This document shows, piece by piece, positions 1-64,000 of a DNA stretch of 64,000 bases. The notes beneath the pieces are model-generated. The model was not told where the DNA came from. It did not search any database and saw nothing but the letters and a program-made list of their open reading frames with translations. The translations under genes and the position numbers were made by a program. This DNA is from Desulfobulbaceae bacterium (GTDB lineage Bacteria > Desulfobacterota > Desulfobulbia > Desulfobulbales > Desulfocapsaceae). The stretch's first letter is position 1; each line of letters starts with the position of its first letter. The DNA lies in NCBI GenBank assembly GCA_008933635.1, contig WBUQ01000002.1, forward strand, positions 62,001-126,000, written 5' to 3'.

Positions 1-3000
1 ACCTTGTAACCGGTACACTTCCTGGATTTCATTTACGAGAAATTTTGCCAATTCTTTGACACCAAGAACCCTGAGGATATCATTAGGAACGACCGTTCCT
101 TCCATCAGCGGTTCTCCCGCCTGAACATAATCACCCTCATGGACAATAATGTGTTTGGCCTTGGGTACAAGGTACTCTTGGGGTTCACCATACTCTGGAG
201 TTATCAGAACTCTTCTTTTCCCTTTCAGCTCTTTTCCAAAGCTGACCCGACCATCAATTTCCGATATAATCGCTGGCTCTTTCGGTTTTCGGACCTCAAA
301 CAGTTCTGCAACCCGAGGCAAACCGCCTGTGATATCTTTCGTTTTTGAGGTCTCACGCGGAATTTTACCAACAACCGTTCCCGGCTTGATGACATCGCCT
401 TCATTGACGGAAATTATTGAACCAACGGGGAGACTGTAACGGGCATAAGCTTCAGAATCTGGAAGTTTGAGGGTCTTACCCTTATCACCTTTCACAGAAA
501 TGCGAGGATTGAGTTGTGCGCTACCAGCGGAGTGAATAATGACCATTGAAGACTTGCCAGTAACAGCGTCAACTTTTTCCTGCATGGTAATACCTTCAAA
601 GATATCACCATATTTAATAGTCCCGCCAACCTCAGCGACGATTGGAATGGTGTAGGCATCCCAGTCGGCAAGTATTGTGCCTGCATCAACCTCTGCCCCT
701 TCTTCAACCGCAATCTGAGCACCATAGTTGACTTTGAACCGTTCACGCTCACGACCGAGTTCATCCATGATAGAAATCTCGGCATTTCGATTCATTACAA
801 TTTTTATACCTTCTGCATTCTCGACAAAATGCAGATTCTTGAACCCGACTTTCCCTCCTCGCTGCGTCTTCAGTTCTGCCTGTTCTACAGATCGACGCGC
901 TGTACCGCCGATATGAAATGTCCGCATGGTCAACTGGGTTCCAGGTTCGCCAATTGACTGCGCGGCAATGACGCCGATAGCCTCTCCAATATTGACCATA
1001 TGGCCACGACCGAGGTCCCGGCCATAGCAAGCCGCACAGACACCACGACGGGATCGGCAGGACAGTACCGATCTGATCATGACCCGATCTATGCCTGCCT
1101 CTTCGATCAGTCGAACCTTTTCTTCGGTAATTTCCTTTCCAGCTTCAACCAGGATCTCGTCAGTATAGGGATCACAGACATCCTCAAGCGCGACGCGACC
1201 GAGAATACGATCACCAAGCGGAACGATGATTTCACCACCATCAAGGAGAGGTTCAGCGACAATACCATCTAGAGTCTGGCAATCACGTTCAACAATTGTA
1301 GACTCCTGAGCGACGTCAACCAGGCGTCTGGTCAGGTAACCGGAGTTGGCGGTCTTAAGGGCGGTGTCGGCAAGACCCTTTCGGGCGCCGTGAGTTGAGA
1401 TGAAATACTCAAGCACGCCCAAACCTTCCCGGAAATTGGCCTTGATCGGTGTTTCAATGATCGCACCGGATGGCTTTGCCATGAGGCCACGCATACCTGC
1501 CAGCTGTCGGATCTGATCCCTTGAACCACGAGCCCCGGAATCGGCCATGATGAAGATCGAATTAAAGCTCGGGGATTCAACGAGATTATTGTCCTTATCA
1601 CGGAAATAATCGACCTTGATCTCGTTCATCATTTCATTGGCGACATCCTCAGTGACCTTTGACCAGATATCGACGACCTTGTTGTATTTCTCGCCGGAAG
1701 TAATCAGACCGTCGGTATATTGCTGTTCGACATCCAATACATCCTTTTCGGCCTTTTCAATGAAGTCCTCCTTGCTCAGAGGGATTTTCATGTCATTTAT
1801 GCAAATCGAAATCCCTGCTTTCGTAGCGTATTCGTAGCCAATATCCTTGAGACGATCAGCCACGATAACGGTATCCTTGGTGCCAGCGTTCCGGTAGGTG
1901 TAATCTATCAACTGGGCCAGCGCCTTCTTGCTGAGAACCCGGTTAACTTCCTTGAATGGCACGCTTGCCGGCAACAATTGACCGAGGATGATCCTTCCCA
2001 TGGTAGTGTCGACCAGTTCACCATTCATCCTTACCTTGATTTTGGCTTGGAGGTGGACCTTTTCATAATCGTAGGCAATCATCGCCTCAGTCGGATTTGA
2101 AAAGACCTTTCCCTCGCCCGGAACGTTGATACGTTCCCGTGTCATGTAGTACAGCCCGAGAACGATGTCCTGAGATGGGATGATGACCGGCTCGCCATTT
2201 GCAGGGGAGAGGATGTTATTAGTGGACATCATCAGGACCCTGGCTTCTACCTGTGCTTCGACAGACAATGGAACATGTACAGCCATCTGATCGCCGTCAA
2301 AGTCGGCATTGAAAGCCATGCAGACCAACGGGTGCAACTGGATGGCCTTCCCTTCGATCAAGACGGCCTCAAAGGCTTGCATGCCAAGGCGATGCAGGGT
2401 AGGTGCCCGGTTGAGAATGACGGGATATTCAGTAACCACCTCATCCAGTACGTCCCATACTTCCTTCACGCCTTTTTCGACCATCTTCCGAGCACTCTTG
2501 ATAGTCGTTACAAAGCCCTTTCTCTCAAGTTTATTGTAGATGAAGGGCTTGAACAACTCGAGTGCCATCTTTTTCGGAATACCGCACTGGTGTAGCCGCA
2601 AGTGGGGTCCGACGACGATAACTGAACGGCCAGAATAATCAACACGTTTGCCGAGTAGATTTTGCCTGAACCGTCCCTGTTTGCCTTTCAGCATGTCAGA
2701 CAGCGACTTTAACGGACGTTTATTTGCTCCGGTGATGACCCTTCCGCGACGACCATTGTCGAACAAAACATCGACTGCCTCCTGTAACATTCTCTTTTCA
2801 TTGCGAATAATGATATCAGGAGCGTCAAGTTCCAAAAGGCGTTTGAGCCTATTGTTGCGATTTATTACACGTCGATAAAGATCATTGAGATCGGAAGTGG
2901 CAAACCGTCCTCCCTCCAGGGGAACGAGCGGACGCAGATCAGGTGGAAGAACGGGGATGATCTCCAGTATCATCCACTCCGGCTTATTACCTGATTCGCA

Positions 3001-3681
3001 GAACGATTCAATGACATAAAGCCGTTTTCCGAGCTTCTGCCGTTTCGTCTGGGAATTGGTGGACGCCATCTCCTCGCGCAGTTCTTTGGACAAGGCAACG
3101 AGGTCTTTGCTGGCAAGCAGATCACGGATGGCTTCTGCGCCGATGCCAACCCGGAATTTCCCGGGGTATTCCTCACGCATCTGCCTGTATTGATCTTCTG
3201 TGAGCAGTTTTCCGGGAGGTACTCCGTCAATCTCCGATTCAACAACTGCATACTGCTCGAAATACAGGATCTTTTCCAACTGCTTCAACGTCATGTCAAG
3301 AACTGCCCCTATCTTGCTCGGCAGACTTTTCAGAAACCAGATATGGGCCACCGGAGCAGCCAGTTTTATATGCCCAAGACGCTCTCTTCTCACCTTGGAC
3401 TGGATAACCTCGACCCCGCATTTCTCACATACGACGCCCCGATGTTTCATGCGTTTGTATTTACCGCAATTACATTCAAAATCCTTGACGGGCCCGAATA
3501 TCTTCGCACAAAAAAGGCCGTCACGTTCTGGTTTGAAAGTTCGGTAATTTATGGTCTCGGGTTTTTTGACCTCACCATGCGACCAGTCCAAAATCTTCTC
3601 GGGCGATGCCAAGGAAATTTTGACCTTTCTGAACTGCGCAGGTGCTTTTGGTTTCTGAAAAAAATTAAATAACTCTTCCAC
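1..3681 (-). CDS. rpoC: DNA-directed RNA polymerase subunit beta' (partial, 3' end missing)
   Basis: This is the beta' subunit of RNA polymerase, which carries the catalytic magnesium site. 1227 codons are visible and the C-terminus lies beyond the left edge; the family is usually about 1350-1400 residues. The start is a GTG at 3681 preceded by a GGGAGAGG-type ribosome binding site. The N-terminal zinc cysteines sit near residues 70, 72, 85 and 88 ([13 protein letters not shown]). The catalytic NADFDGDQ motif is read from about 2290-2320, and the second zinc cluster ([13 protein letters not shown]) from about 1030-1075. It lies 129 bp downstream of rpoB in the same operon. No frameshift was seen. 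The identification is certain. Confidence 0.98.
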
Positions 3682-3810
3682 GCTGTCACCTCTCCCTTGA
3701 CGAAGGATTTATCCAATAACTGCAATGCTATCGGATTTTGAAGAGATTGTTCACTCAATCGGGAATTAGGAATTTCGGTTCCGTTGACTGCGATTAGTTG
3801 GAACCGCTCT

Positions 3811-6800
3811 CTATTCTTCAATTAACTCCATATTCAGACACAGACCTTGCAATTCCTTTACCAATACATGAAATGACTCCGGTAATCCTGTCGTGAGGAA
3901 ATTGTTGCCTTTGACGATACGTTCGTACATCGTTGTTCGACCTTCAACATCATCAGACTTGGCGGTAAGGAATTCCTTGAGGGTGTACGCTGCGCCATAA
4001 GCTTCCATGGCCCAGACTTCCATCTCACCAAGTCGCTGCCCTCCAAACTGGGCCTTTCCTCCCAGCGGCTGTTGAGTCACCAGAGAGTACGGTCCAGTTG
4101 ATCTGGCATGGATTTTATTGTCGACGAGATGATGCAGTTTCAGCATGTACATGACACCAACGGTAACTTTGTTGGCAAACGGCTCACCAGTCAAGCCATC
4201 ATACAGCTGACTCTGACCGACTTCATCAACTCCAGCTTCAACCAGCAACCGCCTGATTTGACCTTCTTCAGCCCCATCGAAAACCGGTGTTGCCATGTGC
4301 AGTCCTTTCCGATGCTCCCGCGCCCATGCGATCAGTTCGGCATCGTCTTTGCCTGAAACAATAGCAGCATATTCCTCCTTGCTGTAAATCACGGCAAGTT
4401 TCTTCTTGATTGCATCAACCGCATAGTCACGAGCCAGCGCATCGAGTTGTTCGCCGAGTTTCTTGGCTGCAAACCCGAGATGGACCTCAAGTACCTGCCC
4501 GACATTCATACGTGAAGGAACACCAAGTGGATTGAGAACAATATCGACGGAAGTTCCATCAGCGAAAAACGGCATGTCTTCCTCAGGCAGCAAACGGGAA
4601 ACAACACCCTTGTTGCCGTGACGTCCTGCCATTTTATCGCCGACGGATAGCTTTCTTTTTGTAGCGACATACACCTTTACCATCTTGACGACTCCCGGAG
4701 GGAGATCATCTCCTTTCCGCATCCTGTCGATAATACCTTCATACCGATCAGATATGAGTCGAGCCTGTTTCTCATAGCGGTAGAAAGCGGCATCAATCTG
4801 GTCTTCGTATTTGGATTTCTCTGAGAAATCGATGTCACGAAGATTATGAAAGCCAATCTCAAGAGCCATGTCAGCTGCAATTTTTTTCCCAAGCTTGACA
4901 ACAACTTGACCATTGACGCCAACGATATCGCTTTTTGCCGTTCTACCGTCAATGATATTGCCAATCTCACGACAGACGCCGCGCTTCAGGCTGCGGATTT
5001 CATCCACTTTGTCTTGGTTGAGCTTTTCAATCTCAAGATCCTCTATCATCAGAGAACGCTCGTCTTTGTCTACACCTTTACGGGAAAAGACCTTCGCGTC
5101 GATAACGATCCCGGAAACGCCGGGTGGTACGCGTAACGAGGAATCCTTAACATCCTGAGCTTTCTCTCCGAAGATCGCCCGAAGGAGTTTCTCCTCAGGC
5201 GACAATACTGTCTCACCTTTGGGGGTGACTTTGCCGACAAGAGTATCACCAGCTTTCACCTCGGCACCGATACGAACGATACCAGAGTCGTCCAGGTTGC
5301 GCAGCGTCTCCTCACTAACGTTAGGAATATCCCTGGTAATCTCTTCTTTGCCGAGTTTGGTATCGCGAGCCATGGTCTCGAATACCTCGATATGGACGGA
5401 AGTGAAGGTGTCTTCCTTCAGCAACCGCTCATTGATAAGTATAGAATCTTCAAAATTAAACCCACGCCACGGCATGAAAGCGATAGTGACATTTTTGCCA
5501 AGCGCGAGTTCGCCGTGATCACAAGACGGCCCATCGGCCAATACTGTCCCCATTTCGACTTTGGCCCCTGGCAGGATCAACGGTGTCTGATTGAAGCAGG
5601 TATTCTGGTTCGATTTTTTGTATTTTCCCAAACGGTAAACGGCCACCCCGGTATCATAGCCATCCACACCAGGTTTATCATATCGAACTACAATTCTATT
5701 GGAATCGGACTCTTCGACAATTCCGTCTCCTGCACTCAGGAGACATGCGCCTGAGTCCCTCGCAACATAGCGTTCCATTCCCGTTCCAACGAGAGGCGCC
5801 TCTGTCACCATTAAAGGGACAGCCTGCCTCTGCATGTTCGATCCCATCAGTGCACGGTTCGCATCATCATTTTCCAAAAATGGAATGAGAGATGCCGCAA
5901 CACTGACCAGTTGATTCGGGGCTATATCCATGTACGTAACTTTGTCCGCTATAGACGTGACGACCTCGCCATCTTCCCGAACGATTAGGTTGTCGGGAAC
6001 GATCCGCATCTTTTCATCTGTCTCGATGAGTGCGGGAGCAATTACATGTTTCTGTTCCTGCAGTGCGCTGAGGTATTTAACCTCATCGAGAACAATCCTA
6101 TCGCTCACCTTCCTGTATGGCGTTTCAATGAAACCATATGGATTTATCCTGGCGTAGGTAGCGAGAGAAACGATCAGGCCTATATTCGGCCCCTCAGGAG
6201 TTTCAACCGGGCAAATTCTGCCATAATGAGTGGGATGCACATCGCGAACCTCGAAGCCAGCACGCTCACGCGATAAACCACCCGGCCCGAGCGCACTGAG
6301 GCGCCTCTTATGAGTCACCTCAGACAACGGGTTGGTCTGATCCATAAACTGAGACAGTTGACTGGTTCCGAAAAATTCTTTGATTGCTGCAGAAATAGGT
6401 TTTGGGTTCACAAGATCATGGGGCATCAAAGTCTCAACATCCTGGAGGGTCATCCGCTCCTTGATTGCCCGTTCCATCCGGACTAATCCCATCCGATATT
6501 GATTTTCGACCAGCTCCCCGACCGTCCTAACTCTTCTGTTGCCGAGATGATCGATATCATCAACACCACCCTGCGTATCCTTAAGACGAACAAGATAACG
6601 TATAGAATGAACAATATCTTCACGAGTCAGAGCGCGGTTGGCGATGTCGATCTCGAGCCCCAGCTTGGCATTGATCTTGTATCTTCCTACTTCTGAAAGA
6701 TCATAGAGATCCTGATTGAAAAATAAATTATCGAAAAATGCTTGAGCTACCTCAATGGTCGGAGGACTTGAAGGACGAAGGCGCCTGTAGATTTCGAGAA

Positions 6801-7890
6801 GAGCCTCCTCTGTGCTGGCAACCTTATCGGACGCAAGTGTTTTACTGAATGAATCAGAATATTTAACACCATCAATCATCAAGGTTTCAAATTCAGTAAT
6901 CCCCGCCTCCAGAATCGTCTCAAGGAGTGATTCAGTTATTTCTGTATTACATAGCGCAATGATTTCGCCGTTTTTTGGATCAATAAGATTACGTGCGAGA
7001 ACCCGAGTGATGACTGATTCTCGAGAAATTTTAAGATATTCAATACCAGCGGTTTTGATCTTCTTGCAGAGATTCGAAGTAATCTTTCGTCCTTTTTTGG
7101 ATAAAATCTCTCCATCGACAGGATTGACGAGATCAAACTCAAGCCGCTGATTAATGGCAGTTTCCTCATCAAAGTTACAGTAGAAATCATCTCCAGTGCG
7201 CTTGATGGAGTTGATGGGATAAAACTCCTTCAGCAATTCTTCCGACGTGAAGCCAATGGCCTTGAGCAGGGTAGTGGCTGGAAATTTCCGCCGTCGATCA
7301 ATACGTACGTGAAGAATATCTTTAATATCAAATTCAAGATCGATCCAAGATCCTCTTACAGGTATTATTCTTGCTGAATACAACAATTTGCCACTCGCAT
7401 GACTCTTGCCATTATCATGGGTGTAAAACAAGCCAGGAGATCGCTGCAATTGCGAAACTATAACTCGCTCGGTGCCATTTATGACGAAGACACCGTCACC
7501 AGTCATCAGAGGAATGGAACCGAGAAAAACCTCCTGTTCCTTGATATCTCGTATCGACTGGACTCCTGTCTCCTCGTCAACATCATAGGTTATGAGTCTA
7601 ACTACAATTTTTAGAGGTATTTCATAACTCATTCCACGTTGTTGACATTCTTCTACGGTATATTTTGGTTCACCGAATTTATAACGCACAAACTCAAGGG
7701 AGCACTGGCCATTGAAATCTCTGATCGGAAAAATCGATTTAAGAATCGCCTGCAGGCCATACTCTTCACGATCATCGGGGTCACGATCCATCTGCAGAAA
7801 TTTCTCATATGAAATCCGCTGCATTGAAATCAAATGCGGTGGTTCAATTATGCAATCAGCTGATGCAAAATTTTTTCTTACTCGTTCCAT
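3811..7890 (-). CDS. rpoB: DNA-directed RNA polymerase subunit beta
   Basis: The beta subunit of RNA polymerase, 1359 residues, a normal full length for proteobacteria. The N-terminus (MERVRKNFA) is followed by the usual lobe domains. Conserved blocks include [15 protein letters not shown] and [10 protein letters not shown] around the rifampicin pocket, GRHGNKG near residue 1100, and the C-terminal clamp anchor. The ATG at 7890 has a GAGGAAAACT ribosome binding site. It is cotranscribed with rpoC. It is separated from rplL by an unusually long, structured 362-bp spacer, which may let rplL be made in excess over the polymerase subunits. The SQLSQFMDQ block looks wild type, with no obvious rifampicin-resistance change. 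Confidence 0.98.
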
Positions 7891-8252
7891 AGTTTTCCTC
7901 GAGTTTGCTGTAAGATCGAAAAAACACAGTGTCTTTCAAACGATCTTAAGCTATCTTATACGTGGAGATCTGGGGGAAAGAAAGCTTGTAATGCAGAAAT
8001 AAGTTAGAGAGAAAGGAAAAGCTGATGATGACCCCTGCACCAGAACAGCACAGTTTGTTTGCAAGCATTAGAGATCCTTTCGGCATGGTAGGATGAAGAA
8101 AACACCACCTTCTTCATTCTAACTTATTGTTTTTAATCTTTTTTTAATAGAATTTCTTTTCTTGCTTTTCTAAACGCGACACGCTACGGGTTAATACCCG
8201 TAGCGTGTCGTAATGCCAGAATCATCTTTTCGGATGATTTTGTAAAAGAAGA
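7891..8252. other. Structured rplL-rpoB intergenic spacer
   Basis: There is no gene in these 362 bp. Three inverted repeats are visible: a perfect 15-bp stem (8177-8210, listed separately), a hairpin of about 9 bp (8092-8100 with 8109-8117), and an 8-bp stem (7911-7918 with 7941-7948) just ahead of the rpoB ribosome binding site. In Escherichia coli the equivalent spacer holds a transcription attenuator and an RNase III processing site. A similar role here is inferred. Confidence 0.6.
8177..8210 (-). promoter_or_regulatory. Perfect 15-bp inverted repeat, likely attenuator or RNA processing stem
   Basis: CGACACGCTACGGGT (8177-8191) pairs perfectly with 8196-8210 around a TAAT tetraloop. It lies 42 bp downstream of the rplL stop on the transcribed strand. 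No U-tract follows directly, so it is not a textbook intrinsic terminator. A partial attenuator or an RNase III substrate between rplL and rpoB fits its place. Confidence 0.6.
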
Positions 8253-8630
8253 CTACTTGATCTCGATCGTCCCACCAGCCTCCTCAATCTGCTTCTTGAT
8301 CGCAGCGGCCTCATCTTTCGAAATCCCTTCTTTTACTGTCTGCGGTGCACCTTCAACAAGTTCTTTTGCTTCCTTTAATCCAAGTCCGGTTATTGCTCTA
8401 ACTTCCTTAATGACTTTAATTTTCTGATCCCCTGCAGAGGTAAGGATTACGTCGAACTCGGTTTTTTCTTCAACAGCAGCTTCTGCAACTGCAGGTCCTG
8501 CTGCGGCTACAGCGACCGGTGCAGCAGCAGAAACTCCGAATTTTTCTTCCAGTTCTTTGATCAGACCCGAAAGCTCAAGCACGGACATGTTTGCAATAAA
8601 ATCGATTACATCTTCTTTGGTAACAGCCAT
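8253..8630 (-). CDS. rplL: 50S ribosomal protein L7/L12
   Basis: The stalk protein of the large ribosomal subunit, which recruits translation GTPases. It is 125 residues, the normal size. The N-terminal dimerisation helices ([19 protein letters not shown]) are followed by the Ala/Val-rich hinge (about residues 37-55) and the C-terminal factor-binding domain with [12 protein letters not shown]. The ATG at 8630 has an AGAGGT ribosome binding site at a good distance. It lies 65 bp after rplJ and is under the control of the L10 leader upstream of rplJ. The long spacer before rpoB fits the need for several L12 copies per ribosome. Confidence 0.98.
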
Positions 8631-8695
8631 TTGAAATACCTCTTGGGAATTATGATAAAATTTATCTCGACATCCTTAATCATATGAGAATGTCA

Positions 8696-9223
8696 TTAAT
8701 TTGCAGCCTGTTCTTTTTTCTCTTTAATCGCCTGGAGCCCATAGAGGAATGTTCTTGGTACACCTGAGAGAACCCGAACAAGTCCAGTAGGTACCGCGTT
8801 CATCACTGAAAGCATCTGGCCAAGCAGTATTTCTTTGCTCGGTAACTTTGATAAGGCGATAATCTTTTCAACATCGAGTCGCTCCCCCTCAAAGAAGGCT
8901 GATCGGATTCGGAATTTTTCATGGTCGTCAGCAAATTTTGCTACCACCTTAGCAGGCCCAACCGGATCTGCATATGCGATTACTACTGCAGTCGTACCTG
9001 AAAAATCATCTCTGAGCAGAGAACTGCCGGTATTCTCAGCTGCCTTCTTCAACAGAGTATTCTTGGCAATGCGGATCTCTGAATCGCAATTTCGTAATTC
9101 GACACGAATCTGCTGCAATTCAGAAACTTTCAAACCGCAATAGTCTGCAACAACCGCGAATTTTGCCCGGTTGAAGGAATCGTTCAATTCGGCGACTATT
9201 GCCGATTTTTCATCACGATTCAA
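8696..9223 (-). CDS. rplJ: 50S ribosomal protein L10
   Basis: L10 anchors the L7/L12 stalk to 23S rRNA; 175 residues. I place the start at the TTG at 9223 because a strong AAGGAGG sits six bases upstream and the protein then begins MNRDEKSAIVAEL, as in homologues. The open frame continues upstream to 9280, but that extension is inside the leader. The RNA-binding globular domain is followed by the C-terminal helix that binds L12 dimers. The weak TTG start and the upstream L10 leader fit tight translational autoregulation by the L10-L12 complex. Confidence 0.96.
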   Translation of the reverse strand: MNRDEKSAIVAELNDSFNRAKFAVVADYCGLKVSELQQIRVELRNCDSEIRIAKNTLLKKAAENTGSSLLRDDFSGTTAVVIAYADPVGPAKVVAKFADDHEKFRIRSAFFEGERLDVEKIIALSKLPSKEILLGQMLSVMNAVPTGLVRVLSGVPRTFLYGLQAIKEKKEQAAN

Positions 9224-9337
9224 AGTACTCCTCCTTAATAGATAAATGATTATTGGTTTTCGAAGAAGCAGGCACAACATTCAAAAGAGGCGAGGAATCT
9301 CCATGATTAAAACTGGTCATTATGGAAATTCGGAATA

Positions 9338-9403
9338 ACCTTTGTCTCGGCAGGACGCATATCTTGTATGCGTTTAAACTGTCGTTCCCGCTGTCTTCGA
9401 CAT
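9338..9403 (-). promoter_or_regulatory. L10 leader (ribosomal protein autoregulatory RNA)
   Basis: On the minus strand, between rplA and rplJ, the RNA reads GTCGAAGACAGCGGG, then a TTTAA bulge motif and an ATGCG-type hairpin (GCATACAAGATATGC), then CCTGCCGAGAC. These blocks match the conserved kink-turn and junction segments of the L10 leader family, as I recall them. The pairing is CAGCGGG with CCTGCCG, enclosing the small hairpin. The expected ligand is the L10(L12)4 complex, which represses rplJL translation. Confidence 0.8.
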
Positions 9404-9440
9404 CACAAAAAATAATTAAAGAAGCTTCTAGCTAGCCTTT

Positions 9441-10145
9441 TTATTTAACCAACCCTCTGACATTCAATGGGTCAATTTTTACACCCGGTCCCATTGTTGT
9501 CGAAACAGTCACGGACCGCAGATAGATGCCTTTGCTTGTAGAAGGCTTAAGCTGAATGATTTTTTCAACGAAAGTTAGTGTATTATCCAACAGTTTTTTA
9601 TCCCCAAAGGAAACCTTTCCAAGGCCAGCATGAATAATACCTGCTTTATCAACTTTAAAATCTACTTTTCCGCTTTTAATGTCCTTAACTACATTAGCAA
9701 CATCAAATGTGACGGTCCCGAGCTTAGCATTCGGCATCAGATTTCTAGGTCCAAGAATACGTCCAATCTTACCGACTGTGCCCATCATATCTGGTGTTGC
9801 AACTGTTTTATCAAATTCAAGCCATCCGCCCTGAATCTTTTCGACAAGATCATCTGCTCCTACATAATCAGCGCCAGCTTCAAGTGCCTCGGCTTCTTTT
9901 GGCCCTTTAGCAAAAACAAGAACCCTGGTAACCTTGCCGGTACCATGGGGCAAAACGACCGACGATCGAATCATCTGATCGGCATGTCTCGGATCAACAC
10001 CAAGCTTCATTGCTATATCAAATGTCTCATCAAATTTCGCATAACAAGACGATAATGCGATTTTAATACCCTCCTCGAGGGTATATAAAACCGACCTATC
10101 AATAGAAGCCAATTTATTCTTATGATTCTTTCCGTGTTTCGGCAT
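9441..10145 (-). CDS. rplA: 50S ribosomal protein L1
   Basis: L1 forms the mobile L1 stalk beside the E site and in many bacteria represses its own operon. It is 234 residues, normal length. Recognisable parts are the N-terminal [11 protein letters not shown], the domain II segment [19 protein letters not shown], and the family signature [14 protein letters not shown] near residue 130. It lies 60 bp downstream of rplK and 217 bp upstream of rplJ. The latter gap is filled by the L10 leader. Confidence 0.98.
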
Positions 10146-10205
10146 AGTGCCTCCTACTTTTGACGAAGCCTAATATATGCTCCGTACAGCAGTAAATGGG
10201 TTATT

Positions 10206-10631
10206 CTAATCTACAACAGTGATACCAACGCTTCGCGCAGTTCCTTCGATGATCTTCATTGCGCTTGGTAAATCGTACGCATTAAGATCAGGCATTTTGG
10301 TTTCTGCTATCTCCCGTATTTTATCCCGGCTAATCTCAGCAACACGGTCTGCCTTTGGATTGCTGGATCCCTTCTGAAGACCTGCCGCCTTTTTCAGTAA
10401 TACAGATGCAGGTGGCGTTTTAGTAATGAAGGTAAAAGACCTGTCCTGATAAACTGTAATCACAACAGGAACGATCGTGTCACCTAACGATTGAGTTTTG
10501 GCATTGAATGCTTTACAGAATTCCATAATATTCACGCCTTGTTGACCTAATGCGGGACCAACGGGAGGGGAAGGATTTGCCTTGCCGGCAGGAATCTGTA
10601 ATTTCACATACGCCGTAATCTTTTTTGCCAT
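10206..10631 (-). CDS. rplK: 50S ribosomal protein L11
   Basis: L11 helps form the GTPase-associated centre with 23S rRNA and is needed for RelA activation in many bacteria. It is 141 residues, exactly typical. The N-terminal domain has the proline-rich [20 protein letters not shown] segment. The C-terminal domain binds rRNA and ends in ARSVGITV. The ATG at 10631 follows a GGAG ribosome binding site. It is transcribed with nusG upstream and rplA downstream. Confidence 0.98.
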
Positions 10632-10731
10632 CTTTTCTGCTCCAGACTTCTAACTTTTCAAAATTCGTAGTTACCAACGGAATGAACATTCGCACTTTGA
10701 TAGAGCTAATGCGATCTTCCTACTACCAATA

Positions 10732-11265
10732 CTAGGTGTTCGATACTTGGACGAACTCCAACTCAACTGGTGTTTCACGCCCGAATATCGAAACCATTAC
10801 CCTGACACGACCTTTCTCGGGGTACACCTCATCCACGACACCTTGAAAATTTGCAAAAGGTCCATCAATAACTCTGACCGACTCGCCTATATCAAAAATA
10901 ACTTTCGGCCTCGGTCTCTCAGAACCGTCCTGTATTCTCCCTATAATTTTAGCCGCATCTTCATCAGAAAGTGGAATGGGATTTCTATCGTCGCCTACAA
11001 AACCTACAACTCTAGGCATATTATGATGTATGGTATGCCAAGTCTGATCGTTGAGAACCATGCTGACAAGCATGTACCCTGGGAAAAACCTCCGTGAAGA
11101 GGTTTTTCTCGATCCTTTTATCATCTCAACTACTTGTTCAGTCGGGATCAGAAAGCCACCAAAGAACTCTTCGAGATTCTCTTTGCGAATTCTCTCTTCG
11201 AGACTAGCTTTCACTTTTTCTTCAAAACCGGAATGGACCTGAAGAATGTACCATTTTTTTTCCAT
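10732..11265 (-). CDS. nusG: Transcription termination/antitermination factor NusG
   Basis: NusG binds RNA polymerase through its NGN domain and contacts Rho or ribosomal protein S10 through its KOW domain. It is 177 residues, typical. The NGN domain covers about residues 1-110 (KKWYILQVHSGFE at the start, SRRFFPGYML in the middle). The KOW motif is near residue 130 (IGESVRVIDGPFANFQGVV). The order secE-nusG-rplK is the usual bacterial one, with 61 bp between secE and nusG. Confidence 0.98.
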   Translation of the reverse strand: MEKKWYILQVHSGFEEKVKASLEERIRKENLEEFFGGFLIPTEQVVEMIKGSRKTSSRRFFPGYMLVSMVLNDQTWHTIHHNMPRVVGFVGDDRNPIPLSDEDAAKIIGRIQDGSERPRPKVIFDIGESVRVIDGPFANFQGVVDEVYPEKGRVRVMVSIFGRETPVELEFVQVSNT

Positions 11266-11326
11266 TATTCTCAGAAAAGTAGTTGTTAGATGGTATAATC
11301 TTGGCGGTTATGACAAAATAAAGAAA

Positions 11327-11575
11327 TTATCGCAAAAGACTGCTGACAATCTTACCGATGACCATATCTACAGAACCAAGATAAAAAGATAGAATTATCG
11401 CCATTACAACAACTATTCCAGTAAGACCCAATGTCATTTTTTTATCCGGCCAAACAATTTTTCCAAATTCAACTTTAACTTCCTGAAGAAATTGTTTGAT
11501 TTGAGTCGGTGAATACAGCGATACCGCTTCAACATTTCCGGCATCTATTTTCTTTTCTTTCGCCTTATTGGTCAT
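11327..11575 (-). CDS. secE: Preprotein translocase subunit SecE
   Basis: A small membrane subunit of the SecYEG protein channel, 82 residues from this start. The conserved amphipathic helix with KVEFGKIVWPDK is followed by one membrane span (about 20 residues rich in Leu, Val and Ile) and a short tail. I chose the ATG at 11575 (MTNKAKEKK) because AGGTG lies eight bases upstream. A TTG at 11605 would add ten residues, with poorer support. It is the single-span form typical outside the enterics. Confidence 0.93.
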   Translation of the reverse strand: MTNKAKEKKIDAGNVEAVSLYSPTQIKQFLQEVKVEFGKIVWPDKKMTLGLTGIVVVMAIILSFYLGSVDMVIGKIVSSLLR

Positions 11576-11642
11576 ACGCTCTGCACCTGCGCCATCTTGA
11601 AACAATTTCTTCAGGTGAAATAATCCACCAGGATGTTTGAAC

Positions 11643-11718
11643 TGGCAGGCCAGGAGGGACTCGAACCCCCAACCCCCGGATTTGGAGTCCGGTGCTCTAC
11701 CATTCGAGCTACTGGCCT
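11643..11718 (-). tRNA. tRNA-Trp (anticodon CCA)
   Basis: A 76-nt cloverleaf on the minus strand with the acceptor pair AGGCCAG/CTGGCCT, discriminator G and an encoded CCA end. The anticodon loop CTCCAAA gives CCA. The T arm contains GTTCGAGTC. It lies between rpmG and secE, a common arrangement. Confidence 0.97.
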
Positions 11719-11723
11719 ACCCT

Positions 11724-11873
11724 CTATTTTGTTTCTTTATGCGGGAGATGAGCCCTGCAAAAAGGGCAGTATTTTTTAAACTCAAGCTTATTTGGTGTGT
11801 TTTTTTTGTTTTTTGTCGTGGTGTAATTTCTACGTTTGCACGTTCCACAAGCCAGAGTAATTATATCTCGCAT
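11724..11873 (-). CDS. rpmG: 50S ribosomal protein L33
   Basis: A 49-residue gene found by reading the gap between tuf and tRNA-Trp. The frame runs ATG at 11873 to TAG at 11724-11726 and begins [17 protein letters not shown]; later it reads [18 protein letters not shown]. Two CxxC pairs (residues 9 and 12, 36 and 39) mark the zinc-binding form of L33. GGGGAAA upstream is a plausible ribosome binding site. The stop lies 5 bp from the tRNA-Trp gene. The order tuf-rpmG-tRNA-Trp-secE-nusG matches many Gram-negative genomes, which confirms it. Confidence 0.95.
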
Positions 11874-11885
11874 TGCTTTCCCCAA

Positions 11886-11926
11886 ATAAAAAATCACCCA
11901 ACTCTCTATTGAGAGAGCGGGGTGAT
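11886..11926 (-). terminator. Intrinsic terminator after tuf
   Basis: On the minus strand ATCACCC and a CTCTC segment pair with GAGAG and GGGTGAT (11893-11899 with 11920-11926, plus the inner CTCTC/GAGAG), followed by T6. It sits 18 bp after the tuf stop and only a few bases before the rpmG ribosome binding site. It may therefore let part of the transcription read through. Confidence 0.85.
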
Positions 11927-11943
11927 CAAATGATATAATATTA

Positions 11944-13134
<1,191 letters not shown>

Positions 13135-13189
13135 TTTTCTTGTCTCCTCAGGCCGTTGAAATATTAAAATGAGTACCAGTTACTTTGAC

Positions 13190-13265
<76 letters not shown>

Positions 13266-13290
13266 AACTATATACAAAGAGAGTTGAAAT

Positions 13291-13365
13291 TGGAGCGGGA
13301 AACGAGACTCGAACCCGCAACCCTCAGCTTGGAAGGCTGATGCTCTACCATTGAGCTATTCCCGC
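13291..13365 (-). tRNA. tRNA-Gly (anticodon TCC)
   Basis: 75 nt with the acceptor GCGGGAA/TTCCCGC, discriminator T and encoded CCA. The anticodon stem TCAGC/GCTGA holds the loop CTTCCAA, giving TCC. Confidence 0.97.
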
Positions 13366-13391
13366 CCAGTTTACCTATCAAAAAGAGATTT

Positions 13392-13476
13392 TGGTGGAGG
13401 GGGGAGGATTCGAACCTCCGAAGGCACTGCCGACAGATTTACAGTCTGTTCCCTTTAGCCACTCGGGAACCCCTCC
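13392..13476 (-). tRNA. tRNA-Tyr (anticodon GTA)
   Basis: 85 nt, a class II tRNA with a long variable arm. The acceptor is GGAGGGG/CCCCTCC with discriminator A and encoded CCA. The anticodon loop CTGTAAA gives GTA. Confidence 0.97.
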
Positions 13477-13552
13477 AAGAGATCTGCCAGAAAAGGCAGC
13501 TTCTCATTATCTCTTCCTCTCTACTTTGTAAAGAATTATTTTAATGATTTTT

Positions 13553-13628
13553 TGGAGCTGGCGATGGGACTTGAACCCGCAACCTGCTGATTACAAATCA
13601 GCTGCTCTGCCAATTGAGCTACGCCAGC
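13553..13628 (-). tRNA. tRNA-Thr (anticodon TGT)
   Basis: 76 nt with the acceptor GCTGGCG/CGCCAGC, discriminator T and encoded CCA. The anticodon loop TTTGTAA gives TGT. It is the first gene of the tRNA-tuf transcript, and a strong promoter lies just upstream. Confidence 0.97.
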
Positions 13629-13642
13629 CTACGAAGGAAGAG

Positions 13643-13671
13643 AATATACTCAGCGACACCTCATTTTTCAA
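13643..13671 (-). promoter_or_regulatory. Sigma-70 promoter of the tRNA-tuf operon
   Basis: On the minus strand TTGAAA (13666-13671), a 17-bp spacer and TATATT (13643-13648). The expected start point falls a few bases before tRNA-Thr(TGT). Confidence 0.8.
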
Positions 13672-13757
13672 CAGGTTTTTGACACGTCATCGATTATCAT
13701 AGCAAATGATTGTCGATTTCACAAATAGAACACGTTATATTTCTGCCTTGATGAATG

Positions 13758-13790
13758 AAAAAAGCCGAAACATATCAATGTTTCGGCTTT
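13758..13790 (-). terminator. Intrinsic terminator after qmoC
   Basis: A perfect 13-bp stem (AAAGCCGAAACAT, 13761-13773, with 13778-13790) and a 4-nt loop, followed on the minus strand by T6. It lies 24 bp after the qmoC stop. Confidence 0.9.
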
Positions 13791-13814
13791 CTTGTTTCAT
13801 AAAAAAGAAAAATA

Positions 13815-15005
13815 TTACTTCTGTGTAGCAAACGAACTGTCTCTATATCTCTCGAAAGCAAGAGCTGTTGTTCTGTAGACAATGTGAGCGAACTTGGTAT
13901 ACGGCATGTACAAAAACAACATCATAACAGAAACAAGGTGCAGAAAGTAAACTATGTAGCCAATTGTTGGCAAACCAAGCCAGCGCAAAATCTCGGCACC
14001 AAAACCCGTTACTCCAACCGCCATGATTTCCCAGATGAGAAACCAGTCATAAAATGTCCGGCTTGCCCGTCCTTCACTCTCAGCGTTCTTCCTGTTCGTC
14101 CAAAGGACATATGTGCCGAAAATCAGTGCAATCGCAGAAACATTAGCCATGATCTTTATAGGATCGTAAATTGGCAAAGGTCCATGTAAGGAAGGCCAGA
14201 CCAGACCCAACACATCATTTTTGAGCAATGACCAACATGTTGTGATGAATAGACCAATAAATGCCAACATTATTGGCAAATGCCCCCGAACCCGATCAAT
14301 ATTCACCTTACACTCTCGAAAACGACTGTGTTTAACAATTTCAACAAGAGAAGGCCATAAAAAGCTTGAGAAGAATTGACCGATTGATGGGCGAAACACT
14401 GATTTAATCCCTGCATTGGCAGACATTGTTTGCCACAACTTTCTCACTCCCATATACGTAGAAAAAACAGCTAGGCCAGCAGCTGGAACCATAAAAAGAA
14501 CAATAAAGAAAATATTCTTTGCATACCATTTAAAATCCCAAGTCCCAAAAAATTGTTGATAGCCATGGCTGGCAAAGTGCTCTTTGGTAGGGATATGCAT
14601 CGCTCCTGAAAGCATCCATACAACAAAAATTATAGCGGCTGGAATACCTATTAAGATGGGAAGGTTTTTGGCACTTGTCGCCAATTTGGCTAGCCCGCTA
14701 GGCCATCCATAGAAAGTGTAAGCATAGGCACGGATAGCACCCAGAACATCGCCTGGCTTCGCTCCCCGCGGGCAATACGCTGAACAGTCCCCACATTGAT
14801 GGCAAAGGAATATGTCTGGATCGGAAACGAGTGTATCCTTTAGTCCCCACTGGGACCAAATCATTTCCTTTCGAGGAAATGGCTTTCCATCCTTTGACAA
14901 TGGACAGATTACAGAACACGTCGCGCACTGATAACACTTCTTCAGCGTATCACCACCAGCACCTTTCAGATATTCTATAAATTCAAGATCGGGTTGAACT
15001 TTCAT
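13815..15005 (-). CDS. qmoC: Quinone-interacting membrane-bound oxidoreductase subunit QmoC
   Basis: The membrane subunit of the Qmo complex, which is proposed to pass electrons from menaquinol toward APS reductase. It is 396 residues. The N-terminal HdrC-like domain has two [4Fe-4S] ferredoxin motifs (CYQCATCSVICP and CHQCGDCSAYCP). The C-terminal half is an HdrE-like integral membrane domain with about six hydrophobic spans, expected to bind haem b. The ATG at 15005 follows an AGGAGGAAAAG ribosome binding site; the open frame extends 13 codons further without support. It is the last gene of qmoABC, followed by a clear terminator. Confidence 0.95.
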   Translation of the reverse strand: MKVQPDLEFIEYLKGAGGDTLKKCYQCATCSVICPLSKDGKPFPRKEMIWSQWGLKDTLVSDPDIFLCHQCGDCSAYCPRGAKPGDVLGAIRAYAYTFYGWPSGLAKLATSAKNLPILIGIPAAIIFVVWMLSGAMHIPTKEHFASHGYQQFFGTWDFKWYAKNIFFIVLFMVPAAGLAVFSTYMGVRKLWQTMSANAGIKSVFRPSIGQFFSSFLWPSLVEIVKHSRFRECKVNIDRVRGHLPIMLAFIGLFITTCWSLLKNDVLGLVWPSLHGPLPIYDPIKIMANVSAIALIFGTYVLWTNRKNAESEGRASRTFYDWFLIWEIMAVGVTGFGAEILRWLGLPTIGYIVYFLHLVSVMMLFLYMPYTKFAHIVYRTTALAFERYRDSSFATQK

Positions 15006-15121
15006 TCTTTTCCTCCTGAGACTCTTCAAACCCATAAATAACAATCAAAAAACCTATTTTCGGTTTGAGTGTCAATGAATACAGTTGAAATGAGATTCCT
15101 TGACACCCATGCCTATTGATT

Positions 15122-17383
15122 CTAGAAACCCTTGAACGGATTCGGTCCCATCTCAACAATCCTGTCAACAAAATCATTGAGAATTTGAGGAATCTTGTCG
15201 TAATCAGTTATGGCCACTTGCTCCGCTGCGCATCTTTCGGACTCAAGCCCCAAACTCGAAAGCGTATCCCCGATATTTTCCATACGTTTGTTGGCGATTT
15301 CAGACCCTTTAACAAAATGACACTGGTAATTGTCGCCATATGTACAGCCAAGAAGCATTGCACCATCCATCCCAGCGGACAACGCGTCCCTAATCCAGGC
15401 CATATTGACAGATCCCAGACAGCGAACTGGTATAAAACGAATCATATGATTAATACCATTTCGCTTCATTCCAGACATATCAAGTGCAGGATACGCATCA
15501 TTCTCGCATACAAAAACGACAATTCTCAATCTATCTTCATCATCTTCAGGTACTTCGATTGCCTTAACCATTGAACCTATAAGGTCAATGTTATAGTCCT
15601 TAAAGCCGATAATCCTCTCCGGGCATGCGCCCATGCAAGTGCCACAACGACGACATCGAGTAGGATTGGGCAGAGGAGTACCCTTGGCGTCGTCATCCAA
15701 GGCACCGAACGGGCACTCTTCAGTGCATCGCTTACACTGAGTGCAGCGCTGCATAAAGAACTCTGGATAGGTCGCATCGCCGGATCGTGGATGAACAGAC
15801 ACCCCTCTATCGGTTGACTCGAGACACTGAATAGCTTTCAATGCTGCTCCTGTGGCATCATCGACTGTTTCATCGATTGTCTCTGCTTTTCTTACTCCTC
15901 CACAGGTATAAACTCCAGTCCTTCTTGTTTCATATGGAAAACATATAAAATGAGAATCGGCATATCCGTCAAACAACTCGAGATCTGAAAATGCAGGTCC
16001 TTGTCTGTATGCCAGATTGATAGTGCTCTCGTGCAGAGTAGTCGGCTCCATTCCGGCTGCAAGAACAACCATATCAACTTCCAGTTCCACATTCTCCCCC
16101 AAAAGGGTATCTTCTGCGGAAACAACAAGCTTGCCGCCCTTGTCCCCCACTTGGGTCACGCTGGCTTTGGTCATGAAAATGCCGGTATTTTGCTGAGCCT
16201 GTTTATAAAACAGCTCCATGTGCCCCGGGGTACGCATATGCTGGTAGAGTATATACGCCTTCCCGTCGGGGTTGTCACCGCAGACATACTGAGCCTGTTT
16301 CAATGCCACCATTGAGGTAACAGAATTACAATATGGAAAATCTTTATCATCGGTTGTGCCGCCCGGACTCTGAATAAACGCCACATTTGCCGGCACTTTT
16401 CCTGCTTTTGCCAGTGCTTCGAATTCAACATTCGTCACAACATTTTTCAAAACACCATAACCAAGATGCTCATATTGCGACACATCGGCTGGCTTCCAGC
16501 CTGTCGCTAATACAACGGACCCAACTATAGTGGCTTCAGGATCAACTTCCGTATATTTCCGTAAACCAGCATTGGGATCTTCTTTCTGCCCCTTGTCAAT
16601 CAACTCCTGTTCGTCGACACCGACCTTGGCTGGAGCATCCCACTCATTTTTTGAACCAGCTGGTTTAAATGACACAGCAAAATTTCCAGGTGCTCCACCA
16701 ATACGCGCTACCTCCACCCCTGTTTTGATAGAAATATTGCTATCAGATGTAGCCTTGCTGATCAGTGCCTGAACTGGATTCTCTTCGAGATCAGTCCATG
16801 GAGCCTTCGTTGGGAATGATTTGCGCCAACCTACAGCCTTGCCGCCAAGTGTCTGTTCTTTTTCGACGAGCAAGACTTTATAACCTGCAGCAGATGCCTC
16901 CGTTGCGGCAGTGAGGCCTGCAATTCCTGCACCCATCACCATGATGGTTTTGCTCATATTTTCGAGTTTATACGGCTCTGGAAGTTCCGTCTTTTTGGCA
17001 CGCGTACAAGCCATACGCATGTAATCCGAGGCGGTCTCCTGCAGAAATGCAGCAGCTTCCTTGTGAGGTTCTTTTCCTTCTGCCGGCTTTACTTCTGACC
17101 AGATTACCTGTTCACGAAGGTTGGCCCTCACAACAATGACACCTTCTCCGAAATCGAATTCTGTAGTCATTACACGAGGAGAGCACGCTCCTAAAACGAC
17201 AGTATTCACTCCGTTGTCAATATCATTCTGGATTAGGCTACGTCCTTCCTTGCTACACAAGTTGGCTTGGACCTTGCACTCCATGGACATCTCTTTAGCC
17301 ACAACTCCATTGAGTTCATCGAGGTCTAGGGTGTCCCCAATCCCGCAGCCTGAACACAAATATGCACAGTATTTTTTTGACAT
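15122..17383 (-). CDS. qmoB: Quinone-interacting membrane-bound oxidoreductase subunit QmoB
   Basis: A soluble flavoprotein subunit of Qmo, 753 residues. The N-terminal part is HdrA-like with an FAD-binding GAGIAGLTAATEA motif near residue 150. Two ferredoxin clusters follow (CTQCKRCTEECPFG and CRRCGTCMGACPE, about residues 560-600). The C-terminal 140 residues form an MvhD-like domain (VVFVCENDAYPALD, CTYGDNYQCHF), typical of QmoB and linked to electron bifurcation in related complexes. It starts 5 bp after qmoA ends, so the two are cotranscribed. Confidence 0.95.
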   Translation of the reverse strand: MSKKYCAYLCSGCGIGDTLDLDELNGVVAKEMSMECKVQANLCSKEGRSLIQNDIDNGVNTVVLGACSPRVMTTEFDFGEGVIVVRANLREQVIWSEVKPAEGKEPHKEAAAFLQETASDYMRMACTRAKKTELPEPYKLENMSKTIMVMGAGIAGLTAATEASAAGYKVLLVEKEQTLGGKAVGWRKSFPTKAPWTDLEENPVQALISKATSDSNISIKTGVEVARIGGAPGNFAVSFKPAGSKNEWDAPAKVGVDEQELIDKGQKEDPNAGLRKYTEVDPEATIVGSVVLATGWKPADVSQYEHLGYGVLKNVVTNVEFEALAKAGKVPANVAFIQSPGGTTDDKDFPYCNSVTSMVALKQAQYVCGDNPDGKAYILYQHMRTPGHMELFYKQAQQNTGIFMTKASVTQVGDKGGKLVVSAEDTLLGENVELEVDMVVLAAGMEPTTLHESTINLAYRQGPAFSDLELFDGYADSHFICFPYETRRTGVYTCGGVRKAETIDETVDDATGAALKAIQCLESTDRGVSVHPRSGDATYPEFFMQRCTQCKRCTEECPFGALDDDAKGTPLPNPTRCRRCGTCMGACPERIIGFKDYNIDLIGSMVKAIEVPEDDEDRLRIVVFVCENDAYPALDMSGMKRNGINHMIRFIPVRCLGSVNMAWIRDALSAGMDGAMLLGCTYGDNYQCHFVKGSEIANKRMENIGDTLSSLGLESERCAAEQVAITDYDKIPQILNDFVDRIVEMGPNPFKGF

Positions 17384-17388
17384 TGCTA

Positions 17389-18648
17389 TTACCTCCTGGA
17401 AACCTGAATCGCCTTGAGTGCGGCTGCGGTAGATGATTGAGTAGTCGTAACGACATCTGCAGCCTTCTTAGCACATCCAGCTGCAATAATACCTTTATCC
17501 GTATCTGAAATAACAAAGCCGCTGTTATCCATGTTCAGAGGCATTGGAGCGTTCTGAACAGCAAGCTCTGGTTGCATCCCTGTCGCTAATACGACTAAAT
17601 CAACCTTCTGAGAGATCTTGTCCCCCGTCACTGCATTTTCGGCAACCACGGTTACGCCGCCATCTGCTTCTGAGTTAATCTGAGCGACTTTTCCTTTGAT
17701 GAAAAGAGCGTTGGCGTCACTCATTCTCTCTTCTCTGAATTTCTCGTATTTGCCAGGTGTGCGAAGATCAATGTAGAAAACATAGATCTTTGCTTCAGGG
17801 TACTGAGCTCTAACATATGACATCTGCTTAAAACTAGCCATGCAACAGATGTGTGAACAGTATTCAAGATGATTTTCATCTCTTGAACCAGCACATTGAA
17901 CAAAAGCAACAGAATCTATAGCCTTACCATCTCCAGGACGGACAATATTGCCTCCGGTTGGCCCGTTAGGTGAGGCCATCCTCTCCATCATCATGTTCGT
18001 AATAATGGCATTTGACGTCCCGAACTTGAGATTATCTATCTTCTTCGCGTCATACGGCGCCCAACCTGTTGCCCATACAATCGCTCCAACCTGAACCTTC
18101 ACTGTCTCAGGCTTCATCTCCAGATCTACTGCATCATATTTGCACGCTGCTCTCACAGCATCCACTCCAGAGCTGGAAAGTGCAGCTTTGTTTATAATAT
18201 ATCGCCGAGGAAAGGCCATCTCATGAGGCAAGTAAGCAGCTTTGCATTTGTCCATACCAAAATTGAATTCATTAGGAATCTCATCCGGACAGGCCGTTGC
18301 ACACTCACCGCAGGCAGTACAATTGCTGTTTACATAGCGTGGAGCTATCTCAAGAGTCACTTCATAATTACCAGGACCACCTGCGACTGACTTCACCGTG
18401 GTCATCGTGTATGTCCTGATCCTTCTGTTAGCCTTGATTCTCTTGAAATTAATCTCCAGTCCGCAGCTTGGCGGGCACAGTTTTGGAAAATATTGATTTA
18501 ATTGAGCAACACGTCCACCGAAACTCGGGCCTTTCTCTATGAGAATGACATCTTTCCCGACTTCGGCGGCTTCCAGTGCTGCTGTCAGCCCACTGATACC
18601 TCCGCCTACGACCAAAATTGCACCATTAGTGCCTTGCTCGTCAGTCAT
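17389..18648 (-). CDS. qmoA: Quinone-interacting membrane-bound oxidoreductase subunit QmoA
   Basis: A soluble HdrA-like flavoprotein subunit of Qmo, 419 residues. The N-terminal dinucleotide fold has VVGGGISGLTAALEAAEVG at about residue 14. LCPPSCGLEINFKRI follows at about 85, and one ferredoxin-like cluster (CTACGECATACPDE) near 125. The GGRV...LNQYFPKLCPPSCG arrangement is usual for QmoA. A GGAGG ribosome binding site precedes the ATG. The gene lies 260 bp below aprA, beyond a terminator-like hairpin, so it may need read-through or its own promoter. I could not pick one promoter with confidence. Confidence 0.95.
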   Translation of the reverse strand: MTDEQGTNGAILVVGGGISGLTAALEAAEVGKDVILIEKGPSFGGRVAQLNQYFPKLCPPSCGLEINFKRIKANRRIRTYTMTTVKSVAGGPGNYEVTLEIAPRYVNSNCTACGECATACPDEIPNEFNFGMDKCKAAYLPHEMAFPRRYIINKAALSSSGVDAVRAACKYDAVDLEMKPETVKVQVGAIVWATGWAPYDAKKIDNLKFGTSNAIITNMMMERMASPNGPTGGNIVRPGDGKAIDSVAFVQCAGSRDENHLEYCSHICCMASFKQMSYVRAQYPEAKIYVFYIDLRTPGKYEKFREERMSDANALFIKGKVAQINSEADGGVTVVAENAVTGDKISQKVDLVVLATGMQPELAVQNAPMPLNMDNSGFVISDTDKGIIAAGCAKKAADVVTTTQSSTAAALKAIQVSRR

Positions 18649-18841
18649 GCTTTTCCTCCATTCGATTCACTTAAAAATATGTGCTATTGACATGCTAAAA
18701 TACTCTGACAGTCCGACTGAAAATAAATTAGACATATCAACCGTTGGCCTGAAATGAAGCGGTATAGAACCCTTTTATCCTATACAAGTACGGGAACAGG
18801 GGGTATTTCTCATGCTCATATAGAATAAAAAGATATATAAA

Positions 18842-18878
18842 GAAAATCTCCAGGAATCAGAGACTCCTGGAGATTTTC
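18842..18878 (-). terminator. Hairpin terminator between aprA and qmoA
   Basis: A perfect 14-bp stem (18842-18855 with 18865-18878, sequence GAAAATCTCCAGGA) with a 9-nt loop, 30 bp after the aprA stop. On the minus strand the stem end TTTTC is followed by TTTATAT. It probably reduces the transcription passing from the very highly expressed apr genes into qmo. Confidence 0.8.
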
Positions 18879-18908
18879 ATTTCTTACACTACATCGAGAA
18901 TATCAATA

Positions 18909-20927
18909 TTACAGCCACGGATCAGTCTCGATAATGTTCACACATTCGACCTTCTCACACTTCCATTCCTTGGTTTCCGGATTAAAGGTGGAGTTAACGA
19001 AACACTTCCAGTTCTCGTCATCACAGGTCGGATAATCAGATCTGTAATAGAAACCTGGGTAGCGAGACTCCTTACGGAACTCGATGTGACGGATATGTGC
19101 CTCAACGCACCAGATACGGTGATAGTTTTCCCAGCAACGGAGGAGTTCATGCAGATCGCCCGCAGCCATCTTCTCTGCGTCTTCCCGAAGCAGTCTGAGC
19201 AGGTCGAGACAGATATTGAGAAGCTTGCCTGAGGTCATATAGTAAGTAGCAACGCCACCACCATATTCATCAGTGGCCTTCATCAGCCGCATCATAAGAC
19301 CAGCAGGCTTGCAGTAGTTCGGGTTAACATCCGCAGCAGTAGATGCACCAGCAAACTCGATATAACGCCGAACCGGTGCGTATATCTCATCAACCAGTTC
19401 TTTTGCAGATTGCTTAAGTTCAGGTTTGAACGAGGCATTGTCACGGCAGAATTTGACCATCTGCTTGGCGGCGATACGACCTTCAGCATGGGACCCTGAA
19501 CTGAACTTGTGTCCGGATGCACCAACACCATCGCCAGCCGTAAAAAGACCGTCAACGGTGGTCATACGGTTATATCCCCATTTGTACTTGTGAGCACGCG
19601 ACGGGTTCTGGATATCGGGCACCCAGGACTCCTCCGGCCCAGAAGTCCAGATTCCGCAGCAACCAGAATGCGAACCAAGCATGTAGGGTTCGGTCGGCAT
19701 GATCTCAGAACCGACCTTCTCGGGCTCGATATCCATACCGGCCCAGAGACCAGCCTGACCAACTGACATATCAAGGAAATCTTCCCAGGCCTCAGATTCG
19801 AGGTGTTTCCAGAATTTCTTTACTTCCTTCTCGTCCATGCCTTTGGCACGACGATCCTCAAGGAAGGCGTTAAGCGCAACATCGGTTGCCATGTAGATCG
19901 GTCCACGGCCAGCTTTCAGCTCGTTGAGCATGAGGTGGTTACGCAGACAGGTCGGGGTAACAGGAGACTGTCCGTAGGGCATGAACTTTGAAAGCTCGTC
20001 CTTGACCGCATCACTGTTGGCATAGAATTCGCCAAGACCGTTCTGTACTTTGGCCTTGAACAGCAGGAACCATGCACCTACCGGACCGTAACCATCTTTG
20101 AAGCGTGCCGGCGTGAAACGGTTTTCCATCATGGTCAGAGTTGCGCCAACCTGAGCACACATGGTGTAGGTGGAGCCTGCATTCCATACTGGGTACCATG
20201 CACGTCCTTTACCCTCACCGGTAGACCGGGGGCGGAAAATGTTAACTGCGCCACCGCATGCAACGAGGCAAGCCTTGCAACGGAAGATGTGAACTGCATT
20301 CTCACGAACTGAGAAACCGACCGCACCAGCGATCTGGTTTGCCTTGTTCTTGTCAAGAAGCAATTTAACGATGAATACACGCTCGATGATGTTGTCCGCA
20401 CCAAGAGCAGTCTTCGCCGGCTCGGCAACAACACACTTGTATGATTCACCATTGATCATGATCTGCCACTTGCCGGTACGAACCGGATTGCCACCTTCAC
20501 GGAGGGTCGGCGCCGGCTTAGCGCCATCAAGGTTCTCGCCGTCGGCGTCCTTCTTCCAGATCGGCAGACCCCACTCCTCAAACAACTTGACGGACTCGTC
20601 AACATGGCGACCACAGTCATAGATAAGGTCTTCACGAACAACGCCCATCAGGTCGTTACGAACCATCTTGACATAACTTTCGATCGGATTGCTGCCGATA
20701 TACGTATTAATAGCAGAGAGACCCTGCGCAACCGCGCCGGAACGCTCAAGGGCCGCCTTGTCAACCAGGACGATCTTCATGTCATCCGGTGCCCATTTCT
20801 TCACTTCAAAAGCAGCACCACAAGCGGCCATTCCACCACCAACAATCAGAATGTCCACATCATGCTCTACTACCTGCGGGTCAGCAACGGCTAAAATCTC
20901 ACCTTTCGGTTTATTTGGCAATGCCAT
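18909..20927 (-). CDS. aprA: Adenylylsulfate (APS) reductase subunit alpha
   Basis: The FAD-containing catalytic subunit that reduces APS to sulfite and AMP in the cytoplasm; 672 residues, normal. The FAD fold starts at residue 25 (DILIVGGGMAACGAAFEVKK). GGGNPVRTGKWQIMING, the VACGGAVNIFRPRS block and the HSGCCGIWTSGPEESW block are characteristic of dissimilatory AprA. The C-terminal tail ends NIIETDPWL. The ATG has a good GGAG site and follows aprB by 60 bp. It resembles the reductive (sulfate-reducer) form by context, since qmoABC follows and no aprM is seen. Confidence 0.98.
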   Translation of the reverse strand: MALPNKPKGEILAVADPQVVEHDVDILIVGGGMAACGAAFEVKKWAPDDMKIVLVDKAALERSGAVAQGLSAINTYIGSNPIESYVKMVRNDLMGVVREDLIYDCGRHVDESVKLFEEWGLPIWKKDADGENLDGAKPAPTLREGGNPVRTGKWQIMINGESYKCVVAEPAKTALGADNIIERVFIVKLLLDKNKANQIAGAVGFSVRENAVHIFRCKACLVACGGAVNIFRPRSTGEGKGRAWYPVWNAGSTYTMCAQVGATLTMMENRFTPARFKDGYGPVGAWFLLFKAKVQNGLGEFYANSDAVKDELSKFMPYGQSPVTPTCLRNHLMLNELKAGRGPIYMATDVALNAFLEDRRAKGMDEKEVKKFWKHLESEAWEDFLDMSVGQAGLWAGMDIEPEKVGSEIMPTEPYMLGSHSGCCGIWTSGPEESWVPDIQNPSRAHKYKWGYNRMTTVDGLFTAGDGVGASGHKFSSGSHAEGRIAAKQMVKFCRDNASFKPELKQSAKELVDEIYAPVRRYIEFAGASTAADVNPNYCKPAGLMMRLMKATDEYGGGVATYYMTSGKLLNICLDLLRLLREDAEKMAAGDLHELLRCWENYHRIWCVEAHIRHIEFRKESRYPGFYYRSDYPTCDDENWKCFVNSTFNPETKEWKCEKVECVNIIETDPWL

Positions 20928-20987
20928 ATCTATATCTCCTATGTACTAAAGATTATGTTGGAATTTCGCTCTCTTTTCACACCCGGA

Positions 20988-21404
20988 TCATTTAGGGGTC
21001 GGAAGATTTCCTTCGAGAAGCAAACATTCATCATCAAGACTGGCACCTTTCTGACCTACATAAGCATTCGCAGCACCCTCAGCGGTAGTGCGAACAGGGA
21101 ACTTGAAGCGCTTGATATTCCCATTGCGGAACTTCACGGTCCACATAATGGAATCGGCGCTGCGCATCGGATGAACCTGGCCGCCCATCGGCACAAAGTC
21201 ATCATAACCACGAACGAAGATCGCACCCTGCGGACAGATCTTGACACAGGAGTAGCACTCCCAGCACGCATCTGGCTCCTGGTTGTATGCCCTCATCTCT
21301 GTTTTCTCAAGGACCATAAGGTCATTGGGACAGATGTACATGCATGCGGTCTTGTCTCCACCTTTGCAGCCATCACATTTGGAAGGATCTACATAACTTG
21401 GCAT
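20988..21404 (-). CDS. aprB: Adenylylsulfate (APS) reductase subunit beta
   Basis: The iron-sulfur subunit that passes electrons to the FAD of AprA; 138 residues. Two [4Fe-4S] clusters are coordinated by CDGCKGGDKTACMYICP (residues 10-26) and CWECYSCVKICP (about 47-58). The C-terminal extension wraps AprA in known structures. At 138 residues the tail is a little short compared with roughly 150-165 residues in some sulfate reducers. The ATG at 21404 follows GAGGAGGTAG. It is the first gene of the apr transcript. Confidence 0.97.
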   Translation of the reverse strand: MPSYVDPSKCDGCKGGDKTACMYICPNDLMVLEKTEMRAYNQEPDACWECYSCVKICPQGAIFVRGYDDFVPMGGQVHPMRSADSIMWTVKFRNGNIKRFKFPVRTTAEGAANAYVGQKGASLDDECLLLEGNLPTPK

Positions 21405-21619
21405 TAAACTACCTCCTCAGTTTGTTTTAACTGTTGTGATCCTGCACTTACAGGACCCACTTACCCTATACTCAATCCGAGTCACCGCAAAAACTACAAC
21501 TTGGAGACCGGCAGAACCTGGAAGCAGACCTAACCGATCACCTATTGACACCACAATGCAAATTTAAAACGAAAAACAGACAGAACAACTGAATGACTAC
21601 TCATTTTTCCAAGACTTTT

Positions 21620-21648
21620 TTTATAATTTGTTGCCCTATAATTGTCAA
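21620..21648 (-). promoter_or_regulatory. Sigma-70 promoter of aprBA
   Basis: On the minus strand TTGACA (21643-21648), a 17-bp spacer and TATAAA (21620-21625). The -35 is perfect and the -10 is close to consensus. It lies 30 bp beyond the ftsK stop and gives a leader of about 205 nt. Near its end that leader contains a small stem (TCCTG-CAGGA, around 21438-21453). Confidence 0.8.
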
Positions 21649-21678
21649 GACAATTTCAGCAGGAGTCAGGTGCAACAA

Positions 21679-23829
21679 CTAAGTGTAATCGTTTCGGACT
21701 AATACCTCTCTGGCCTTTGAGCCATCCGCCGGTCCGATTACCCCCTCCTGCTCCATTGTCTCAATCATTCTCGCAGCTCTGTTGTATCCAACTCTCAATC
21801 TTCTTTGCAACATTGATATCGATGCCTGACCAGACTCAGTGACGATGGCCACAGCCTCGTCATAGCGCTCGTCATACTCCAGCGAATCCTCCTCACCTTT
21901 GCCGTTATCGGACTCAATCTCATCGAGTATGGTTTCATCGTATTCGGATCCCCCTTGCTCACGTAGAAATTCAACCAGTCTCGACGTTTCGGCTTCAGAT
22001 ATGTACGCACCGTGAATTCTCTTTATTCGTGAAGTGCCAGGTGCAAGGAACAGCATGTCTCCTGCACCGAGCAGGTGCTCTGCACCAGAAGCGTCAAGAA
22101 TCGTACGTGAATCGATTTTTGACGATACCTTGAACGAAATTCGCGTTGGGAAATTGGCCTTGATGAGACCAGTCAGGACATCGACCGATGGCCTCTGCGT
22201 CGCAAGAATGAGATGGATGCCGGCGGCACGCGCCATCTGGGCAAGACGGGCTATCGCTGTCTCCACGTCTTTTGACGCGACCATCATCAAGTCAGCAAGT
22301 TCATCGACGATGATCACGATATAAGGAAGTTTTTCCTTAATCTGCTTGTTATACGAATCAAAACTCTTAACCCTGGCTTCCTCCAGCAGGCGATATCGCC
22401 GCTCCATTTCCCGTACTGCCCAGTTCAATGCTCTTGAAGCCAGACGGGGATCTACAACAACCGGGTGAAGCAGGTGCGGGATACCTTCGTACCCTGACAA
22501 CTCTATCCGCTTCGGATCGATCATCAGAAATCTCACCTCTGAAGGTGTTGCATTGAAGAGAATGGAGGCGATGATGGTATTAATGCCGACACTCTTGCCG
22601 GCACCGGTGGCGCCGGCTATCAACAGGTGTGGCATCTTTGCGAGATTATCGAGAACCAGGTTGCCAACGACATCCAGCCCCAGAGCAATACTCAGCTTTT
22701 CTGAATTCTTCCTATACGCTTCAGCCCCGATCAGGTCACGGATATATACGATTTGTCTTTTTTCATTCGGAATCTCAATGCCAAGAGCAGCCTTACCGGG
22801 AACCGATCCGACCACTCGAACCGACTTCGCACGCAACCCTAGGGCGAGATCATCAGCTAGTCCTACGATCTTGTTTATTTTTACGCCTGGAGCCGGAGAG
22901 TATTCGTAGGTTGTTACAACCGGCCCCGGGGATATTCCGATGACCTTCCCGGATACCCCGAAATTTCCAAGTTGCTGTTCGAGTTGCTGGGATAAGCGAT
23001 AATACGTTTCTTTTTCAACACTTGCCTGGATCTGGGGATTTTCGTCGAGCAGATCGAGAGGAGGTAGATGCCAGTTTCCTCGCGTCGCCGGTTTTGCAGA
23101 TGCCTTCTCTGTTTTTCCCGAATTATCAGAATGCCTTGGAATCTCCTTGACTATAGGCATCTCTTGCGGTTTCGATCTTTCTTCTACCGTTTTGCCTCTG
23201 TTGGCGCGCAATTTCGGAGATCGCGCAGCCAATTCCGATTCAACCAGTTTTTTTCGCCAGCCACCTTCCCGTAGATTCCCTCCGAAATCCATAAGCGATT
23301 GCCATAGCGAAACAAAAAATCTGTATGGCGAGAAGGTGGTGACGAGCATGATTGAGAGGAGCAGAATGAAAGCAAGGAAAAGGATTGTGCCATACCCGCC
23401 GATTATCGACTCAAAAAAGTTGAAGGCCCACTTCCCGACTGCTCCGCCTGATTCGATCAAAAGGCTGTCCGCCAGAGTCAATGCTGACACCAGGCCGCAG
23501 AAACTTACCAATGCGGCAATCAATCCGGGAATGACCTCCAATACCCGTGTCCAGTCCATTCTTGGCTGAAAAAACCTCAGGGCGAACAAAAACAGAAGAA
23601 CAGCAAGGAAATACGCCCCCCAACCTGTGAAGCCGAAGAGAGCGTGCGAGATTGTATCCCCAATCTTGCCACACCAATTCGTATCTTGGGCAAGTGAGTT
23701 GGACAGGAGGCTAAGGAAGAGAAAAATCGCAGCAAAAACCCCAAGGAGCGCCAATGCCTCCTGCATGAATCCCGGGCGCGATCTTTCAGATGACGATATC
23801 ATGACTTGCTTGGTTCTCCCGAAGAACAC
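21679..23829 (-). CDS. ftsK: DNA translocase FtsK
   Basis: A septal DNA pump that clears chromosome ends and activates dimer resolution; 716 residues. Four hydrophobic spans lie in the first 165 residues, then a short charged linker (about 200-260). The alpha/beta motor domains carry Walker A GATGAGKS (residues 406-413), the Walker B region YIVIIVDELADLM and LATQRPSVDVLTG. The winged-helix gamma domain that reads KOPS is at the end (ISMLQRRLRVGYNRAARMIE). The start is a GTG at 23829 with GGAG seven bases upstream. The linker is short compared with Escherichia coli FtsK, like SpoIIIE-type members. Confidence 0.96.
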   Translation of the reverse strand: MFFGRTKQVMISSSERSRPGFMQEALALLGVFAAIFLFLSLLSNSLAQDTNWCGKIGDTISHALFGFTGWGAYFLAVLLFLFALRFFQPRMDWTRVLEVIPGLIAALVSFCGLVSALTLADSLLIESGGAVGKWAFNFFESIIGGYGTILFLAFILLLSIMLVTTFSPYRFFVSLWQSLMDFGGNLREGGWRKKLVESELAARSPKLRANRGKTVEERSKPQEMPIVKEIPRHSDNSGKTEKASAKPATRGNWHLPPLDLLDENPQIQASVEKETYYRLSQQLEQQLGNFGVSGKVIGISPGPVVTTYEYSPAPGVKINKIVGLADDLALGLRAKSVRVVGSVPGKAALGIEIPNEKRQIVYIRDLIGAEAYRKNSEKLSIALGLDVVGNLVLDNLAKMPHLLIAGATGAGKSVGINTIIASILFNATPSEVRFLMIDPKRIELSGYEGIPHLLHPVVVDPRLASRALNWAVREMERRYRLLEEARVKSFDSYNKQIKEKLPYIVIIVDELADLMMVASKDVETAIARLAQMARAAGIHLILATQRPSVDVLTGLIKANFPTRISFKVSSKIDSRTILDASGAEHLLGAGDMLFLAPGTSRIKRIHGAYISEAETSRLVEFLREQGGSEYDETILDEIESDNGKGEEDSLEYDERYDEAVAIVTESGQASISMLQRRLRVGYNRAARMIETMEQEGVIGPADGSKAREVLVRNDYT

Positions 23830-23903
23830 TTTCCTTCTCCAACTTTATATCTGCTTGATATAACGGGAATATACAGAATAAGCAAGTCGAAGAGGCTGGC
23901 GAT

Positions 23904-24329
23904 TCACCCGCGCAGGATTTTTCTCACCGCATCGAGAACGCCATTGATAAAGGAAGGTGATTCATCGCTGCCAAAGCGTTTGGCGATCTCTACCGCCTCG
24001 TTGATGGCAACTTCATCAGGGATATCGTTGATAAAAACCATTTCACAGATTGCAAGCCTGAGAATGTTTCGGTCGGTCGCAGCTATCCTGGTCAATCTCC
24101 AATTTGTTGTGGCCTGCCTGATCAGTTCGTTTACACGCTCTGCATTGGCTAGGTATACATCCAGTAGATTCAGGGCATAAGAACGCCCTTTTCTGCTGAC
24201 CTGAAACAGGCCGCAGAAAAGGGCAAACCGTTTCTCCAGACTTTCTGTGTCCGTGTTTCCGCGTACGACGAAATCCTCCTGAAAGAGAAACTGGAGTGCA
24301 GCCTCGCGCGCTTGTCGTCGAATTCCCAT
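23904..24329 (-). CDS. nusB: Transcription antitermination factor NusB
   Basis: NusB with NusE binds boxA RNA in rRNA antitermination; 141 residues, typical. It begins MGIRRQAREAALQFLFQEDF, the standard N-terminal helix. Later it has DRNILRLAICEM and DEVAINEAVEIAKRFG, the conserved C-terminal helices. It sits downstream of ribE-ribBA-ribH, the common ribH-nusB pairing, 116 bp after ribH. Confidence 0.96.
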   Translation of the reverse strand: MGIRRQAREAALQFLFQEDFVVRGNTDTESLEKRFALFCGLFQVSRKGRSYALNLLDVYLANAERVNELIRQATTNWRLTRIAATDRNILRLAICEMVFINDIPDEVAINEAVEIAKRFGSDESPSFINGVLDAVRKILRG

Positions 24330-24445
24330 GATTTTTGGATACTGAACGTGAAATCGAGCAAGGCCAGTGAATATTTCCTAACAAGGTATCAGGCCGTTAG
24401 ACGATTATGAAAAAACGAGATTGTCCTCGAATCGGACCACGCAAT

Positions 24446-24913
24446 CTAAAGAAGGTTAGAAATCAGATTCGCCATTTCAACAGCGGCGACAGCGACCTCG
24501 GATCCTTTATTCCCAGCCTTGGTACCACTGCGTTCGATCGCCTGTTCAATTGTCTCTGTGGTCAGTACTCCGAAAAGCACAGGTACACCGGTTTCAAGAC
24601 CAACCTGAGCAGAGCCTTTGGAAACCTCGTTGACCACCACATCGAAATGTGGCGTCGCTCCGCGGATTACCGCACCGAGACAGATTATCGCATCATATTT
24701 CTGCGAAGTCGCCATTTTCTTGGCAATCAAAGGGATCTCGAAAGCTCCGGGAACACGTGCGATGTCAATGTCAGCAGAATGCGCACCTGAACGAAGCAAT
24801 GTATCAAGTGCTCCTTCGAGAAGTTTATCTGATATAAAGGAATTGAAACGGGCCACGACAATCCCGAATTTCTTGCCATCAGCCTTAAGGTTTCCCTCAA
24901 TGATATTCGCCAT
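24446..24913 (-). CDS. ribH: 6,7-dimethyl-8-ribityllumazine synthase
   Basis: Condenses 5-amino-6-ribitylamino-uracil with dihydroxybutanone phosphate, the penultimate step of riboflavin synthesis; 155 residues. The family blocks are [40 protein letters not shown] (with the catalytic His) and [15 protein letters not shown]. The ATG at 24913 is preferred, with GGTGAG just upstream; a GTG nine bases earlier is also open. It assembles into a capsid-like shell in many bacteria. The 56-bp gap to ribBA suggests one operon. Confidence 0.96.
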
Positions 24914-24969
24914 ATTTCTCACCGGTTATATTTATAACAGTTAGCTTCGTTCATACTACCTCGCCCTGG

Positions 24970-26181
24970 TCACTCAAGAACCTCAAAAAGGTGCCCCATT
25001 CGATCTCGTTTGCACTGGAGATACCCTCTGTTTTCAGGATTAGCAACAATTTCAATAGGAAACCTGGCAACCACTTCAATTCCATAACCCTCAAGCCCAA
25101 CGATCTTCTTCGGATTGTTGGTCAAAAGCGCCATCTTCCGTATCCCCAAATCCCGGAGGATCTGGGCGCCGATGCCATAATCACGCAAATCAGCCTTGAA
25201 TCCAAGTTTAAGATTTGCCTCGACCGTATCCATTCCCTGGCTGTCCTGGAGGTGATAGGCCTTCAGTTTGTTAATCAATCCTATCCCCCTTCCCTCCTGC
25301 CGCATATACAGGATAACCCCGCATCCTTCCTGGTCAATCATCCGCATCGCCGCATTGAGTTGCAGGCCGCAATCGCAGCGCGATGACCCGAACACATCAC
25401 CTGTGAGGCATTCGGAATGCACCCGGACCAGTACTCGATCGGCATTCGCGAGGTCTCCCTTGACCAGCGCGAGATGGTGATGTTCATCAACATCGTTGGT
25501 ATAGACAATCGCCCGAAAATCGCCAGCGTGCTCGGTCGGCACGCGCGCTTCTGCAGCCCGGTGGACAAGGATATCCTGCCGCAGGCGATAGGCGACCAGA
25601 TCGGCGATCGTCGCTATCTTCAGTCCATGTTTCTCGGCAAATTTTTCGAGATCGGGCATCCGCGACATCGTCCCGTCATCATTCATTATCTCGCATATAA
25701 CCCCAGCGGTGGTCATGCCTGCCAACCTGGCCAGATCGACGGAACCCTCTGTCTGACCGGTCCTGACTAGGACCCCGCCCTGTTTGGCGCGTAAGGGGAA
25801 AACATGCCCCGGGCTGACGAGATCGCCAGGTTTGGCGTCCTTTGCCACGGCTACCTGGATGGTGCGGGCGCGATCGGCAGCGGATATGCCCGTTGAAACA
25901 CCGGTCCGGGCTTCAATGCTGACAGTGAATCCGGTGCCGTATGGCGATTTGTTGTCGCTGACCATCATCGGCAGTCGCAGTTTGTCGACCAGGTCAGGAC
26001 TGAGGGTCAGGCAGATCAGCCCACGCCCGTAGGTCGCCATGAAATTGATCGCTTCATCGGTGACTGCTTCAGCCGCCATGCAGAGATCACCTTCATTCTC
26101 GCGGTCTTCATCATCTACCAGGATGATCATCTTCCCCGCCTTTATGTCTTCAATTACTTCCTCTATCGCGCTGACTGCCAT
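24970..26181 (-). CDS. ribBA: Bifunctional 3,4-dihydroxy-2-butanone-4-phosphate synthase / GTP cyclohydrolase II
   Basis: Supplies both precursors of the riboflavin ring; 403 residues. Residues 1-200 are the DHBP synthase, with [11 protein letters not shown] near residue 25 and [16 protein letters not shown] near 140. Residues 205-400 are GTP cyclohydrolase II with the zinc ligands in [18 protein letters not shown], then RQEGRGIGL and the late block LTNNPKKI. Both halves have their key residues, so both activities are expected. The ATG at 26181 ([13 protein letters not shown]) aligns with family starts; a GTG three codons earlier is possible. Confidence 0.96.
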
Positions 26182-26224
26182 AATTGTCACATTTCAGGTT
26201 GTAGTATTGGAATGAGCATTCGTC

Positions 26225-26890
26225 TTACCGATAAAAACCATGCTCAGAGAGAAACGCGGCGTCAATCCCATATCCTCCGCGCTTGTCGGTATTCGACCCG
26301 TCACCAGGGAGCAGGAGTTTTTCGACATACTTGCCGATGATATCCAGCTCGATATTGACATGTTCTCCGACCTGCAACGAACCAAGCGTCGTCATCTTCA
26401 ATGTATGGGGGATGACCGACACAGAAAACTCTCCGCTGGAACAGGTATTGACGGTAAGACTGATCCCGTCTACCGCGATTGACCCTTTCTCGACAATATA
26501 TCGGCTGTGTTCTTTGGGCAACGAAAAGCTGATCAGCGTGTAATCGCCGAGGGACTTGCAACTGCTGACAGAAGCGACGCAATCAACATGGCCGGACACA
26601 AGATGCCCGCCCAGGCGATCGGACAGCCTCAGCGCTCTCTCCATATTGACCAGATCACCGCTGTTCACCTTTCCCAACCTGGTACGCGCCAGGGTTTCCG
26701 GGGAAACATCGGCACTGAAGCGGCGTCCTCTGATGTTGTAGGCAGTCAGACAAACGCCGTTGATGGCAATCGACTCCCCCTCGTGCGGGTCAGCAAGGTC
26801 AAATTCGGCTTGGAGATCGAACGCTAATCCGCCGCCAACCGCCCTTTTCCCCACAAGTCTGCCTGTCCCTTCGATTATTCCGGTGAACAT
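26225..26890 (-). CDS. ribE: Riboflavin synthase, alpha chain
   Basis: Dismutates two lumazines to riboflavin; 221 residues. It has the two tandem lumazine-binding barrels. The first begins MFTGIIEGTGRLVG and the second resembles it from about residue 97 (GHLVSGHVDCVASV). I start at the ATG at 26890 because MFTGIIE is the near-invariant N-terminus; the open frame extends eight codons further. It is followed by ribBA after 43 bp. I see no FMN riboswitch ahead of the cluster. Confidence 0.96.
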   Translation of the reverse strand: MFTGIIEGTGRLVGKRAVGGGLAFDLQAEFDLADPHEGESIAINGVCLTAYNIRGRRFSADVSPETLARTRLGKVNSGDLVNMERALRLSDRLGGHLVSGHVDCVASVSSCKSLGDYTLISFSLPKEHSRYIVEKGSIAVDGISLTVNTCSSGEFSVSVIPHTLKMTTLGSLQVGEHVNIELDIIGKYVEKLLLPGDGSNTDKRGGYGIDAAFLSEHGFYR

Positions 26891-26910
26891 TGTGACATAT
26901 CCCGTGCGGG

Positions 26911-27510
26911 TCAAGCGGCCTTCTCTATCTCCGCCGCCTTTTTCTCGTAACTCTCTGCAATATTCAAATGCTTAAAATTACGATGAATTGATGCTACAGT
27001 CCGGTAGGCATCGGCAGCTTTACTGCGGTCTCCGGAGGTCATGTAGATCGTCGCCATCTGCTCAAGGAGCTCAACCGTTCCACGCGGGTCGTTGTTGTGG
27101 TAGTAGGCGTCGAGAAGATCAAGACAGATCTCGGTTGCCCTTCGATAATCCTTCAGACCGCAATACACCTCTATGAATTTTTTCTGCAGGGCGATCTGGC
27201 TCATCGGATCCTGCATCTTCTCGCAAATGTCCCAGGCTTTCTGGTAATGTGCTCGCGCCTGCTCGAAATCCTGCCGGGCAAGACAGACATGTCCCAACTG
27301 ATTTGAGGCATTGGCCACACCTACCTCGTCGCCTCTTTCCTCAAACCCGAGCAGGGCATTGTGTAATGATACCGCAGCCTGAGCATAACTCTGATTTTCC
27401 AGAAAGCGTCGCCCTTCCTCATAATCGGCTCGAACCGGATCGTCGGCGCGGCCGTCACTTGCTCCAGGCATCGGAGCGATGTCCTTGATATCCTGTAATG
27501 TATTTTTCAT
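26911..27510 (-). CDS. Tetratricopeptide repeat protein
   Basis: 199 residues made largely of TPR helices: about four repeats from residue 28 to 190, for example YAQAAVSLHNALLGFEERGD, FEQARAHYQKAWDICEKMQD and RSKAADAYRTVASIHRNF. No signal peptide or membrane span is present, so it is probably cytoplasmic and a protein-binding scaffold. Its ATG overlaps the stop of the upstream gene by four bases (ATGA), which implies translational coupling and a shared role. It ends 20 bp before ribE starts. The partner is unknown. Confidence 0.85.
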   Translation of the reverse strand: MKNTLQDIKDIAPMPGASDGRADDPVRADYEEGRRFLENQSYAQAAVSLHNALLGFEERGDEVGVANASNQLGHVCLARQDFEQARAHYQKAWDICEKMQDPMSQIALQKKFIEVYCGLKDYRRATEICLDLLDAYYHNNDPRGTVELLEQMATIYMTSGDRSKAADAYRTVASIHRNFKHLNIAESYEKKAAEIEKAA

Positions 27511-28637
27511 AACTCTTGTCCTTTATGTATCGCAGAGATCGCCTTTGCAGCTTCTTCAGCTACTGTGATGGTGACGGGGACACCGTTTTCCCACACCGTG
27601 AAGTCAGCCTTGTCGCCATTCAACATCATCAATTGGAGAGCAACTTCCGTCGCCTTGATCCGACCGAAAAGACGTGCGACCAGACCGCGTATCTGTGGAT
27701 TCGGGTGCTGAAGAAAGTGGAAGAGATTGAAGAAAGGGGTATCACGGATAAGATCGGGACGTTTTTTGGCAATCTCGCCCATGGCCCAGAGAACCTGGGA
27801 CCGAGTCGAATCTTCTCCAATATATCTGAGCAGATAGCGAGTGAAAGCCCCGAAAATATCAGGGCGTTGGCTAATTATATAACCGATAGTCTCGACCATC
27901 CCCCATGGGGTGGCCGCAGAATCGGAACATGCCTCGAAGAGTCGATGCAAGAGTTCGGAAACCTGACCCGGCTCCCGGCTCGCCACCCGCGAACAGACCT
28001 GTCCAACAATCCAGGCGGTTCTCCATCTCCTCTCCTCAGAAGGATCATACAGGAGTCGCTGCATCAGGCGGAGTGTCTTCTTATCGTCGAAACAGAGGCC
28101 GACCAGAGCATCGATATCTCCCTGTGCAACCATATCACCGACCAAAGGCTTTGTCGCCTTCTGCCGCACCCTGTTCTTGTCCGGGGCAGGCTCGACTACC
28201 GGAACTTTTTCCATTCGGGCAGTCGATTCGGCAACCAGGCTCTCCTTTTTCTCACTCAGACGACGGGCCAATTCTGACATCTCGGTATGCAGACGAACAA
28301 AATACAGGACTCCGCGGACATAGCGGCCATCGATATTCTTCATCTCGACAACCTGATGCAGGGTCTCATCGTAATTTTCAATGCGTCCGGTCAGGTAATC
28401 GTCTTCCGGCATCAGTTCCCAGGCCAGATCCCAATTGTCCCCGCATGCATACACCAGCGCCTCCACCATCGCCGCGCCGACATTGTGCCCTGTGGCGTCG
28501 CAGGTATACACCGCACCACACTGGCAACTTCCCACGGGAAACTCCGTCATTTTGCGCGTAGGGGCCTCAGTGGGCCTCCCGACCGTCTGCCCGCAGAAAG
28601 GACACCATGGCCTTTTCTTCAACTTTTCCTTGGACAT
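27507..28637 (-). CDS. Zinc-ribbon and HEAT-like repeat protein, resembling the DVU0298 family
   Basis: 376 residues. The N-terminus has a cysteine-rich ribbon (WCPFCGQTVG near residue 12; GSCQCGAVYTCDATGHN near 40), then a conserved block DNWDLAWELMPEDDYL. The C-terminal half (about residues 170-370) is a run of helices of HEAT type (RRWRTAWIVGQVCSRV, DSTRSQVLWAMGEIA, NPQIRGLVARLFGRI). It resembles a family named after Desulfovibrio vulgaris DVU0298 that is frequent in sulfate reducers; I recall this from memory. The ATG at 28637 has AGAGG just upstream; a TTG at 28664 is less likely. It is coupled to the TPR gene downstream. The function is unknown. Confidence 0.75.
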   Translation of the reverse strand: MSKEKLKKRPWCPFCGQTVGRPTEAPTRKMTEFPVGSCQCGAVYTCDATGHNVGAAMVEALVYACGDNWDLAWELMPEDDYLTGRIENYDETLHQVVEMKNIDGRYVRGVLYFVRLHTEMSELARRLSEKKESLVAESTARMEKVPVVEPAPDKNRVRQKATKPLVGDMVAQGDIDALVGLCFDDKKTLRLMQRLLYDPSEERRWRTAWIVGQVCSRVASREPGQVSELLHRLFEACSDSAATPWGMVETIGYIISQRPDIFGAFTRYLLRYIGEDSTRSQVLWAMGEIAKKRPDLIRDTPFFNLFHFLQHPNPQIRGLVARLFGRIKATEVALQLMMLNGDKADFTVWENGVPVTITVAEEAAKAISAIHKGQEL

Positions 28638-28670
28638 ATACCTCTGTTTTCCCTCTCCTTGCAATCAGGA

Positions 28671-29300
28671 TCAGCCCAGCTTTTCACGGAGTCGAGCGGA
28701 AAAATTGGGATCCACAGAGTATCCGAGTTCTTTCGCCTTTTCCAAATGCTTCATCGCCGTCGCGTACTCTGCGCTGAAATACAGAGCTACGGCGAGATTG
28801 TTGTGAGCCAGCGGCGAATCCGGCTCGAGTTCGAGTCCCTTGCGCGCGGCGGCCAGCGCCCTCTCATCCTCTCCTTTCATTGTCAGCAGGGAAGTGAGAT
28901 TAATCCACACCGTTGACAACCGGGGATTATACTGAATTGCCTTTTCATAGGCCTCGAGCGCCTTGTCCATCTCATTGCGCTGCTGTCTGATCAGACCTAT
29001 ATTGGCATAGGCCTGTGCTCCCTCAGGGTGTACCGATATCGCCTTCTCATTGAGGACAAGGGCCTGGTCGAGATCACCAAGGCCGAAATGAATCGCCCCA
29101 AGATTGATCATGGCGTCTCCATTCAACGGATCAATCTCGATCGCTTTCTCCAAAGCTTTAATCGCCTGTTCCGTTTTTCCGGCCTTCATATAAACCAGGC
29201 CAAGATGATGAAATGCGGAGACCGACTGGGGATTCTCCTGACATTTTTTCTCGAGCTCTGCAATGACTTTCGGCAAATCTTCCCGTAACTGTTCTGTCAT
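28671..29300 (-). CDS. Tetratricopeptide repeat protein
   Basis: 209 residues with five or more consecutive TPR units, such as VSAFHHLGLVYMKAGKTEQA, GDAMINLGAIHFGLGDLDQA and AQAYANIGLIRQQRNEMDKA. The C-terminus is NFSARLREKLG. No signal peptide is seen. The ATG at 29300 has GAGGA six bases upstream; an in-frame TTG two codons earlier is less likely. It lies 33 bp upstream of the zinc-ribbon/HEAT gene, so the two TPR proteins and the HEAT protein are probably made together. The binding partner is not known. Confidence 0.85.
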   Translation of the reverse strand: MTEQLREDLPKVIAELEKKCQENPQSVSAFHHLGLVYMKAGKTEQAIKALEKAIEIDPLNGDAMINLGAIHFGLGDLDQALVLNEKAISVHPEGAQAYANIGLIRQQRNEMDKALEAYEKAIQYNPRLSTVWINLTSLLTMKGEDERALAAARKGLELEPDSPLAHNNLAVALYFSAEYATAMKHLEKAKELGYSVDPNFSARLREKLG

Positions 29301-29321
29301 GCTCAATCCTCAGTTTTATCT

Positions 29322-29444
29322 TCAATCAAAATCAGCCTTCTCCAGATAAACAACTCCGGGTACAATCAGGATCTGATTGCAGCCGGAGAAGATCGGAATC
29401 CCTGTTATCAATTCATGCCTGTCGCCAAAGATCTTTTCCAACAT
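29322..29444 (-). CDS. Possible small protein of 40 residues
   Basis: Within the gap between ribF and the TPR gene a frame runs from ATG at 29444 to TGA at 29322-29324. It starts MLEKIFGDRHELITG and ends VVYLEKADFD, with a hydrophobic middle (NQILIVPGVVYL). GAGGAA directly precedes the ATG, closer than usual. It stops 21 bp before the TPR gene start, as a leader gene of the same transcript would. The composition looks protein-like, but I recognise no family and it could be chance. Confidence 0.4.
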   Translation of the reverse strand: MLEKIFGDRHELITGIPIFSGCNQILIVPGVVYLEKADFD

Positions 29445-29532
29445 TTCCTCGGGCGCCTACACTATAGACACCTTCAGTTCACATGCAAGGGGAAAATAGA
29501 CCCGCCGGCAGGGGCGTCCAGCCTCGATGATG

Positions 29533-30504
29533 TCAGGATTGAAGATTCTCCGTACAGGATATCAACAGTTCTTTCTGCTGATTGGCAAGCACCGTTTTTG
29601 CTTCGACAACATCCCTGCCGATTTGCGAAGCGAGTTCTTCCACGCTGGCGAATTTTCGCTCTCCGCGCAGAAATTTCAAAAGATTGACCTTGATCGGTTT
29701 TCCGTAAATATCCAGGTTGAAATCAAAAATGTGCGTTTCAGCCACCAGATCCTGGCCACCGAAGGTCGGATTATGGCCAATATTGAGGACACCGCCGTAG
29801 CACTTTCCTTCGCAGATCACTTGAGTGACATATACGCCATGCTTCGGCACAAGGTCATCCGGATCAACCCTCAAATTGGCGGTTGGGTAGCCCACTTCCT
29901 TGCCACCTCGCTGCTTGCCGACCTGAACTTCCCCGCGAATCTGATAGGGTCGCCCCAGGAGCTTTTGCGCCTCATCCACCCGACCATCGGCGACCAGTTG
30001 ACGGATCCTGGTCGAACTCACGAGGATCTCACCTAAATAGAAGGCCTCCACAACCGTTACCGGAAAACCTTTTCTTTTCCCCTGCTCCTGGAGAAAGGCG
30101 ATATTACCGCTCCGGCCTTTGCCGAAGGCGTAATCATATCCCACCACTAGTTCTTTCATACCAATACGTCGAAGAAGAATCTCATCGACAAAGTGCTCGG
30201 CCGAAGTGGCGGCAAATTCGAGAGTGAACGGGACGACAAGCAGGGCATCTATGCCCGCCAGCCGGATCTGTTCAATTTTCTGATCACAGCTGGAGATCAG
30301 CTTGATCCCGCCCGGGCGAAGAATCCTCAGCGGGTGCGGATCAAAGGTAATGGCCAGGCTCGATCCCTTCCGCCTGTAAGCCTTATTGGCAACTTCCGCG
30401 AACAGCCTCTGGTGACCAAGATGAACACCGTCGAAGTTGCCAATGGTGACGCACACGTCTGCAAAGGGTTTGGTGATATCCTCTATCCTTCTGTAAATAT
30501 CCAT
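29533..30504 (-). CDS. ribF: Bifunctional riboflavin kinase / FAD synthetase
   Basis: Makes FMN and FAD from riboflavin and ATP; 323 residues. The N-terminal FAD synthetase part has the nucleotidyltransferase motif VTIGNFDGVHLGHQ (residues 18-31) and the later SSTRIRQLV. The C-terminal flavokinase has GKQRGGKEVGYPTANL (about residue 205) and THIFDFNLDIYG. It is separated from the ribE-ribBA-ribH group by the TPR/HEAT genes but reads in the same direction. FAD demand for AprA, QmoA and QmoB is high in this organism. Confidence 0.96.
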   Translation of the reverse strand: MDIYRRIEDITKPFADVCVTIGNFDGVHLGHQRLFAEVANKAYRRKGSSLAITFDPHPLRILRPGGIKLISSCDQKIEQIRLAGIDALLVVPFTLEFAATSAEHFVDEILLRRIGMKELVVGYDYAFGKGRSGNIAFLQEQGKRKGFPVTVVEAFYLGEILVSSTRIRQLVADGRVDEAQKLLGRPYQIRGEVQVGKQRGGKEVGYPTANLRVDPDDLVPKHGVYVTQVICEGKCYGGVLNIGHNPTFGGQDLVAETHIFDFNLDIYGKPIKVNLLKFLRGERKFASVEELASQIGRDVVEAKTVLANQQKELLISCTENLQS

Positions 30505-30550
30505 GGCCTCAGATACAATTATTCTTTTTTCTTCCCGTCACAAGAAAACC

Positions 30551-30579
30551 TTGACAAACACCATCCCAGGAAGCATATT
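30551..30579 (+). promoter_or_regulatory. Sigma-70 promoter of tRNA-Leu
   Basis: TTGACA (30551-30556), a 17-bp spacer and CATATT (30574-30579). The expected start point lies just before the tRNA at 30590. Confidence 0.75.
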
Positions 30580-30589
30580 CATCCCCGTT

Positions 30590-30676
30590 GCCGAAGTGGC
30601 GGAATTGGTAGACGCGCTAGGTTCAGGGTCTAGTGGGGGTATCCTCGTGGAAGTTCGAGTCTTCTCTTCGGCACCA
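30590..30676 (+). tRNA. tRNA-Leu (anticodon CAG)
   Basis: 87 nt, class II with a long variable arm (TGGGGGTATCCTCG). The acceptor is GCCGAAG/CTTCGGC with discriminator A and encoded CCA. The anticodon loop TTCAGGG gives CAG. It stands alone with its own promoter and terminator. Confidence 0.97.
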
Positions 30677-30710
30677 AATTAAATTCCAAAGACATCCCCT
30701 GAAGTCCATT

Positions 30711-30745
30711 AAGCCCGCAACCGTAAAAGGTTTGCGGGCTTTTTT
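30711..30745 (+). terminator. Intrinsic terminator after tRNA-Leu
   Basis: AAGCCCGCAA (30711-30720) pairs with TTGCGGGCTT (30732-30741), followed by a T tract that runs to 30745. Confidence 0.9.
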
Positions 30746-31141
30746 CGTTACGTTCCCTGGTGCTGATCAACTTGGCAGAATACATGCTACACACTCATCA
30801 CTGGGCAGTGGCTCAAATCCCGGCACACGCCGCGCCAGAGGCACGAAGATACTCTGAAACTGTTGCCAAGTCAACTGCAACGCCAGCCACAGCTGGCGAC
30901 CTCAGCAAACTGCGCCACAAAGAAAACTGAGATGTGGGAAACAACAAAGAGTGCGCATGAGCGTTCCAACTGCATATTATCACCTGACATACCGAATTTC
31001 ACTCTGCTGCCGGTGAAAGCGAGGGCCCACGCTTCAATCCCACGCGATGCATGAGCCGTATTTCACCCTTGCCATCGAATCCGGACCGACCAAATTTGCC
31101 GGCAAACGCCGATCAACAGCGGGAATCCGCCTATCTATCCC
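30746..31141. other. Intergenic region upstream of pckG
   Basis: About 400 bp with no supported gene. It holds a short CGCCAGC-CACA-GCTGGCG hairpin near 30881-30898 and no repeats, tRNA-like fold or convincing frame. The pckG promoter begins at its right end. Confidence 0.5.
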
Positions 31142-31170
31142 TTGACTGAGTATGGAAAAAAACCTATTAT
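31142..31170 (+). promoter_or_regulatory. Sigma-70 promoter of pckG
   Basis: TTGACT (31142-31147), a 17-bp spacer and TATTAT (31165-31170), about 88 bp ahead of the pckG start codon. Confidence 0.75.
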
Positions 31171-31258
31171 GGCACCAGTTCCCAGCCCGCTTCTTCACTC
31201 GACATCCATCGATTGATTTCGCGTAAATACAATTCCACAATCTCTCAAGGAGTTAAGA

Positions 31259-33214
31259 ATGCTTGAACTGAAAAAAGGTGATGACATTCTTGCAGTTGTC
31301 GGAGGTATCGAATCGATAGCCGCTGCCAGGACGTTGATCGATGCGCAACTTGACCAGACCAACAAAGACAAGCTGGCCAGGATAACCAATGAAGAGGCTC
31401 TGATCAAAATCGCCAACGCGATCTCCATCTGTGGCCCCGCCATCGTCTTCATCAACACCGGCAACGAAGCTGATGTCCAGTGGATTCGGGAATACTCGAT
31501 CAAAAAAGGAGAGGAAAAAGCGCTCGCCAAAAAGGGCCATACCATCCATTTTGATCTGCCTGAAGACCAGGCCCGCCTCGTCAATCAGACGTATTACATC
31601 ATCAACGAAGGCGAAAAAATGAGTTCCCTGGCCAAAACCATCCTTCGCCAGGAAGCCCTCGCATACGTTCAGCAGCATATGCGAAACATCATGAACGGCA
31701 TGGTGATGATGATCGGATTCTACAGCCGCGGACCTGTTGGTGCTGTCGCCGCCCAGCCGGCAATAGAAATCTCCTCCTCCGCTTATGTCCTCCACTCTGC
31801 AGAAATCCTGTACAGGAACTGCTACGCCGACTTTGACGCTGAAGCCGCTCGGGCAGGGTTGTTCTATACCAACCTGCACTCGGAAGGACCGAACAAGTCA
31901 GAGGATGTGCCCAAAGCCAGAATCTTCATGGACAGGAGCTGGATGACCACGTTTTCCACCTTCTGTACCTACGCCGGTAACACCTTGCTTCTCAAGAAAG
32001 GCAATCATCGCTTCACGGTTGATTACGTCACCTACTACAAAGTAGAGGAGCAACTCGCCGAACACATGTTCATCACCGGCATGACCGGTCCGGGCGGTCG
32101 CAAGACCTTCTTTGCCGGTGCGGCACCTTCCGGTTGCGGCAAAACCACCACAGCTATGGTTGGAACCGATTTCATCGGCGACGATCTAGCCCAGTTCTGG
32201 ATCGCAGCGGACGGGACACTGCGAGCCATCAATCCGGAGAAAGGCATTTTTGGGATCGTCGAAGACGTCAACCGCGAAGGAGACCCATTCCTGATGGATT
32301 GCCTGCGTGGTGAAGGGACCGAGGTGATCTGGTCGAATGTCCTGATAGACGAGAATGGTATCCCACACTGGGTGGGTCACGGGGAATCGACACCGGCAAG
32401 CGGCGAGAATTTCATGGGCGAATGGTACGAGGGCAAGGTGGACCATGAAGGCAATGTGGTCCCGATGTCTCACAAGAATTCCCGGTGCACTCTTCTTGCA
32501 TCTGCCATCGCCAACCACGCCACCCAGGTTGCCGAAGACCCGCAAGGGGCACCTGTCAAGGTCATTACCTATTCAGGACGGGACGCCGATACCATGCCGC
32601 CGGTATGGGTCGCCAAATCTGCCGATGAAGGTGTCGTCATCGGGGCCTCCATCGTTTCGAAGGCCACGGCAACCGAAGTCGGCGCGACAGGAGTGCGCCG
32701 CCAACCCTGGGCCAACGCCCCGTTCATCCCCGGTGCCCTGGCAGACTATATGGACGCCCAATTCAAGTTCTTCAATTCGAATAAATTCTCCGAAGCCGGG
32801 AGGCCTATCATGGCTGGGCTGAATTATTTTCTTACTCACGAGAACAGAATGGGGCCTGGCAAAGGTCTGCTGGGAGAAAAAAGGGATGTCAAGGTCTGGC
32901 TTGGCTGGCTTGAATTGTTCGCCCACGGCGATGTCAGTGCTATTTCCACCCCCATCGGCTACCTACCGAAATACGCTGACCTGAAGTCCCTCTTTGCTGC
33001 GATCGATAAAAATTATCCCAAAGATCTCTACGACATGCAGTTTGCCTTGTATGTTGACAAGATTATCGCCCGGATTGAGATGCAGTCCGAAGCCTACAGT
33101 AAAGAAGAGGGAATTCCGCCGAGATTGTTCGATATTTACAGCAGACAAAAGGCTGAGCTGGAAAATCTCAAAGAAAAATACGGTTCAATCGTCGCCGTCG
33201 ACAACTTGAAGTAA
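31259..33214 (+). CDS. pckG: Phosphoenolpyruvate carboxykinase, GTP-type, divergent subgroup
   Basis: Interconverts oxaloacetate and PEP with a nucleoside triphosphate; 651 residues, about 40-50 longer than most GTP enzymes. Features of the GTP family: AEHMFITGMTG, the P-loop APSGCGKTTT (289-298) with the reactive cysteine at 293, INPEKGIFGIVED, and the late block RRQPWANAPFIPGALADYMDAQ. The extra length lies partly in a helical insertion at about residues 118-148, before IGFYSRGPVGAV. The P-loop differs from the usual FPSACGKTN, so nucleotide preference cannot be read safely. The ATG follows AAGGAG. It has its own promoter and terminator and serves gluconeogenesis or anaplerosis. Confidence 0.88.
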   Translation: MLELKKGDDILAVVGGIESIAAARTLIDAQLDQTNKDKLARITNEEALIKIANAISICGPAIVFINTGNEADVQWIREYSIKKGEEKALAKKGHTIHFDLPEDQARLVNQTYYIINEGEKMSSLAKTILRQEALAYVQQHMRNIMNGMVMMIGFYSRGPVGAVAAQPAIEISSSAYVLHSAEILYRNCYADFDAEAARAGLFYTNLHSEGPNKSEDVPKARIFMDRSWMTTFSTFCTYAGNTLLLKKGNHRFTVDYVTYYKVEEQLAEHMFITGMTGPGGRKTFFAGAAPSGCGKTTTAMVGTDFIGDDLAQFWIAADGTLRAINPEKGIFGIVEDVNREGDPFLMDCLRGEGTEVIWSNVLIDENGIPHWVGHGESTPASGENFMGEWYEGKVDHEGNVVPMSHKNSRCTLLASAIANHATQVAEDPQGAPVKVITYSGRDADTMPPVWVAKSADEGVVIGASIVSKATATEVGATGVRRQPWANAPFIPGALADYMDAQFKFFNSNKFSEAGRPIMAGLNYFLTHENRMGPGKGLLGEKRDVKVWLGWLELFAHGDVSAISTPIGYLPKYADLKSLFAAIDKNYPKDLYDMQFALYVDKIIARIEMQSEAYSKEEGIPPRLFDIYSRQKAELENLKEKYGSIVAVDNLK

Positions 33215-33238
33215 ATCCAGTCCATCTCGCTTCACAAG

Positions 33239-33278
33239 ATCCGGATATCATACTGACCTGTGATATCCGGATTTCTTT
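33239..33278 (+). terminator. Intrinsic terminator after pckG
   Basis: A perfect 12-bp stem ATCCGGATATCA (33239-33250) with 33261-33272 and a 10-nt loop, followed by TTCTTTT. It lies 25 bp after the pckG stop. Confidence 0.85.
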
Positions 33279-33572
33279 TCGCCCAAGACCATCGCCATAG
33301 GCAGCGCATATTGTTCGGAATAAACACGCCAGCAATTACGCATCATATTTTCAGCATTCGCTATGCCAACTTCCAGTGCACCAGCAACAACTGCTTCAGC
33401 GTGTCGATTTGGTTTGCAATCCTTCCAAGGAGTACTTATCTTCTTAAGGGTTTTTAAGTTTTTCAGCAATTCCAAGGCAAAAGAAAAGTCCTGGCAGAGG
33501 GTGACAATCACCTGACCTGAGCCGGTTTATATTCAGAATCAATCAGTCAATCCAGATCGGGAGAAATCATTC
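33279..33572. other. pckG-hflK intergenic region
   Basis: No firm gene. An 87-codon minus-strand frame (33248-33511, GTG start) crosses it and looks mildly protein-like near its end (RVYSEQYALPMAMVLGE). It has no good ribosome binding site and its stop falls inside the pckG terminator. A TATATT near 33527 could be part of an hflK promoter, but no matching -35 is clear. Confidence 0.3.
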
Positions 33573-34685
33573 ATGTCCAATCAAGACCAACAACCACCCT
33601 GGGGAAGAAGGAATCGACCGCAGACACCGGAGGAACTGGTCGCTCAACTCATCAAGAAACTGCAGGATTTTTTTTCCGAGGCAAAGAAGCCATCTCCGGA
33701 TAGCGGAAATGGCGGTCCGGCTGGTGCACCGGCAAATCCGTTCGCCAACATCGGCAAGATCTTCACCTTCATCCTGGTTTTAATCGTCCTGCAGGGCGTC
33801 TACCTTTCCGTCTTCAAGATCGCCCCCGGAGAAGTCGGCGTCGTCCTGCGCCTCGGCCAGTATCTGCGTAGCGCTGCCCCCGGTCTCCACTTCAAGATCC
33901 CGTATGTCGACACCCTGTATAAGGTCGACACCGAGAGCATCAGAAAGGAAGAATTCGGATTCCGGACCCGTCTGCCGGGTCAACCCGCCTTTGAAAGAAC
34001 AGGCTACGAGAATGAGTCGCTGATGCTGACGGCCGACAAAAACGTCATCAACGTCGCCTGGATCGTCCAGTACAAGGTCAGCGATCCCTATTCCTTCCTC
34101 TTCCAGGTGCGCAATGTGCAGCAGGCCATCCGTGATGCCTCGGAAAGCGTGACCCGTCGCATAGTCGGCAATATGGATTTTGATTATGTCCTGAGTTACC
34201 GAGAACTCCTTGCTGCAGAGGTGAAAACGGAACTGCAGGCGTTGCTCGACAGACTCGAAGCGGGTGTCGGGGTGGTCACCGTCCAGTTCCAGGATATTAA
34301 CCCCCCCGACCCTGTCAAACCGGCCTTCAACGAGGTCAACGAAGCAGATCAGGATATGAAGCGACTGGTCAATGAGGCCCAGGAGACCTATAACCGGGTT
34401 ATCCCCAAAGCCAGCGGTGACGCCAAAAAAATCATTCAGGAAGCGCACGGCTATGCCGCCGCGAGGATCAATGACGCCAAGGGTGAAACGGAGAGGTTCA
34501 CCGATATCCTCAGAGAGTATAAGAATTCTCCCGATGTCACCAGGAAACGGCTGTATCTTGAGGCCATGCAGGAAATCCTGCCCAATGTCGAATCGGTTTA
34601 TGTTATCGACAAAGACCAGCAGTCGCCGCTGCCGCTGCTGAACATCTCCGGCACGAAGGCTCTACCGGTTCCAGACGCGAAATAG
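33573..34685 (+). CDS. hflK: FtsH protease modulator HflK
   Basis: An SPFH/prohibitin-family protein that with HflC forms a cage around the FtsH protease in the inner membrane; 370 residues. The N-terminal cytoplasmic segment is rich in Pro, Gly and Asn (residues 1-65). One span follows at about 66-83, then the SPFH domain (FKIAPGEVGVVLRLGQYL, PGLHFKIPYVD). The C-terminal helical region has NEAQETYNRVIPKASGDAKK. GGGAG precedes the ATG. hflC follows after 25 bp. Confidence 0.95.
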   Translation: MSNQDQQPPWGRRNRPQTPEELVAQLIKKLQDFFSEAKKPSPDSGNGGPAGAPANPFANIGKIFTFILVLIVLQGVYLSVFKIAPGEVGVVLRLGQYLRSAAPGLHFKIPYVDTLYKVDTESIRKEEFGFRTRLPGQPAFERTGYENESLMLTADKNVINVAWIVQYKVSDPYSFLFQVRNVQQAIRDASESVTRRIVGNMDFDYVLSYRELLAAEVKTELQALLDRLEAGVGVVTVQFQDINPPDPVKPAFNEVNEADQDMKRLVNEAQETYNRVIPKASGDAKKIIQEAHGYAAARINDAKGETERFTDILREYKNSPDVTRKRLYLEAMQEILPNVESVYVIDKDQQSPLPLLNISGTKALPVPDAK

Positions 34686-34710
34686 CCGCCATCCATAGAA
34701 GGAAAAAAAC

Positions 34711-35649
34711 ATGAAACATATCGTCCGACTCATCCTCGCCGGTCTCGTGCTCTTTGCCATCATCGTCGTCTATGACGGCATCTATGTCCTTGAAGAGGGA
34801 AAACAGGTCGTCGTCACCCAGTTCGGCGCTCCCGTGGGCGAACCGGTCACCAAGGCCGGCCTGCATTTCAAACTGCCTTTTGTCCAGGTTGCCAATTTCT
34901 TTGAGAAGAAGATCCTGATCTGGGACGGCGAGCCAAACCAGATCCCCACCAACGACAAGACCTATATCTTTCTTGACGTCACAGCGCGCTGGCGGATCAC
35001 CGACGCCCTGAAATTCATGCAGGCTGTCAAGACGGAGACCAAGGCCCAGTCACTGCTCGACGATATCATCGGCGGCACGGTCCGGGACCTGGTCAACAAG
35101 AACGACCTCATCGAGATCATCCGCAGTTCCGACTGGTCTCCGGAAAAAATGTCACCGACAACGGACATCATTGGCGTGAAGCCGAAGCAGGGTCGCGACA
35201 AGATCGCCATAACCGTGCGTGACCAGGCGGCCAAACTGACTCCGCAATACGGTATCACCCTGATTGACGTGATGATCAAGAGGGTCAATTACATCGATTC
35301 CGTGCAGCTCACCGTCTTCAACCGGATGATCTCAGAACGGAAACGGATAGCCGCGGAGAAGCGTTCTATGGGTGAAGGCCAGAAGGCCGAAATTCTCGGC
35401 AGGGTTGACAAGGAACTGAAACAGATCATTTCGGAAGCCAACCGTGAGGCGACAACGATTCGGGGCAAGGCCGACGCCGAGGCGACAAAAATCTACGGCC
35501 AGGCCTACACCCAAGATCCGGAATTCTATGCCTTCCAGAAAACTCTCGAAAGCTACCGGTCGATAGTCAATAAGAATACATCGCTCATTCTCTCATCGGA
35601 ATCCGATCTGTACCAGTATCTGAAGAGTGTCTCCGGGCTCGAGAAGTAA
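34711..35649 (+). CDS. hflC: FtsH protease modulator HflC
   Basis: The partner of HflK; 312 residues. One N-terminal membrane span (about residues 4-23) and an SPFH domain starting YVLEEGKQVVVTQFGAPVG. The C-terminal part has MISERKRIAAEKRSMGEGQKAE and IYGQAYTQDPEFYAF, typical of HflC. GAAGGAAAAAAC precedes the ATG. It is cotranscribed with hflK. Confidence 0.95.
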   Translation: MKHIVRLILAGLVLFAIIVVYDGIYVLEEGKQVVVTQFGAPVGEPVTKAGLHFKLPFVQVANFFEKKILIWDGEPNQIPTNDKTYIFLDVTARWRITDALKFMQAVKTETKAQSLLDDIIGGTVRDLVNKNDLIEIIRSSDWSPEKMSPTTDIIGVKPKQGRDKIAITVRDQAAKLTPQYGITLIDVMIKRVNYIDSVQLTVFNRMISERKRIAAEKRSMGEGQKAEILGRVDKELKQIISEANREATTIRGKADAEATKIYGQAYTQDPEFYAFQKTLESYRSIVNKNTSLILSSESDLYQYLKSVSGLEK

Positions 35650-35664
35650 AACACTGCAAAATGA

Positions 35665-35698
35665 AAGGGGGGATGCAGAACGAAATGCCTCCCCCCTT
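35665..35698. terminator. Possible bidirectional terminator hairpin
   Basis: AAGGGGGG (35665-35672) pairs with CCCCCCTT (35691-35698), with an inner GCA/TGC pair. It lies between the convergent hflC and the minus-strand zinc protein gene. There is no strong T tract on either side. Confidence 0.5.
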
Positions 35699-35727
35699 CC
35701 TGCCTTCGCGCGACCCGCATTGTCGTG

Positions 35728-36417
35728 TCATGCGGCAGGATCACCAGGGTCGAGACCATCACCCAGCCCGGGATACGCCGGCGCCTGATCCTGGCGAAAA
35801 CGGATCCTTCCCTTTTCAGTCAGCAGGCGCTGGAATCTGGCAATTTCCTTTTCATCCCCGATCTGTTCAACTCCCAACTGGTCAAAACGGCAGTTGCAAC
35901 GGTTGAGCTGGCCAAAACACCAGGGACAGACTTCAACTGGGCAACCAAACTGGTGAAACTCCCCTTCGAGAGCAAAACAGGCCGGACACCGGCCAGAGGC
36001 GGCCTTACTCGTCCCTCGGTACACCTCATGTTCCCGCAACAGCCTGCAGGCCCGGTGATAATCCTCGTGGGCAGGAAAGCCAAAGAATGCCAGGAGTTCT
36101 TCATCGACCTCGTGACCGCTTTCCCCGATATACACAACCCGTTCTTTCTCCACCACATACAGGTATTCATACCCCTCTGTGATGACCGCAAACAACATGA
36201 CGCCCTGATAGGATGCCATTTCCACGACTCTCTCCACGGCTTCTTCCCGAACTTCAGGTAGCGACCGGTAATATTCGCGCAGCAGAAGCAGGCCCGGGAT
36301 GTCTTCGCGGTACCTGTCAACAACCTGCATGGCCCCGGACAAATTCTTCTCCGGTACTGCATAACGGAGAAATACCATCGTCTCCTGATACAATGCCTCT
36401 ATCTTCTTGTTCTTCAT
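35728..36417 (-). CDS. Uncharacterised cysteine-rich (probable zinc-binding) protein
   Basis: 229 residues and no family I can name. The first 130 residues look like a mixed alpha/beta domain (VFLRYAVPEKNLSGAMQVV; MLFAVITEGYEYLYVVEKER). The C-terminal part has three metal-binding-like groups: CPACF near residue 145, HQFGCPVEVCPWCFGQLN and RCNC near 160-177. The tail is rich in Pro, Gly and Asp. There is no signal peptide, so it is probably cytoplasmic. It lies upstream of no close partner and converges with hflC. The ATG at 36417 has only a weak upstream purine stretch. Confidence 0.75.
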   Translation of the reverse strand: MKNKKIEALYQETMVFLRYAVPEKNLSGAMQVVDRYREDIPGLLLLREYYRSLPEVREEAVERVVEMASYQGVMLFAVITEGYEYLYVVEKERVVYIGESGHEVDEELLAFFGFPAHEDYHRACRLLREHEVYRGTSKAASGRCPACFALEGEFHQFGCPVEVCPWCFGQLNRCNCRFDQLGVEQIGDEKEIARFQRLLTEKGRIRFRQDQAPAYPGLGDGLDPGDPAA

Positions 36418-36455
36418 TTCTGCTTTGTTGAAATCTTAAATATCAGGCCGTCACT

Positions 36456-36476
36456 GCCGGCAGGTGGACTGCCGGC
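36456..36476 (-). terminator. Possible terminator after polA
   Basis: GCCGGCAG (36456-36463) pairs with CTGCCGGC (36469-36476) around a 5-nt loop, 28 bp beyond the polA stop. The downstream sequence is only modestly T-rich. Confidence 0.45.
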
Positions 36477-36503
36477 TGACCCAAATTTTCAGTACGTCTC
36501 CGC

Positions 36504-39173
36504 TCACTTGGCGAGGCTCCGGCCAACTGTGCAATTCACCACCAGCGGCACATCCAGGGACAACGCCTTCTCCATAGCACTCCTGATGATCGCGACAGCT
36601 GGTTCCAGTTCCCCTTCCGGCATTTCAAAGACCAGTTCGTCGTGGATCTGCAGCAACAATCTGGCTGGCAGGGCCTGCTCGGCGATAATCCGGTCGACGG
36701 AAACCATCGCCAGTTTGATAATGTCGGCCGCAGTACCCTGGATCGGCGTGTTGATCGCCGTCCTCTCGGCAAATTCACGACTGACGCGGTTACTGCTGGA
36801 GATATCCGGCAGGCTGCGCCGACGCCCCAGAAGCGTGGTCACAAAACCATCCCGACGCGCCTGCTCGACAACCTCGACCATGAAACGCTTCACTCCCTCG
36901 TAAAGGCGAAAGTACCTGTCGATAAATGTCTGCGCTTCTTTCCTGCCTATATTGAGTTGCTCGGAAAGGCCGAAACTGCTCATTCCATAGACAATGCCGA
37001 AATTGATGCTCTTCGCCACCCTCCGCATCTCGGAGGTGATCAACAGCGGCGATACGCCAAAGATTTCCGCGGCAGTCCTGGCATGGATATCCTCACCCGA
37101 CCGGAACGCCTGCAGCAACGCCTTGTCCTGCGAGTAATGAGCAAGCACCCGAAGGTCTATCTGGGAGTAATCTGCAGCGAGGAAAACCATGCCTTCCGCC
37201 GGGACAAAAGCCTGGCGGATGCGGTTACCTTCATCGGAGCGGACAGGGATATTCTGCAGGTTGGGGTTACTGCTCGACAACCTCCCCGTGACAGCAACTG
37301 CCTGGTTGAACGATGTATGCACCCTTCCGGTCACCGGATCCACCAATGATGCGAGTCGTTCGACATACGTCGACTGCAGTTTGGCGATGGTCCGGTAATC
37401 CAGGATCCGAGCCGGCAGATCATGGCGTACAGCCAGTTTTTCCAGGACCTTGACATCCGTTGAAAAACCAGTCTTGGTTTTGCGGCCGAAGGGCAACTGC
37501 AGTTCATCAAAGAGGATCTCACCGAGTTGACGCGGCGAATTGATATTGAACTCCCTGCCGGCAAGGCGATAAATTTCCTGTTCAAGGGTGGCGAGTTTAG
37601 CCAGAAATTCGGCGGAGAGCCGTGCCAGGACTTCGTGATCGATGGATATTCCGGCAATTTCCATCCGTGCCAGAATCGGCATAAGCGGCATTTCCACCTG
37701 ATGAAAAAGTCGATACAGCTGCTTCTGTTCAAGGATAGGTTCATACTCCCGCCAGAGCAGCAGGGCGGCATAGACATCTTCACAGCTATAGTTGCAGGCC
37801 GCTTCAATAGTAACATAGGCGAAACAATCCGGCCGCTTGTCCCCTGCCGTTACGTTTTCGAACGAGGTCAGACGGAAACCACGCGCCATCAGCAACTCGT
37901 CGAGCTTGAACGACCGGGCGGATTCTTCCGTCAAATAGGCGGCAATAAGGGTATCATAGAGCGGCCCTGCAAGGTCAATACCGCAATGCTGGCGGAAGAC
38001 AGTATAATCGTATTTCAAGTTATGGCCGATTTTGGGCAGGCGCGGCGATACGAAAAAAGGCCGCAACGCCTCGACGACCCGCGACATCTCCAACTGTCCA
38101 GGCACGAGACTGCCGTCGTTTACGCGGTGCCCGATTGGAATATACCAGGCACGAGCGAGGTCGGTACAGAGGGAGATCCCGACCAGTTCGGCGGTCCGGG
38201 CATCGAGCGAGGTGGTCTCGGTATCGACACACAGCACGTCCGCGTTACGCAGAGTATCCGCTAGTCGTTCCAACTCCTCAGGCGTTCGAACAACGGTGAA
38301 CCCTTCAGTCGGCACGGCCGTATAGGTCTCGACCTCTTTCAACAGGCTCGTGAACTCGAGTTCAGTGTACAATTCCCTGATGCGCTCCATATCAGGATCT
38401 GTGACAGCGTACTCGGCCAGAGATTCTGGGACGGGAACATCCTCCTTCAGCCGAATCAGGTCTCTGGCCAGAAAAACCGAATCGCGGCCGCTGAGCAGTT
38501 TTTCCACCATCTTAGGCTGTGGAAGCGTGCCGATATCCTGATAAATGGCTTCCAGCGACCCGAACTGGTTGATCAGCTTCTCGGCGGTTTTCGGCCCGAT
38601 CCCGGCGACTCCGGGAATATTGTCTGAACTGTCGCCAATCAGGGCAAAGCAATCCAGCAACTGCTCCGGCCGAACATTGTACTTCTTCACGACCTCGGCG
38701 GCATCCATCACCTTGTCCTTCATCGGATCCCACATTGTCGTTTCGGAGTCGATCAACTGCAGCAGATCTTTATCGCCGGAGACGATAACGACCTTCTGCC
38801 CGAGATGACGGAGTTCACGAGTCGCCGAAGCGATCAGGTCGTCGGCTTCGAAACCGGATTGTTCCAACACCCGGATATTCAACGCCTCGACATACTGCCT
38901 GATGTAAGGGATCTGCTCTGCCAGGTCTGCTGGCATCGGTGGTCGATTTGCCTTGTATGCGCTGTAAAGCTCATGCCGGAAAACCGGCCCTCGGCTATCA
39001 AAAGCCACCGCCAGATAGCGCGGACTCCTCTCCTTGAAGAGGCGTCGCAAGATACTGATAAAACCAAAGACAGCATGCGTGGCTGTCCCTTTGCTGTTGG
39101 ATAAGGGGGAAATGGCATGATAGGCGCGATAAATATAGGCGCTGCCGTCAATGAGAAAGACTTCTTCCTGCAC
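36504..39173 (-). CDS. polA: DNA polymerase I
   Basis: A repair and Okazaki-fragment-processing polymerase; 889 residues. The 5'-3' exonuclease domain covers about residues 1-290 (FLIDGSAYIYRAYHA; GDKDLLQLI; IGDSSDNIPGV). The 3'-5' exonuclease has CVDTETTSLD at about 317, so proofreading looks intact. Polymerase motif A is DYSQIDLRVLAHYS, motif B RRVAKSINFGIVYGMS and motif C QIHDELVFE. The start is a GTG at 39173 with a strong AGGAGGT seven bases upstream. It lies downstream of the hibernation/cold-shock gene, beyond a terminator. Confidence 0.97.
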   Translation of the reverse strand: MQEEVFLIDGSAYIYRAYHAISPLSNSKGTATHAVFGFISILRRLFKERSPRYLAVAFDSRGPVFRHELYSAYKANRPPMPADLAEQIPYIRQYVEALNIRVLEQSGFEADDLIASATRELRHLGQKVVIVSGDKDLLQLIDSETTMWDPMKDKVMDAAEVVKKYNVRPEQLLDCFALIGDSSDNIPGVAGIGPKTAEKLINQFGSLEAIYQDIGTLPQPKMVEKLLSGRDSVFLARDLIRLKEDVPVPESLAEYAVTDPDMERIRELYTELEFTSLLKEVETYTAVPTEGFTVVRTPEELERLADTLRNADVLCVDTETTSLDARTAELVGISLCTDLARAWYIPIGHRVNDGSLVPGQLEMSRVVEALRPFFVSPRLPKIGHNLKYDYTVFRQHCGIDLAGPLYDTLIAAYLTEESARSFKLDELLMARGFRLTSFENVTAGDKRPDCFAYVTIEAACNYSCEDVYAALLLWREYEPILEQKQLYRLFHQVEMPLMPILARMEIAGISIDHEVLARLSAEFLAKLATLEQEIYRLAGREFNINSPRQLGEILFDELQLPFGRKTKTGFSTDVKVLEKLAVRHDLPARILDYRTIAKLQSTYVERLASLVDPVTGRVHTSFNQAVAVTGRLSSSNPNLQNIPVRSDEGNRIRQAFVPAEGMVFLAADYSQIDLRVLAHYSQDKALLQAFRSGEDIHARTAAEIFGVSPLLITSEMRRVAKSINFGIVYGMSSFGLSEQLNIGRKEAQTFIDRYFRLYEGVKRFMVEVVEQARRDGFVTTLLGRRRSLPDISSSNRVSREFAERTAINTPIQGTAADIIKLAMVSVDRIIAEQALPARLLLQIHDELVFEMPEGELEPAVAIIRSAMEKALSLDVPLVVNCTVGRSLAK

Positions 39174-39302
39174 AGCGGGGACCTCCTATCGAATGGTTGT
39201 TGTTGGCCTCCTGACTCGTGCCCTCTCTATACTTTATCGCCGTAATTCACGCACCGGATTTCCTGTCCATTCTGCCCACCGGCCTCTGCCTCTAACTGCC
39301 CC

Positions 39303-39340
39303 TAAAATAAAGCGGCCGCAGGACATTTCCCTGCAGCCGC
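39303..39340 (-). terminator. Intrinsic terminator after the hibernation/cold-shock gene
   Basis: GCGGCCGCAGG pairs with CCTGCAGCCGC (about 39312-39322 with 39330-39340, with one mismatched pair), followed on the minus strand by TTTATTTTA. Confidence 0.75.
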
Positions 39341-39377
39341 CAAATCACCCGCACTCACCCGTGCGAATTGTCGTTTT

Positions 39378-39911
39378 TTACCTTGCCGGACGCACCCATG
39401 AGGCCTGTGGCCCTTTGTCCCCGACAGTCTCGCCGAAAACGACGCTGTCACCTTCGGCCAGGGCGTCCATCTCAACATTTTTCAATGCATTTTCATGGAA
39501 ATAAATATCACGTTCATCGCTCGAGGTGATGAAACCATACGACTCATGTGGGGAAAGTTTCCTGATAATGCCGTATCTATCCCCCTCCGGGCCAACTTCA
39601 GGCTGTTTGACGGTTTGGCGCTTTTTTCTCAGAATTTCTTTGAGTTGATCGGTAAGGACGTCGAATGCCTCAATCAACTGGGGACGAACTCCTTCTCCCC
39701 TACGGACTACAACCAAGGTATCGTTTGGCACTGTTGCAACTAATTTGACCTCAAACCCTCCTTCCTTATGATGCGTTGTAGCCTCAATGCTGACACGAAG
39801 ATGAAGGACATAATTGGCATAAAATTTCACCAGTTTTTCCTTTTCTTCCTCGATCTTGTCCTGCCAGCTTTTTCGCAACTCCACATTCCGGGCCTCGATC
39901 TTCAGTTCCAT
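39378..39911 (-). CDS. Ribosome hibernation factor (HPF/RaiA)-like protein fused to a cold-shock domain
   Basis: 177 residues with two modules. Residues 1-100 look like an HPF/RaiA (S30AE) domain, the fold that sits in the decoding site of idle ribosomes (VELRKSWQDKIEEEKEKL, then a FEVKLVATVPNDTLVV strand and the helix AFDVLTDQLKEILRKKR). Residues 112-177 are a cold-shock-type OB fold with the RNA-binding strands ESYGFITSS and RDIYFHENAL. A promoter near 40063-40090 gives an untranslated leader of about 145 nt, like other cold-shock mRNAs. A role in protecting ribosomes or mRNA at low temperature or in stationary phase is inferred. Confidence 0.85.
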   Translation of the reverse strand: MELKIEARNVELRKSWQDKIEEEKEKLVKFYANYVLHLRVSIEATTHHKEGGFEVKLVATVPNDTLVVVRRGEGVRPQLIEAFDVLTDQLKEILRKKRQTVKQPEVGPEGDRYGIIRKLSPHESYGFITSSDERDIYFHENALKNVEMDALAEGDSVVFGETVGDKGPQASWVRPAR

Positions 39912-40062
39912 ATAGCTCCTCCGTCAAAAGCTCCGATAGTGACTTGCGCCACCATCTCTCCCGTGCCCGCAGGCACCTTCCCGGCAGATACGCTTCCCTG
40001 TCAATATACTTGACCGGAAGCGGAGTCCATGCATGCGCCCCTCTTGATCTGCCTTTAGTTCA

Positions 40063-40090
40063 ATTATAGTCCCCTCCCTGCTATAATCAA
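40063..40090 (-). promoter_or_regulatory. Sigma-70 promoter of the hibernation/cold-shock gene
   Basis: On the minus strand TTGATT (40085-40090), a 16-bp spacer and TATAAT (40063-40068). It lies in the 317-bp divergent region 39912-40228, which otherwise holds only the leader and the hemH ribosome binding site. Confidence 0.7.
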
Positions 40091-40228
40091 GTAACATAGC
40101 CCTCTTTCTCTCCAAACACTGCAGATTACAGAATATTTCCACCATCAACGCGAGTTCTGGTGGCGGCAGGCAGGTCCATCCGTTACAATATCGGTGTAGA
40201 GATAGGCAACAGACCAAGGAGAAGAGAC

Positions 40229-41197
40229 ATGCATACGCAGAAGACAGGGGTAATCCTTCTCAACATGGGAGGTCCTGAGAAACAGGAGGATGTTGCGCCG
40301 TTTCTTTACAATCTCTTTTCCGATCGCGAGATCATCCGCCTCGGGCCTGCGTGGTTGCAGAAGCCACTCGCCTGGCATATTTCTCGGAAAAGGGCAGCAA
40401 CGAGCAGGCAGGCATACGCCCAGATCGGCGGAGGTTCGCCGCTCAGACAACGCACCTTGCAACAGGCGCAATGCTTGCAGGACAGCCTGCAGGCCGATGG
40501 CGACTATGTGGTTTCCGTGGCCATGCGCTACTGGCATCCTCGGGCCGCCGAAGCGATCACTGCCCTGCAGACCCATGGAGTCGAACGATTGGTCGCCCTG
40601 AGCCTGTATCCACACTATTCACGGGCAACCACCGGTTCTTCGGTATCCGATCTGAAAAAGGAACTGCAACGCCTTAATGCCAGGATACCCTGCACCACCA
40701 TCGAGTCCTGGCCGGACCACCCGATGTATATAGATGCTCTCGTAGACCGTATCAGCAGTGGCCTGGCCCGCTTTGGCGGCCAGGACGTGCAGATCGTCTA
40801 CAGTGCACACAGTCTCCCGGTTTCCTTTATCAAGGACGGCGATCCCTACGTCGATCACACTCTGCGAACCATCCGGGCAATCGAAATGCGGACGAAAAGA
40901 CCGGGACGTCTATGCTATCAGAGCCGAAGCGGCCCGGTTGAATGGTTGTCGCCTTCAACGCCTGACATGCTGAAGACGCTGGCGGAGGAGGGGGCCAAGA
41001 ACATCCTGATGGTCCCGATCAGTTTCGTTTCCGACCATATCGAAACCCTGTACGAGATCGACATTCTCTACAGAAAACAAGCAGAAGGGCTTGGTATGAG
41101 ATTGCTGTCGAGCCCTTCCCTGAATACCCACCCGTTGTTCATTTCCGGATTGAGGGACCTGGTCCTCGCGTCTGCCCGGCAGGATCCGCCTGGGTAA
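40229..41197 (+). CDS. hemH: Ferrochelatase
   Basis: Inserts iron into protoporphyrin IX, the last step of haem synthesis by the protoporphyrin route; 322 residues. It begins TGVILLNMGGPEKQEDVAPFL, the usual N-terminus. The active-site His is in VYSAHSLPVSF and the conserved Glu in FVSDHIETLYEID. GPVEWLSPST precedes the last domain. The ATG at 40229 follows AAGGAG; upstream in-frame codons have no such site. Haem b is needed for QmoC-type membrane cytochromes. It converges on rodA with only 24 bp between. Confidence 0.95.
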   Translation: MHTQKTGVILLNMGGPEKQEDVAPFLYNLFSDREIIRLGPAWLQKPLAWHISRKRAATSRQAYAQIGGGSPLRQRTLQQAQCLQDSLQADGDYVVSVAMRYWHPRAAEAITALQTHGVERLVALSLYPHYSRATTGSSVSDLKKELQRLNARIPCTTIESWPDHPMYIDALVDRISSGLARFGGQDVQIVYSAHSLPVSFIKDGDPYVDHTLRTIRAIEMRTKRPGRLCYQSRSGPVEWLSPSTPDMLKTLAEEGAKNILMVPISFVSDHIETLYEIDILYRKQAEGLGMRLLSSPSLNTHPLFISGLRDLVLASARQDPPG

Positions 41198-41221
41198 ATT
41201 GGGGACAGCGGCAATAATATG

Positions 41222-42334
41222 TCATGGCTGAAATCTCCGCATCCTCACATTCATCAGGATTGCGAAACAGATCATTGTCGTCATCAGCGACGATCCGCCA
41301 TAAGAAACAAGCGGCAGAGGGATACCAACCACCGGCAGGAACCCGAGGATCATCAGGAGATTGATCACAGCCTGCCAGAAAATCAGGATTACGACACCGA
41401 ATGCCAGCAACACCCCGAAACGATCCCGCGCATTCATTGCGATATACAGCCCCCAGATGAGGAGGGCAAAATACAGACCAAGGAAGATAAAGCTACCGAC
41501 AAACCCCCACTCTTCCCCCCAGACAGCGAAGGCGAAATCTGTATGGCGTTCAGGGAGGAAATGGAGATGTCCCTGCGTCCCCTCCAGATACCCCTTGCCG
41601 AATTTACCACCGCTCCCGACAGCAATCTTCGACTGGAGGATCTGATAGCCGTTGCCCATGGGATCATCCTCCGGGTGAAGGAAGGTCTGTATCCTCTGCT
41701 TCTGATACGGTTTCAGCACCTTCTCCCAGGCGACGACAACAAGTGCAATGGCTGTCGTTCCCAGAATGAGATAGGTGGAAAGCTTCAGACGGACAAAAAT
41801 CGTCATCGACACAAAAATTATCGCCAGCATCATCGCCGTTCCCAGATCCGGCTGGAGCAGTATGAGCAGAAATGGAACACCGGTAAGAATGAGAGGGACA
41901 ACCAGCTGCTTGAGGGAATAGCCGTCAACAACCTCCTTCCTTGAATAGTAACTCGCCAGAGTGATCACCATCATCAGCTTCGCCGGTTCCGATGGCTGCA
42001 GTTTGAAGAATCCAAGATTGATCCAGCGCTGTGAGCCATTGGCCTCGTACCCGATAAAATACATCAGCACCAACAGCAGGATAATCAGGAAGTAGAAAGG
42101 ATAATTCCAGAAAAGTAATTCCCGGTAATCGACACTGATTACAACCAGGAAGACGGCAAAACCCATCAGAAGGAATATACCCTGCTTCAAGTATGGAGTC
42201 GCCGAAAGTGATTTCGGCGGATAGGAAGCGCTATAAAGATTGCTGAGTGCCGCAGCGCAGACAAGCAGGAGCAGGATGAGCAGGACAAAATCGAAATTTG
42301 CCAGCAATCTCCTGTCAATGCGAAATAAGTTCAT
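41222..42334 (-). CDS. rodA: Rod-shape-determining peptidoglycan glycosyltransferase RodA
   Basis: A SEDS-family lipid II polymerase working with PBP2 and MreB; 370 residues and about ten membrane spans. Characteristic segments are GSQRWINLGFFKLQPSEPAK near residue 110, LLILLQPDLGTAMM near 165 and GIPLPLVSYGGSSL near 345. The ATG at 42334 follows GGGAGGGAAG. It is the last gene of the mreBCD-mrdA-rodA operon, 42 bp after mrdA. Confidence 0.96.
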   Translation of the reverse strand: MNLFRIDRRLLANFDFVLLILLLLVCAAALSNLYSASYPPKSLSATPYLKQGIFLLMGFAVFLVVISVDYRELLFWNYPFYFLIILLLVLMYFIGYEANGSQRWINLGFFKLQPSEPAKLMMVITLASYYSRKEVVDGYSLKQLVVPLILTGVPFLLILLQPDLGTAMMLAIIFVSMTIFVRLKLSTYLILGTTAIALVVVAWEKVLKPYQKQRIQTFLHPEDDPMGNGYQILQSKIAVGSGGKFGKGYLEGTQGHLHFLPERHTDFAFAVWGEEWGFVGSFIFLGLYFALLIWGLYIAMNARDRFGVLLAFGVVILIFWQAVINLLMILGFLPVVGIPLPLVSYGGSSLMTTMICFAILMNVRMRRFQP

Positions 42335-42376
42335 TTTCTTCCCTCCCACCATTTCGCCTTTTCAGCAATGGGACAA

Positions 42377-44278
42377 TCAGTGCGTATCTCTGGCAATCTC
42401 TTCAGCACGAGCGGTCAGTCGGTCCCTGAAATACTCTTTCATGACAGCGGTAGCTATCGGAGCAGCACCCGATCCTCCATGCAGACCATGCTCAACCAGA
42501 ACGGTCACCGCAATTTCCGGGTCCTCCGCCGGCGCAAAGGCGGTAAACCAGGCATGATCGCGGAATTTATAGGGGATATCCTCTTCTTTCAGATGTCTGT
42601 AAGCCGCCACCTTGACGACCTGAGCGGTTCCCGTTTTACCGGCGACCGTAATCCCGTCAATCTTTGCACTCCGGGCGGTTCCATGTGGACCGTTGACTAC
42701 ACCAACCAATCCCTGACGGATCAGGGCCAGGTACTTATCAAACCCTTTGATTTCTTCAAGAAGCTCAGGTCGAAACGTCTGTACCACTTTGCCATCCGGA
42801 TCGGTCACCTGCTCGACAATCTGCGGCCGGAACAATTTTCCGCCATTGGCAAGTGTCGCAGTCATTTGACAGATCTGCAATGGGCTGGCCAGGTTGAACC
42901 CCTGCCCGATCGCCGTCGACAGGGTTTCTCCATCCTGCCACTTAGTCTGGTATCGGGATAGCTTCCATTTTTTGGTTGGGGTCAGGCCGCTCTTCTCATG
43001 TTCCAGTTCAACCCCGGTCTTGCGTCCCAGACCAAACTTCCCTGCAAACTCAGCCAGGGTATCAACCCCCACCCGCTGTCCAACCAAGTAAAAATAGACA
43101 TCGCAGGATTCCTCGAGCGCCCGCATCAAGGTGACGGTGCCATGGCCTCCCTTTTTCCAGCAACCATACCGCCGGTTGCCGAAAGTATAATGGCCTGGAC
43201 AGTAAATCGGCGTGTCCGGCGTGATGACACCTGTCGCCAGGCCAGCGAGGGCTGTAACCACCTTGTACGTCGACCCGGGAGGATAGGTTGCCTGCACCAC
43301 CTTGTTGAGCAGGGGGTGTTTGGGATTGTCAAGCAACTCCTGCCACCTCTCATGGGAAATGCCGCCAACGAAATCATTGAGGCGGATATGCGGAGTCGAG
43401 ACAGCGGCCAGAAGCCGCCCCGTCTTCACCTCCATGGCAACGACGGCCCCGGACTTTTCCCCTATCTCCATAAGACTCTCGGCCGCCTGCTGCAGATCGA
43501 CATCGAGTGTCAGGCGGATCTCCCGACCAGGCATCGGGTCGTCGCTCTTCAAGAGCTTCCGCTCAAAGCCTTTTGCGTCAACCTCGGAGTAATTGTTTCC
43601 CTTCTCGCCGCGCAGGTCGGCCTCCCGGAGCTTTTCCAGGCCCATTTTGCCTATCAGATCCCCGCCACGATAAACGGTCTTATCGGCTTCCTCCAGTTCG
43701 GTTTTGCTGATTGCGCCGAGATAACCGATAACATTGGCGGCAAGATCCTGGTAATGGAAAACCCTCACGGGCTGGACTTCGATCCGGATACCTGAAAAAT
43801 CCTTATTGTGGTTCTCCAGGAATGCCAAGGTCTTCCAGTCGATATCCTCTTTCAAGCGAATCGGCAGATAACGTGGTGTACCGGAAGCTTCACGCACCCG
43901 GTTCCACAACACGGTTATATCCTCATTCAGGATCGGTGCCAGACGTTTCAGCACATCGTCCAGATCGCGTGAATCCTCCCGCATCAGCACGACATTGAAT
44001 GCTGGCCGGTTGGTGACGATTTCCCTGCCCTTGCGATCGAGGATATGTCCCCGCGGCGCTGCCACCTGGCGGATGCGCACCCGGTTTGAGTCGGCCCTGT
44101 TTCTGTATTCTTCTCCATGGTTGATCTGCAACGACCAGAGTCGCAGAATGATCAGCGAGAAAAAAACCATGACGACAACGATCGCAGCCCCCACTCTCCG
44201 CCGCAGGCTGTCGAGAGCCGTCTCATCGCGCTCGGTTATCTCATCCGCTTCCTTTGCAAAAAGCTCTCTGAAAATCAT
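42377..44278 (-). CDS. mrdA: Penicillin-binding protein 2 (elongation transpeptidase)
   Basis: A transpeptidase for lateral wall growth; 633 residues. One N-terminal membrane anchor (about residues 28-50) is followed by the pedestal domain with AAPRGHILDRKGREIVTNRP. The active-site serine is in GSTYK near residue 336, with SCDVYFY and VAGKTGTAQ as the second and third motifs, all intact. It lies 24 bp after mreD. It works with RodA, encoded next. Confidence 0.96.
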   Translation of the reverse strand: MIFRELFAKEADEITERDETALDSLRRRVGAAIVVVMVFFSLIILRLWSLQINHGEEYRNRADSNRVRIRQVAAPRGHILDRKGREIVTNRPAFNVVLMREDSRDLDDVLKRLAPILNEDITVLWNRVREASGTPRYLPIRLKEDIDWKTLAFLENHNKDFSGIRIEVQPVRVFHYQDLAANVIGYLGAISKTELEEADKTVYRGGDLIGKMGLEKLREADLRGEKGNNYSEVDAKGFERKLLKSDDPMPGREIRLTLDVDLQQAAESLMEIGEKSGAVVAMEVKTGRLLAAVSTPHIRLNDFVGGISHERWQELLDNPKHPLLNKVVQATYPPGSTYKVVTALAGLATGVITPDTPIYCPGHYTFGNRRYGCWKKGGHGTVTLMRALEESCDVYFYLVGQRVGVDTLAEFAGKFGLGRKTGVELEHEKSGLTPTKKWKLSRYQTKWQDGETLSTAIGQGFNLASPLQICQMTATLANGGKLFRPQIVEQVTDPDGKVVQTFRPELLEEIKGFDKYLALIRQGLVGVVNGPHGTARSAKIDGITVAGKTGTAQVVKVAAYRHLKEEDIPYKFRDHAWFTAFAPAEDPEIAVTVLVEHGLHGGSGAAPIATAVMKEYFRDRLTARAEEIARDTH

Positions 44279-44302
44279 GATGAAGCCATGCGAATCGGAT
44301 TC

Positions 44303-44821
44303 TCAACCCCTCCGTTTCAAAGGACGAGGCTGTGTTTTTCTCTTCTGCAGGAAATCACTCAAGGCATTCAGCAGAACAAAGCAGGGAATAGTGGCAAACA
44401 GCAGAATACCGGTCTCGGCAAACAGTTTACCCCATGACCATTCCGGCAGCAATTGTGGTTCGGTGAACGCATACAGGGTGTAGCGAACCAGTTGCACGAT
44501 AAAATAACTGAGCCCGACCAGAGGTATCTGATACATGGATTCCCGCAACGGGTTGTTGGTCGTCAAGGCCTTCAAACTCACAAAGACGGCAAGACATTCC
44601 AGGGGAAAGATACCGAGGTCGATCCCCGTCAGTACATCCATAATCCATCCCAATGAGAAGACGAGCAGCAAGCCTGGGATCCAGGCAAAACGATACGCGG
44701 TATAAGCAACAAGAATGTAAATGAAATCAGGACGTCCAAGCCACGACGGGAATGAATGCAGGAGTGTTGTCTCAAATACGATAAGCAGAATACCAAGCAG
44801 GAAAAAGCAGAATGTCAGCAC
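44303..44821 (-). CDS. mreD: Rod-shape-determining protein MreD
   Basis: A polytopic inner-membrane protein of the elongasome; 172 residues with about five hydrophobic spans. FPSWLGRPDFIYILVAYTAYRF near residue 28 and SLGWIMDVLTGIDLGIFPL near 60 are typical. I start at the GTG at 44821 because AGG lies six bases upstream; a TTG at 44827 is the alternative. Only about 12 bp separate it from mreC. Confidence 0.9.
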   Translation of the reverse strand: MLTFCFFLLGILLIVFETTLLHSFPSWLGRPDFIYILVAYTAYRFAWIPGLLLVFSLGWIMDVLTGIDLGIFPLECLAVFVSLKALTTNNPLRESMYQIPLVGLSYFIVQLVRYTLYAFTEPQLLPEWSWGKLFAETGILLFATIPCFVLLNALSDFLQKRKTQPRPLKRRG

Positions 44822-44833
44822 GCGCAACCTGTA

Positions 44834-45709
44834 TCATTCGGCCGTCAGGTTCATCTCACGCAGAATTTTCTGCCTGTCGGTCGGATCGATGAAAACATAT
44901 TCCAGTTTCTGGAAGTCAACGGCCGGCTGGACCTCTATTTCCAAAAACATCCCCCGCTCTTTCTCCCGCACTGCCGATACCGTGCCAAGAGGCACGCCGG
45001 GTGCAAAGACTCCTCCGATGCCGGCCGTGACGACATGATCGCCCTCGCTCACGTCAGTCTTTTTCAAGACGTAATTGAGGACGAATCCCTTCTCGCCGGC
45101 CCCTTTCAGGATGCCGCGAGCCCTGCTCTTCTGCACCATAGCATCAATGGCGCTGCTCGGTGCATTGGCAAGCAGGACTTTCGCATAATGCTCGGAAACA
45201 TGAATGACCTGACCGACAACGCCCTGAGGGGTAAGGACGACCATCCCCTCCTCAACATCATCAGCCTTGCCACGGTCCACGAGAATCGTCTGGAACCAGT
45301 AGGCCGGGTCCTTGCCGACAACCCGGGCCGACAGCAATTTGAACTCCTGTTTCTCCTTGAAATCAAGCAAAGCCTGAAGGTGAAGGTAGGTGCGGTATGA
45401 TTCGCGGTATTCGCCGAGTTCGTTCAAATACTTATCAACAAGCAGGCGCAGGCGCTTGTTCTCCGCCCGGACACTCCACAGATCGATATAGTCCCGGGAA
45501 AAATCGGAAAACCCATCGACGGATTTCGTGACAACAGCCTGCAGCGGGCTGATGACATCCAGGGTCAACTGATGTATCGCTCCGAACCTCTCGCCGATCA
45601 TTGACGCGAACACCAGCAGGGCTACCATTCCAACAGTACCACCAAGGAGGAGAATCCTGATGGCGGGAGTTCGTATATGCCCTTTTTTTCCGTTTGCTCG
45701 CTTTCTCAC
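44834..45709 (-). CDS. mreC: Rod-shape-determining protein MreC
   Basis: A periplasmic scaffold of the elongasome; 291 residues. It has a positively charged N-terminus (RKRANGKKGHIRTP), one membrane span (about residues 17-37), a coiled coil (about 65-105) and two beta domains with GVVGQVIHVSEHYAKVLL and GDHVVTAGIGGVFAPGVPLG. The start is a GTG at 45709 and the ribosome binding site is weak. It lies 94 bp after mreB. Confidence 0.94.
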   Translation of the reverse strand: MRKRANGKKGHIRTPAIRILLLGGTVGMVALLVFASMIGERFGAIHQLTLDVISPLQAVVTKSVDGFSDFSRDYIDLWSVRAENKRLRLLVDKYLNELGEYRESYRTYLHLQALLDFKEKQEFKLLSARVVGKDPAYWFQTILVDRGKADDVEEGMVVLTPQGVVGQVIHVSEHYAKVLLANAPSSAIDAMVQKSRARGILKGAGEKGFVLNYVLKKTDVSEGDHVVTAGIGGVFAPGVPLGTVSAVREKERGMFLEIEVQPAVDFQKLEYVFIDPTDRQKILREMNLTAE

Positions 45710-45803
45710 AAATCTCTACACAACAGGAGCGGCAGGCTCCATGAATATCGCTCGATAAGGATCGCTGTCGATCTACTCCAGGTGAGGAGCCGGCACAAAG
45801 GGC

Positions 45804-46868
<1,065 letters not shown>

Positions 46869-47037
46869 TTATAGTGATTGCGGGCACCTATCCGGGCCCT
46901 TCAGGGTAGCAGCGAATGAAATGACAGGGCTTAAGAGTAATGTAAAAAAACTAACTCAAAAGACTACAGAGCATACCAAGATCCCGGCTCTTTAGCAACA
47001 AGTATGCATTTTCAGACCACGGAAATCGGAAAATCGA

Positions 47038-47066
47038 TTGACACCTCCATGAATGGTTGGTATATA
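47038..47066 (+). promoter_or_regulatory. Sigma-70 promoter of tRNA-Ala
   Basis: TTGACA (47038-47043), a 17-bp spacer and TATATA (47061-47066), 15 bp before the tRNA. Confidence 0.8.
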
Positions 47067-47080
47067 TGCAGATCACTTCA

Positions 47081-47156
<76 letters not shown>

Positions 47157-47198
47157 AGATATTAAAACCATTAAGTAATTAGTGGTTTTCACATAGGG

Positions 47199-47255
47199 AA
47201 GCCCATCTTGTCCACTTTCTTGTCCACACGAGAGGGAGGAATCAGATGGGCTTTT
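47199..47255 (+). terminator. Hairpin with T tract downstream of tRNA-Ala
   Basis: AAGCCCATC (47199-47207) pairs with GATGGGCTT (47245-47253), ending in TTTT. The 37-nt loop holds the 8-bp direct repeat TTGTCCAC twice, four bases apart. An earlier short hairpin (AAAACCA/TGGTTTT, 47164-47190) may be the true tRNA terminator. Confidence 0.55.
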
Positions 47256-47440
47256 CGCGTTTCAGGTGTCCTGAGCCCTTTAAATGCCGGTCTGGTGATT
47301 GCTATTCTTTTTCAAATCACTGTCCGGGTGTGATAGACTGATTCGGAAGCCGCCTCACCCTCTCTTTCTTGCGAAGAGCACTGCATGGTTCCCGCCGGGG
47401 ATGAAGCAATCGCCGGGCTCGGTAGTCGCATCACGACATC

Positions 47441-48655
47441 ATGAAAATCGATTTCGGACAGTTCATTCATGCTCTCTCAGATACCATCGACCTGGTCGGG
47501 GTCGACGAGGTCCAGCATGGCAAGCGAGTTGGCTATATGGCCCTCGAATGCGCAAAAACCATGGGGCTTGCCGCTAAGGACCAGATCAGGCTTTACCGCC
47601 TTGGTCTCCTACACGACTGCGGCGTATCTTCAACCCGCGTGCATAAGAAGCTGGTTGACGAACTTGATTGGCCGGAATCCCAGTACCATTGCAGTATCGG
47701 AGCAAAGCGAATGCAGGGATTCGCGCCACTGGCCCAGTTCGCTGACGCCATTCTCTACCACCATACACGCTGGGATGAGCTCAGGCACATTCCGCTGTCA
47801 GACGAGACCCGGGATCAAGCCAACCTGATTTTTCTTCTCGACCGGGTGGATGCGCTTGCCTGCATGACAGGCAATCCCAACAGACTTGCTGCCAGCAACA
47901 CCATCTGCCGTAAAGTGACACATTACCGGAACAGCTATTTCAAATCCGAGCTGGTCGAAATTTTCCTCGCCACATCCACCAAAGAAGCGTTCTGGATCAC
48001 CCAGCAACCTGAACATCTGCGAAATTACCTGCAGCTTAAAGTCAGTGCACCCGCCGAACTGCACCTCGACACGAACCAGTTGACGGATATGGCCAGGATC
48101 TTTGCCGAGATTGTCGATGCCAAGAGCACCTATACCGCAGAACATTCCTTCGGGGTAACCCGTCTGTCCGGCCATCTCGCCAGTCAATGCCAGCTCCCTG
48201 AGACCACGACCATGAAACTGCAGGTTGCCGGTTTGCTGCATGATCTCGGCAAACTCCAGGTCCCAGATGCGATACTTGAGCACAGGGGATACCTGGAAGG
48301 AGAGAATCTGGCCATCATGCGGCATCACAGCTATGTCACCCATATGATTCTGAGTCGCATCGGCGGCCTGGAAGAGATCGCCCTCTGGGCATCAAATCAC
48401 CATGAGAAGATTGACGGCAGCGGCTATCCATTCAGAAGAAAAGGAGATGAATTGAGCGTTGAATCGCGGATCATCATAGTCGCCGACATCTTCCAGGCTC
48501 TCGCCCAGAATAGACCATACCGAGCCCCACTCCCGCTGGATACTATCGTGGATATCTTGGCGAGGCAGGCATCGGATGGAAAACTGGACCCGGATATTGT
48601 CGCTATCGTTCAAGCGGAACCGGACCATTGCCTTGCTGTTGCAACCGGACAATGA
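47441..48655 (+). CDS. Tandem HD-domain protein with C-terminal HD-GYP
   Basis: 404 residues. The C-terminal half (about 205-400) is a full HD-GYP domain, the cyclic-di-GMP phosphodiesterase family: AEHSFGVTRLSGHLA, LLHDLGKLQVP, MRHHSYVTHMILSRIGG, NHHEKIDGSGYPF, and ADIFQALAQNRPYR. The N-terminal half (about 20-190) looks like a second HD fold (QHGKRVGYMALECAK, LLHDCGVSS, LYHHTRWDE) without a GYP motif. No membrane span or receiver domain is present, so it is cytoplasmic. The ATG at 47441 has a poor ribosome binding site. It stands alone on the plus strand. Confidence 0.88.
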   Translation: MKIDFGQFIHALSDTIDLVGVDEVQHGKRVGYMALECAKTMGLAAKDQIRLYRLGLLHDCGVSSTRVHKKLVDELDWPESQYHCSIGAKRMQGFAPLAQFADAILYHHTRWDELRHIPLSDETRDQANLIFLLDRVDALACMTGNPNRLAASNTICRKVTHYRNSYFKSELVEIFLATSTKEAFWITQQPEHLRNYLQLKVSAPAELHLDTNQLTDMARIFAEIVDAKSTYTAEHSFGVTRLSGHLASQCQLPETTTMKLQVAGLLHDLGKLQVPDAILEHRGYLEGENLAIMRHHSYVTHMILSRIGGLEEIALWASNHHEKIDGSGYPFRRKGDELSVESRIIIVADIFQALAQNRPYRAPLPLDTIVDILARQASDGKLDPDIVAIVQAEPDHCLAVATGQ

Positions 48656-48909
48656 TTCGAGTCAGCCTGGTTTCAGGATGAGCAAGGCCCCTTTCCTACG
48701 AGCATTCCGATCCGGCAATTCAAGGGGGCCGCTCCGGAATGATCGGTGGTGAATTATTGCAGCCAGCGGCCGATACCGGATGCCGGGCTGATACCCATCC
48801 TTTCGGACCAGGACGATAAGCCATCCCAGCTTCCAGGCAACTGCGATAGCCCTACCCTCTTCAGCCACGCCGTGGCCATATGCATCCCCCGTACTACTGA
48901 GGCCTCAAT

Positions 48910-49938
48910 ATGAAAGGAATCACCATTATATGGATCTGCACATCATTTCTACTGACAGGCTGCACCTTGGGAAATTTCGGCGGAATCCCTCAGACAAAAC
49001 CCTCCAGACAGGAACGACTCTCCCACGCCGATCTTCTCAGAGAAGAGGCCAACCTCAGCAAATTACTGAAAAGAGAGCCAGGCAATGCGTCGGCGCAACA
49101 CGCCCACGGGCGGATCCTCCTTGCCCTTGAGCAGCCGCGTCGGGCAATAATCAGCCTCAAACGAGCAGTTGACCTTGACGACAGCAATGCCGACTACCAG
49201 TTCTGGCTCGGAGTGGCATATGGAGAGAATGATCAGGCATCAGAGGAGCAGGTCCGGTACATGCGGGCACTTCAGGATGATCCGCAACATGTATTGGCGC
49301 TGGTCTATCTGGGAAACAACTACCTCAAACGCAGGATGCTCCAGCCGGCGTTGAACTGCTACCGGCGCGCCCTCGAAATAGATCCATCAAACAACCAGGC
49401 ATTATTTAACCGCGCCGTCATCTATCACCAGTTACAGCAGACTGCCGAGGAAAAGCTCGCCTGGAAACTCTATCTTGAGGCTCATCCTGCCGGTGCGTTG
49501 GCCCGGAAGGCCGTCGATAATCTCAATCTGCTCAATGATTTTTCCTATCGCAACCACTATCTCGGCCATCGGGTACTGACTTTACCGGCAATCACCTACA
49601 CTCCGTTCTCTGCCGAGCTCAACCAATCGGACCGGAAAAGCCTCAGCCAAATCGGGTCCCTTGCCGCCAACCTCAGGGGATCACTCAATGTTCTCGTTTA
49701 CCAGACGAACGATCGGGAACTGGCGCGAAACAGGGCGATTGAAATCAAAAGATTTCTTGAGAAGGCATATCCGGCACTGGCCGCTGACAACAGAATACGG
49801 ATCAGCTGGTTTGACGTACCCGAGAAGAAAAAATCAGCTGGCCGCATGCACCTGATCGACGATTCCACCGTATTTTTCCTCGCTGTTTCTCCCAAAAAAC
49901 CGATCAAGTTGATCAAAAAGGGCAAGACTAAAAGGTAA
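48910..49938 (+). CDS. TPR lipoprotein with OmpA-like C-terminal module
   Basis: 342 residues. A lipoprotein signal peptide ends LLTGC, with Cys 18 as the lipidated residue. Residues 38-200 contain TPR units (ALEQPRRAIISLKRAVDLDD; ALNCYRRALEIDPSNNQALF). The C-terminal 120 residues resemble an OmpA-like peptidoglycan-binding fold (LNVLVYQTNDRELARNRAIE, then a helix and RIRISWFDVP), though not all canonical residues are clear. The same TPR-plus-C-terminal layout recurs in the membrane protein at 50594-51733. The ATG follows GAGG. It is probably in the outer membrane, 105 bp upstream of the sigma gene. Confidence 0.8.
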   Translation: MKGITIIWICTSFLLTGCTLGNFGGIPQTKPSRQERLSHADLLREEANLSKLLKREPGNASAQHAHGRILLALEQPRRAIISLKRAVDLDDSNADYQFWLGVAYGENDQASEEQVRYMRALQDDPQHVLALVYLGNNYLKRRMLQPALNCYRRALEIDPSNNQALFNRAVIYHQLQQTAEEKLAWKLYLEAHPAGALARKAVDNLNLLNDFSYRNHYLGHRVLTLPAITYTPFSAELNQSDRKSLSQIGSLAANLRGSLNVLVYQTNDRELARNRAIEIKRFLEKAYPALAADNRIRISWFDVPEKKKSAGRMHLIDDSTVFFLAVSPKKPIKLIKKGKTKR

Positions 49939-50043
49939 GAGCTGAAAGATTTTCACACCACAGATGTGACCTTCATTCCAGACTGAACGTATATCCTTCA
50001 AACATATTCAACCTTCGACCCGATAGAGCAACCCCCCGGCCGG

Positions 50044-50604
50044 ATGCATCCAACAGACAAAGAAATTGTCCGGGAAGTTCTGGCCGGGAAAAAGCAGCGG
50101 TTCGCCGAAATCGTCACACGGTACCAGCAGCCGGTGTTCAATCTGATGCTTCGCTCCACCCGGGATGAATATGACGCCGCCGACCTTACGCAGGAGGTAT
50201 TCTGTAAGGCATATAAAAAATTGGCGACTTACCGTCCCGAGTTCAGCCTTTTCTCCTGGCTGTACACCCTGGCCATCAATGTTGCCAACGACTGGGGACG
50301 TTCACAGGCCCGTGCGCACAGGAGACTGCAAGCTCTAAAATATGGTGATCTCAATTCAACTATCATTACATTTGGCAACAACGACACAGAGGCCCGGGAA
50401 CGAGAGAAGATGCTGGAAGCAGCCCTTGCGCAACTCCAGACCGAAACCCGTGAGATTCTGATTCTGCGCTACCGCCACGAACAACCTGTTCGCGATGTGG
50501 CTTCAGCCTTTAAAATGACCGAAAGTGCAGTAAAAATGCGGGTTAAACGGGGCCTGGAGCAGCTGCAGAAAATCCTCAGCGAGATGAACGACCATGTCAG
50601 ATAA
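50044..50604 (+). CDS. ECF-type RNA polymerase sigma factor
   Basis: 186 residues with the two domains of group IV sigma factors. Sigma-2 (about residues 20-90) has YQQPVFNLMLRSTRDEYDAADLTQEVFCKAYKKL and SWLYTLAINVANDWGR. Sigma-4 (about 120-180) has the helix-turn-helix RHEQPVRDVASAFKMTESAVKMRVKRG. Its end overlaps the next gene by 11 bp. That gene encodes a membrane protein in the position of an anti-sigma factor, so translation is coupled. The target promoter is unknown; I could not identify a self-regulated ECF promoter in the 105-bp upstream gap. Confidence 0.93.
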   Translation: MHPTDKEIVREVLAGKKQRFAEIVTRYQQPVFNLMLRSTRDEYDAADLTQEVFCKAYKKLATYRPEFSLFSWLYTLAINVANDWGRSQARAHRRLQALKYGDLNSTIITFGNNDTEAREREKMLEAALAQLQTETREILILRYRHEQPVRDVASAFKMTESAVKMRVKRGLEQLQKILSEMNDHVR

Positions 50605-51733
50605 TCCATTCGAGATTGAAAAAATAGAATCGATGCTGCGGAAAATACCCGAACGCGAGGCACCATCGGGATTATGCGGGCATGTCATGAATACTATTCT
50701 CGACTGTGACTATTCCTCAGATTTATTCGGCAAACTGAAATACTGGGGAGAGAGGATATTGTGGCACCATATTCCCCTGATCAGGGGTGGAGCCATGACG
50801 GCAATGGTTGCCGCCGCCTTTTGGATTGGCCTCGAAGTAGGCAGCCAAGGCGGTGAGGAGAAAACCTATTTCTTGTCGGAAGAGGGCAAACCGCTTGTTT
50901 TCGCGAGCAAATTCCATACCATTCCTCTCGATGACGGCACGGGACTGTTCGAAGATCGTAAGACATATTTTTCACCGGATTTTTTCCCCAGGTCGATAAC
51001 CCTTGAAACGCCTGCTCAAGGAAAAGCTGGGCCGGCCACCGTTAATCGAGCTACAAACAGCACGGAAAAGGCCCTGCGGAACAACCAGCAATCGAACAGC
51101 GGAGCGACCAATTCAATCCTGTTCCTACTCAACCTCGCCCGCAATCTGTCAGATAGCGGCAATTATCCGGGGGCTCTGCACCAATACGAAAAGATACTGA
51201 GGATAAATCCGCAGGAACAGACAGCGCTTTTCAACCGTGCCATCTGTCTCAACCGGATAAACGATACGAAAAACGAGCAGCAGGCCTTCACCGGCTATCT
51301 GGATCACTACCGGACGGACAGGTGGGCCATCGAGGCAGTGGCCTATCTTCAGGAGATCGGCGTGTTCGACTACCAGGTCGTGATCATAGGCGGCAGAAAA
51401 ATTGTCGTCAACCAGAAGGTCCTTCTCGGTTCACATGCCCAGGCCCGGCAACAGGAACTGGAGCGACTGATGACATACCTTTCGCAGTACCCATCCGGCG
51501 AACTCCATCTGGTTGTTTTTTGTCAGGACGATCTCGAATTGGGAAAAACTATCGCAACCCGGCTCAAACGACAGATCCACGCCCTCATCGGCAACAACCG
51601 CGAAATACCGGTGCGGATCAGCTGGTTCGATGAGCCCGCTCTGATCCGGACCGCCAAAGGAGCCCAGCACGAACTGGAAAAAGGCCTTTTCCTCTTCACC
51701 CAACCATCCGCACAGCAAAGGAGCAGGATATGA
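50594..51733 (+). CDS. Membrane anti-sigma-like protein with TPR and OmpA-like module
   Basis: 379 residues. The short N-terminal cytoplasmic part (1-60) has a helix set and Cys-His residues (CGH near 28) where anti-sigma domains usually lie, but no clear zinc HxxxCxxC motif. One membrane span is at about 61-83. The outer part has TPR units (NYPGALHQYEKILRINPQEQTALF) and a C-terminal module ending PVRISWFDEP, closely like the lipoprotein at 48910. It overlaps the sigma gene by 11 bp and the next gene by four (ATGA). A role as sensor that holds the sigma factor is inferred. Confidence 0.75.
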   Translation: MSDNPFEIEKIESMLRKIPEREAPSGLCGHVMNTILDCDYSSDLFGKLKYWGERILWHHIPLIRGGAMTAMVAAAFWIGLEVGSQGGEEKTYFLSEEGKPLVFASKFHTIPLDDGTGLFEDRKTYFSPDFFPRSITLETPAQGKAGPATVNRATNSTEKALRNNQQSNSGATNSILFLLNLARNLSDSGNYPGALHQYEKILRINPQEQTALFNRAICLNRINDTKNEQQAFTGYLDHYRTDRWAIEAVAYLQEIGVFDYQVVIIGGRKIVVNQKVLLGSHAQARQQELERLMTYLSQYPSGELHLVVFCQDDLELGKTIATRLKRQIHALIGNNREIPVRISWFDEPALIRTAKGAQHELEKGLFLFTQPSAQQRSRI

Positions 51734-52743
51734 AGACACGAAAGACACAGGGAAAATCTGCTATACAGAGAATACTGCTATCAACGTTCCTGTTTGGCCT
51801 GGCAACGGGCATATCGCCCGCCCTGGCCGCCGACGATCCGATCGACGAGCCGGTTGAGAGCTATTATGCAAACCCGGCCCAGGCTGCGCATGCCGCTCAG
51901 CTTGCCGAGCAGGTTGCCATGACCAACGACCAGCAGGTGGAGGAAACCCAGCTGGCGGTTGATAGTGCCGAGGAGGATGTTGCAGCCGCCCAGGTGGAGT
52001 TGACCGCGGCACAGGAGGCATTCGATGCCGCACAAGCCGATCTCGATGCCATGCTGGCTGATCCGAACTTCGATCCTGATTCACCCGAATATTTAGACGC
52101 TGTGAGCGCTCATGACGCCGCGCAGAACGCCCTGGAAGAGGAGCAGCAGCAGTATGATGCTGAACAGGCCAAGCTGGAAACCCTCGAAAACAACTTGACC
52201 GAACTTCTTGCTTATGATGCAGGTGTCACGGCCGCTGAAATTGAGCAAATGCGCCGAGATGGCCTCGGATGGGGACAGATTGCCCATGAACTCGGAGTAC
52301 ACCCCGCAGCCCTGGGCCTTGGTCACAGCAACAAAGCCAGAAATCGGAACACCCAAACCATAATGACCGCCGCCGAAATCGAGGAAGTCAATACACAGGA
52401 AATGGCCGAAAGTTCGGTTCGAAACACCGGCAACGGTCTGGCCAAGAGCCGGAGCAAAAGCATAAAGGCCCAGGTCCACGAGCCAGGTACGGGGCTTACT
52501 GCTGGTACAACCGCTGCCGCCTCATCAGATGCAGACGGCAGAAGCAACGGCACAGCCAGTAGCAGCGAGAAAGATGGGGTTGGCAACAGCGGAAACGCAA
52601 ACGGCCGCGGAGGAGATGACAAGGGCGGCAGCAATGGCAAGGGCGGCGGCAATGGCAAGGGCGGCGGCAATGACAAAGGTAATAGCGGCGGGAACGGCAA
52701 GGGTGGTGGCAATGGCAAGGGCAACAGCGGCGGAAAAGACTGA
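51730..52743 (+). CDS. Secreted coiled-coil protein with Gly/Asn/Lys-rich tail
   Basis: 337 residues. The signal peptide covers about 1-33 (hydrophobic stretch then SPALA). Residues 60-165 form a long Ala/Gln/Glu-rich coiled coil. A compact motif follows at about 173-197, MRRDGLGWGQIAHELGVHP, a helical signature I have seen in other secreted proteins of delta-type bacteria but cannot name. The last 90 residues are low complexity (GGNGKG repeats, positively charged). It is translationally coupled to the anti-sigma-like gene by ATGA. An envelope or extracellular structural role is inferred. Confidence 0.8.
   Translation: MKTRKTQGKSAIQRILLSTFLFGLATGISPALAADDPIDEPVESYYANPAQAAHAAQLAEQVAMTNDQQVEETQLAVDSAEEDVAAAQVELTAAQEAFDAAQADLDAMLADPNFDPDSPEYLDAVSAHDAAQNALEEEQQQYDAEQAKLETLENNLTELLAYDAGVTAAEIEQMRRDGLGWGQIAHELGVHPAALGLGHSNKARNRNTQTIMTAAEIEEVNTQEMAESSVRNTGNGLAKSRSKSIKAQVHEPGTGLTAGTTAAASSDADGRSNGTASSSEKDGVGNSGNANGRGGDDKGGSNGKGGGNGKGGGNDKGNSGGNGKGGGNGKGNSGGKD
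52619..52740 (+). repeat. Degenerate 18-bp tandem repeats encoding GGNGKG units
   Basis: Units of the type GGCAAGGGCGGCGGCAAT repeat about six times with small changes. They encode the tail of the secreted protein and may vary in copy number between strains. Confidence 0.85.
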
Positions 52744-52754
52744 CAATTCCGCTT

Positions 52755-52806
52755 AAGGCCTGGCCCGTGGATAGTATCGGCGGACAGAACCGACGAGCCA
52801 GGCCTT
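52755..52806 (+). terminator. Long-loop inverted repeat after the secreted protein gene
   Basis: AAGGCCTGGC (52755-52764) pairs with GCCAGGCCTT (52797-52806) around a 32-nt loop, 12 bp after the stop. There is no T tract, so the terminator role is tentative. This stretch begins a 357-bp gene-free region (52744-53100). Confidence 0.5.
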
Positions 52807-52819
52807 CCTCCTCCCAGTA

Positions 52820-52852
52820 TCAATCCCGGGATCATCGATATCCCGGGATTGA
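52820..52852. promoter_or_regulatory. Perfect 13-bp inverted repeat
   Basis: TCAATCCCGGGAT (52820-52832) pairs with 52840-52852 around CATCGAT. It is either a second terminator stem without a T tract or an operator for the downstream sulfotransferase-like gene. Confidence 0.45.
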
Positions 52853-53100
52853 CCTATCCCGGCACACCAAGGAGACTGAGAGCGGCATCTCTTTTTCCTG
52901 ACAGCCCGCATCCCATAAGCCCACACCTGCCAGGGCAAATGGGTAGCATCCAGAAGCACCTTTCAGCATCACCTGCCATTGTTCATGAATTGAAATTACG
53001 GTATTGTCTTCTCAACCGGATGCTTCTTCCGCCGTTTGATCGAAACATGTCGTTCCTGAATAACCTGATCGTCTATTTTTCGGCGCTGACAGCCTGAAAA

Positions 53101-54252
53101 ATGACGTTGACCGACAGTTGTTGGCTTGTCCATGCTGTCAAGCTTTATCCACATATGAGATATTTCTACAAAATGGCGATCGACCTGGCCAGCGATCGGT
53201 ACCTCTCCGGTTGGTGTTTCCATCGGTTGCACGCCGAAAAACCAGTCGAGCTGGAATGCCGCCTGGGTGAAGAGGTGATCGCAAAAGCGACGGCAAATAT
53301 TTTTCGAGAAGACCTTCGCGAACTCGGCGTCCACCCGACTGGCAGATGCGGTTTCGAACTGGTGCTGCAACCACGAGCCCCATTTCCATCCGGCAGCTCC
53401 CTGACAATCGGTATCAAGGGGGCATCCACAATTCTGCGACAGGTCTCCACCGACACCTTCACCCCGGCTGACCACAACGGGTGGCTGCAGGGGATGCGAA
53501 GACTGTGGCTGCGGCATGGAAAGGAAAAGTCTATTGTTTTCATGCATATTCCAAAAACCGCAGGGACCTCGTTCAACACATTCGCCCTCTCTCTCTTCCC
53601 AAGAGGCAGGGGCATCTCCCATATCGAACTGATCGACAAATCCCGCTACCCCGAGCTGCAGAGGACCTATCGGTACATCTCCGGACACCTGCCCGTCGGA
53701 GTACTGAAAGAATGGTTTCAACTCGAGCAGGCTGACCTTTATACGATCATCAGGGAACCCTACGCCCACCTGCATTCTCACCTGAAATGGCTGATCCGGA
53801 CTGCCAGCTCCCAGGACGACACCTATTTTCGCCATAACAATCCCGCAATCATTGAACTGGGCGAGGCCTTGGCAACCATCAATTTCAGCCATCCCAAAAG
53901 TCTCGAATCCTTTATCGCCGGTATGAATGACCTCGAGGCGGCGTTCCTCGACAATATGCAGCTGCGCTATTTTCTTGACCAGATTCCCCGCCGAACGGGA
54001 CACGCCGACCTCGACAAAGCAAAGGAAAATTGCCGATTATTCAGACAGATAGGTACAACGGAACGGTACGCAGAGTTTACCGCCACATTCGTCAAGTCCC
54101 ATGCACTGATCCAGTCCGGCATACCTTTCCGGCTCAACCGTTCGCGCGAAAAACCGCTCTTTGACCTCAACGACCCGGCCATTCGCAACGCACTCTATCC
54201 TCTGGTGCAACTGGACCTGCAACTGTATGAAGGCCTCGACAAGCACCCGTGA
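53101..54252 (+). CDS. Sulfotransferase-family protein with N-terminal beta-rich domain
   Basis: 383 residues from this ATG. The C-terminal 240 residues begin with MHIPKTAGTSF (about 148-158), the 5'-phosphosulfate-binding loop of PAPS sulfotransferases. The later SGHLPVGVL and YTIIREPYAHLHSHL correspond to the 3'-phosphate-binding RxP region. Residues 25-100 form a small domain (RYLSGWCFHR ... RCGFELVL) of a kind often joined to glycosyltransferases. The true start may be the ATG at 53155 or 53170; none has a good ribosome binding site. The acceptor is unknown, possibly a surface polysaccharide. No signal peptide is evident. Confidence 0.75.
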   Translation: MTLTDSCWLVHAVKLYPHMRYFYKMAIDLASDRYLSGWCFHRLHAEKPVELECRLGEEVIAKATANIFREDLRELGVHPTGRCGFELVLQPRAPFPSGSSLTIGIKGASTILRQVSTDTFTPADHNGWLQGMRRLWLRHGKEKSIVFMHIPKTAGTSFNTFALSLFPRGRGISHIELIDKSRYPELQRTYRYISGHLPVGVLKEWFQLEQADLYTIIREPYAHLHSHLKWLIRTASSQDDTYFRHNNPAIIELGEALATINFSHPKSLESFIAGMNDLEAAFLDNMQLRYFLDQIPRRTGHADLDKAKENCRLFRQIGTTERYAEFTATFVKSHALIQSGIPFRLNRSREKPLFDLNDPAIRNALYPLVQLDLQLYEGLDKHP

Positions 54253-54462
54253 AAACCAGCCCGAAGTGTCGACCTGCACACCATCCACTACTTACGATGC
54301 CTTCCCATATCGACAAATACGTCCAGGTAGTTGAGTTCGGCCAAATGAATGGGGATTGAAATGCGGCAGAAAAAGATTTAGGATCGGGAACAGCGGCGTA
54401 CAAGACCACCAGTTCGATACCCCACCGGTTCGGCAAACATTCCATTTTCACAGGAAAAAACA

Positions 54463-55596
54463 ATGCATTCAATCGTCATCAGCGGCACCGGTTTGTTCAC
54501 CCCTCCGCATATCGTCACCAACGAGGAACTGGTCTCGGCCTTCAACGCCTTCGCCGATGCCTACAACAACTCGCACAGGGGAGAAATCGAACGAGGCGAC
54601 CTGCCGCCGATGCAGCATTCAAGCAGCGAGTTCATCGAAAAGGCCTCAGGCATCAAGCGCCGCTATGTCATGGTGAAAGATGGCGTGCTCGATATCGGAC
54701 GGATGATGCCGGTCATCCCACGGCGCAGCGAAGACGAGCTCTCCTATACCGCCGAAATGGCCACATACGCCGCCAAGGAAGCCATGGAGAGGGCGGGGAA
54801 GCTACCGGCTGACATCGATCTCGTCATCTACGGAGCCTCAACCTCTGAAAGGCCATGGCCAGCGGTGGCCGTCGAGATCCAGTCGGCCCTCGGCTGCCGG
54901 GGGTATGCATTCGATATGACCGTCGCCTGTTCGACCGCGACCTTCGGCATTTCTACGGCGATGGACGCACTGCTTTCCGGCACGGCCAGCTGCGCCCTGG
55001 TCGTCAATCCTGAATTCGCCTCACCGCAGATCAATTTCCGCGACCGCGACAGCCACTTCATCTTTGGCGACGTGGCCACCGCCTGCATCCTGGAACGGGA
55101 AGAAACCGCGACCGCGGACAACCGATTCCGGATCCTCGATCGACAGCTGAAAACCTATTTCTCCAACAATATCCGGTCAAACGTCAGCTTTCTCACCAAA
55201 GCTGAACCCGGTATCACGTTCGATCGATTTTTCGAGCCGGATCAGTTTTTCGTCCAGCAGGGCCGGAAAGTCTTCAAAGAGTTGCTGCCTTTGATCTGCA
55301 CACTGGTTGACGGACAGCTGCAGCAGATGAAGATCGACATCAAGGAAATCAAAAGGATGTGGCTGCACCAGGCGAACATCAACATGAACCATTTCGTCGC
55401 CCGTCACCTGCTCGGCCGGGATGCTGAATTCAATGAGGCCCCGATCGTTCTCGATGAATATGCCAACACCGCCTCGGCAGGATCGATCATTGCCTTCCAC
55501 AAGTTCAACCAGGATCTGGCACCGGGCGACAAGGGTATCATCTGTTCCTTTGGCGCAGGGTATTCCATCGGCAGCCTGATCATCGAAAAGATCTGA
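54463..55596 (+). CDS. Beta-ketoacyl-ACP synthase III, PA3286-like
   Basis: 377 residues of the FabH-like thiolase fold. The catalytic triad is Cys 156 (DMTVACSTAT), His 302 (LHQANINMN) and Asn 335 (DEYANTASAG). The N-terminal insertion (about residues 27-85, with FIEKASGIK), NFRDRDSHFIFGD and FVQQGRKVFKE strongly resemble the Pseudomonas aeruginosa PA3286-type enzyme. From what I recall, that type condenses medium-chain acyl-CoA with malonyl-ACP. It may thus recycle exogenous fatty acids rather than start synthesis from acetyl-CoA. The ATG follows CAGGAAAAAAC. It has no fatty-acid neighbours here and converges with the DamX-like gene. Confidence 0.9.
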   Translation: MHSIVISGTGLFTPPHIVTNEELVSAFNAFADAYNNSHRGEIERGDLPPMQHSSSEFIEKASGIKRRYVMVKDGVLDIGRMMPVIPRRSEDELSYTAEMATYAAKEAMERAGKLPADIDLVIYGASTSERPWPAVAVEIQSALGCRGYAFDMTVACSTATFGISTAMDALLSGTASCALVVNPEFASPQINFRDRDSHFIFGDVATACILEREETATADNRFRILDRQLKTYFSNNIRSNVSFLTKAEPGITFDRFFEPDQFFVQQGRKVFKELLPLICTLVDGQLQQMKIDIKEIKRMWLHQANINMNHFVARHLLGRDAEFNEAPIVLDEYANTASAGSIIAFHKFNQDLAPGDKGIICSFGAGYSIGSLIIEKI

Positions 55597-55631
55597 TCCC
55601 TGCCCCCGAGGGCAAGTAAGCACAACGCGAA

Positions 55632-57983
55632 CTATTCGTCCTGCTGCGCCCGCTGCACAGCTCCCTTGACCGACATGGCATATGGCTTGTATTCCCGGAG
55701 GAACTCCGGAATGGTGTTTCTGGCGTTGCGGGCAGCCGTCATCGTCGGATATTCACCATAATATACGTACTGCACGTCGGGATTCGACTCCTTCCGCAGG
55801 ATAAAGAACTTGTCAGCCTGCTCCCTGTATCGCTTCTCACCCAGCATCGACTTCAGCCTCTTCTCGGCATCGCCCGAAGTGATAACCATCAGTCGCACCG
55901 TATAGTGATCGTTCTTATTTCCAAGGAACCAGGACGTGCCGGCAGCCAGTCGGCGCGAATAGAGCTGGTCGACACCTTCGCCCTGCTTTGCTGCTCCAGC
56001 GGCGCGGGGCGTAGCCTTCTCCGGCACTTCGGGTGGACCTGGCTGTGCCACAGGGGCAGCCGACTGGGAAACCGGCTCTTTCTTCTGCTCCTCAGCCTTG
56101 ATCACCACCGGGAGGGGAGGTTCCGGCACGATAGCCTGCTGATCTTCCTCTTTTCTGACAATCTTCACTGCCCCGGTGCTGGTCGTCTCGGGGACGGCAG
56201 AAACAATCTGCTCACGGTGTTTCACCACCTCCCGCGCCGCGATGACCTGCGGTAGCACGGCCTGTTCCGTACCGGTCTCAACCTGAGACGGCTTGCTATC
56301 AGCGGCTTGCAGAGGAGGCGTGGATATCGGTGGAGGTTCTGCGGCACTGGAAACGACTTCGCTGCCCGTGGACCCGGCGACAGGTCGACCGGCTATCGGC
56401 ACCGCTGCGTCTTGAGCTTTTTTCTGTTCTTTCTCGACGGCACTGGCCGGCTCCACGGCAGGTGCGGCGGGTATCCCTGTTCCGACAACGTCTCCGGCAT
56501 CTTCTCCGGATTCCGCCTGGGTATCCGTTACCGGAGCTTGCTGCACCTCCTCCTCATCAGGCTGCTGAACGGACCGGTTCCCGCCCACTGCCTCCTCGGC
56601 TCGCGACTCGATATCCTGTTGCCCTTCTGCTGACGAAGCGGCAGCAGCCTTGTCCTTCTCTCCGTCAGCCTCTGAGGCGACTACGGGGGACATCGGGTTC
56701 TTGGCCCCCCCCTTCTCCGGCGGGGGCTCAATCGCAGAAGGCTCGGACTGGTCGGGCGCAACGGCAGCCGACGGCTGAAGGCCTGAAGTCGAATCTGCTT
56801 CTTTTTCCTCCTGAGCCACCGTTTCACCATCCGACGGCAAGGTCGATTCGCCCTGCTGCGGTGGGACCGCTTCGGTGGCATTTTCATCCAACTCGATTGC
56901 CGCAGGTGCTTTCTCCGGGGCAGGCTGCGCGCTTCCAGCGATTTCGGCTGGCGGCGCACTGCCCCCGACCTTTTCCGTCACTGAGGTGACAATCGAATTT
57001 TCCGGTTCCTTCGGCGGCTCAGCCGTTTTCTCTTTCGATGAGAAGACGAACAGGAGGACAACAACGAGAATGGCAGCCACGCTGCCTCCCCATGCTGCAT
57101 ATCGGCGGTTGATGGAAAAAGGCTGAAAATTCAAAGATCGTTTCAAGCGTCGGCGGGATGGCGGCTTCCTCTGACCGCTTTCCGGGACCGTATCCTCCAT
57201 TGTTACGGAAGGGAAATCCGTATCAGGCCTTTTCAGTGCTTCGTCAGCCAGTCCATTGATCAGACCAAGGTTGCCGTGACTGGTTGAAAAGATAGCGCTT
57301 GCCCTTTCACGGGTGAAAATTGACCGCGTATACTCGCCTTCCTCGCCCATCATGGAGCTGAGATAGGCATATGTTTCATCTTCCGTCAACGGCGACAGTG
57401 AAAAGTGCCTCTCTTCGGCCTGCTGAAAATTGCATAAAGCCAGGTTCTTAAAATTATGATGCAGTTCCGTCGTGCCCGACAGCACCATCTGGACAAAGAC
57501 ACCGGACTGGTTGGCCAGATCGAGCAATTTCCTGACTCTCTCCAAGGTCGCCAGATAGATACGTTCCGCCTCATCGATGATAAGAAGCAACCGCAGATCG
57601 TGGGTATGCAGGTGGGAAACAATCACCTGCAGCAAGCCGGAGGTATCGGCCGGCAGGGTATCGGAGGCAAAGCCAAGTTCCTGCACTGAAGCGCGCAGCA
57701 CTTCGTCAAAGGATTCAACGGTGCGGGGGAAAAGGACTGTTGCATAACCGGAGGTCATCGCCTGCTTCAGCAACCGGCATATTGCGGTTTTGCCGCTTCC
57801 CTCCTCCCCAGCAAGCGTGACAATAGGGACCCCTCCGGTCAGGGTCCTGGCCATCTCATCCAGGACTGCCTGGCGCCCGCCGCCAGGGAAAAAGGGTTTC
57901 CCCTCAGCTGGTTCACTGAACGGAGACGCCTCAGGTGACAGCTCTTCCTGTCCGCCGGTAGTATTGGTATCCATAGGTGTCAT
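55632..57983 (-). CDS. DamX-like protein: AAA ATPase, membrane span and SPOR domain
   Basis: 783 residues. Residues 30-270 are an AAA/ExeA-type ATPase with Walker A GEEGSGKT (59-66), Walker B LLLIIDEAE (about 130) and a sensor-like SGTTELHHNF. One membrane span follows at about 296-317. Then comes a roughly 370-residue Pro/Glu/Ala-rich linker, likely extended in the periplasm. The C-terminal 80 residues form a SPOR domain (YTVRLMVITSGDAEKR ... YYGEYPTMTAARNARNTIP) that binds denuded peptidoglycan at the septum. The arrangement matches DamX-type division proteins. A second in-frame ATG lies three codons into the gene. Confidence 0.85.
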   Translation of the reverse strand: MTPMDTNTTGGQEELSPEASPFSEPAEGKPFFPGGGRQAVLDEMARTLTGGVPIVTLAGEEGSGKTAICRLLKQAMTSGYATVLFPRTVESFDEVLRASVQELGFASDTLPADTSGLLQVIVSHLHTHDLRLLLIIDEAERIYLATLERVRKLLDLANQSGVFVQMVLSGTTELHHNFKNLALCNFQQAEERHFSLSPLTEDETYAYLSSMMGEEGEYTRSIFTRERASAIFSTSHGNLGLINGLADEALKRPDTDFPSVTMEDTVPESGQRKPPSRRRLKRSLNFQPFSINRRYAAWGGSVAAILVVVLLFVFSSKEKTAEPPKEPENSIVTSVTEKVGGSAPPAEIAGSAQPAPEKAPAAIELDENATEAVPPQQGESTLPSDGETVAQEEKEADSTSGLQPSAAVAPDQSEPSAIEPPPEKGGAKNPMSPVVASEADGEKDKAAAASSAEGQQDIESRAEEAVGGNRSVQQPDEEEVQQAPVTDTQAESGEDAGDVVGTGIPAAPAVEPASAVEKEQKKAQDAAVPIAGRPVAGSTGSEVVSSAAEPPPISTPPLQAADSKPSQVETGTEQAVLPQVIAAREVVKHREQIVSAVPETTSTGAVKIVRKEEDQQAIVPEPPLPVVIKAEEQKKEPVSQSAAPVAQPGPPEVPEKATPRAAGAAKQGEGVDQLYSRRLAAGTSWFLGNKNDHYTVRLMVITSGDAEKRLKSMLGEKRYREQADKFFILRKESNPDVQYVYYGEYPTMTAARNARNTIPEFLREYKPYAMSVKGAVQRAQQDE

Positions 57984-58230
57984 TGCAATCGTGAGCTATT
58001 GGCCCCCGGCAGGTTGACGAGGGTGGACGCACATGTCTTCTTGAGATTCTGATAATCATCATTTCGAAAATTGCATATTATACCACCCCTAACCTGGTCG
58101 ATGCATCCTTTTCTGTTGCCACCGTCTGCCCGCTGGCGAATCAACCATCTGTTCTTGCCAGATCCCCGCCCCCTTTCACTGTTGTCCACAGGAGGAATCT
58201 CTTCGGTGCAGCCTTTATCCGGCTCCTTTG

Positions 58231-58259
58231 TTGACTTTGCCGGTAAAGGCAGGTATTAC
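58231..58259 (+). promoter_or_regulatory. Sigma-70 promoter directly before aat
   Basis: TTGACT (58231-58236), a 17-bp spacer and TATTAC (58254-58259), only six bases before the aat ATG. A transcript from it would be almost or fully leaderless. Confidence 0.6.
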
Positions 58260-58265
58260 TCCGCC

Positions 58266-58952
58266 ATGCCAGTGTTTCGCCTATCAGAACAGATCATTTT
58301 CCCACGGCCGGAACTGGCAGAAGAAAACGGCCTGCTCGCCGTTGGCGGCGATCTGAGCGCAGAACGTTTGATAGCCGCCTATCGGCGCGGGATCTTCCCC
58401 TGGTATGCCAAAGGCCAGCCGATCCTCTGGTGGTTCACATCACCCCGGCTGGTCCTCTTTCCCGGCGAGATGAGGATTTCGTCGCGGTTGGCAAGATACC
58501 AGCGGAACTCCGGTTTTCATGTGACGGCCGACTTGGCGTTCTCCCAGGTTCTCCGCCATTGCGCGGCCCGCCGCACCGTAACGGGACAAGGAACATGGAT
58601 TACGACCGAGATGCAGGAGGCGTATACGCGGTTGCACCAGCTTGGCTACGCCCATTCCATTGAATGCTGGCAAGATGGGCGCCTGGCCGGAGGTCTCTAT
58701 GGCGTCGCGCTGGATCGGGTCTTCTTCGGTGAATCGATGTTTTCCCTGGTCAGCAACGCATCGAAAATGGCGCTGATCCACCTCGCCGGTCTCATCAGGA
58801 AGCGCTCCTTCGCCCTGATCGACTGTCAGATGACTACCCCGCACCTGGTGCGACTCGGGGCACGGGAGATCTCAGGAGAGACATTCAGCAAATATCTGAA
58901 ACTATATATACAATCAACTGCACCAAACGGTTTGTGGACCAATGACACGTAA
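58266..58952 (+). CDS. aat: Leucyl/phenylalanyl-tRNA-protein transferase
   Basis: Adds Leu or Phe to proteins with N-terminal Arg or Lys, marking them for ClpAP; 228 residues. It begins MPVFRLSEQIIFPRPE, as in the family, so the ATG at 58266 is chosen over the longer open frame from 58071. Conserved blocks are LLAVGGDLS, YRRGIFPWY, ILWWFTSPR, HSIECWQDG, LAGGLYGVALDRVFFGESMF and DCQMTTPHL. It has no clear Shine-Dalgarno site. It overlaps the TSCPD gene by 11 bp, so both are coexpressed. Confidence 0.95.
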   Translation: MPVFRLSEQIIFPRPELAEENGLLAVGGDLSAERLIAAYRRGIFPWYAKGQPILWWFTSPRLVLFPGEMRISSRLARYQRNSGFHVTADLAFSQVLRHCAARRTVTGQGTWITTEMQEAYTRLHQLGYAHSIECWQDGRLAGGLYGVALDRVFFGESMFSLVSNASKMALIHLAGLIRKRSFALIDCQMTTPHLVRLGAREISGETFSKYLKLYIQSTAPNGLWTNDT

Positions 58953-59517
58953 AAAACAACATGGCCAGTGCGCCGGGTGCGGCGAGACGGAAGGTCTCAC
59001 GCCGGCCGAGAACAGATTGCTCTGCAAGAAATGTCTCTCGATTGTTTCCAGCCTCCGAGGGTTTACCGGCAACGTCGGACTGCTGGAAGAGATGGCGGGC
59101 GTCACGCATGCCAAACACTGCACCGAAGGCCAGCAGGAAAAACCGCTCCAGGCCAGGGAACTGCCGGATGTCCTTGACGCGGTCCGCTACCGAACGACCG
59201 ACAGAGACAGAAATACCTGGTATGTGTCAGTCAGCGAAATGGAAGGACATCCTGTGGAAATATTCGCCTCAACGGCCTTCGACAGGGATCAGCACCTGCA
59301 GTCGCGCATCTCCAACCTGACCACCATCACCCGTCTGATTTCGCTCATTCTCCGTCATGTCTTTCTTGGCGAACGGATCACCTTGGAAAAGACTCTGACG
59401 CAGTTGCACCGGAGTTCACGACAGAAAAACGACCTGCCCGACATGCTTGCCGGGGTCCTCAGCAATTACGCAGACAAACGGCACATGCCAGTTGAAAAAG
59501 ATATCGAGTCGCCCTAG
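58942..59517 (+). CDS. Free-standing TSCPD-domain protein with zinc ribbon
   Basis: 191 residues. The N-terminal ribbon has Cys 10, 13, 28 and 31 (CAGCGE, CKKC). Residues 85-175 resemble the TSCPD domain at the C-terminus of B12-dependent ribonucleotide reductase (TWYVSVSEMEGHPVEIFAS ... ITRLISLILRHVF). The reductase catalytic barrel is absent, so it is not an enzyme of that class itself. It starts inside the end of aat. A regulatory or thiol-passing role for ribonucleotide reduction is one possibility. The first ATG has no typical ribosome binding site, consistent with coupled translation. Confidence 0.75.
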   Translation: MTRKKQHGQCAGCGETEGLTPAENRLLCKKCLSIVSSLRGFTGNVGLLEEMAGVTHAKHCTEGQQEKPLQARELPDVLDAVRYRTTDRDRNTWYVSVSEMEGHPVEIFASTAFDRDQHLQSRISNLTTITRLISLILRHVFLGERITLEKTLTQLHRSSRQKNDLPDMLAGVLSNYADKRHMPVEKDIESP

Positions 59518-59543
59518 GATACCGCGTTGGTCATCCCGGCTGT

Positions 59544-61649
59544 TCAGCACTCCAGATAAAACTCGAACGGCATCGCCGACTTGTCAATATGGCGGAGAAC
59601 ACGCGAGAGCACATGAAGATCGGGAACAGCAAAGGTCAGCTCCCAGGAGGGGTGGAGGGAGGAGTAGCTGGACAGAACCTTCAGAGAAATGATTTCGAGT
59701 TCTTCCGGCAGGATTTTCAATGTGTCCATCACCTCGTCCCGTGATGCCTTGAGGATGTAGAGCACCTGACGCTTGATTACCTGGGTTTCCCGCAGTTTCC
59801 AGGTTATGTTGACTGCATCTTCCCGCTGAAACTTGATTTCATGGAGGCGACTGCATTTCTTGTGATGGACTGACAGCCCTTTCTCGGTCAGCAGGGCACA
59901 GTTGTCCTTTGCCGTCGGGTTCGGCTTGCAGCAGGACGACAACTTGACCGACACCGGATCGAGGGTTGTCAACTCAATCCGGTTGAAGGCTCCGGTCGGG
60001 GTCACCAGGGGCGACACACCGCCAAAGAGATCCTCCTTGATCCGCTCCATCACCTCTCTCAGCCGCAGTCGCCCCTCACCAATGCGGATATAGAGATCCT
60101 CAATACCTTCAAGGGAATACTTTCCCAGCATTTTCTGCAGCCCTTCCCCTCCAAGGATATCGAAAGGGATGCCATAGCGCAGCATTTCCTGACGCAGCAG
60201 AGAATGACCGACTTCCTGGGAAACTTTGCGGCGGCGCAGCCGGAATCCCTTCGCCAGTTCAGCACGGGTGCGGGGGGTCTTGCATTCATTGAGAATCTGC
60301 GGATCGAAATGCACAGGTTTATCGGCACGGATGATCCGCACCATGTCGCCGTCCCGCAGGATATGGTCGGCAGGAACCCGTTTATTCCTGATCATCGCCC
60401 CCAGGCAGGTAATACCGATCTGGGTATGGACCCTGAAGGCGAAATCAAGCACCGTCGACCTGAACGGCAGGCAAACCAGGTCTCCCTGCGGGGTGTAGGT
60501 GTAGATCTCCTTCTTGCCGCTGGCGGCGATGACATCGCGATACGATACCGACTCATCCGATCCGAGGACGTCGAACATTTCCTGGATCTCCCGGATGAAC
60601 TGCCCCTGCTTACCGGATTTTGACGTCCAGTTGCGGAACAGTCCGCGCTGCGCCCGGCGGGCCATTTCCCTGGTGCGGATCTTGAACAGAAATTTCTGTC
60701 CCTTGATGATGGCCCTGGCGTGCAAACCCTGGTATCCGGTGGGTTTCGGATTGGCGATGAAATCCCGGATGGTCCTCGGGATCGGACGAAACGTCTGGCT
60801 GACGACCCCGAGGGCCTGGTAGCAGGACATCGTATCCTCGACAACGATCAGGATCTCCATCGGCGTGTCTATCCGTTTGAGCAGGAGCCTGTTGCTCATG
60901 TCGTAGTAGGCCCACAACTCCTTGACCCTGACGGTGACATCGCAGTTGACGTGATGCTCCTGAGCCTGTTGCTGCAGTTCCCGGACGATCTCACCGCCGA
61001 TCGGATCCTGCATCAGCTGCCTGATATGCCCCTTGAGCTTGGCCCCCTGTTTCGGAAATTTGTAGGAAAGGGCCAGGTTGTACATCTCGCGTTTGAGGTT
61101 GAACAGGCCGAAGACCGTCGCCAGCGGCGCGTAGATATCGATGGTCTCATCGGCAATCCGCTGCCTTTTCCTCTCCGGAAGAGCTTTGAGCGTCCTGAGA
61201 TTGTGCAGCCGGTCGGCGAGCTTGACCAGCATAACCTCAGGCCGCAATGCCGCTCCGGAAAAAATCTTGCGGTGGGTGCGCCGGTGATCGAGCTGGCTGT
61301 CGCCGGACACATGGGTGACCTTGGTACACCCTTCAACGATCGCTTGGACGTAGGAGCCGAATTTCTGCCCGACGACCTCCTCCGTCACTTCTTCGACATC
61401 CTCGACGGTATCATGCAGAAGCGCCGCGGCAAGAATCTCCGGATTGAGGATATCCATCTCCTCTGCAAGGATTTTCGCCACCGAGCAGGGATGCAGGATG
61501 TAGGCATCGCCAGACTTGCGCCATTGATCAAAATGCGCTGCTATGGCGAAATCGAGGGCTTCCCAGAAAACCGGCGCGCCGGCGGTACCGGCGATGAGCG
61601 CCTGCATCTGGCTGCGATACGCCTCGAGGTCGAAAGGAATGCGTCGCAT
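59544..61649 (-). CDS. Long RelA/SpoT homologue, probably hydrolase-only
   Basis: 701 residues with the long RSH layout. The HD hydrolase (about residues 25-190) looks intact: LLHDTVEDVEEV and VKLADRLHNLRTLKALP. The synthetase region (about 235-345) keeps RDFIANPKPTGYQGLHARAI, but the family EIQIRT motif reads LFKIRT, losing the conserved Glu, and the AIRVI segment is changed to MEILI. TGS (YTYTPQGDLVCLPF) and a C-terminal ACT-like region follow. It is thus expected to degrade (p)ppGpp rather than make it. The ATG at 61649 has AAGGAG three bases upstream. Confidence 0.85.
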   Translation of the reverse strand: MRRIPFDLEAYRSQMQALIAGTAGAPVFWEALDFAIAAHFDQWRKSGDAYILHPCSVAKILAEEMDILNPEILAAALLHDTVEDVEEVTEEVVGQKFGSYVQAIVEGCTKVTHVSGDSQLDHRRTHRKIFSGAALRPEVMLVKLADRLHNLRTLKALPERKRQRIADETIDIYAPLATVFGLFNLKREMYNLALSYKFPKQGAKLKGHIRQLMQDPIGGEIVRELQQQAQEHHVNCDVTVRVKELWAYYDMSNRLLLKRIDTPMEILIVVEDTMSCYQALGVVSQTFRPIPRTIRDFIANPKPTGYQGLHARAIIKGQKFLFKIRTREMARRAQRGLFRNWTSKSGKQGQFIREIQEMFDVLGSDESVSYRDVIAASGKKEIYTYTPQGDLVCLPFRSTVLDFAFRVHTQIGITCLGAMIRNKRVPADHILRDGDMVRIIRADKPVHFDPQILNECKTPRTRAELAKGFRLRRRKVSQEVGHSLLRQEMLRYGIPFDILGGEGLQKMLGKYSLEGIEDLYIRIGEGRLRLREVMERIKEDLFGGVSPLVTPTGAFNRIELTTLDPVSVKLSSCCKPNPTAKDNCALLTEKGLSVHHKKCSRLHEIKFQREDAVNITWKLRETQVIKRQVLYILKASRDEVMDTLKILPEELEIISLKVLSSYSSLHPSWELTFAVPDLHVLSRVLRHIDKSAMPFEFYLEC

Positions 61650-61721
61650 TGTCTCCTTGAGCACGATGGAAAAGCAAAACTACGACAAGGGGCCATTCCA
61701 CCCCTTATCCATCTTAATCCT

Positions 61722-61749
61722 TTGCCTGCATTCCACCCTATGCTACACT
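61722..61749 (+). promoter_or_regulatory. Candidate promoter of rnr
   Basis: TTGCCT (61722-61727), a 16-bp spacer and TACACT (61744-61749), about 85 bp before the rnr start, in the divergent RSH/rnr region. Confidence 0.45.
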
Positions 61750-61834
61750 GAATCACAGATGCAAAGAGGATTATTTCTCAAAATCTTCTTTCAATCTAAC
61801 AAAATTCCAATAGAGGGGGAAATCAAAAATACCG

Positions 61835-64000
61835 ATGGCCAGGAAAAGCCCCCTCAAACCAGATGGCCGTCACGGCTCACGATTGCAGGAAAGGAAAAGC
61901 CAGTCAAAGGCGCCTCCCTCCATCGACAACGAAATTCTCGCCTTTTTCTATCTGCAAACCAGCCCGGCAACGATCAACGACCTGCTGAAGGGCCTTGTCT
62001 GGGACCGTTCGATGAAGAAGGACATTGAGGCCGGCCTCGAATCACTGATCCGGGAAAAATTGGTCAGGAAGATCGGCAAGCGCGAATATGCCCTGAAGAA
62101 ACACCCGCCACTCTACGAAGCGATCCTCGAGCAGAACCCGAGAGGTTTCGGCTTCGCCGCCAGAAGCTCCAGTGTCGTCGGGGCTCCCGCGCTCAAGAGG
62201 GATCCCTTCATCTCAGCATCCCGCATGATGCAGGCCCGCCAAGGAGACAGGATCCTTATCCGGGTTCTCCGTACCCGGAGCGATGAACGTCCTGAAGCCT
62301 CAGTAATCAAGATCCTGGCGCGAGGGACGGAACGGCTGGCCGGTTTTTTTGTCAAAGACCGGACCGGAGGACGCGTCATTCCTGAAGATATCCGCTATCC
62401 CTTCACTGTTACAGTCGATGCTTCGCAACTCCCCGAAGTCAACGACGGCGATGTCGTTATCGTCAGGATAGACGAGGGCGATGCATCCTACAGGAACGTT
62501 CGCGGAGAAATCCTGGAGGTACTTGGTCCTGCCGACAACATCGACGTACAGATGCAACTGGTGATCGAGAAATTCAGCATCCCCCATCTCTTCAGCAAAG
62601 AGACGGAAAAAGAGACGGCATCTCTTTCAGAAGATATCGTGCCCGAAAGTGGCCGGGAAGACCTCCGCGACATCCCTCATGTCACTATTGACGGCGAGAC
62701 GGCCAAGGATTTCGACGACGCTGTCGCCGTCGTCAAGACCAAGCGTGGCTATCGACTTTACGTGTCGATTGCTGACGTCAGCCATTTCGTCCAACAGGGT
62801 TCGGCCATCGATCGGGATGCCTACGAACGCGGCACTTCGATCTATTTCCCGGGCAGGGTGATTCCGATGCTGCCTGAGAAGCTGTCGAACAACCTCTGCA
62901 GTCTGGTCCCGGACCGCGACCGGCTTGCCCTGACCGCCATTCTCACCTTCGACCGCGAGGGCAATCTGCAGGACAAGCAATTCACCAGATCAATCATCCG
63001 CAGCCGCCAGCGATTTACTTATACGACCGTACGAAAAATCCTGATCGATCAGGACAAGGAAACCCGCGCCGCCCACAAGATTTTTCTCACCTCCCTGAAA
63101 TGGGCCGAGGAACTGGCAAAAGCCCTGCATCAGAAACGCAGGCTGCGTGGCGCCCTCGGCTTCACTCTGCCAGAGGCCGATATCGAACTCGAAGATGACG
63201 GACGGATCAGATCGATCAAGCGGGCCGAACGAAATTTCGCCCACCAGTTGATCGAGGAACTGATGCTGGCAGCCAATGAGGCCGTGGCTGCCACCTTCAC
63301 TGAACAACAGCGGCGGGCACTGTATCGTATCCATGAACTGCCTGATCCGGACAAGGTCCAGGAATTCAGCGTATTCGCCAAGACTCTCGGACTTCAGCTG
63401 CCTAAGGTGGAGAACAAACCGCACTGGTTTGCCAGGGTGCTGGAACTGTGCAGCGGCAGCCCCAAGGAATACATCGTCAACAATCTCCTGCTCCGGACCA
63501 TGCAGCAGGCTCGTTATTCACCGGATAATGCCGGTCATTTCGGACTGGCAGCTTCCGACTATACCCACTTCACCTCGCCCATAAGAAGGTATCCCGACTT
63601 GATGGCTCATCGTGAACTCTGCCGGATGCTGAACTCCCATGGCGAGATGGAAACTACCCGCAACAAACGAATTCCCCTGAAAGAGGCAGGCGATTTTCTT
63701 TCGCAGAAAGAACGCACAGCGATCAATGCCGAGCGTGAAATCAACGACCGGCTGAAACTGCTTTTCATGGAGAAGCATATCGGCGACACCTTCGATGCTG
63801 TCATCTCGGGGGTTTCCGACAGTTTCCTGTATGTCGAACTGCTGGATCTCTTCATTAATGGTGCCGTCGCCGTCGAGGACATGGAGGGTGATTACTATTT
63901 TTATGACCCCAGCCATCACCGCCTCACCGGCGAAATCAGCCGCAAGGTGTTCCAGATAGGAAACCTGGTGCGCGTGACCTTGGCCGAGGTTGACCGGCCA
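61835..64000 (+). CDS. rnr: Ribonuclease R (partial, C-terminus missing)
   Basis: A 3'-5' exoribonuclease that degrades structured RNA; 722 codons visible before the right edge. A winged-helix-like N-terminus (about 30-95) is followed by cold-shock OB domains (GFGFAARSS near 108). The RNB catalytic domain starts about residue 285 with TIDGETAKDFDDAVAV, which holds the metal-binding Asp residues. YTHFTSPIRRYPDLMAHREL marks its end near residue 590. The S1 domain begins near residue 645 and is cut by the edge. The ATG at 61835 has GAGGGGG rather far upstream, so the start is only moderately sure. Confidence 0.94.
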   Translation, partial: MARKSPLKPDGRHGSRLQERKSQSKAPPSIDNEILAFFYLQTSPATINDLLKGLVWDRSMKKDIEAGLESLIREKLVRKIGKREYALKKHPPLYEAILEQNPRGFGFAARSSSVVGAPALKRDPFISASRMMQARQGDRILIRVLRTRSDERPEASVIKILARGTERLAGFFVKDRTGGRVIPEDIRYPFTVTVDASQLPEVNDGDVVIVRIDEGDASYRNVRGEILEVLGPADNIDVQMQLVIEKFSIPHLFSKETEKETASLSEDIVPESGREDLRDIPHVTIDGETAKDFDDAVAVVKTKRGYRLYVSIADVSHFVQQGSAIDRDAYERGTSIYFPGRVIPMLPEKLSNNLCSLVPDRDRLALTAILTFDREGNLQDKQFTRSIIRSRQRFTYTTVRKILIDQDKETRAAHKIFLTSLKWAEELAKALHQKRRLRGALGFTLPEADIELEDDGRIRSIKRAERNFAHQLIEELMLAANEAVAATFTEQQRRALYRIHELPDPDKVQEFSVFAKTLGLQLPKVENKPHWFARVLELCSGSPKEYIVNNLLLRTMQQARYSPDNAGHFGLAASDYTHFTSPIRRYPDLMAHRELCRMLNSHGEMETTRNKRIPLKEAGDFLSQKERTAINAEREINDRLKLLFMEKHIGDTFDAVISGVSDSFLYVELLDLFINGAVAVEDMEGDYYFYDPSHHRLTGEISRKVFQIGNLVRVTLAEVDRP

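Follow-up and report, generated by a model that had tools for sequence, protein, structure and literature searches.

Results

Organisation and conservation of the locus

The locus analysed here raises the question of whether four adjacent genes, encoding a lipoprotein, an ECF sigma factor, a single-span membrane protein and an exported protein, form one sigma-controlled envelope system, as an earlier note on this DNA had proposed, and how such a system might operate. The genes lie in a 64,000-nucleotide stretch of a Desulfobulbaceae genome (contig WBUQ01000002.1, positions 62,001 to 126,000; hereafter the window), and their hosts, the Desulfobulbales, are sulfur-cycling sediment bacteria.

All four open reading frames were located on the plus strand in the order given above. 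The sigma factor and membrane protein genes overlap by 11 bp (50594–50604), and the membrane protein gene overlaps that of the exported protein by 4 bp (ATGA, 51730–51733), both as described in the earlier note; the ATGA overlap was kept in 34 of 37 junctions between homologous genes. Within the order Desulfobulbales, 45 genomes encode relatives of the lipoprotein, for the most part inside the same four-gene operon; one of the relatives with the operon is the non-pathogenic Desulfoprunum benzoelyticum DSM 28570 (L032/L053). Outside the order the complete operon was seen once, in a distantly related family of the same phylum (locus L121). The proposal that these genes are conserved together was therefore borne out, with gene order kept across Desulfobulbales and in L121, and the four genes constitute a genuine conserved unit. 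A search for conserved genes flanking the operon found none beyond the window's genus. The sigma/anti-sigma system of Desulfobulbales described below is vertically inherited and uncharacterised.

Paralogy of the lipoprotein and the membrane protein

The first gene (48910–49938, plus strand) encodes an outer-membrane-type lipoprotein of 342 aa with a lipobox LTGC (Cys18), TPR helices at residues ~39–207 and an OmpA-like beta-alpha domain at ~213–325 (pLDDT of the predicted structure, 87). Judging by the non-Asp residue that follows the cysteine and by the E. coli sorting rule, it is probably directed to the outer membrane. Pairwise BLASTP aligned it with the membrane protein over 207 residues (28% identity, E = 8e-18), confirming that the architecture shared by the two TPR proteins reflects homology. 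The likeness is incomplete, however, as the membrane copy in the window's genus has lost its first TPR units, leaving residues ~85–156 unstructured in the predicted structure, while copies from other genera retain them; the remaining module, of TPR units followed by a degenerate OmpA-like domain, occupies residues ~157–370 (51062–51703, plus strand) and is predicted to be periplasmic. The similar ALFNRA and ISWFDxP segments pointed out earlier turned out to be family signatures, N-R-A and S-W-F being invariant across 18 lipoproteins and SWF across 14 membrane proteins. On alignment and tree evidence the two modules are true paralogues derived from one duplication, an ancient rather than a recent one, with lipoprotein and anti-sigma modules falling in separate clades.

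Profile PF00691 matched 14 of 18 members of the lipoprotein family (best E = 1.3e-7), by which the C-terminal domain of the family is classed as OmpA-like; the window lipoprotein itself gave no match, and for it and the membrane copies the assignment is made by homology to matched members only. Foldseek searches with models of both proteins returned TPR proteins alone because TPRs dominate both models, so the fold assignment rests on sequence profiles and on the order of strands and helices. No Pfam or NCBIfam match to the MucB/RseB lipid-binding fold was obtained, TPR and OmpA-like regions being found instead. The domain resembles PF00691 proteins (Pal, YiaD, the C-terminus of OmpA) in sequence family and fold order, but differs from them in having TPRs in front and in lacking the loop that carries the peptidoglycan-binding Asp, which is deleted throughout the family (the Arg is mostly kept). 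The OmpA-like fold suggested earlier thus stands, minus its peptidoglycan-binding loop. The PF00691 matches would suit an ordinary peptidoglycan-binding Pal/OmpA-like pair with a sigma factor gene as a chance neighbour, yet the missing Asp loop, the conservation of the operon, the coupling of its genes and the promoter described below all speak against this reading, which we regard as very improbable.

An ECF sigma factor with a predicted promoter of its own

The second gene (50044–50604, plus strand) encodes a 186-aa protein with the features of an ECF sigma factor, namely sigma-70 regions 2 and 4 (PF04542, 8e-14; PF08281, 3e-10), no region 3 and a length of ~190 aa. The closest solved structures are P. 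aeruginosa sigma-H/AlgU, SigW and sigma-E.

Between the lipoprotein and sigma factor genes we identified a predicted ECF-type promoter that was absent from the earlier note (49965–49995, plus strand), consisting of TGTGAC(C), a 17-bp spacer and CGTATATC. With at most one mismatch, TGTGAC-N16/17-CGTA was present before the sigma factor gene in 37 of 40 operons, compared with ~2% of random segments. The strict form, TGTGAC-N16/17-CGTATA, occurred once in the 4.55-Mb genome of the window, at 49965, and strict matches outside the operons were no more frequent than those of a reversed-pattern control. A bipartite motif in this position fits autoregulation as judged by sequence, and it indicates that sigma factor, anti-sigma factor and exported protein form one predicted autoregulated unit, to which the lipoprotein usually does not belong. 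The notion of a single sigma-controlled envelope system therefore holds in so far as a conserved ECF-sigma system exists, but the window lipoprotein lies upstream of, not inside, its autoregulated part. That the lipoprotein and the membrane protein are two halves of one sensor, as that note proposed, is a conjecture. Some genomes carry the promoter twice, the second copy lying before the lipoprotein gene; searching the region 5' of the lipoprotein gene for a motif with the spacer set to 16 bp did not recover the window promoter, which has a 17-bp spacer and lies before the sigma factor gene.

At least 10 loci carry a lipoprotein/GWGQ (exported protein) gene pair without a sigma factor gene, which suggests that these two proteins are functional partners. 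No promoter motif common to most of these pairs was found, and since strict matches outside the operons did not exceed the control either, control of the pairs by the sigma factor in trans was rejected for now. An association between a sigma4.2 residue and the presence of a promoter before the lipoprotein (Fisher p = 6e-4) was superseded by the finding that all clades have the same promoter before the sigma factor gene.

The membrane protein as a probable anti-sigma factor

The third gene (50594–51733, plus strand; 379 aa) encodes a predicted single-span anti-sigma factor. Its residues 1–61 (50594–50776, plus strand) form a candidate minimal anti-sigma domain with the pattern LExxLRxLPExxxPxxLxxRIM and without an HxxxCxxC zinc motif, followed by a transmembrane helix predicted at residues 62–84 (50777–50845, plus strand) from helix prediction, hydrophobicity and the family-wide conservation of F-W-x-G. 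An adjoining sigma factor gene, a membrane anchor and a cytoplasmic N-terminal domain are among the features by which class I (ASDI) anti-sigma factors are recognised, and all three were found here.

A profile of the N-terminal domain (A5) retrieved proteins from 30 loci. In 29 of these an ECF gene directly precedes the gene of the retrieved protein, and the remaining locus is truncated by the end of its contig. Most of the proteins retrieved were classic HxxxCxxC anti-sigma factors. An NCBIfam 'anti-sigma factor' model hit the same region in two homologues (5e-5 and 4e-4, under its curated cut-off). Against the PDB, a single-sequence search of the domain found nothing, while the best match of profile A5 was RsiW, a weak one (E = 0.097) in which the helix-4-like segment alone aligns. 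This is the one class I element clearly recognisable in the domain, and in such domains helix 4 is described as the main sigma2 contact (PMC7406223). The Hx3Cx2C motif is missing from all members of the membrane-protein family, and the domain was modelled with low confidence (pLDDT ~50–65) as three short helices before the membrane span. An activator, an escort or a sigma-independent partner, with gene order reflecting co-expression only, might be read from the lack of a clear three-helix bundle such as canonical class I domains have; the 29 of 30 ECF-adjacent loci, most with canonical zinc anti-sigma motifs, argue against it and leave it improbable. The membrane protein is very probably an anti-sigma factor, as the earlier note had supposed. 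Homology of its anti-sigma domain was established computationally, as were the operon, the paralogy and the promoter; we infer that the protein binds the sigma factor and that some trigger brings about its release.

Compared with known ECF sigma/class I anti-sigma pairs (SigW-RsiW, AlgU-MucA and RpoE-RseA; PMC7406223), the present locus shares overlapping neighbour genes, a membrane-bound anti-sigma factor with one transmembrane helix, a helix-4-like 'PPxxLxxRIM', predicted sigma autoregulation and a TGxxAC / CGTA-type promoter. It differs in an anti-sigma factor without HxxxCxxC or a clear three-helix bundle, in a sensor made of TPRs and a degenerate OmpA-like module that is a paralogue of the co-encoded lipoprotein, and in an exported GWGQ protein as output. 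RpoE-RseA-RseB and AlgU-MucA-MucB likewise include a second envelope protein within the cluster, plausibly contacting the periplasmic domain of the anti-sigma factor, but RseB and MucB are unrelated to RseA and MucA, whereas the lipoprotein is homologous to the anti-sigma sensor and normally stands outside the autoregulated unit. Also comparable are the AMPK1_CBM anti-sigma factors of Desulfobacterota (L123 and L158), with the same minimal N-terminal domain and transmembrane helix directly 3' of an ECF gene but a carbohydrate-binding-like sensor in place of the TPR/OmpA-like one; in L123, a TPR-OmpA protein is encoded by a separate gene of the same cluster. TPR/OmpA-type anti-sigma factors were not described in the literature searched, although they may belong to a numbered but undescribed group of PMC7406223.

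The exported protein and the proposed mechanism

The last gene (51730–52743, plus strand) encodes a 337-aa protein with a Sec signal peptide, an alpha-helical region, a GWGQIA domain and a Gly/Asn/Lys-rich tail, including the GNGKG noted before. The GWGQIAHELGVHP domain (52225–52350, plus strand) shows weak HTH-like profile similarity: PF13936 (HTH_38) matched the L121 homologue only (E = 0.0021), and the GWGxIAxxLGxxP domain gave no Pfam or NCBIfam match above cut-off in the members tested. Our literature search found no description of the GWGQ motif. Its association with the wall or a matrix, as the earlier note supposed, is likewise conjectural.

Collectively, the four-gene unit is best explained as a local, self-amplifying envelope switch (probability roughly 0.7). 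The short cytoplasmic domain of the membrane protein would hold the sigma factor until a change in the envelope, sensed by the periplasmic TPR/OmpA-like module, relieved this hold. Freed sigma factor would then use TGTGAC-N16/17-CGTATATC to transcribe three genes, namely its own, that of the anti-sigma factor and, coupled to the latter in translation, that of the Gly-rich GWGQ protein; in some genomes the second promoter copy would let it drive the lipoprotein gene too. As lipoprotein and anti-sigma sensor share one ancestral module, they most likely recognise the same target, which may be the exported GWGQ protein, or they may recognise each other across the periplasm. Counting against this switch are L047, an operon-like locus with sigma factor and GWGQ genes and without an intact anti-sigma gene, the shortness and low model confidence of the anti-sigma domain, and the failure to find a common promoter motif before most sigma-less pairs. 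In L034 and L083, proteins with Met/Asn/Asp repeats take the place of the GWGQ protein, so that it cannot serve as ligand everywhere, unless the sensor reads its conserved N-terminal part.

A more specific version, in which the anti-sigma sensor monitors the GWGQ protein for its state of export or at the surface, and lipoprotein and anti-sigma factor compete for it in an export-coupled feedback that sets the level of surface or matrix material, is rather doubtful.

The same autoregulated unit could instead sense general envelope damage (misfolded or mislocalised components, as RseA/RseB do), with the lipoprotein-like module as a convenient protein-binding scaffold and GWGQ as a stress-induced surface product. 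Points in its favour are the ability of TPR domains to bind a wide range of peptides, the envelope-stress role of the sigma factors nearest among solved structures (AlgU, SigW and sigma-E), and the free swapping of sensor domains among related anti-sigma domains, as with AMPK1_CBM in L123 and L158. A damage-responsive sigma factor should command a wide regulon, yet the strict promoter is essentially limited to this operon, and the module remains paired with the lipoprotein throughout; we consider general damage sensing possible, at clearly less than even odds.

Significance

The system belongs to the known ECF/anti-sigma type. It offers a promoter that can be put to the test, a minimal anti-sigma domain that seems able to function with neither the canonical bundle nor a zinc site, and an exported domain of wide occurrence, GWGxIAxxLGxxP. 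Its evolutionary logic is unusual in that the anti-sigma sensor and the neighbouring lipoprotein are twins, and if the two do read the same ligand, the system would show a regulator built by copying a structural part of the envelope.

Conservation and gene order of the operon

All four open reading frames described in the earlier note were present in the window on the forward strand, overlaps included: a lipoprotein (48910–49938, TPRs by Pfam), an ECF sigma factor (50044–50604, sigma-70 regions 2 and 4 by Pfam), a single-span membrane protein (50594–51733, TPRs by Pfam) and an exported protein named GWGQ after its conserved domain (51730–52743), for which Pfam returned nothing reliable. The sigma and membrane protein genes overlap by 11 bp, and the membrane protein and GWGQ genes by 4 bp. 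Among named organisms, Desulfobulbus sp. Tol-SR and Desulfoprunum benzoelyticum are the closest to the window, which places it in the order Desulfobulbales.

A lipoprotein profile search of 258 Desulfobulbales genomes (cut-off E ≤ 1e-20) matched 50 genomes, five of which were set aside as partial TPR matches, leaving relatives in 45 genomes from three families. ORF maps of the DNA around these matches revealed the recurrent order lipoprotein, ECF sigma factor, membrane protein, GWGQ protein. The lipoprotein, membrane protein and GWGQ protein occurred together in 34 stretches, the others being mostly contig-end cuts or variants, and a complete operon was found in a different family of the phylum (locus L121). 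Of 37 junctions between the membrane protein and GWGQ genes, 34 are 4-bp overlaps. A failure of these genes to be conserved together, which the earlier note had named as evidence against its proposal, was looked for in homologous loci and not found.

A divergent cluster reading as the rod-shape genes mreB-mreC-mreD-mrdA (42377–46841, reverse strand) adjoins the operon, and a similar cluster lies beside it in two relatives of the same genus (L031, 4779–9335; L032, 10492–15001); this neighbourhood was absent in other genera. An HD_5-domain protein with two HD-like halves (47441–48655, forward strand), possibly a phosphodiesterase, is encoded in the interval separating the rod-shape genes from the operon.

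Duplicated TPR/OmpA-like module

The motifs common to the lipoprotein and the membrane protein reflect homology rather than chance, since the two proteins align with a BLASTP E value of 8e-18 across 207 residues. In a maximum-likelihood tree of 92 modules, a branch with support 100/94 separated off all 49 lipoproteins, and the order's 41 anti-sigma modules all grouped in one clade (support 100/100); only the L121 membrane module lay outside this clade, with weak placement. This topology points to one ancient duplication, with no direction given by the tree as to the ancestral copy. Residues 83–171 of the window membrane protein, where other genera have TPR sequence, were predicted to be unstructured, and the first TPRs of the membrane copy are, on this structure model, lost in the window's genus.

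An OmpA-like C-terminal module in the lipoprotein, as previously proposed, was borne out by PF00691 matches in 14 of 18 lipoproteins (best 1.3e-7) and by the strand/helix order of the structure model (mean pLDDT 87). A separate profile of the domain matched OmpA-like domains such as PA0833-PD, YiaD, MotY and Tpn50, with E near 0.001 for PA0833-PD only. In OmpA, an Asp and an Arg bind peptidoglycan; in our alignment the loop that would carry this Asp is deleted, whereas most sequences retain the Arg of 'RA'. Canonical peptidoglycan binding would therefore not be expected.

Membrane protein as a predicted anti-sigma factor

A profile of the N-terminal part (about 60 cytoplasmic residues plus the transmembrane segment) was built from 22 relatives and searched against 247 genomes of the phylum; two of the 22 (L121 and L123) come from outside the order and help the profile reach other families. 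An ECF gene lay immediately upstream, or upstream within about 700 bp, in 29 of the 30 loci examined (a handful from the membrane-protein family itself); the thirtieth begins at a contig end. Most of their proteins were classic HxxxCxxC anti-sigma factors, in which the matching segment (LxxLxEIEPPxWLxxKIMAxV) directly follows the zinc motif. Class I anti-sigma domains contact sigma2 chiefly through helix 4 (PMC7406223), so the family seems to have kept a helix-4-like element and dropped the zinc site. The best PDB match, RsiW residues 48–77, was weak (E = 0.097), and an NCBIfam anti-sigma model matched the same part of two homologues below its cut-off (5e-5 and 4e-4).

At L123 (2752–5770), an ECF gene is followed by genes for an anti-sigma-like protein, an unknown protein and a TPR-OmpA protein. 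The anti-sigma-like protein shares the minimal anti-sigma domain of the window membrane protein, but its sensor is swapped for a glycogen-binding-like AMPK1_CBM domain.

Promoter and predicted regulon

The pattern TGTGAC-N16/17-CGTA, with at most one mismatch, was found between the lipoprotein and sigma genes in 33 of 40 operons; among random segments matched in length, about 2% contained it. Four further operons carried AGTGAC-N16/17-CGTA overlapping the lipoprotein stop codon (total 37/40). The consensus was wTGTGACC-N16-CGTATATC, with GTGxC and CGT invariant across the 33 sites. The window copy, a predicted ECF-type promoter, lies at 49965–49995 on the forward strand (spacer 17); the entire 4.55-Mb genome has a single TGTGAC-N16/17-CGTATA site (within the window, one observed versus 0.00 expected). 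A second promoter copy was present upstream of the lipoprotein in eight loci, and in two of the scanned genomes both copies were inside the operon. Across 32 genomes, matches outside operons were not commoner than those of a reversed control pattern. Given this placement and the control-level outside matches, the most probable reading is that the sigma factor transcribes its own gene along with those for the anti-sigma factor and the GWGQ protein, plus the lipoprotein gene in some genomes; the scan gave no support for a wide regulon.

Exported GWGQ protein and operon variants

In the GWGQ protein, a Sec signal peptide is accompanied by helical regions, a GWGQIAHELGVHPG domain of 40 residues and a tail in which Gly is combined with Asn, Ser, Lys, Asp or His; this composition hints at a possible structural role outside the cell or at its surface. 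None of the Pfam and NCBIfam models tested covered the domain, which showed weak HTH-like similarity (best E = 0.0021, HTH_38 in L121). The phylum has further exported proteins that carry the domain outside this operon, usually together with Gly/Lys tails. As GWGxIAxxLGxxP it is widespread in such Desulfobacterota proteins (L142–L144, L147, L149, L151, L152), some of them only ~150 aa long.

The fourth protein of L034 and L083 still resembles GWGQ at its N-terminus (FAxPAEAxxAA) but has Met/Asn/Asp repeats and Gly-Ser runs in place of the domain. Exported repeat proteins of this kind (NMNMHDNMNM...), with long Gly-Ser runs, replace the fourth gene at L034 (6681–7778) and L070 (8759–10495). At L047 (4693–7474) the lipoprotein, ECF and GWGQ genes are present but an intact anti-sigma gene is missing from between them, and the sigma protein is extended at its C-terminus; the locus is possibly a degraded or unregulated copy.

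Lipoprotein/GWGQ pairs with neither sigma nor anti-sigma genes were found at no fewer than ten loci (at least L043, L046, L048, L082, L085–L089 and L110). They occupy at least two places in the module tree: the L043 and L046 lipoproteins nest among those of complete operons, and those of L048, L082, L085–L087 and L089 form a separate clade. The pair can therefore act without the sigma system, and the sigma and anti-sigma genes were probably added for regulation or else can be lost. One genome (BRH_c16a; L083–L087, L110) holds two sigma operons and four sigma-less pairs; the latter are near copies of each other, with upstream regions that look conserved yet lack an ECF-type promoter.

Proposed circuit

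The four-gene finding is real, with more support than the earlier note could draw on, and the best-supported circuit is one in which the anti-sigma factor would sequester an autoregulated ECF sigma factor. Because the module is common to both proteins, the anti-sigma sensor may recognise the same ligand as the lipoprotein. That ligand would likely be the GWGQ protein or the partner module, because the lipoprotein and GWGQ genes occur as pairs without sigma. General envelope stress is the main rival for the signal. Judged by sequence, the ECF sigma factor with a class I-like anti-sigma factor is of a known kind, and what appears new is the lipoprotein-type sensor and the unusual exported product.
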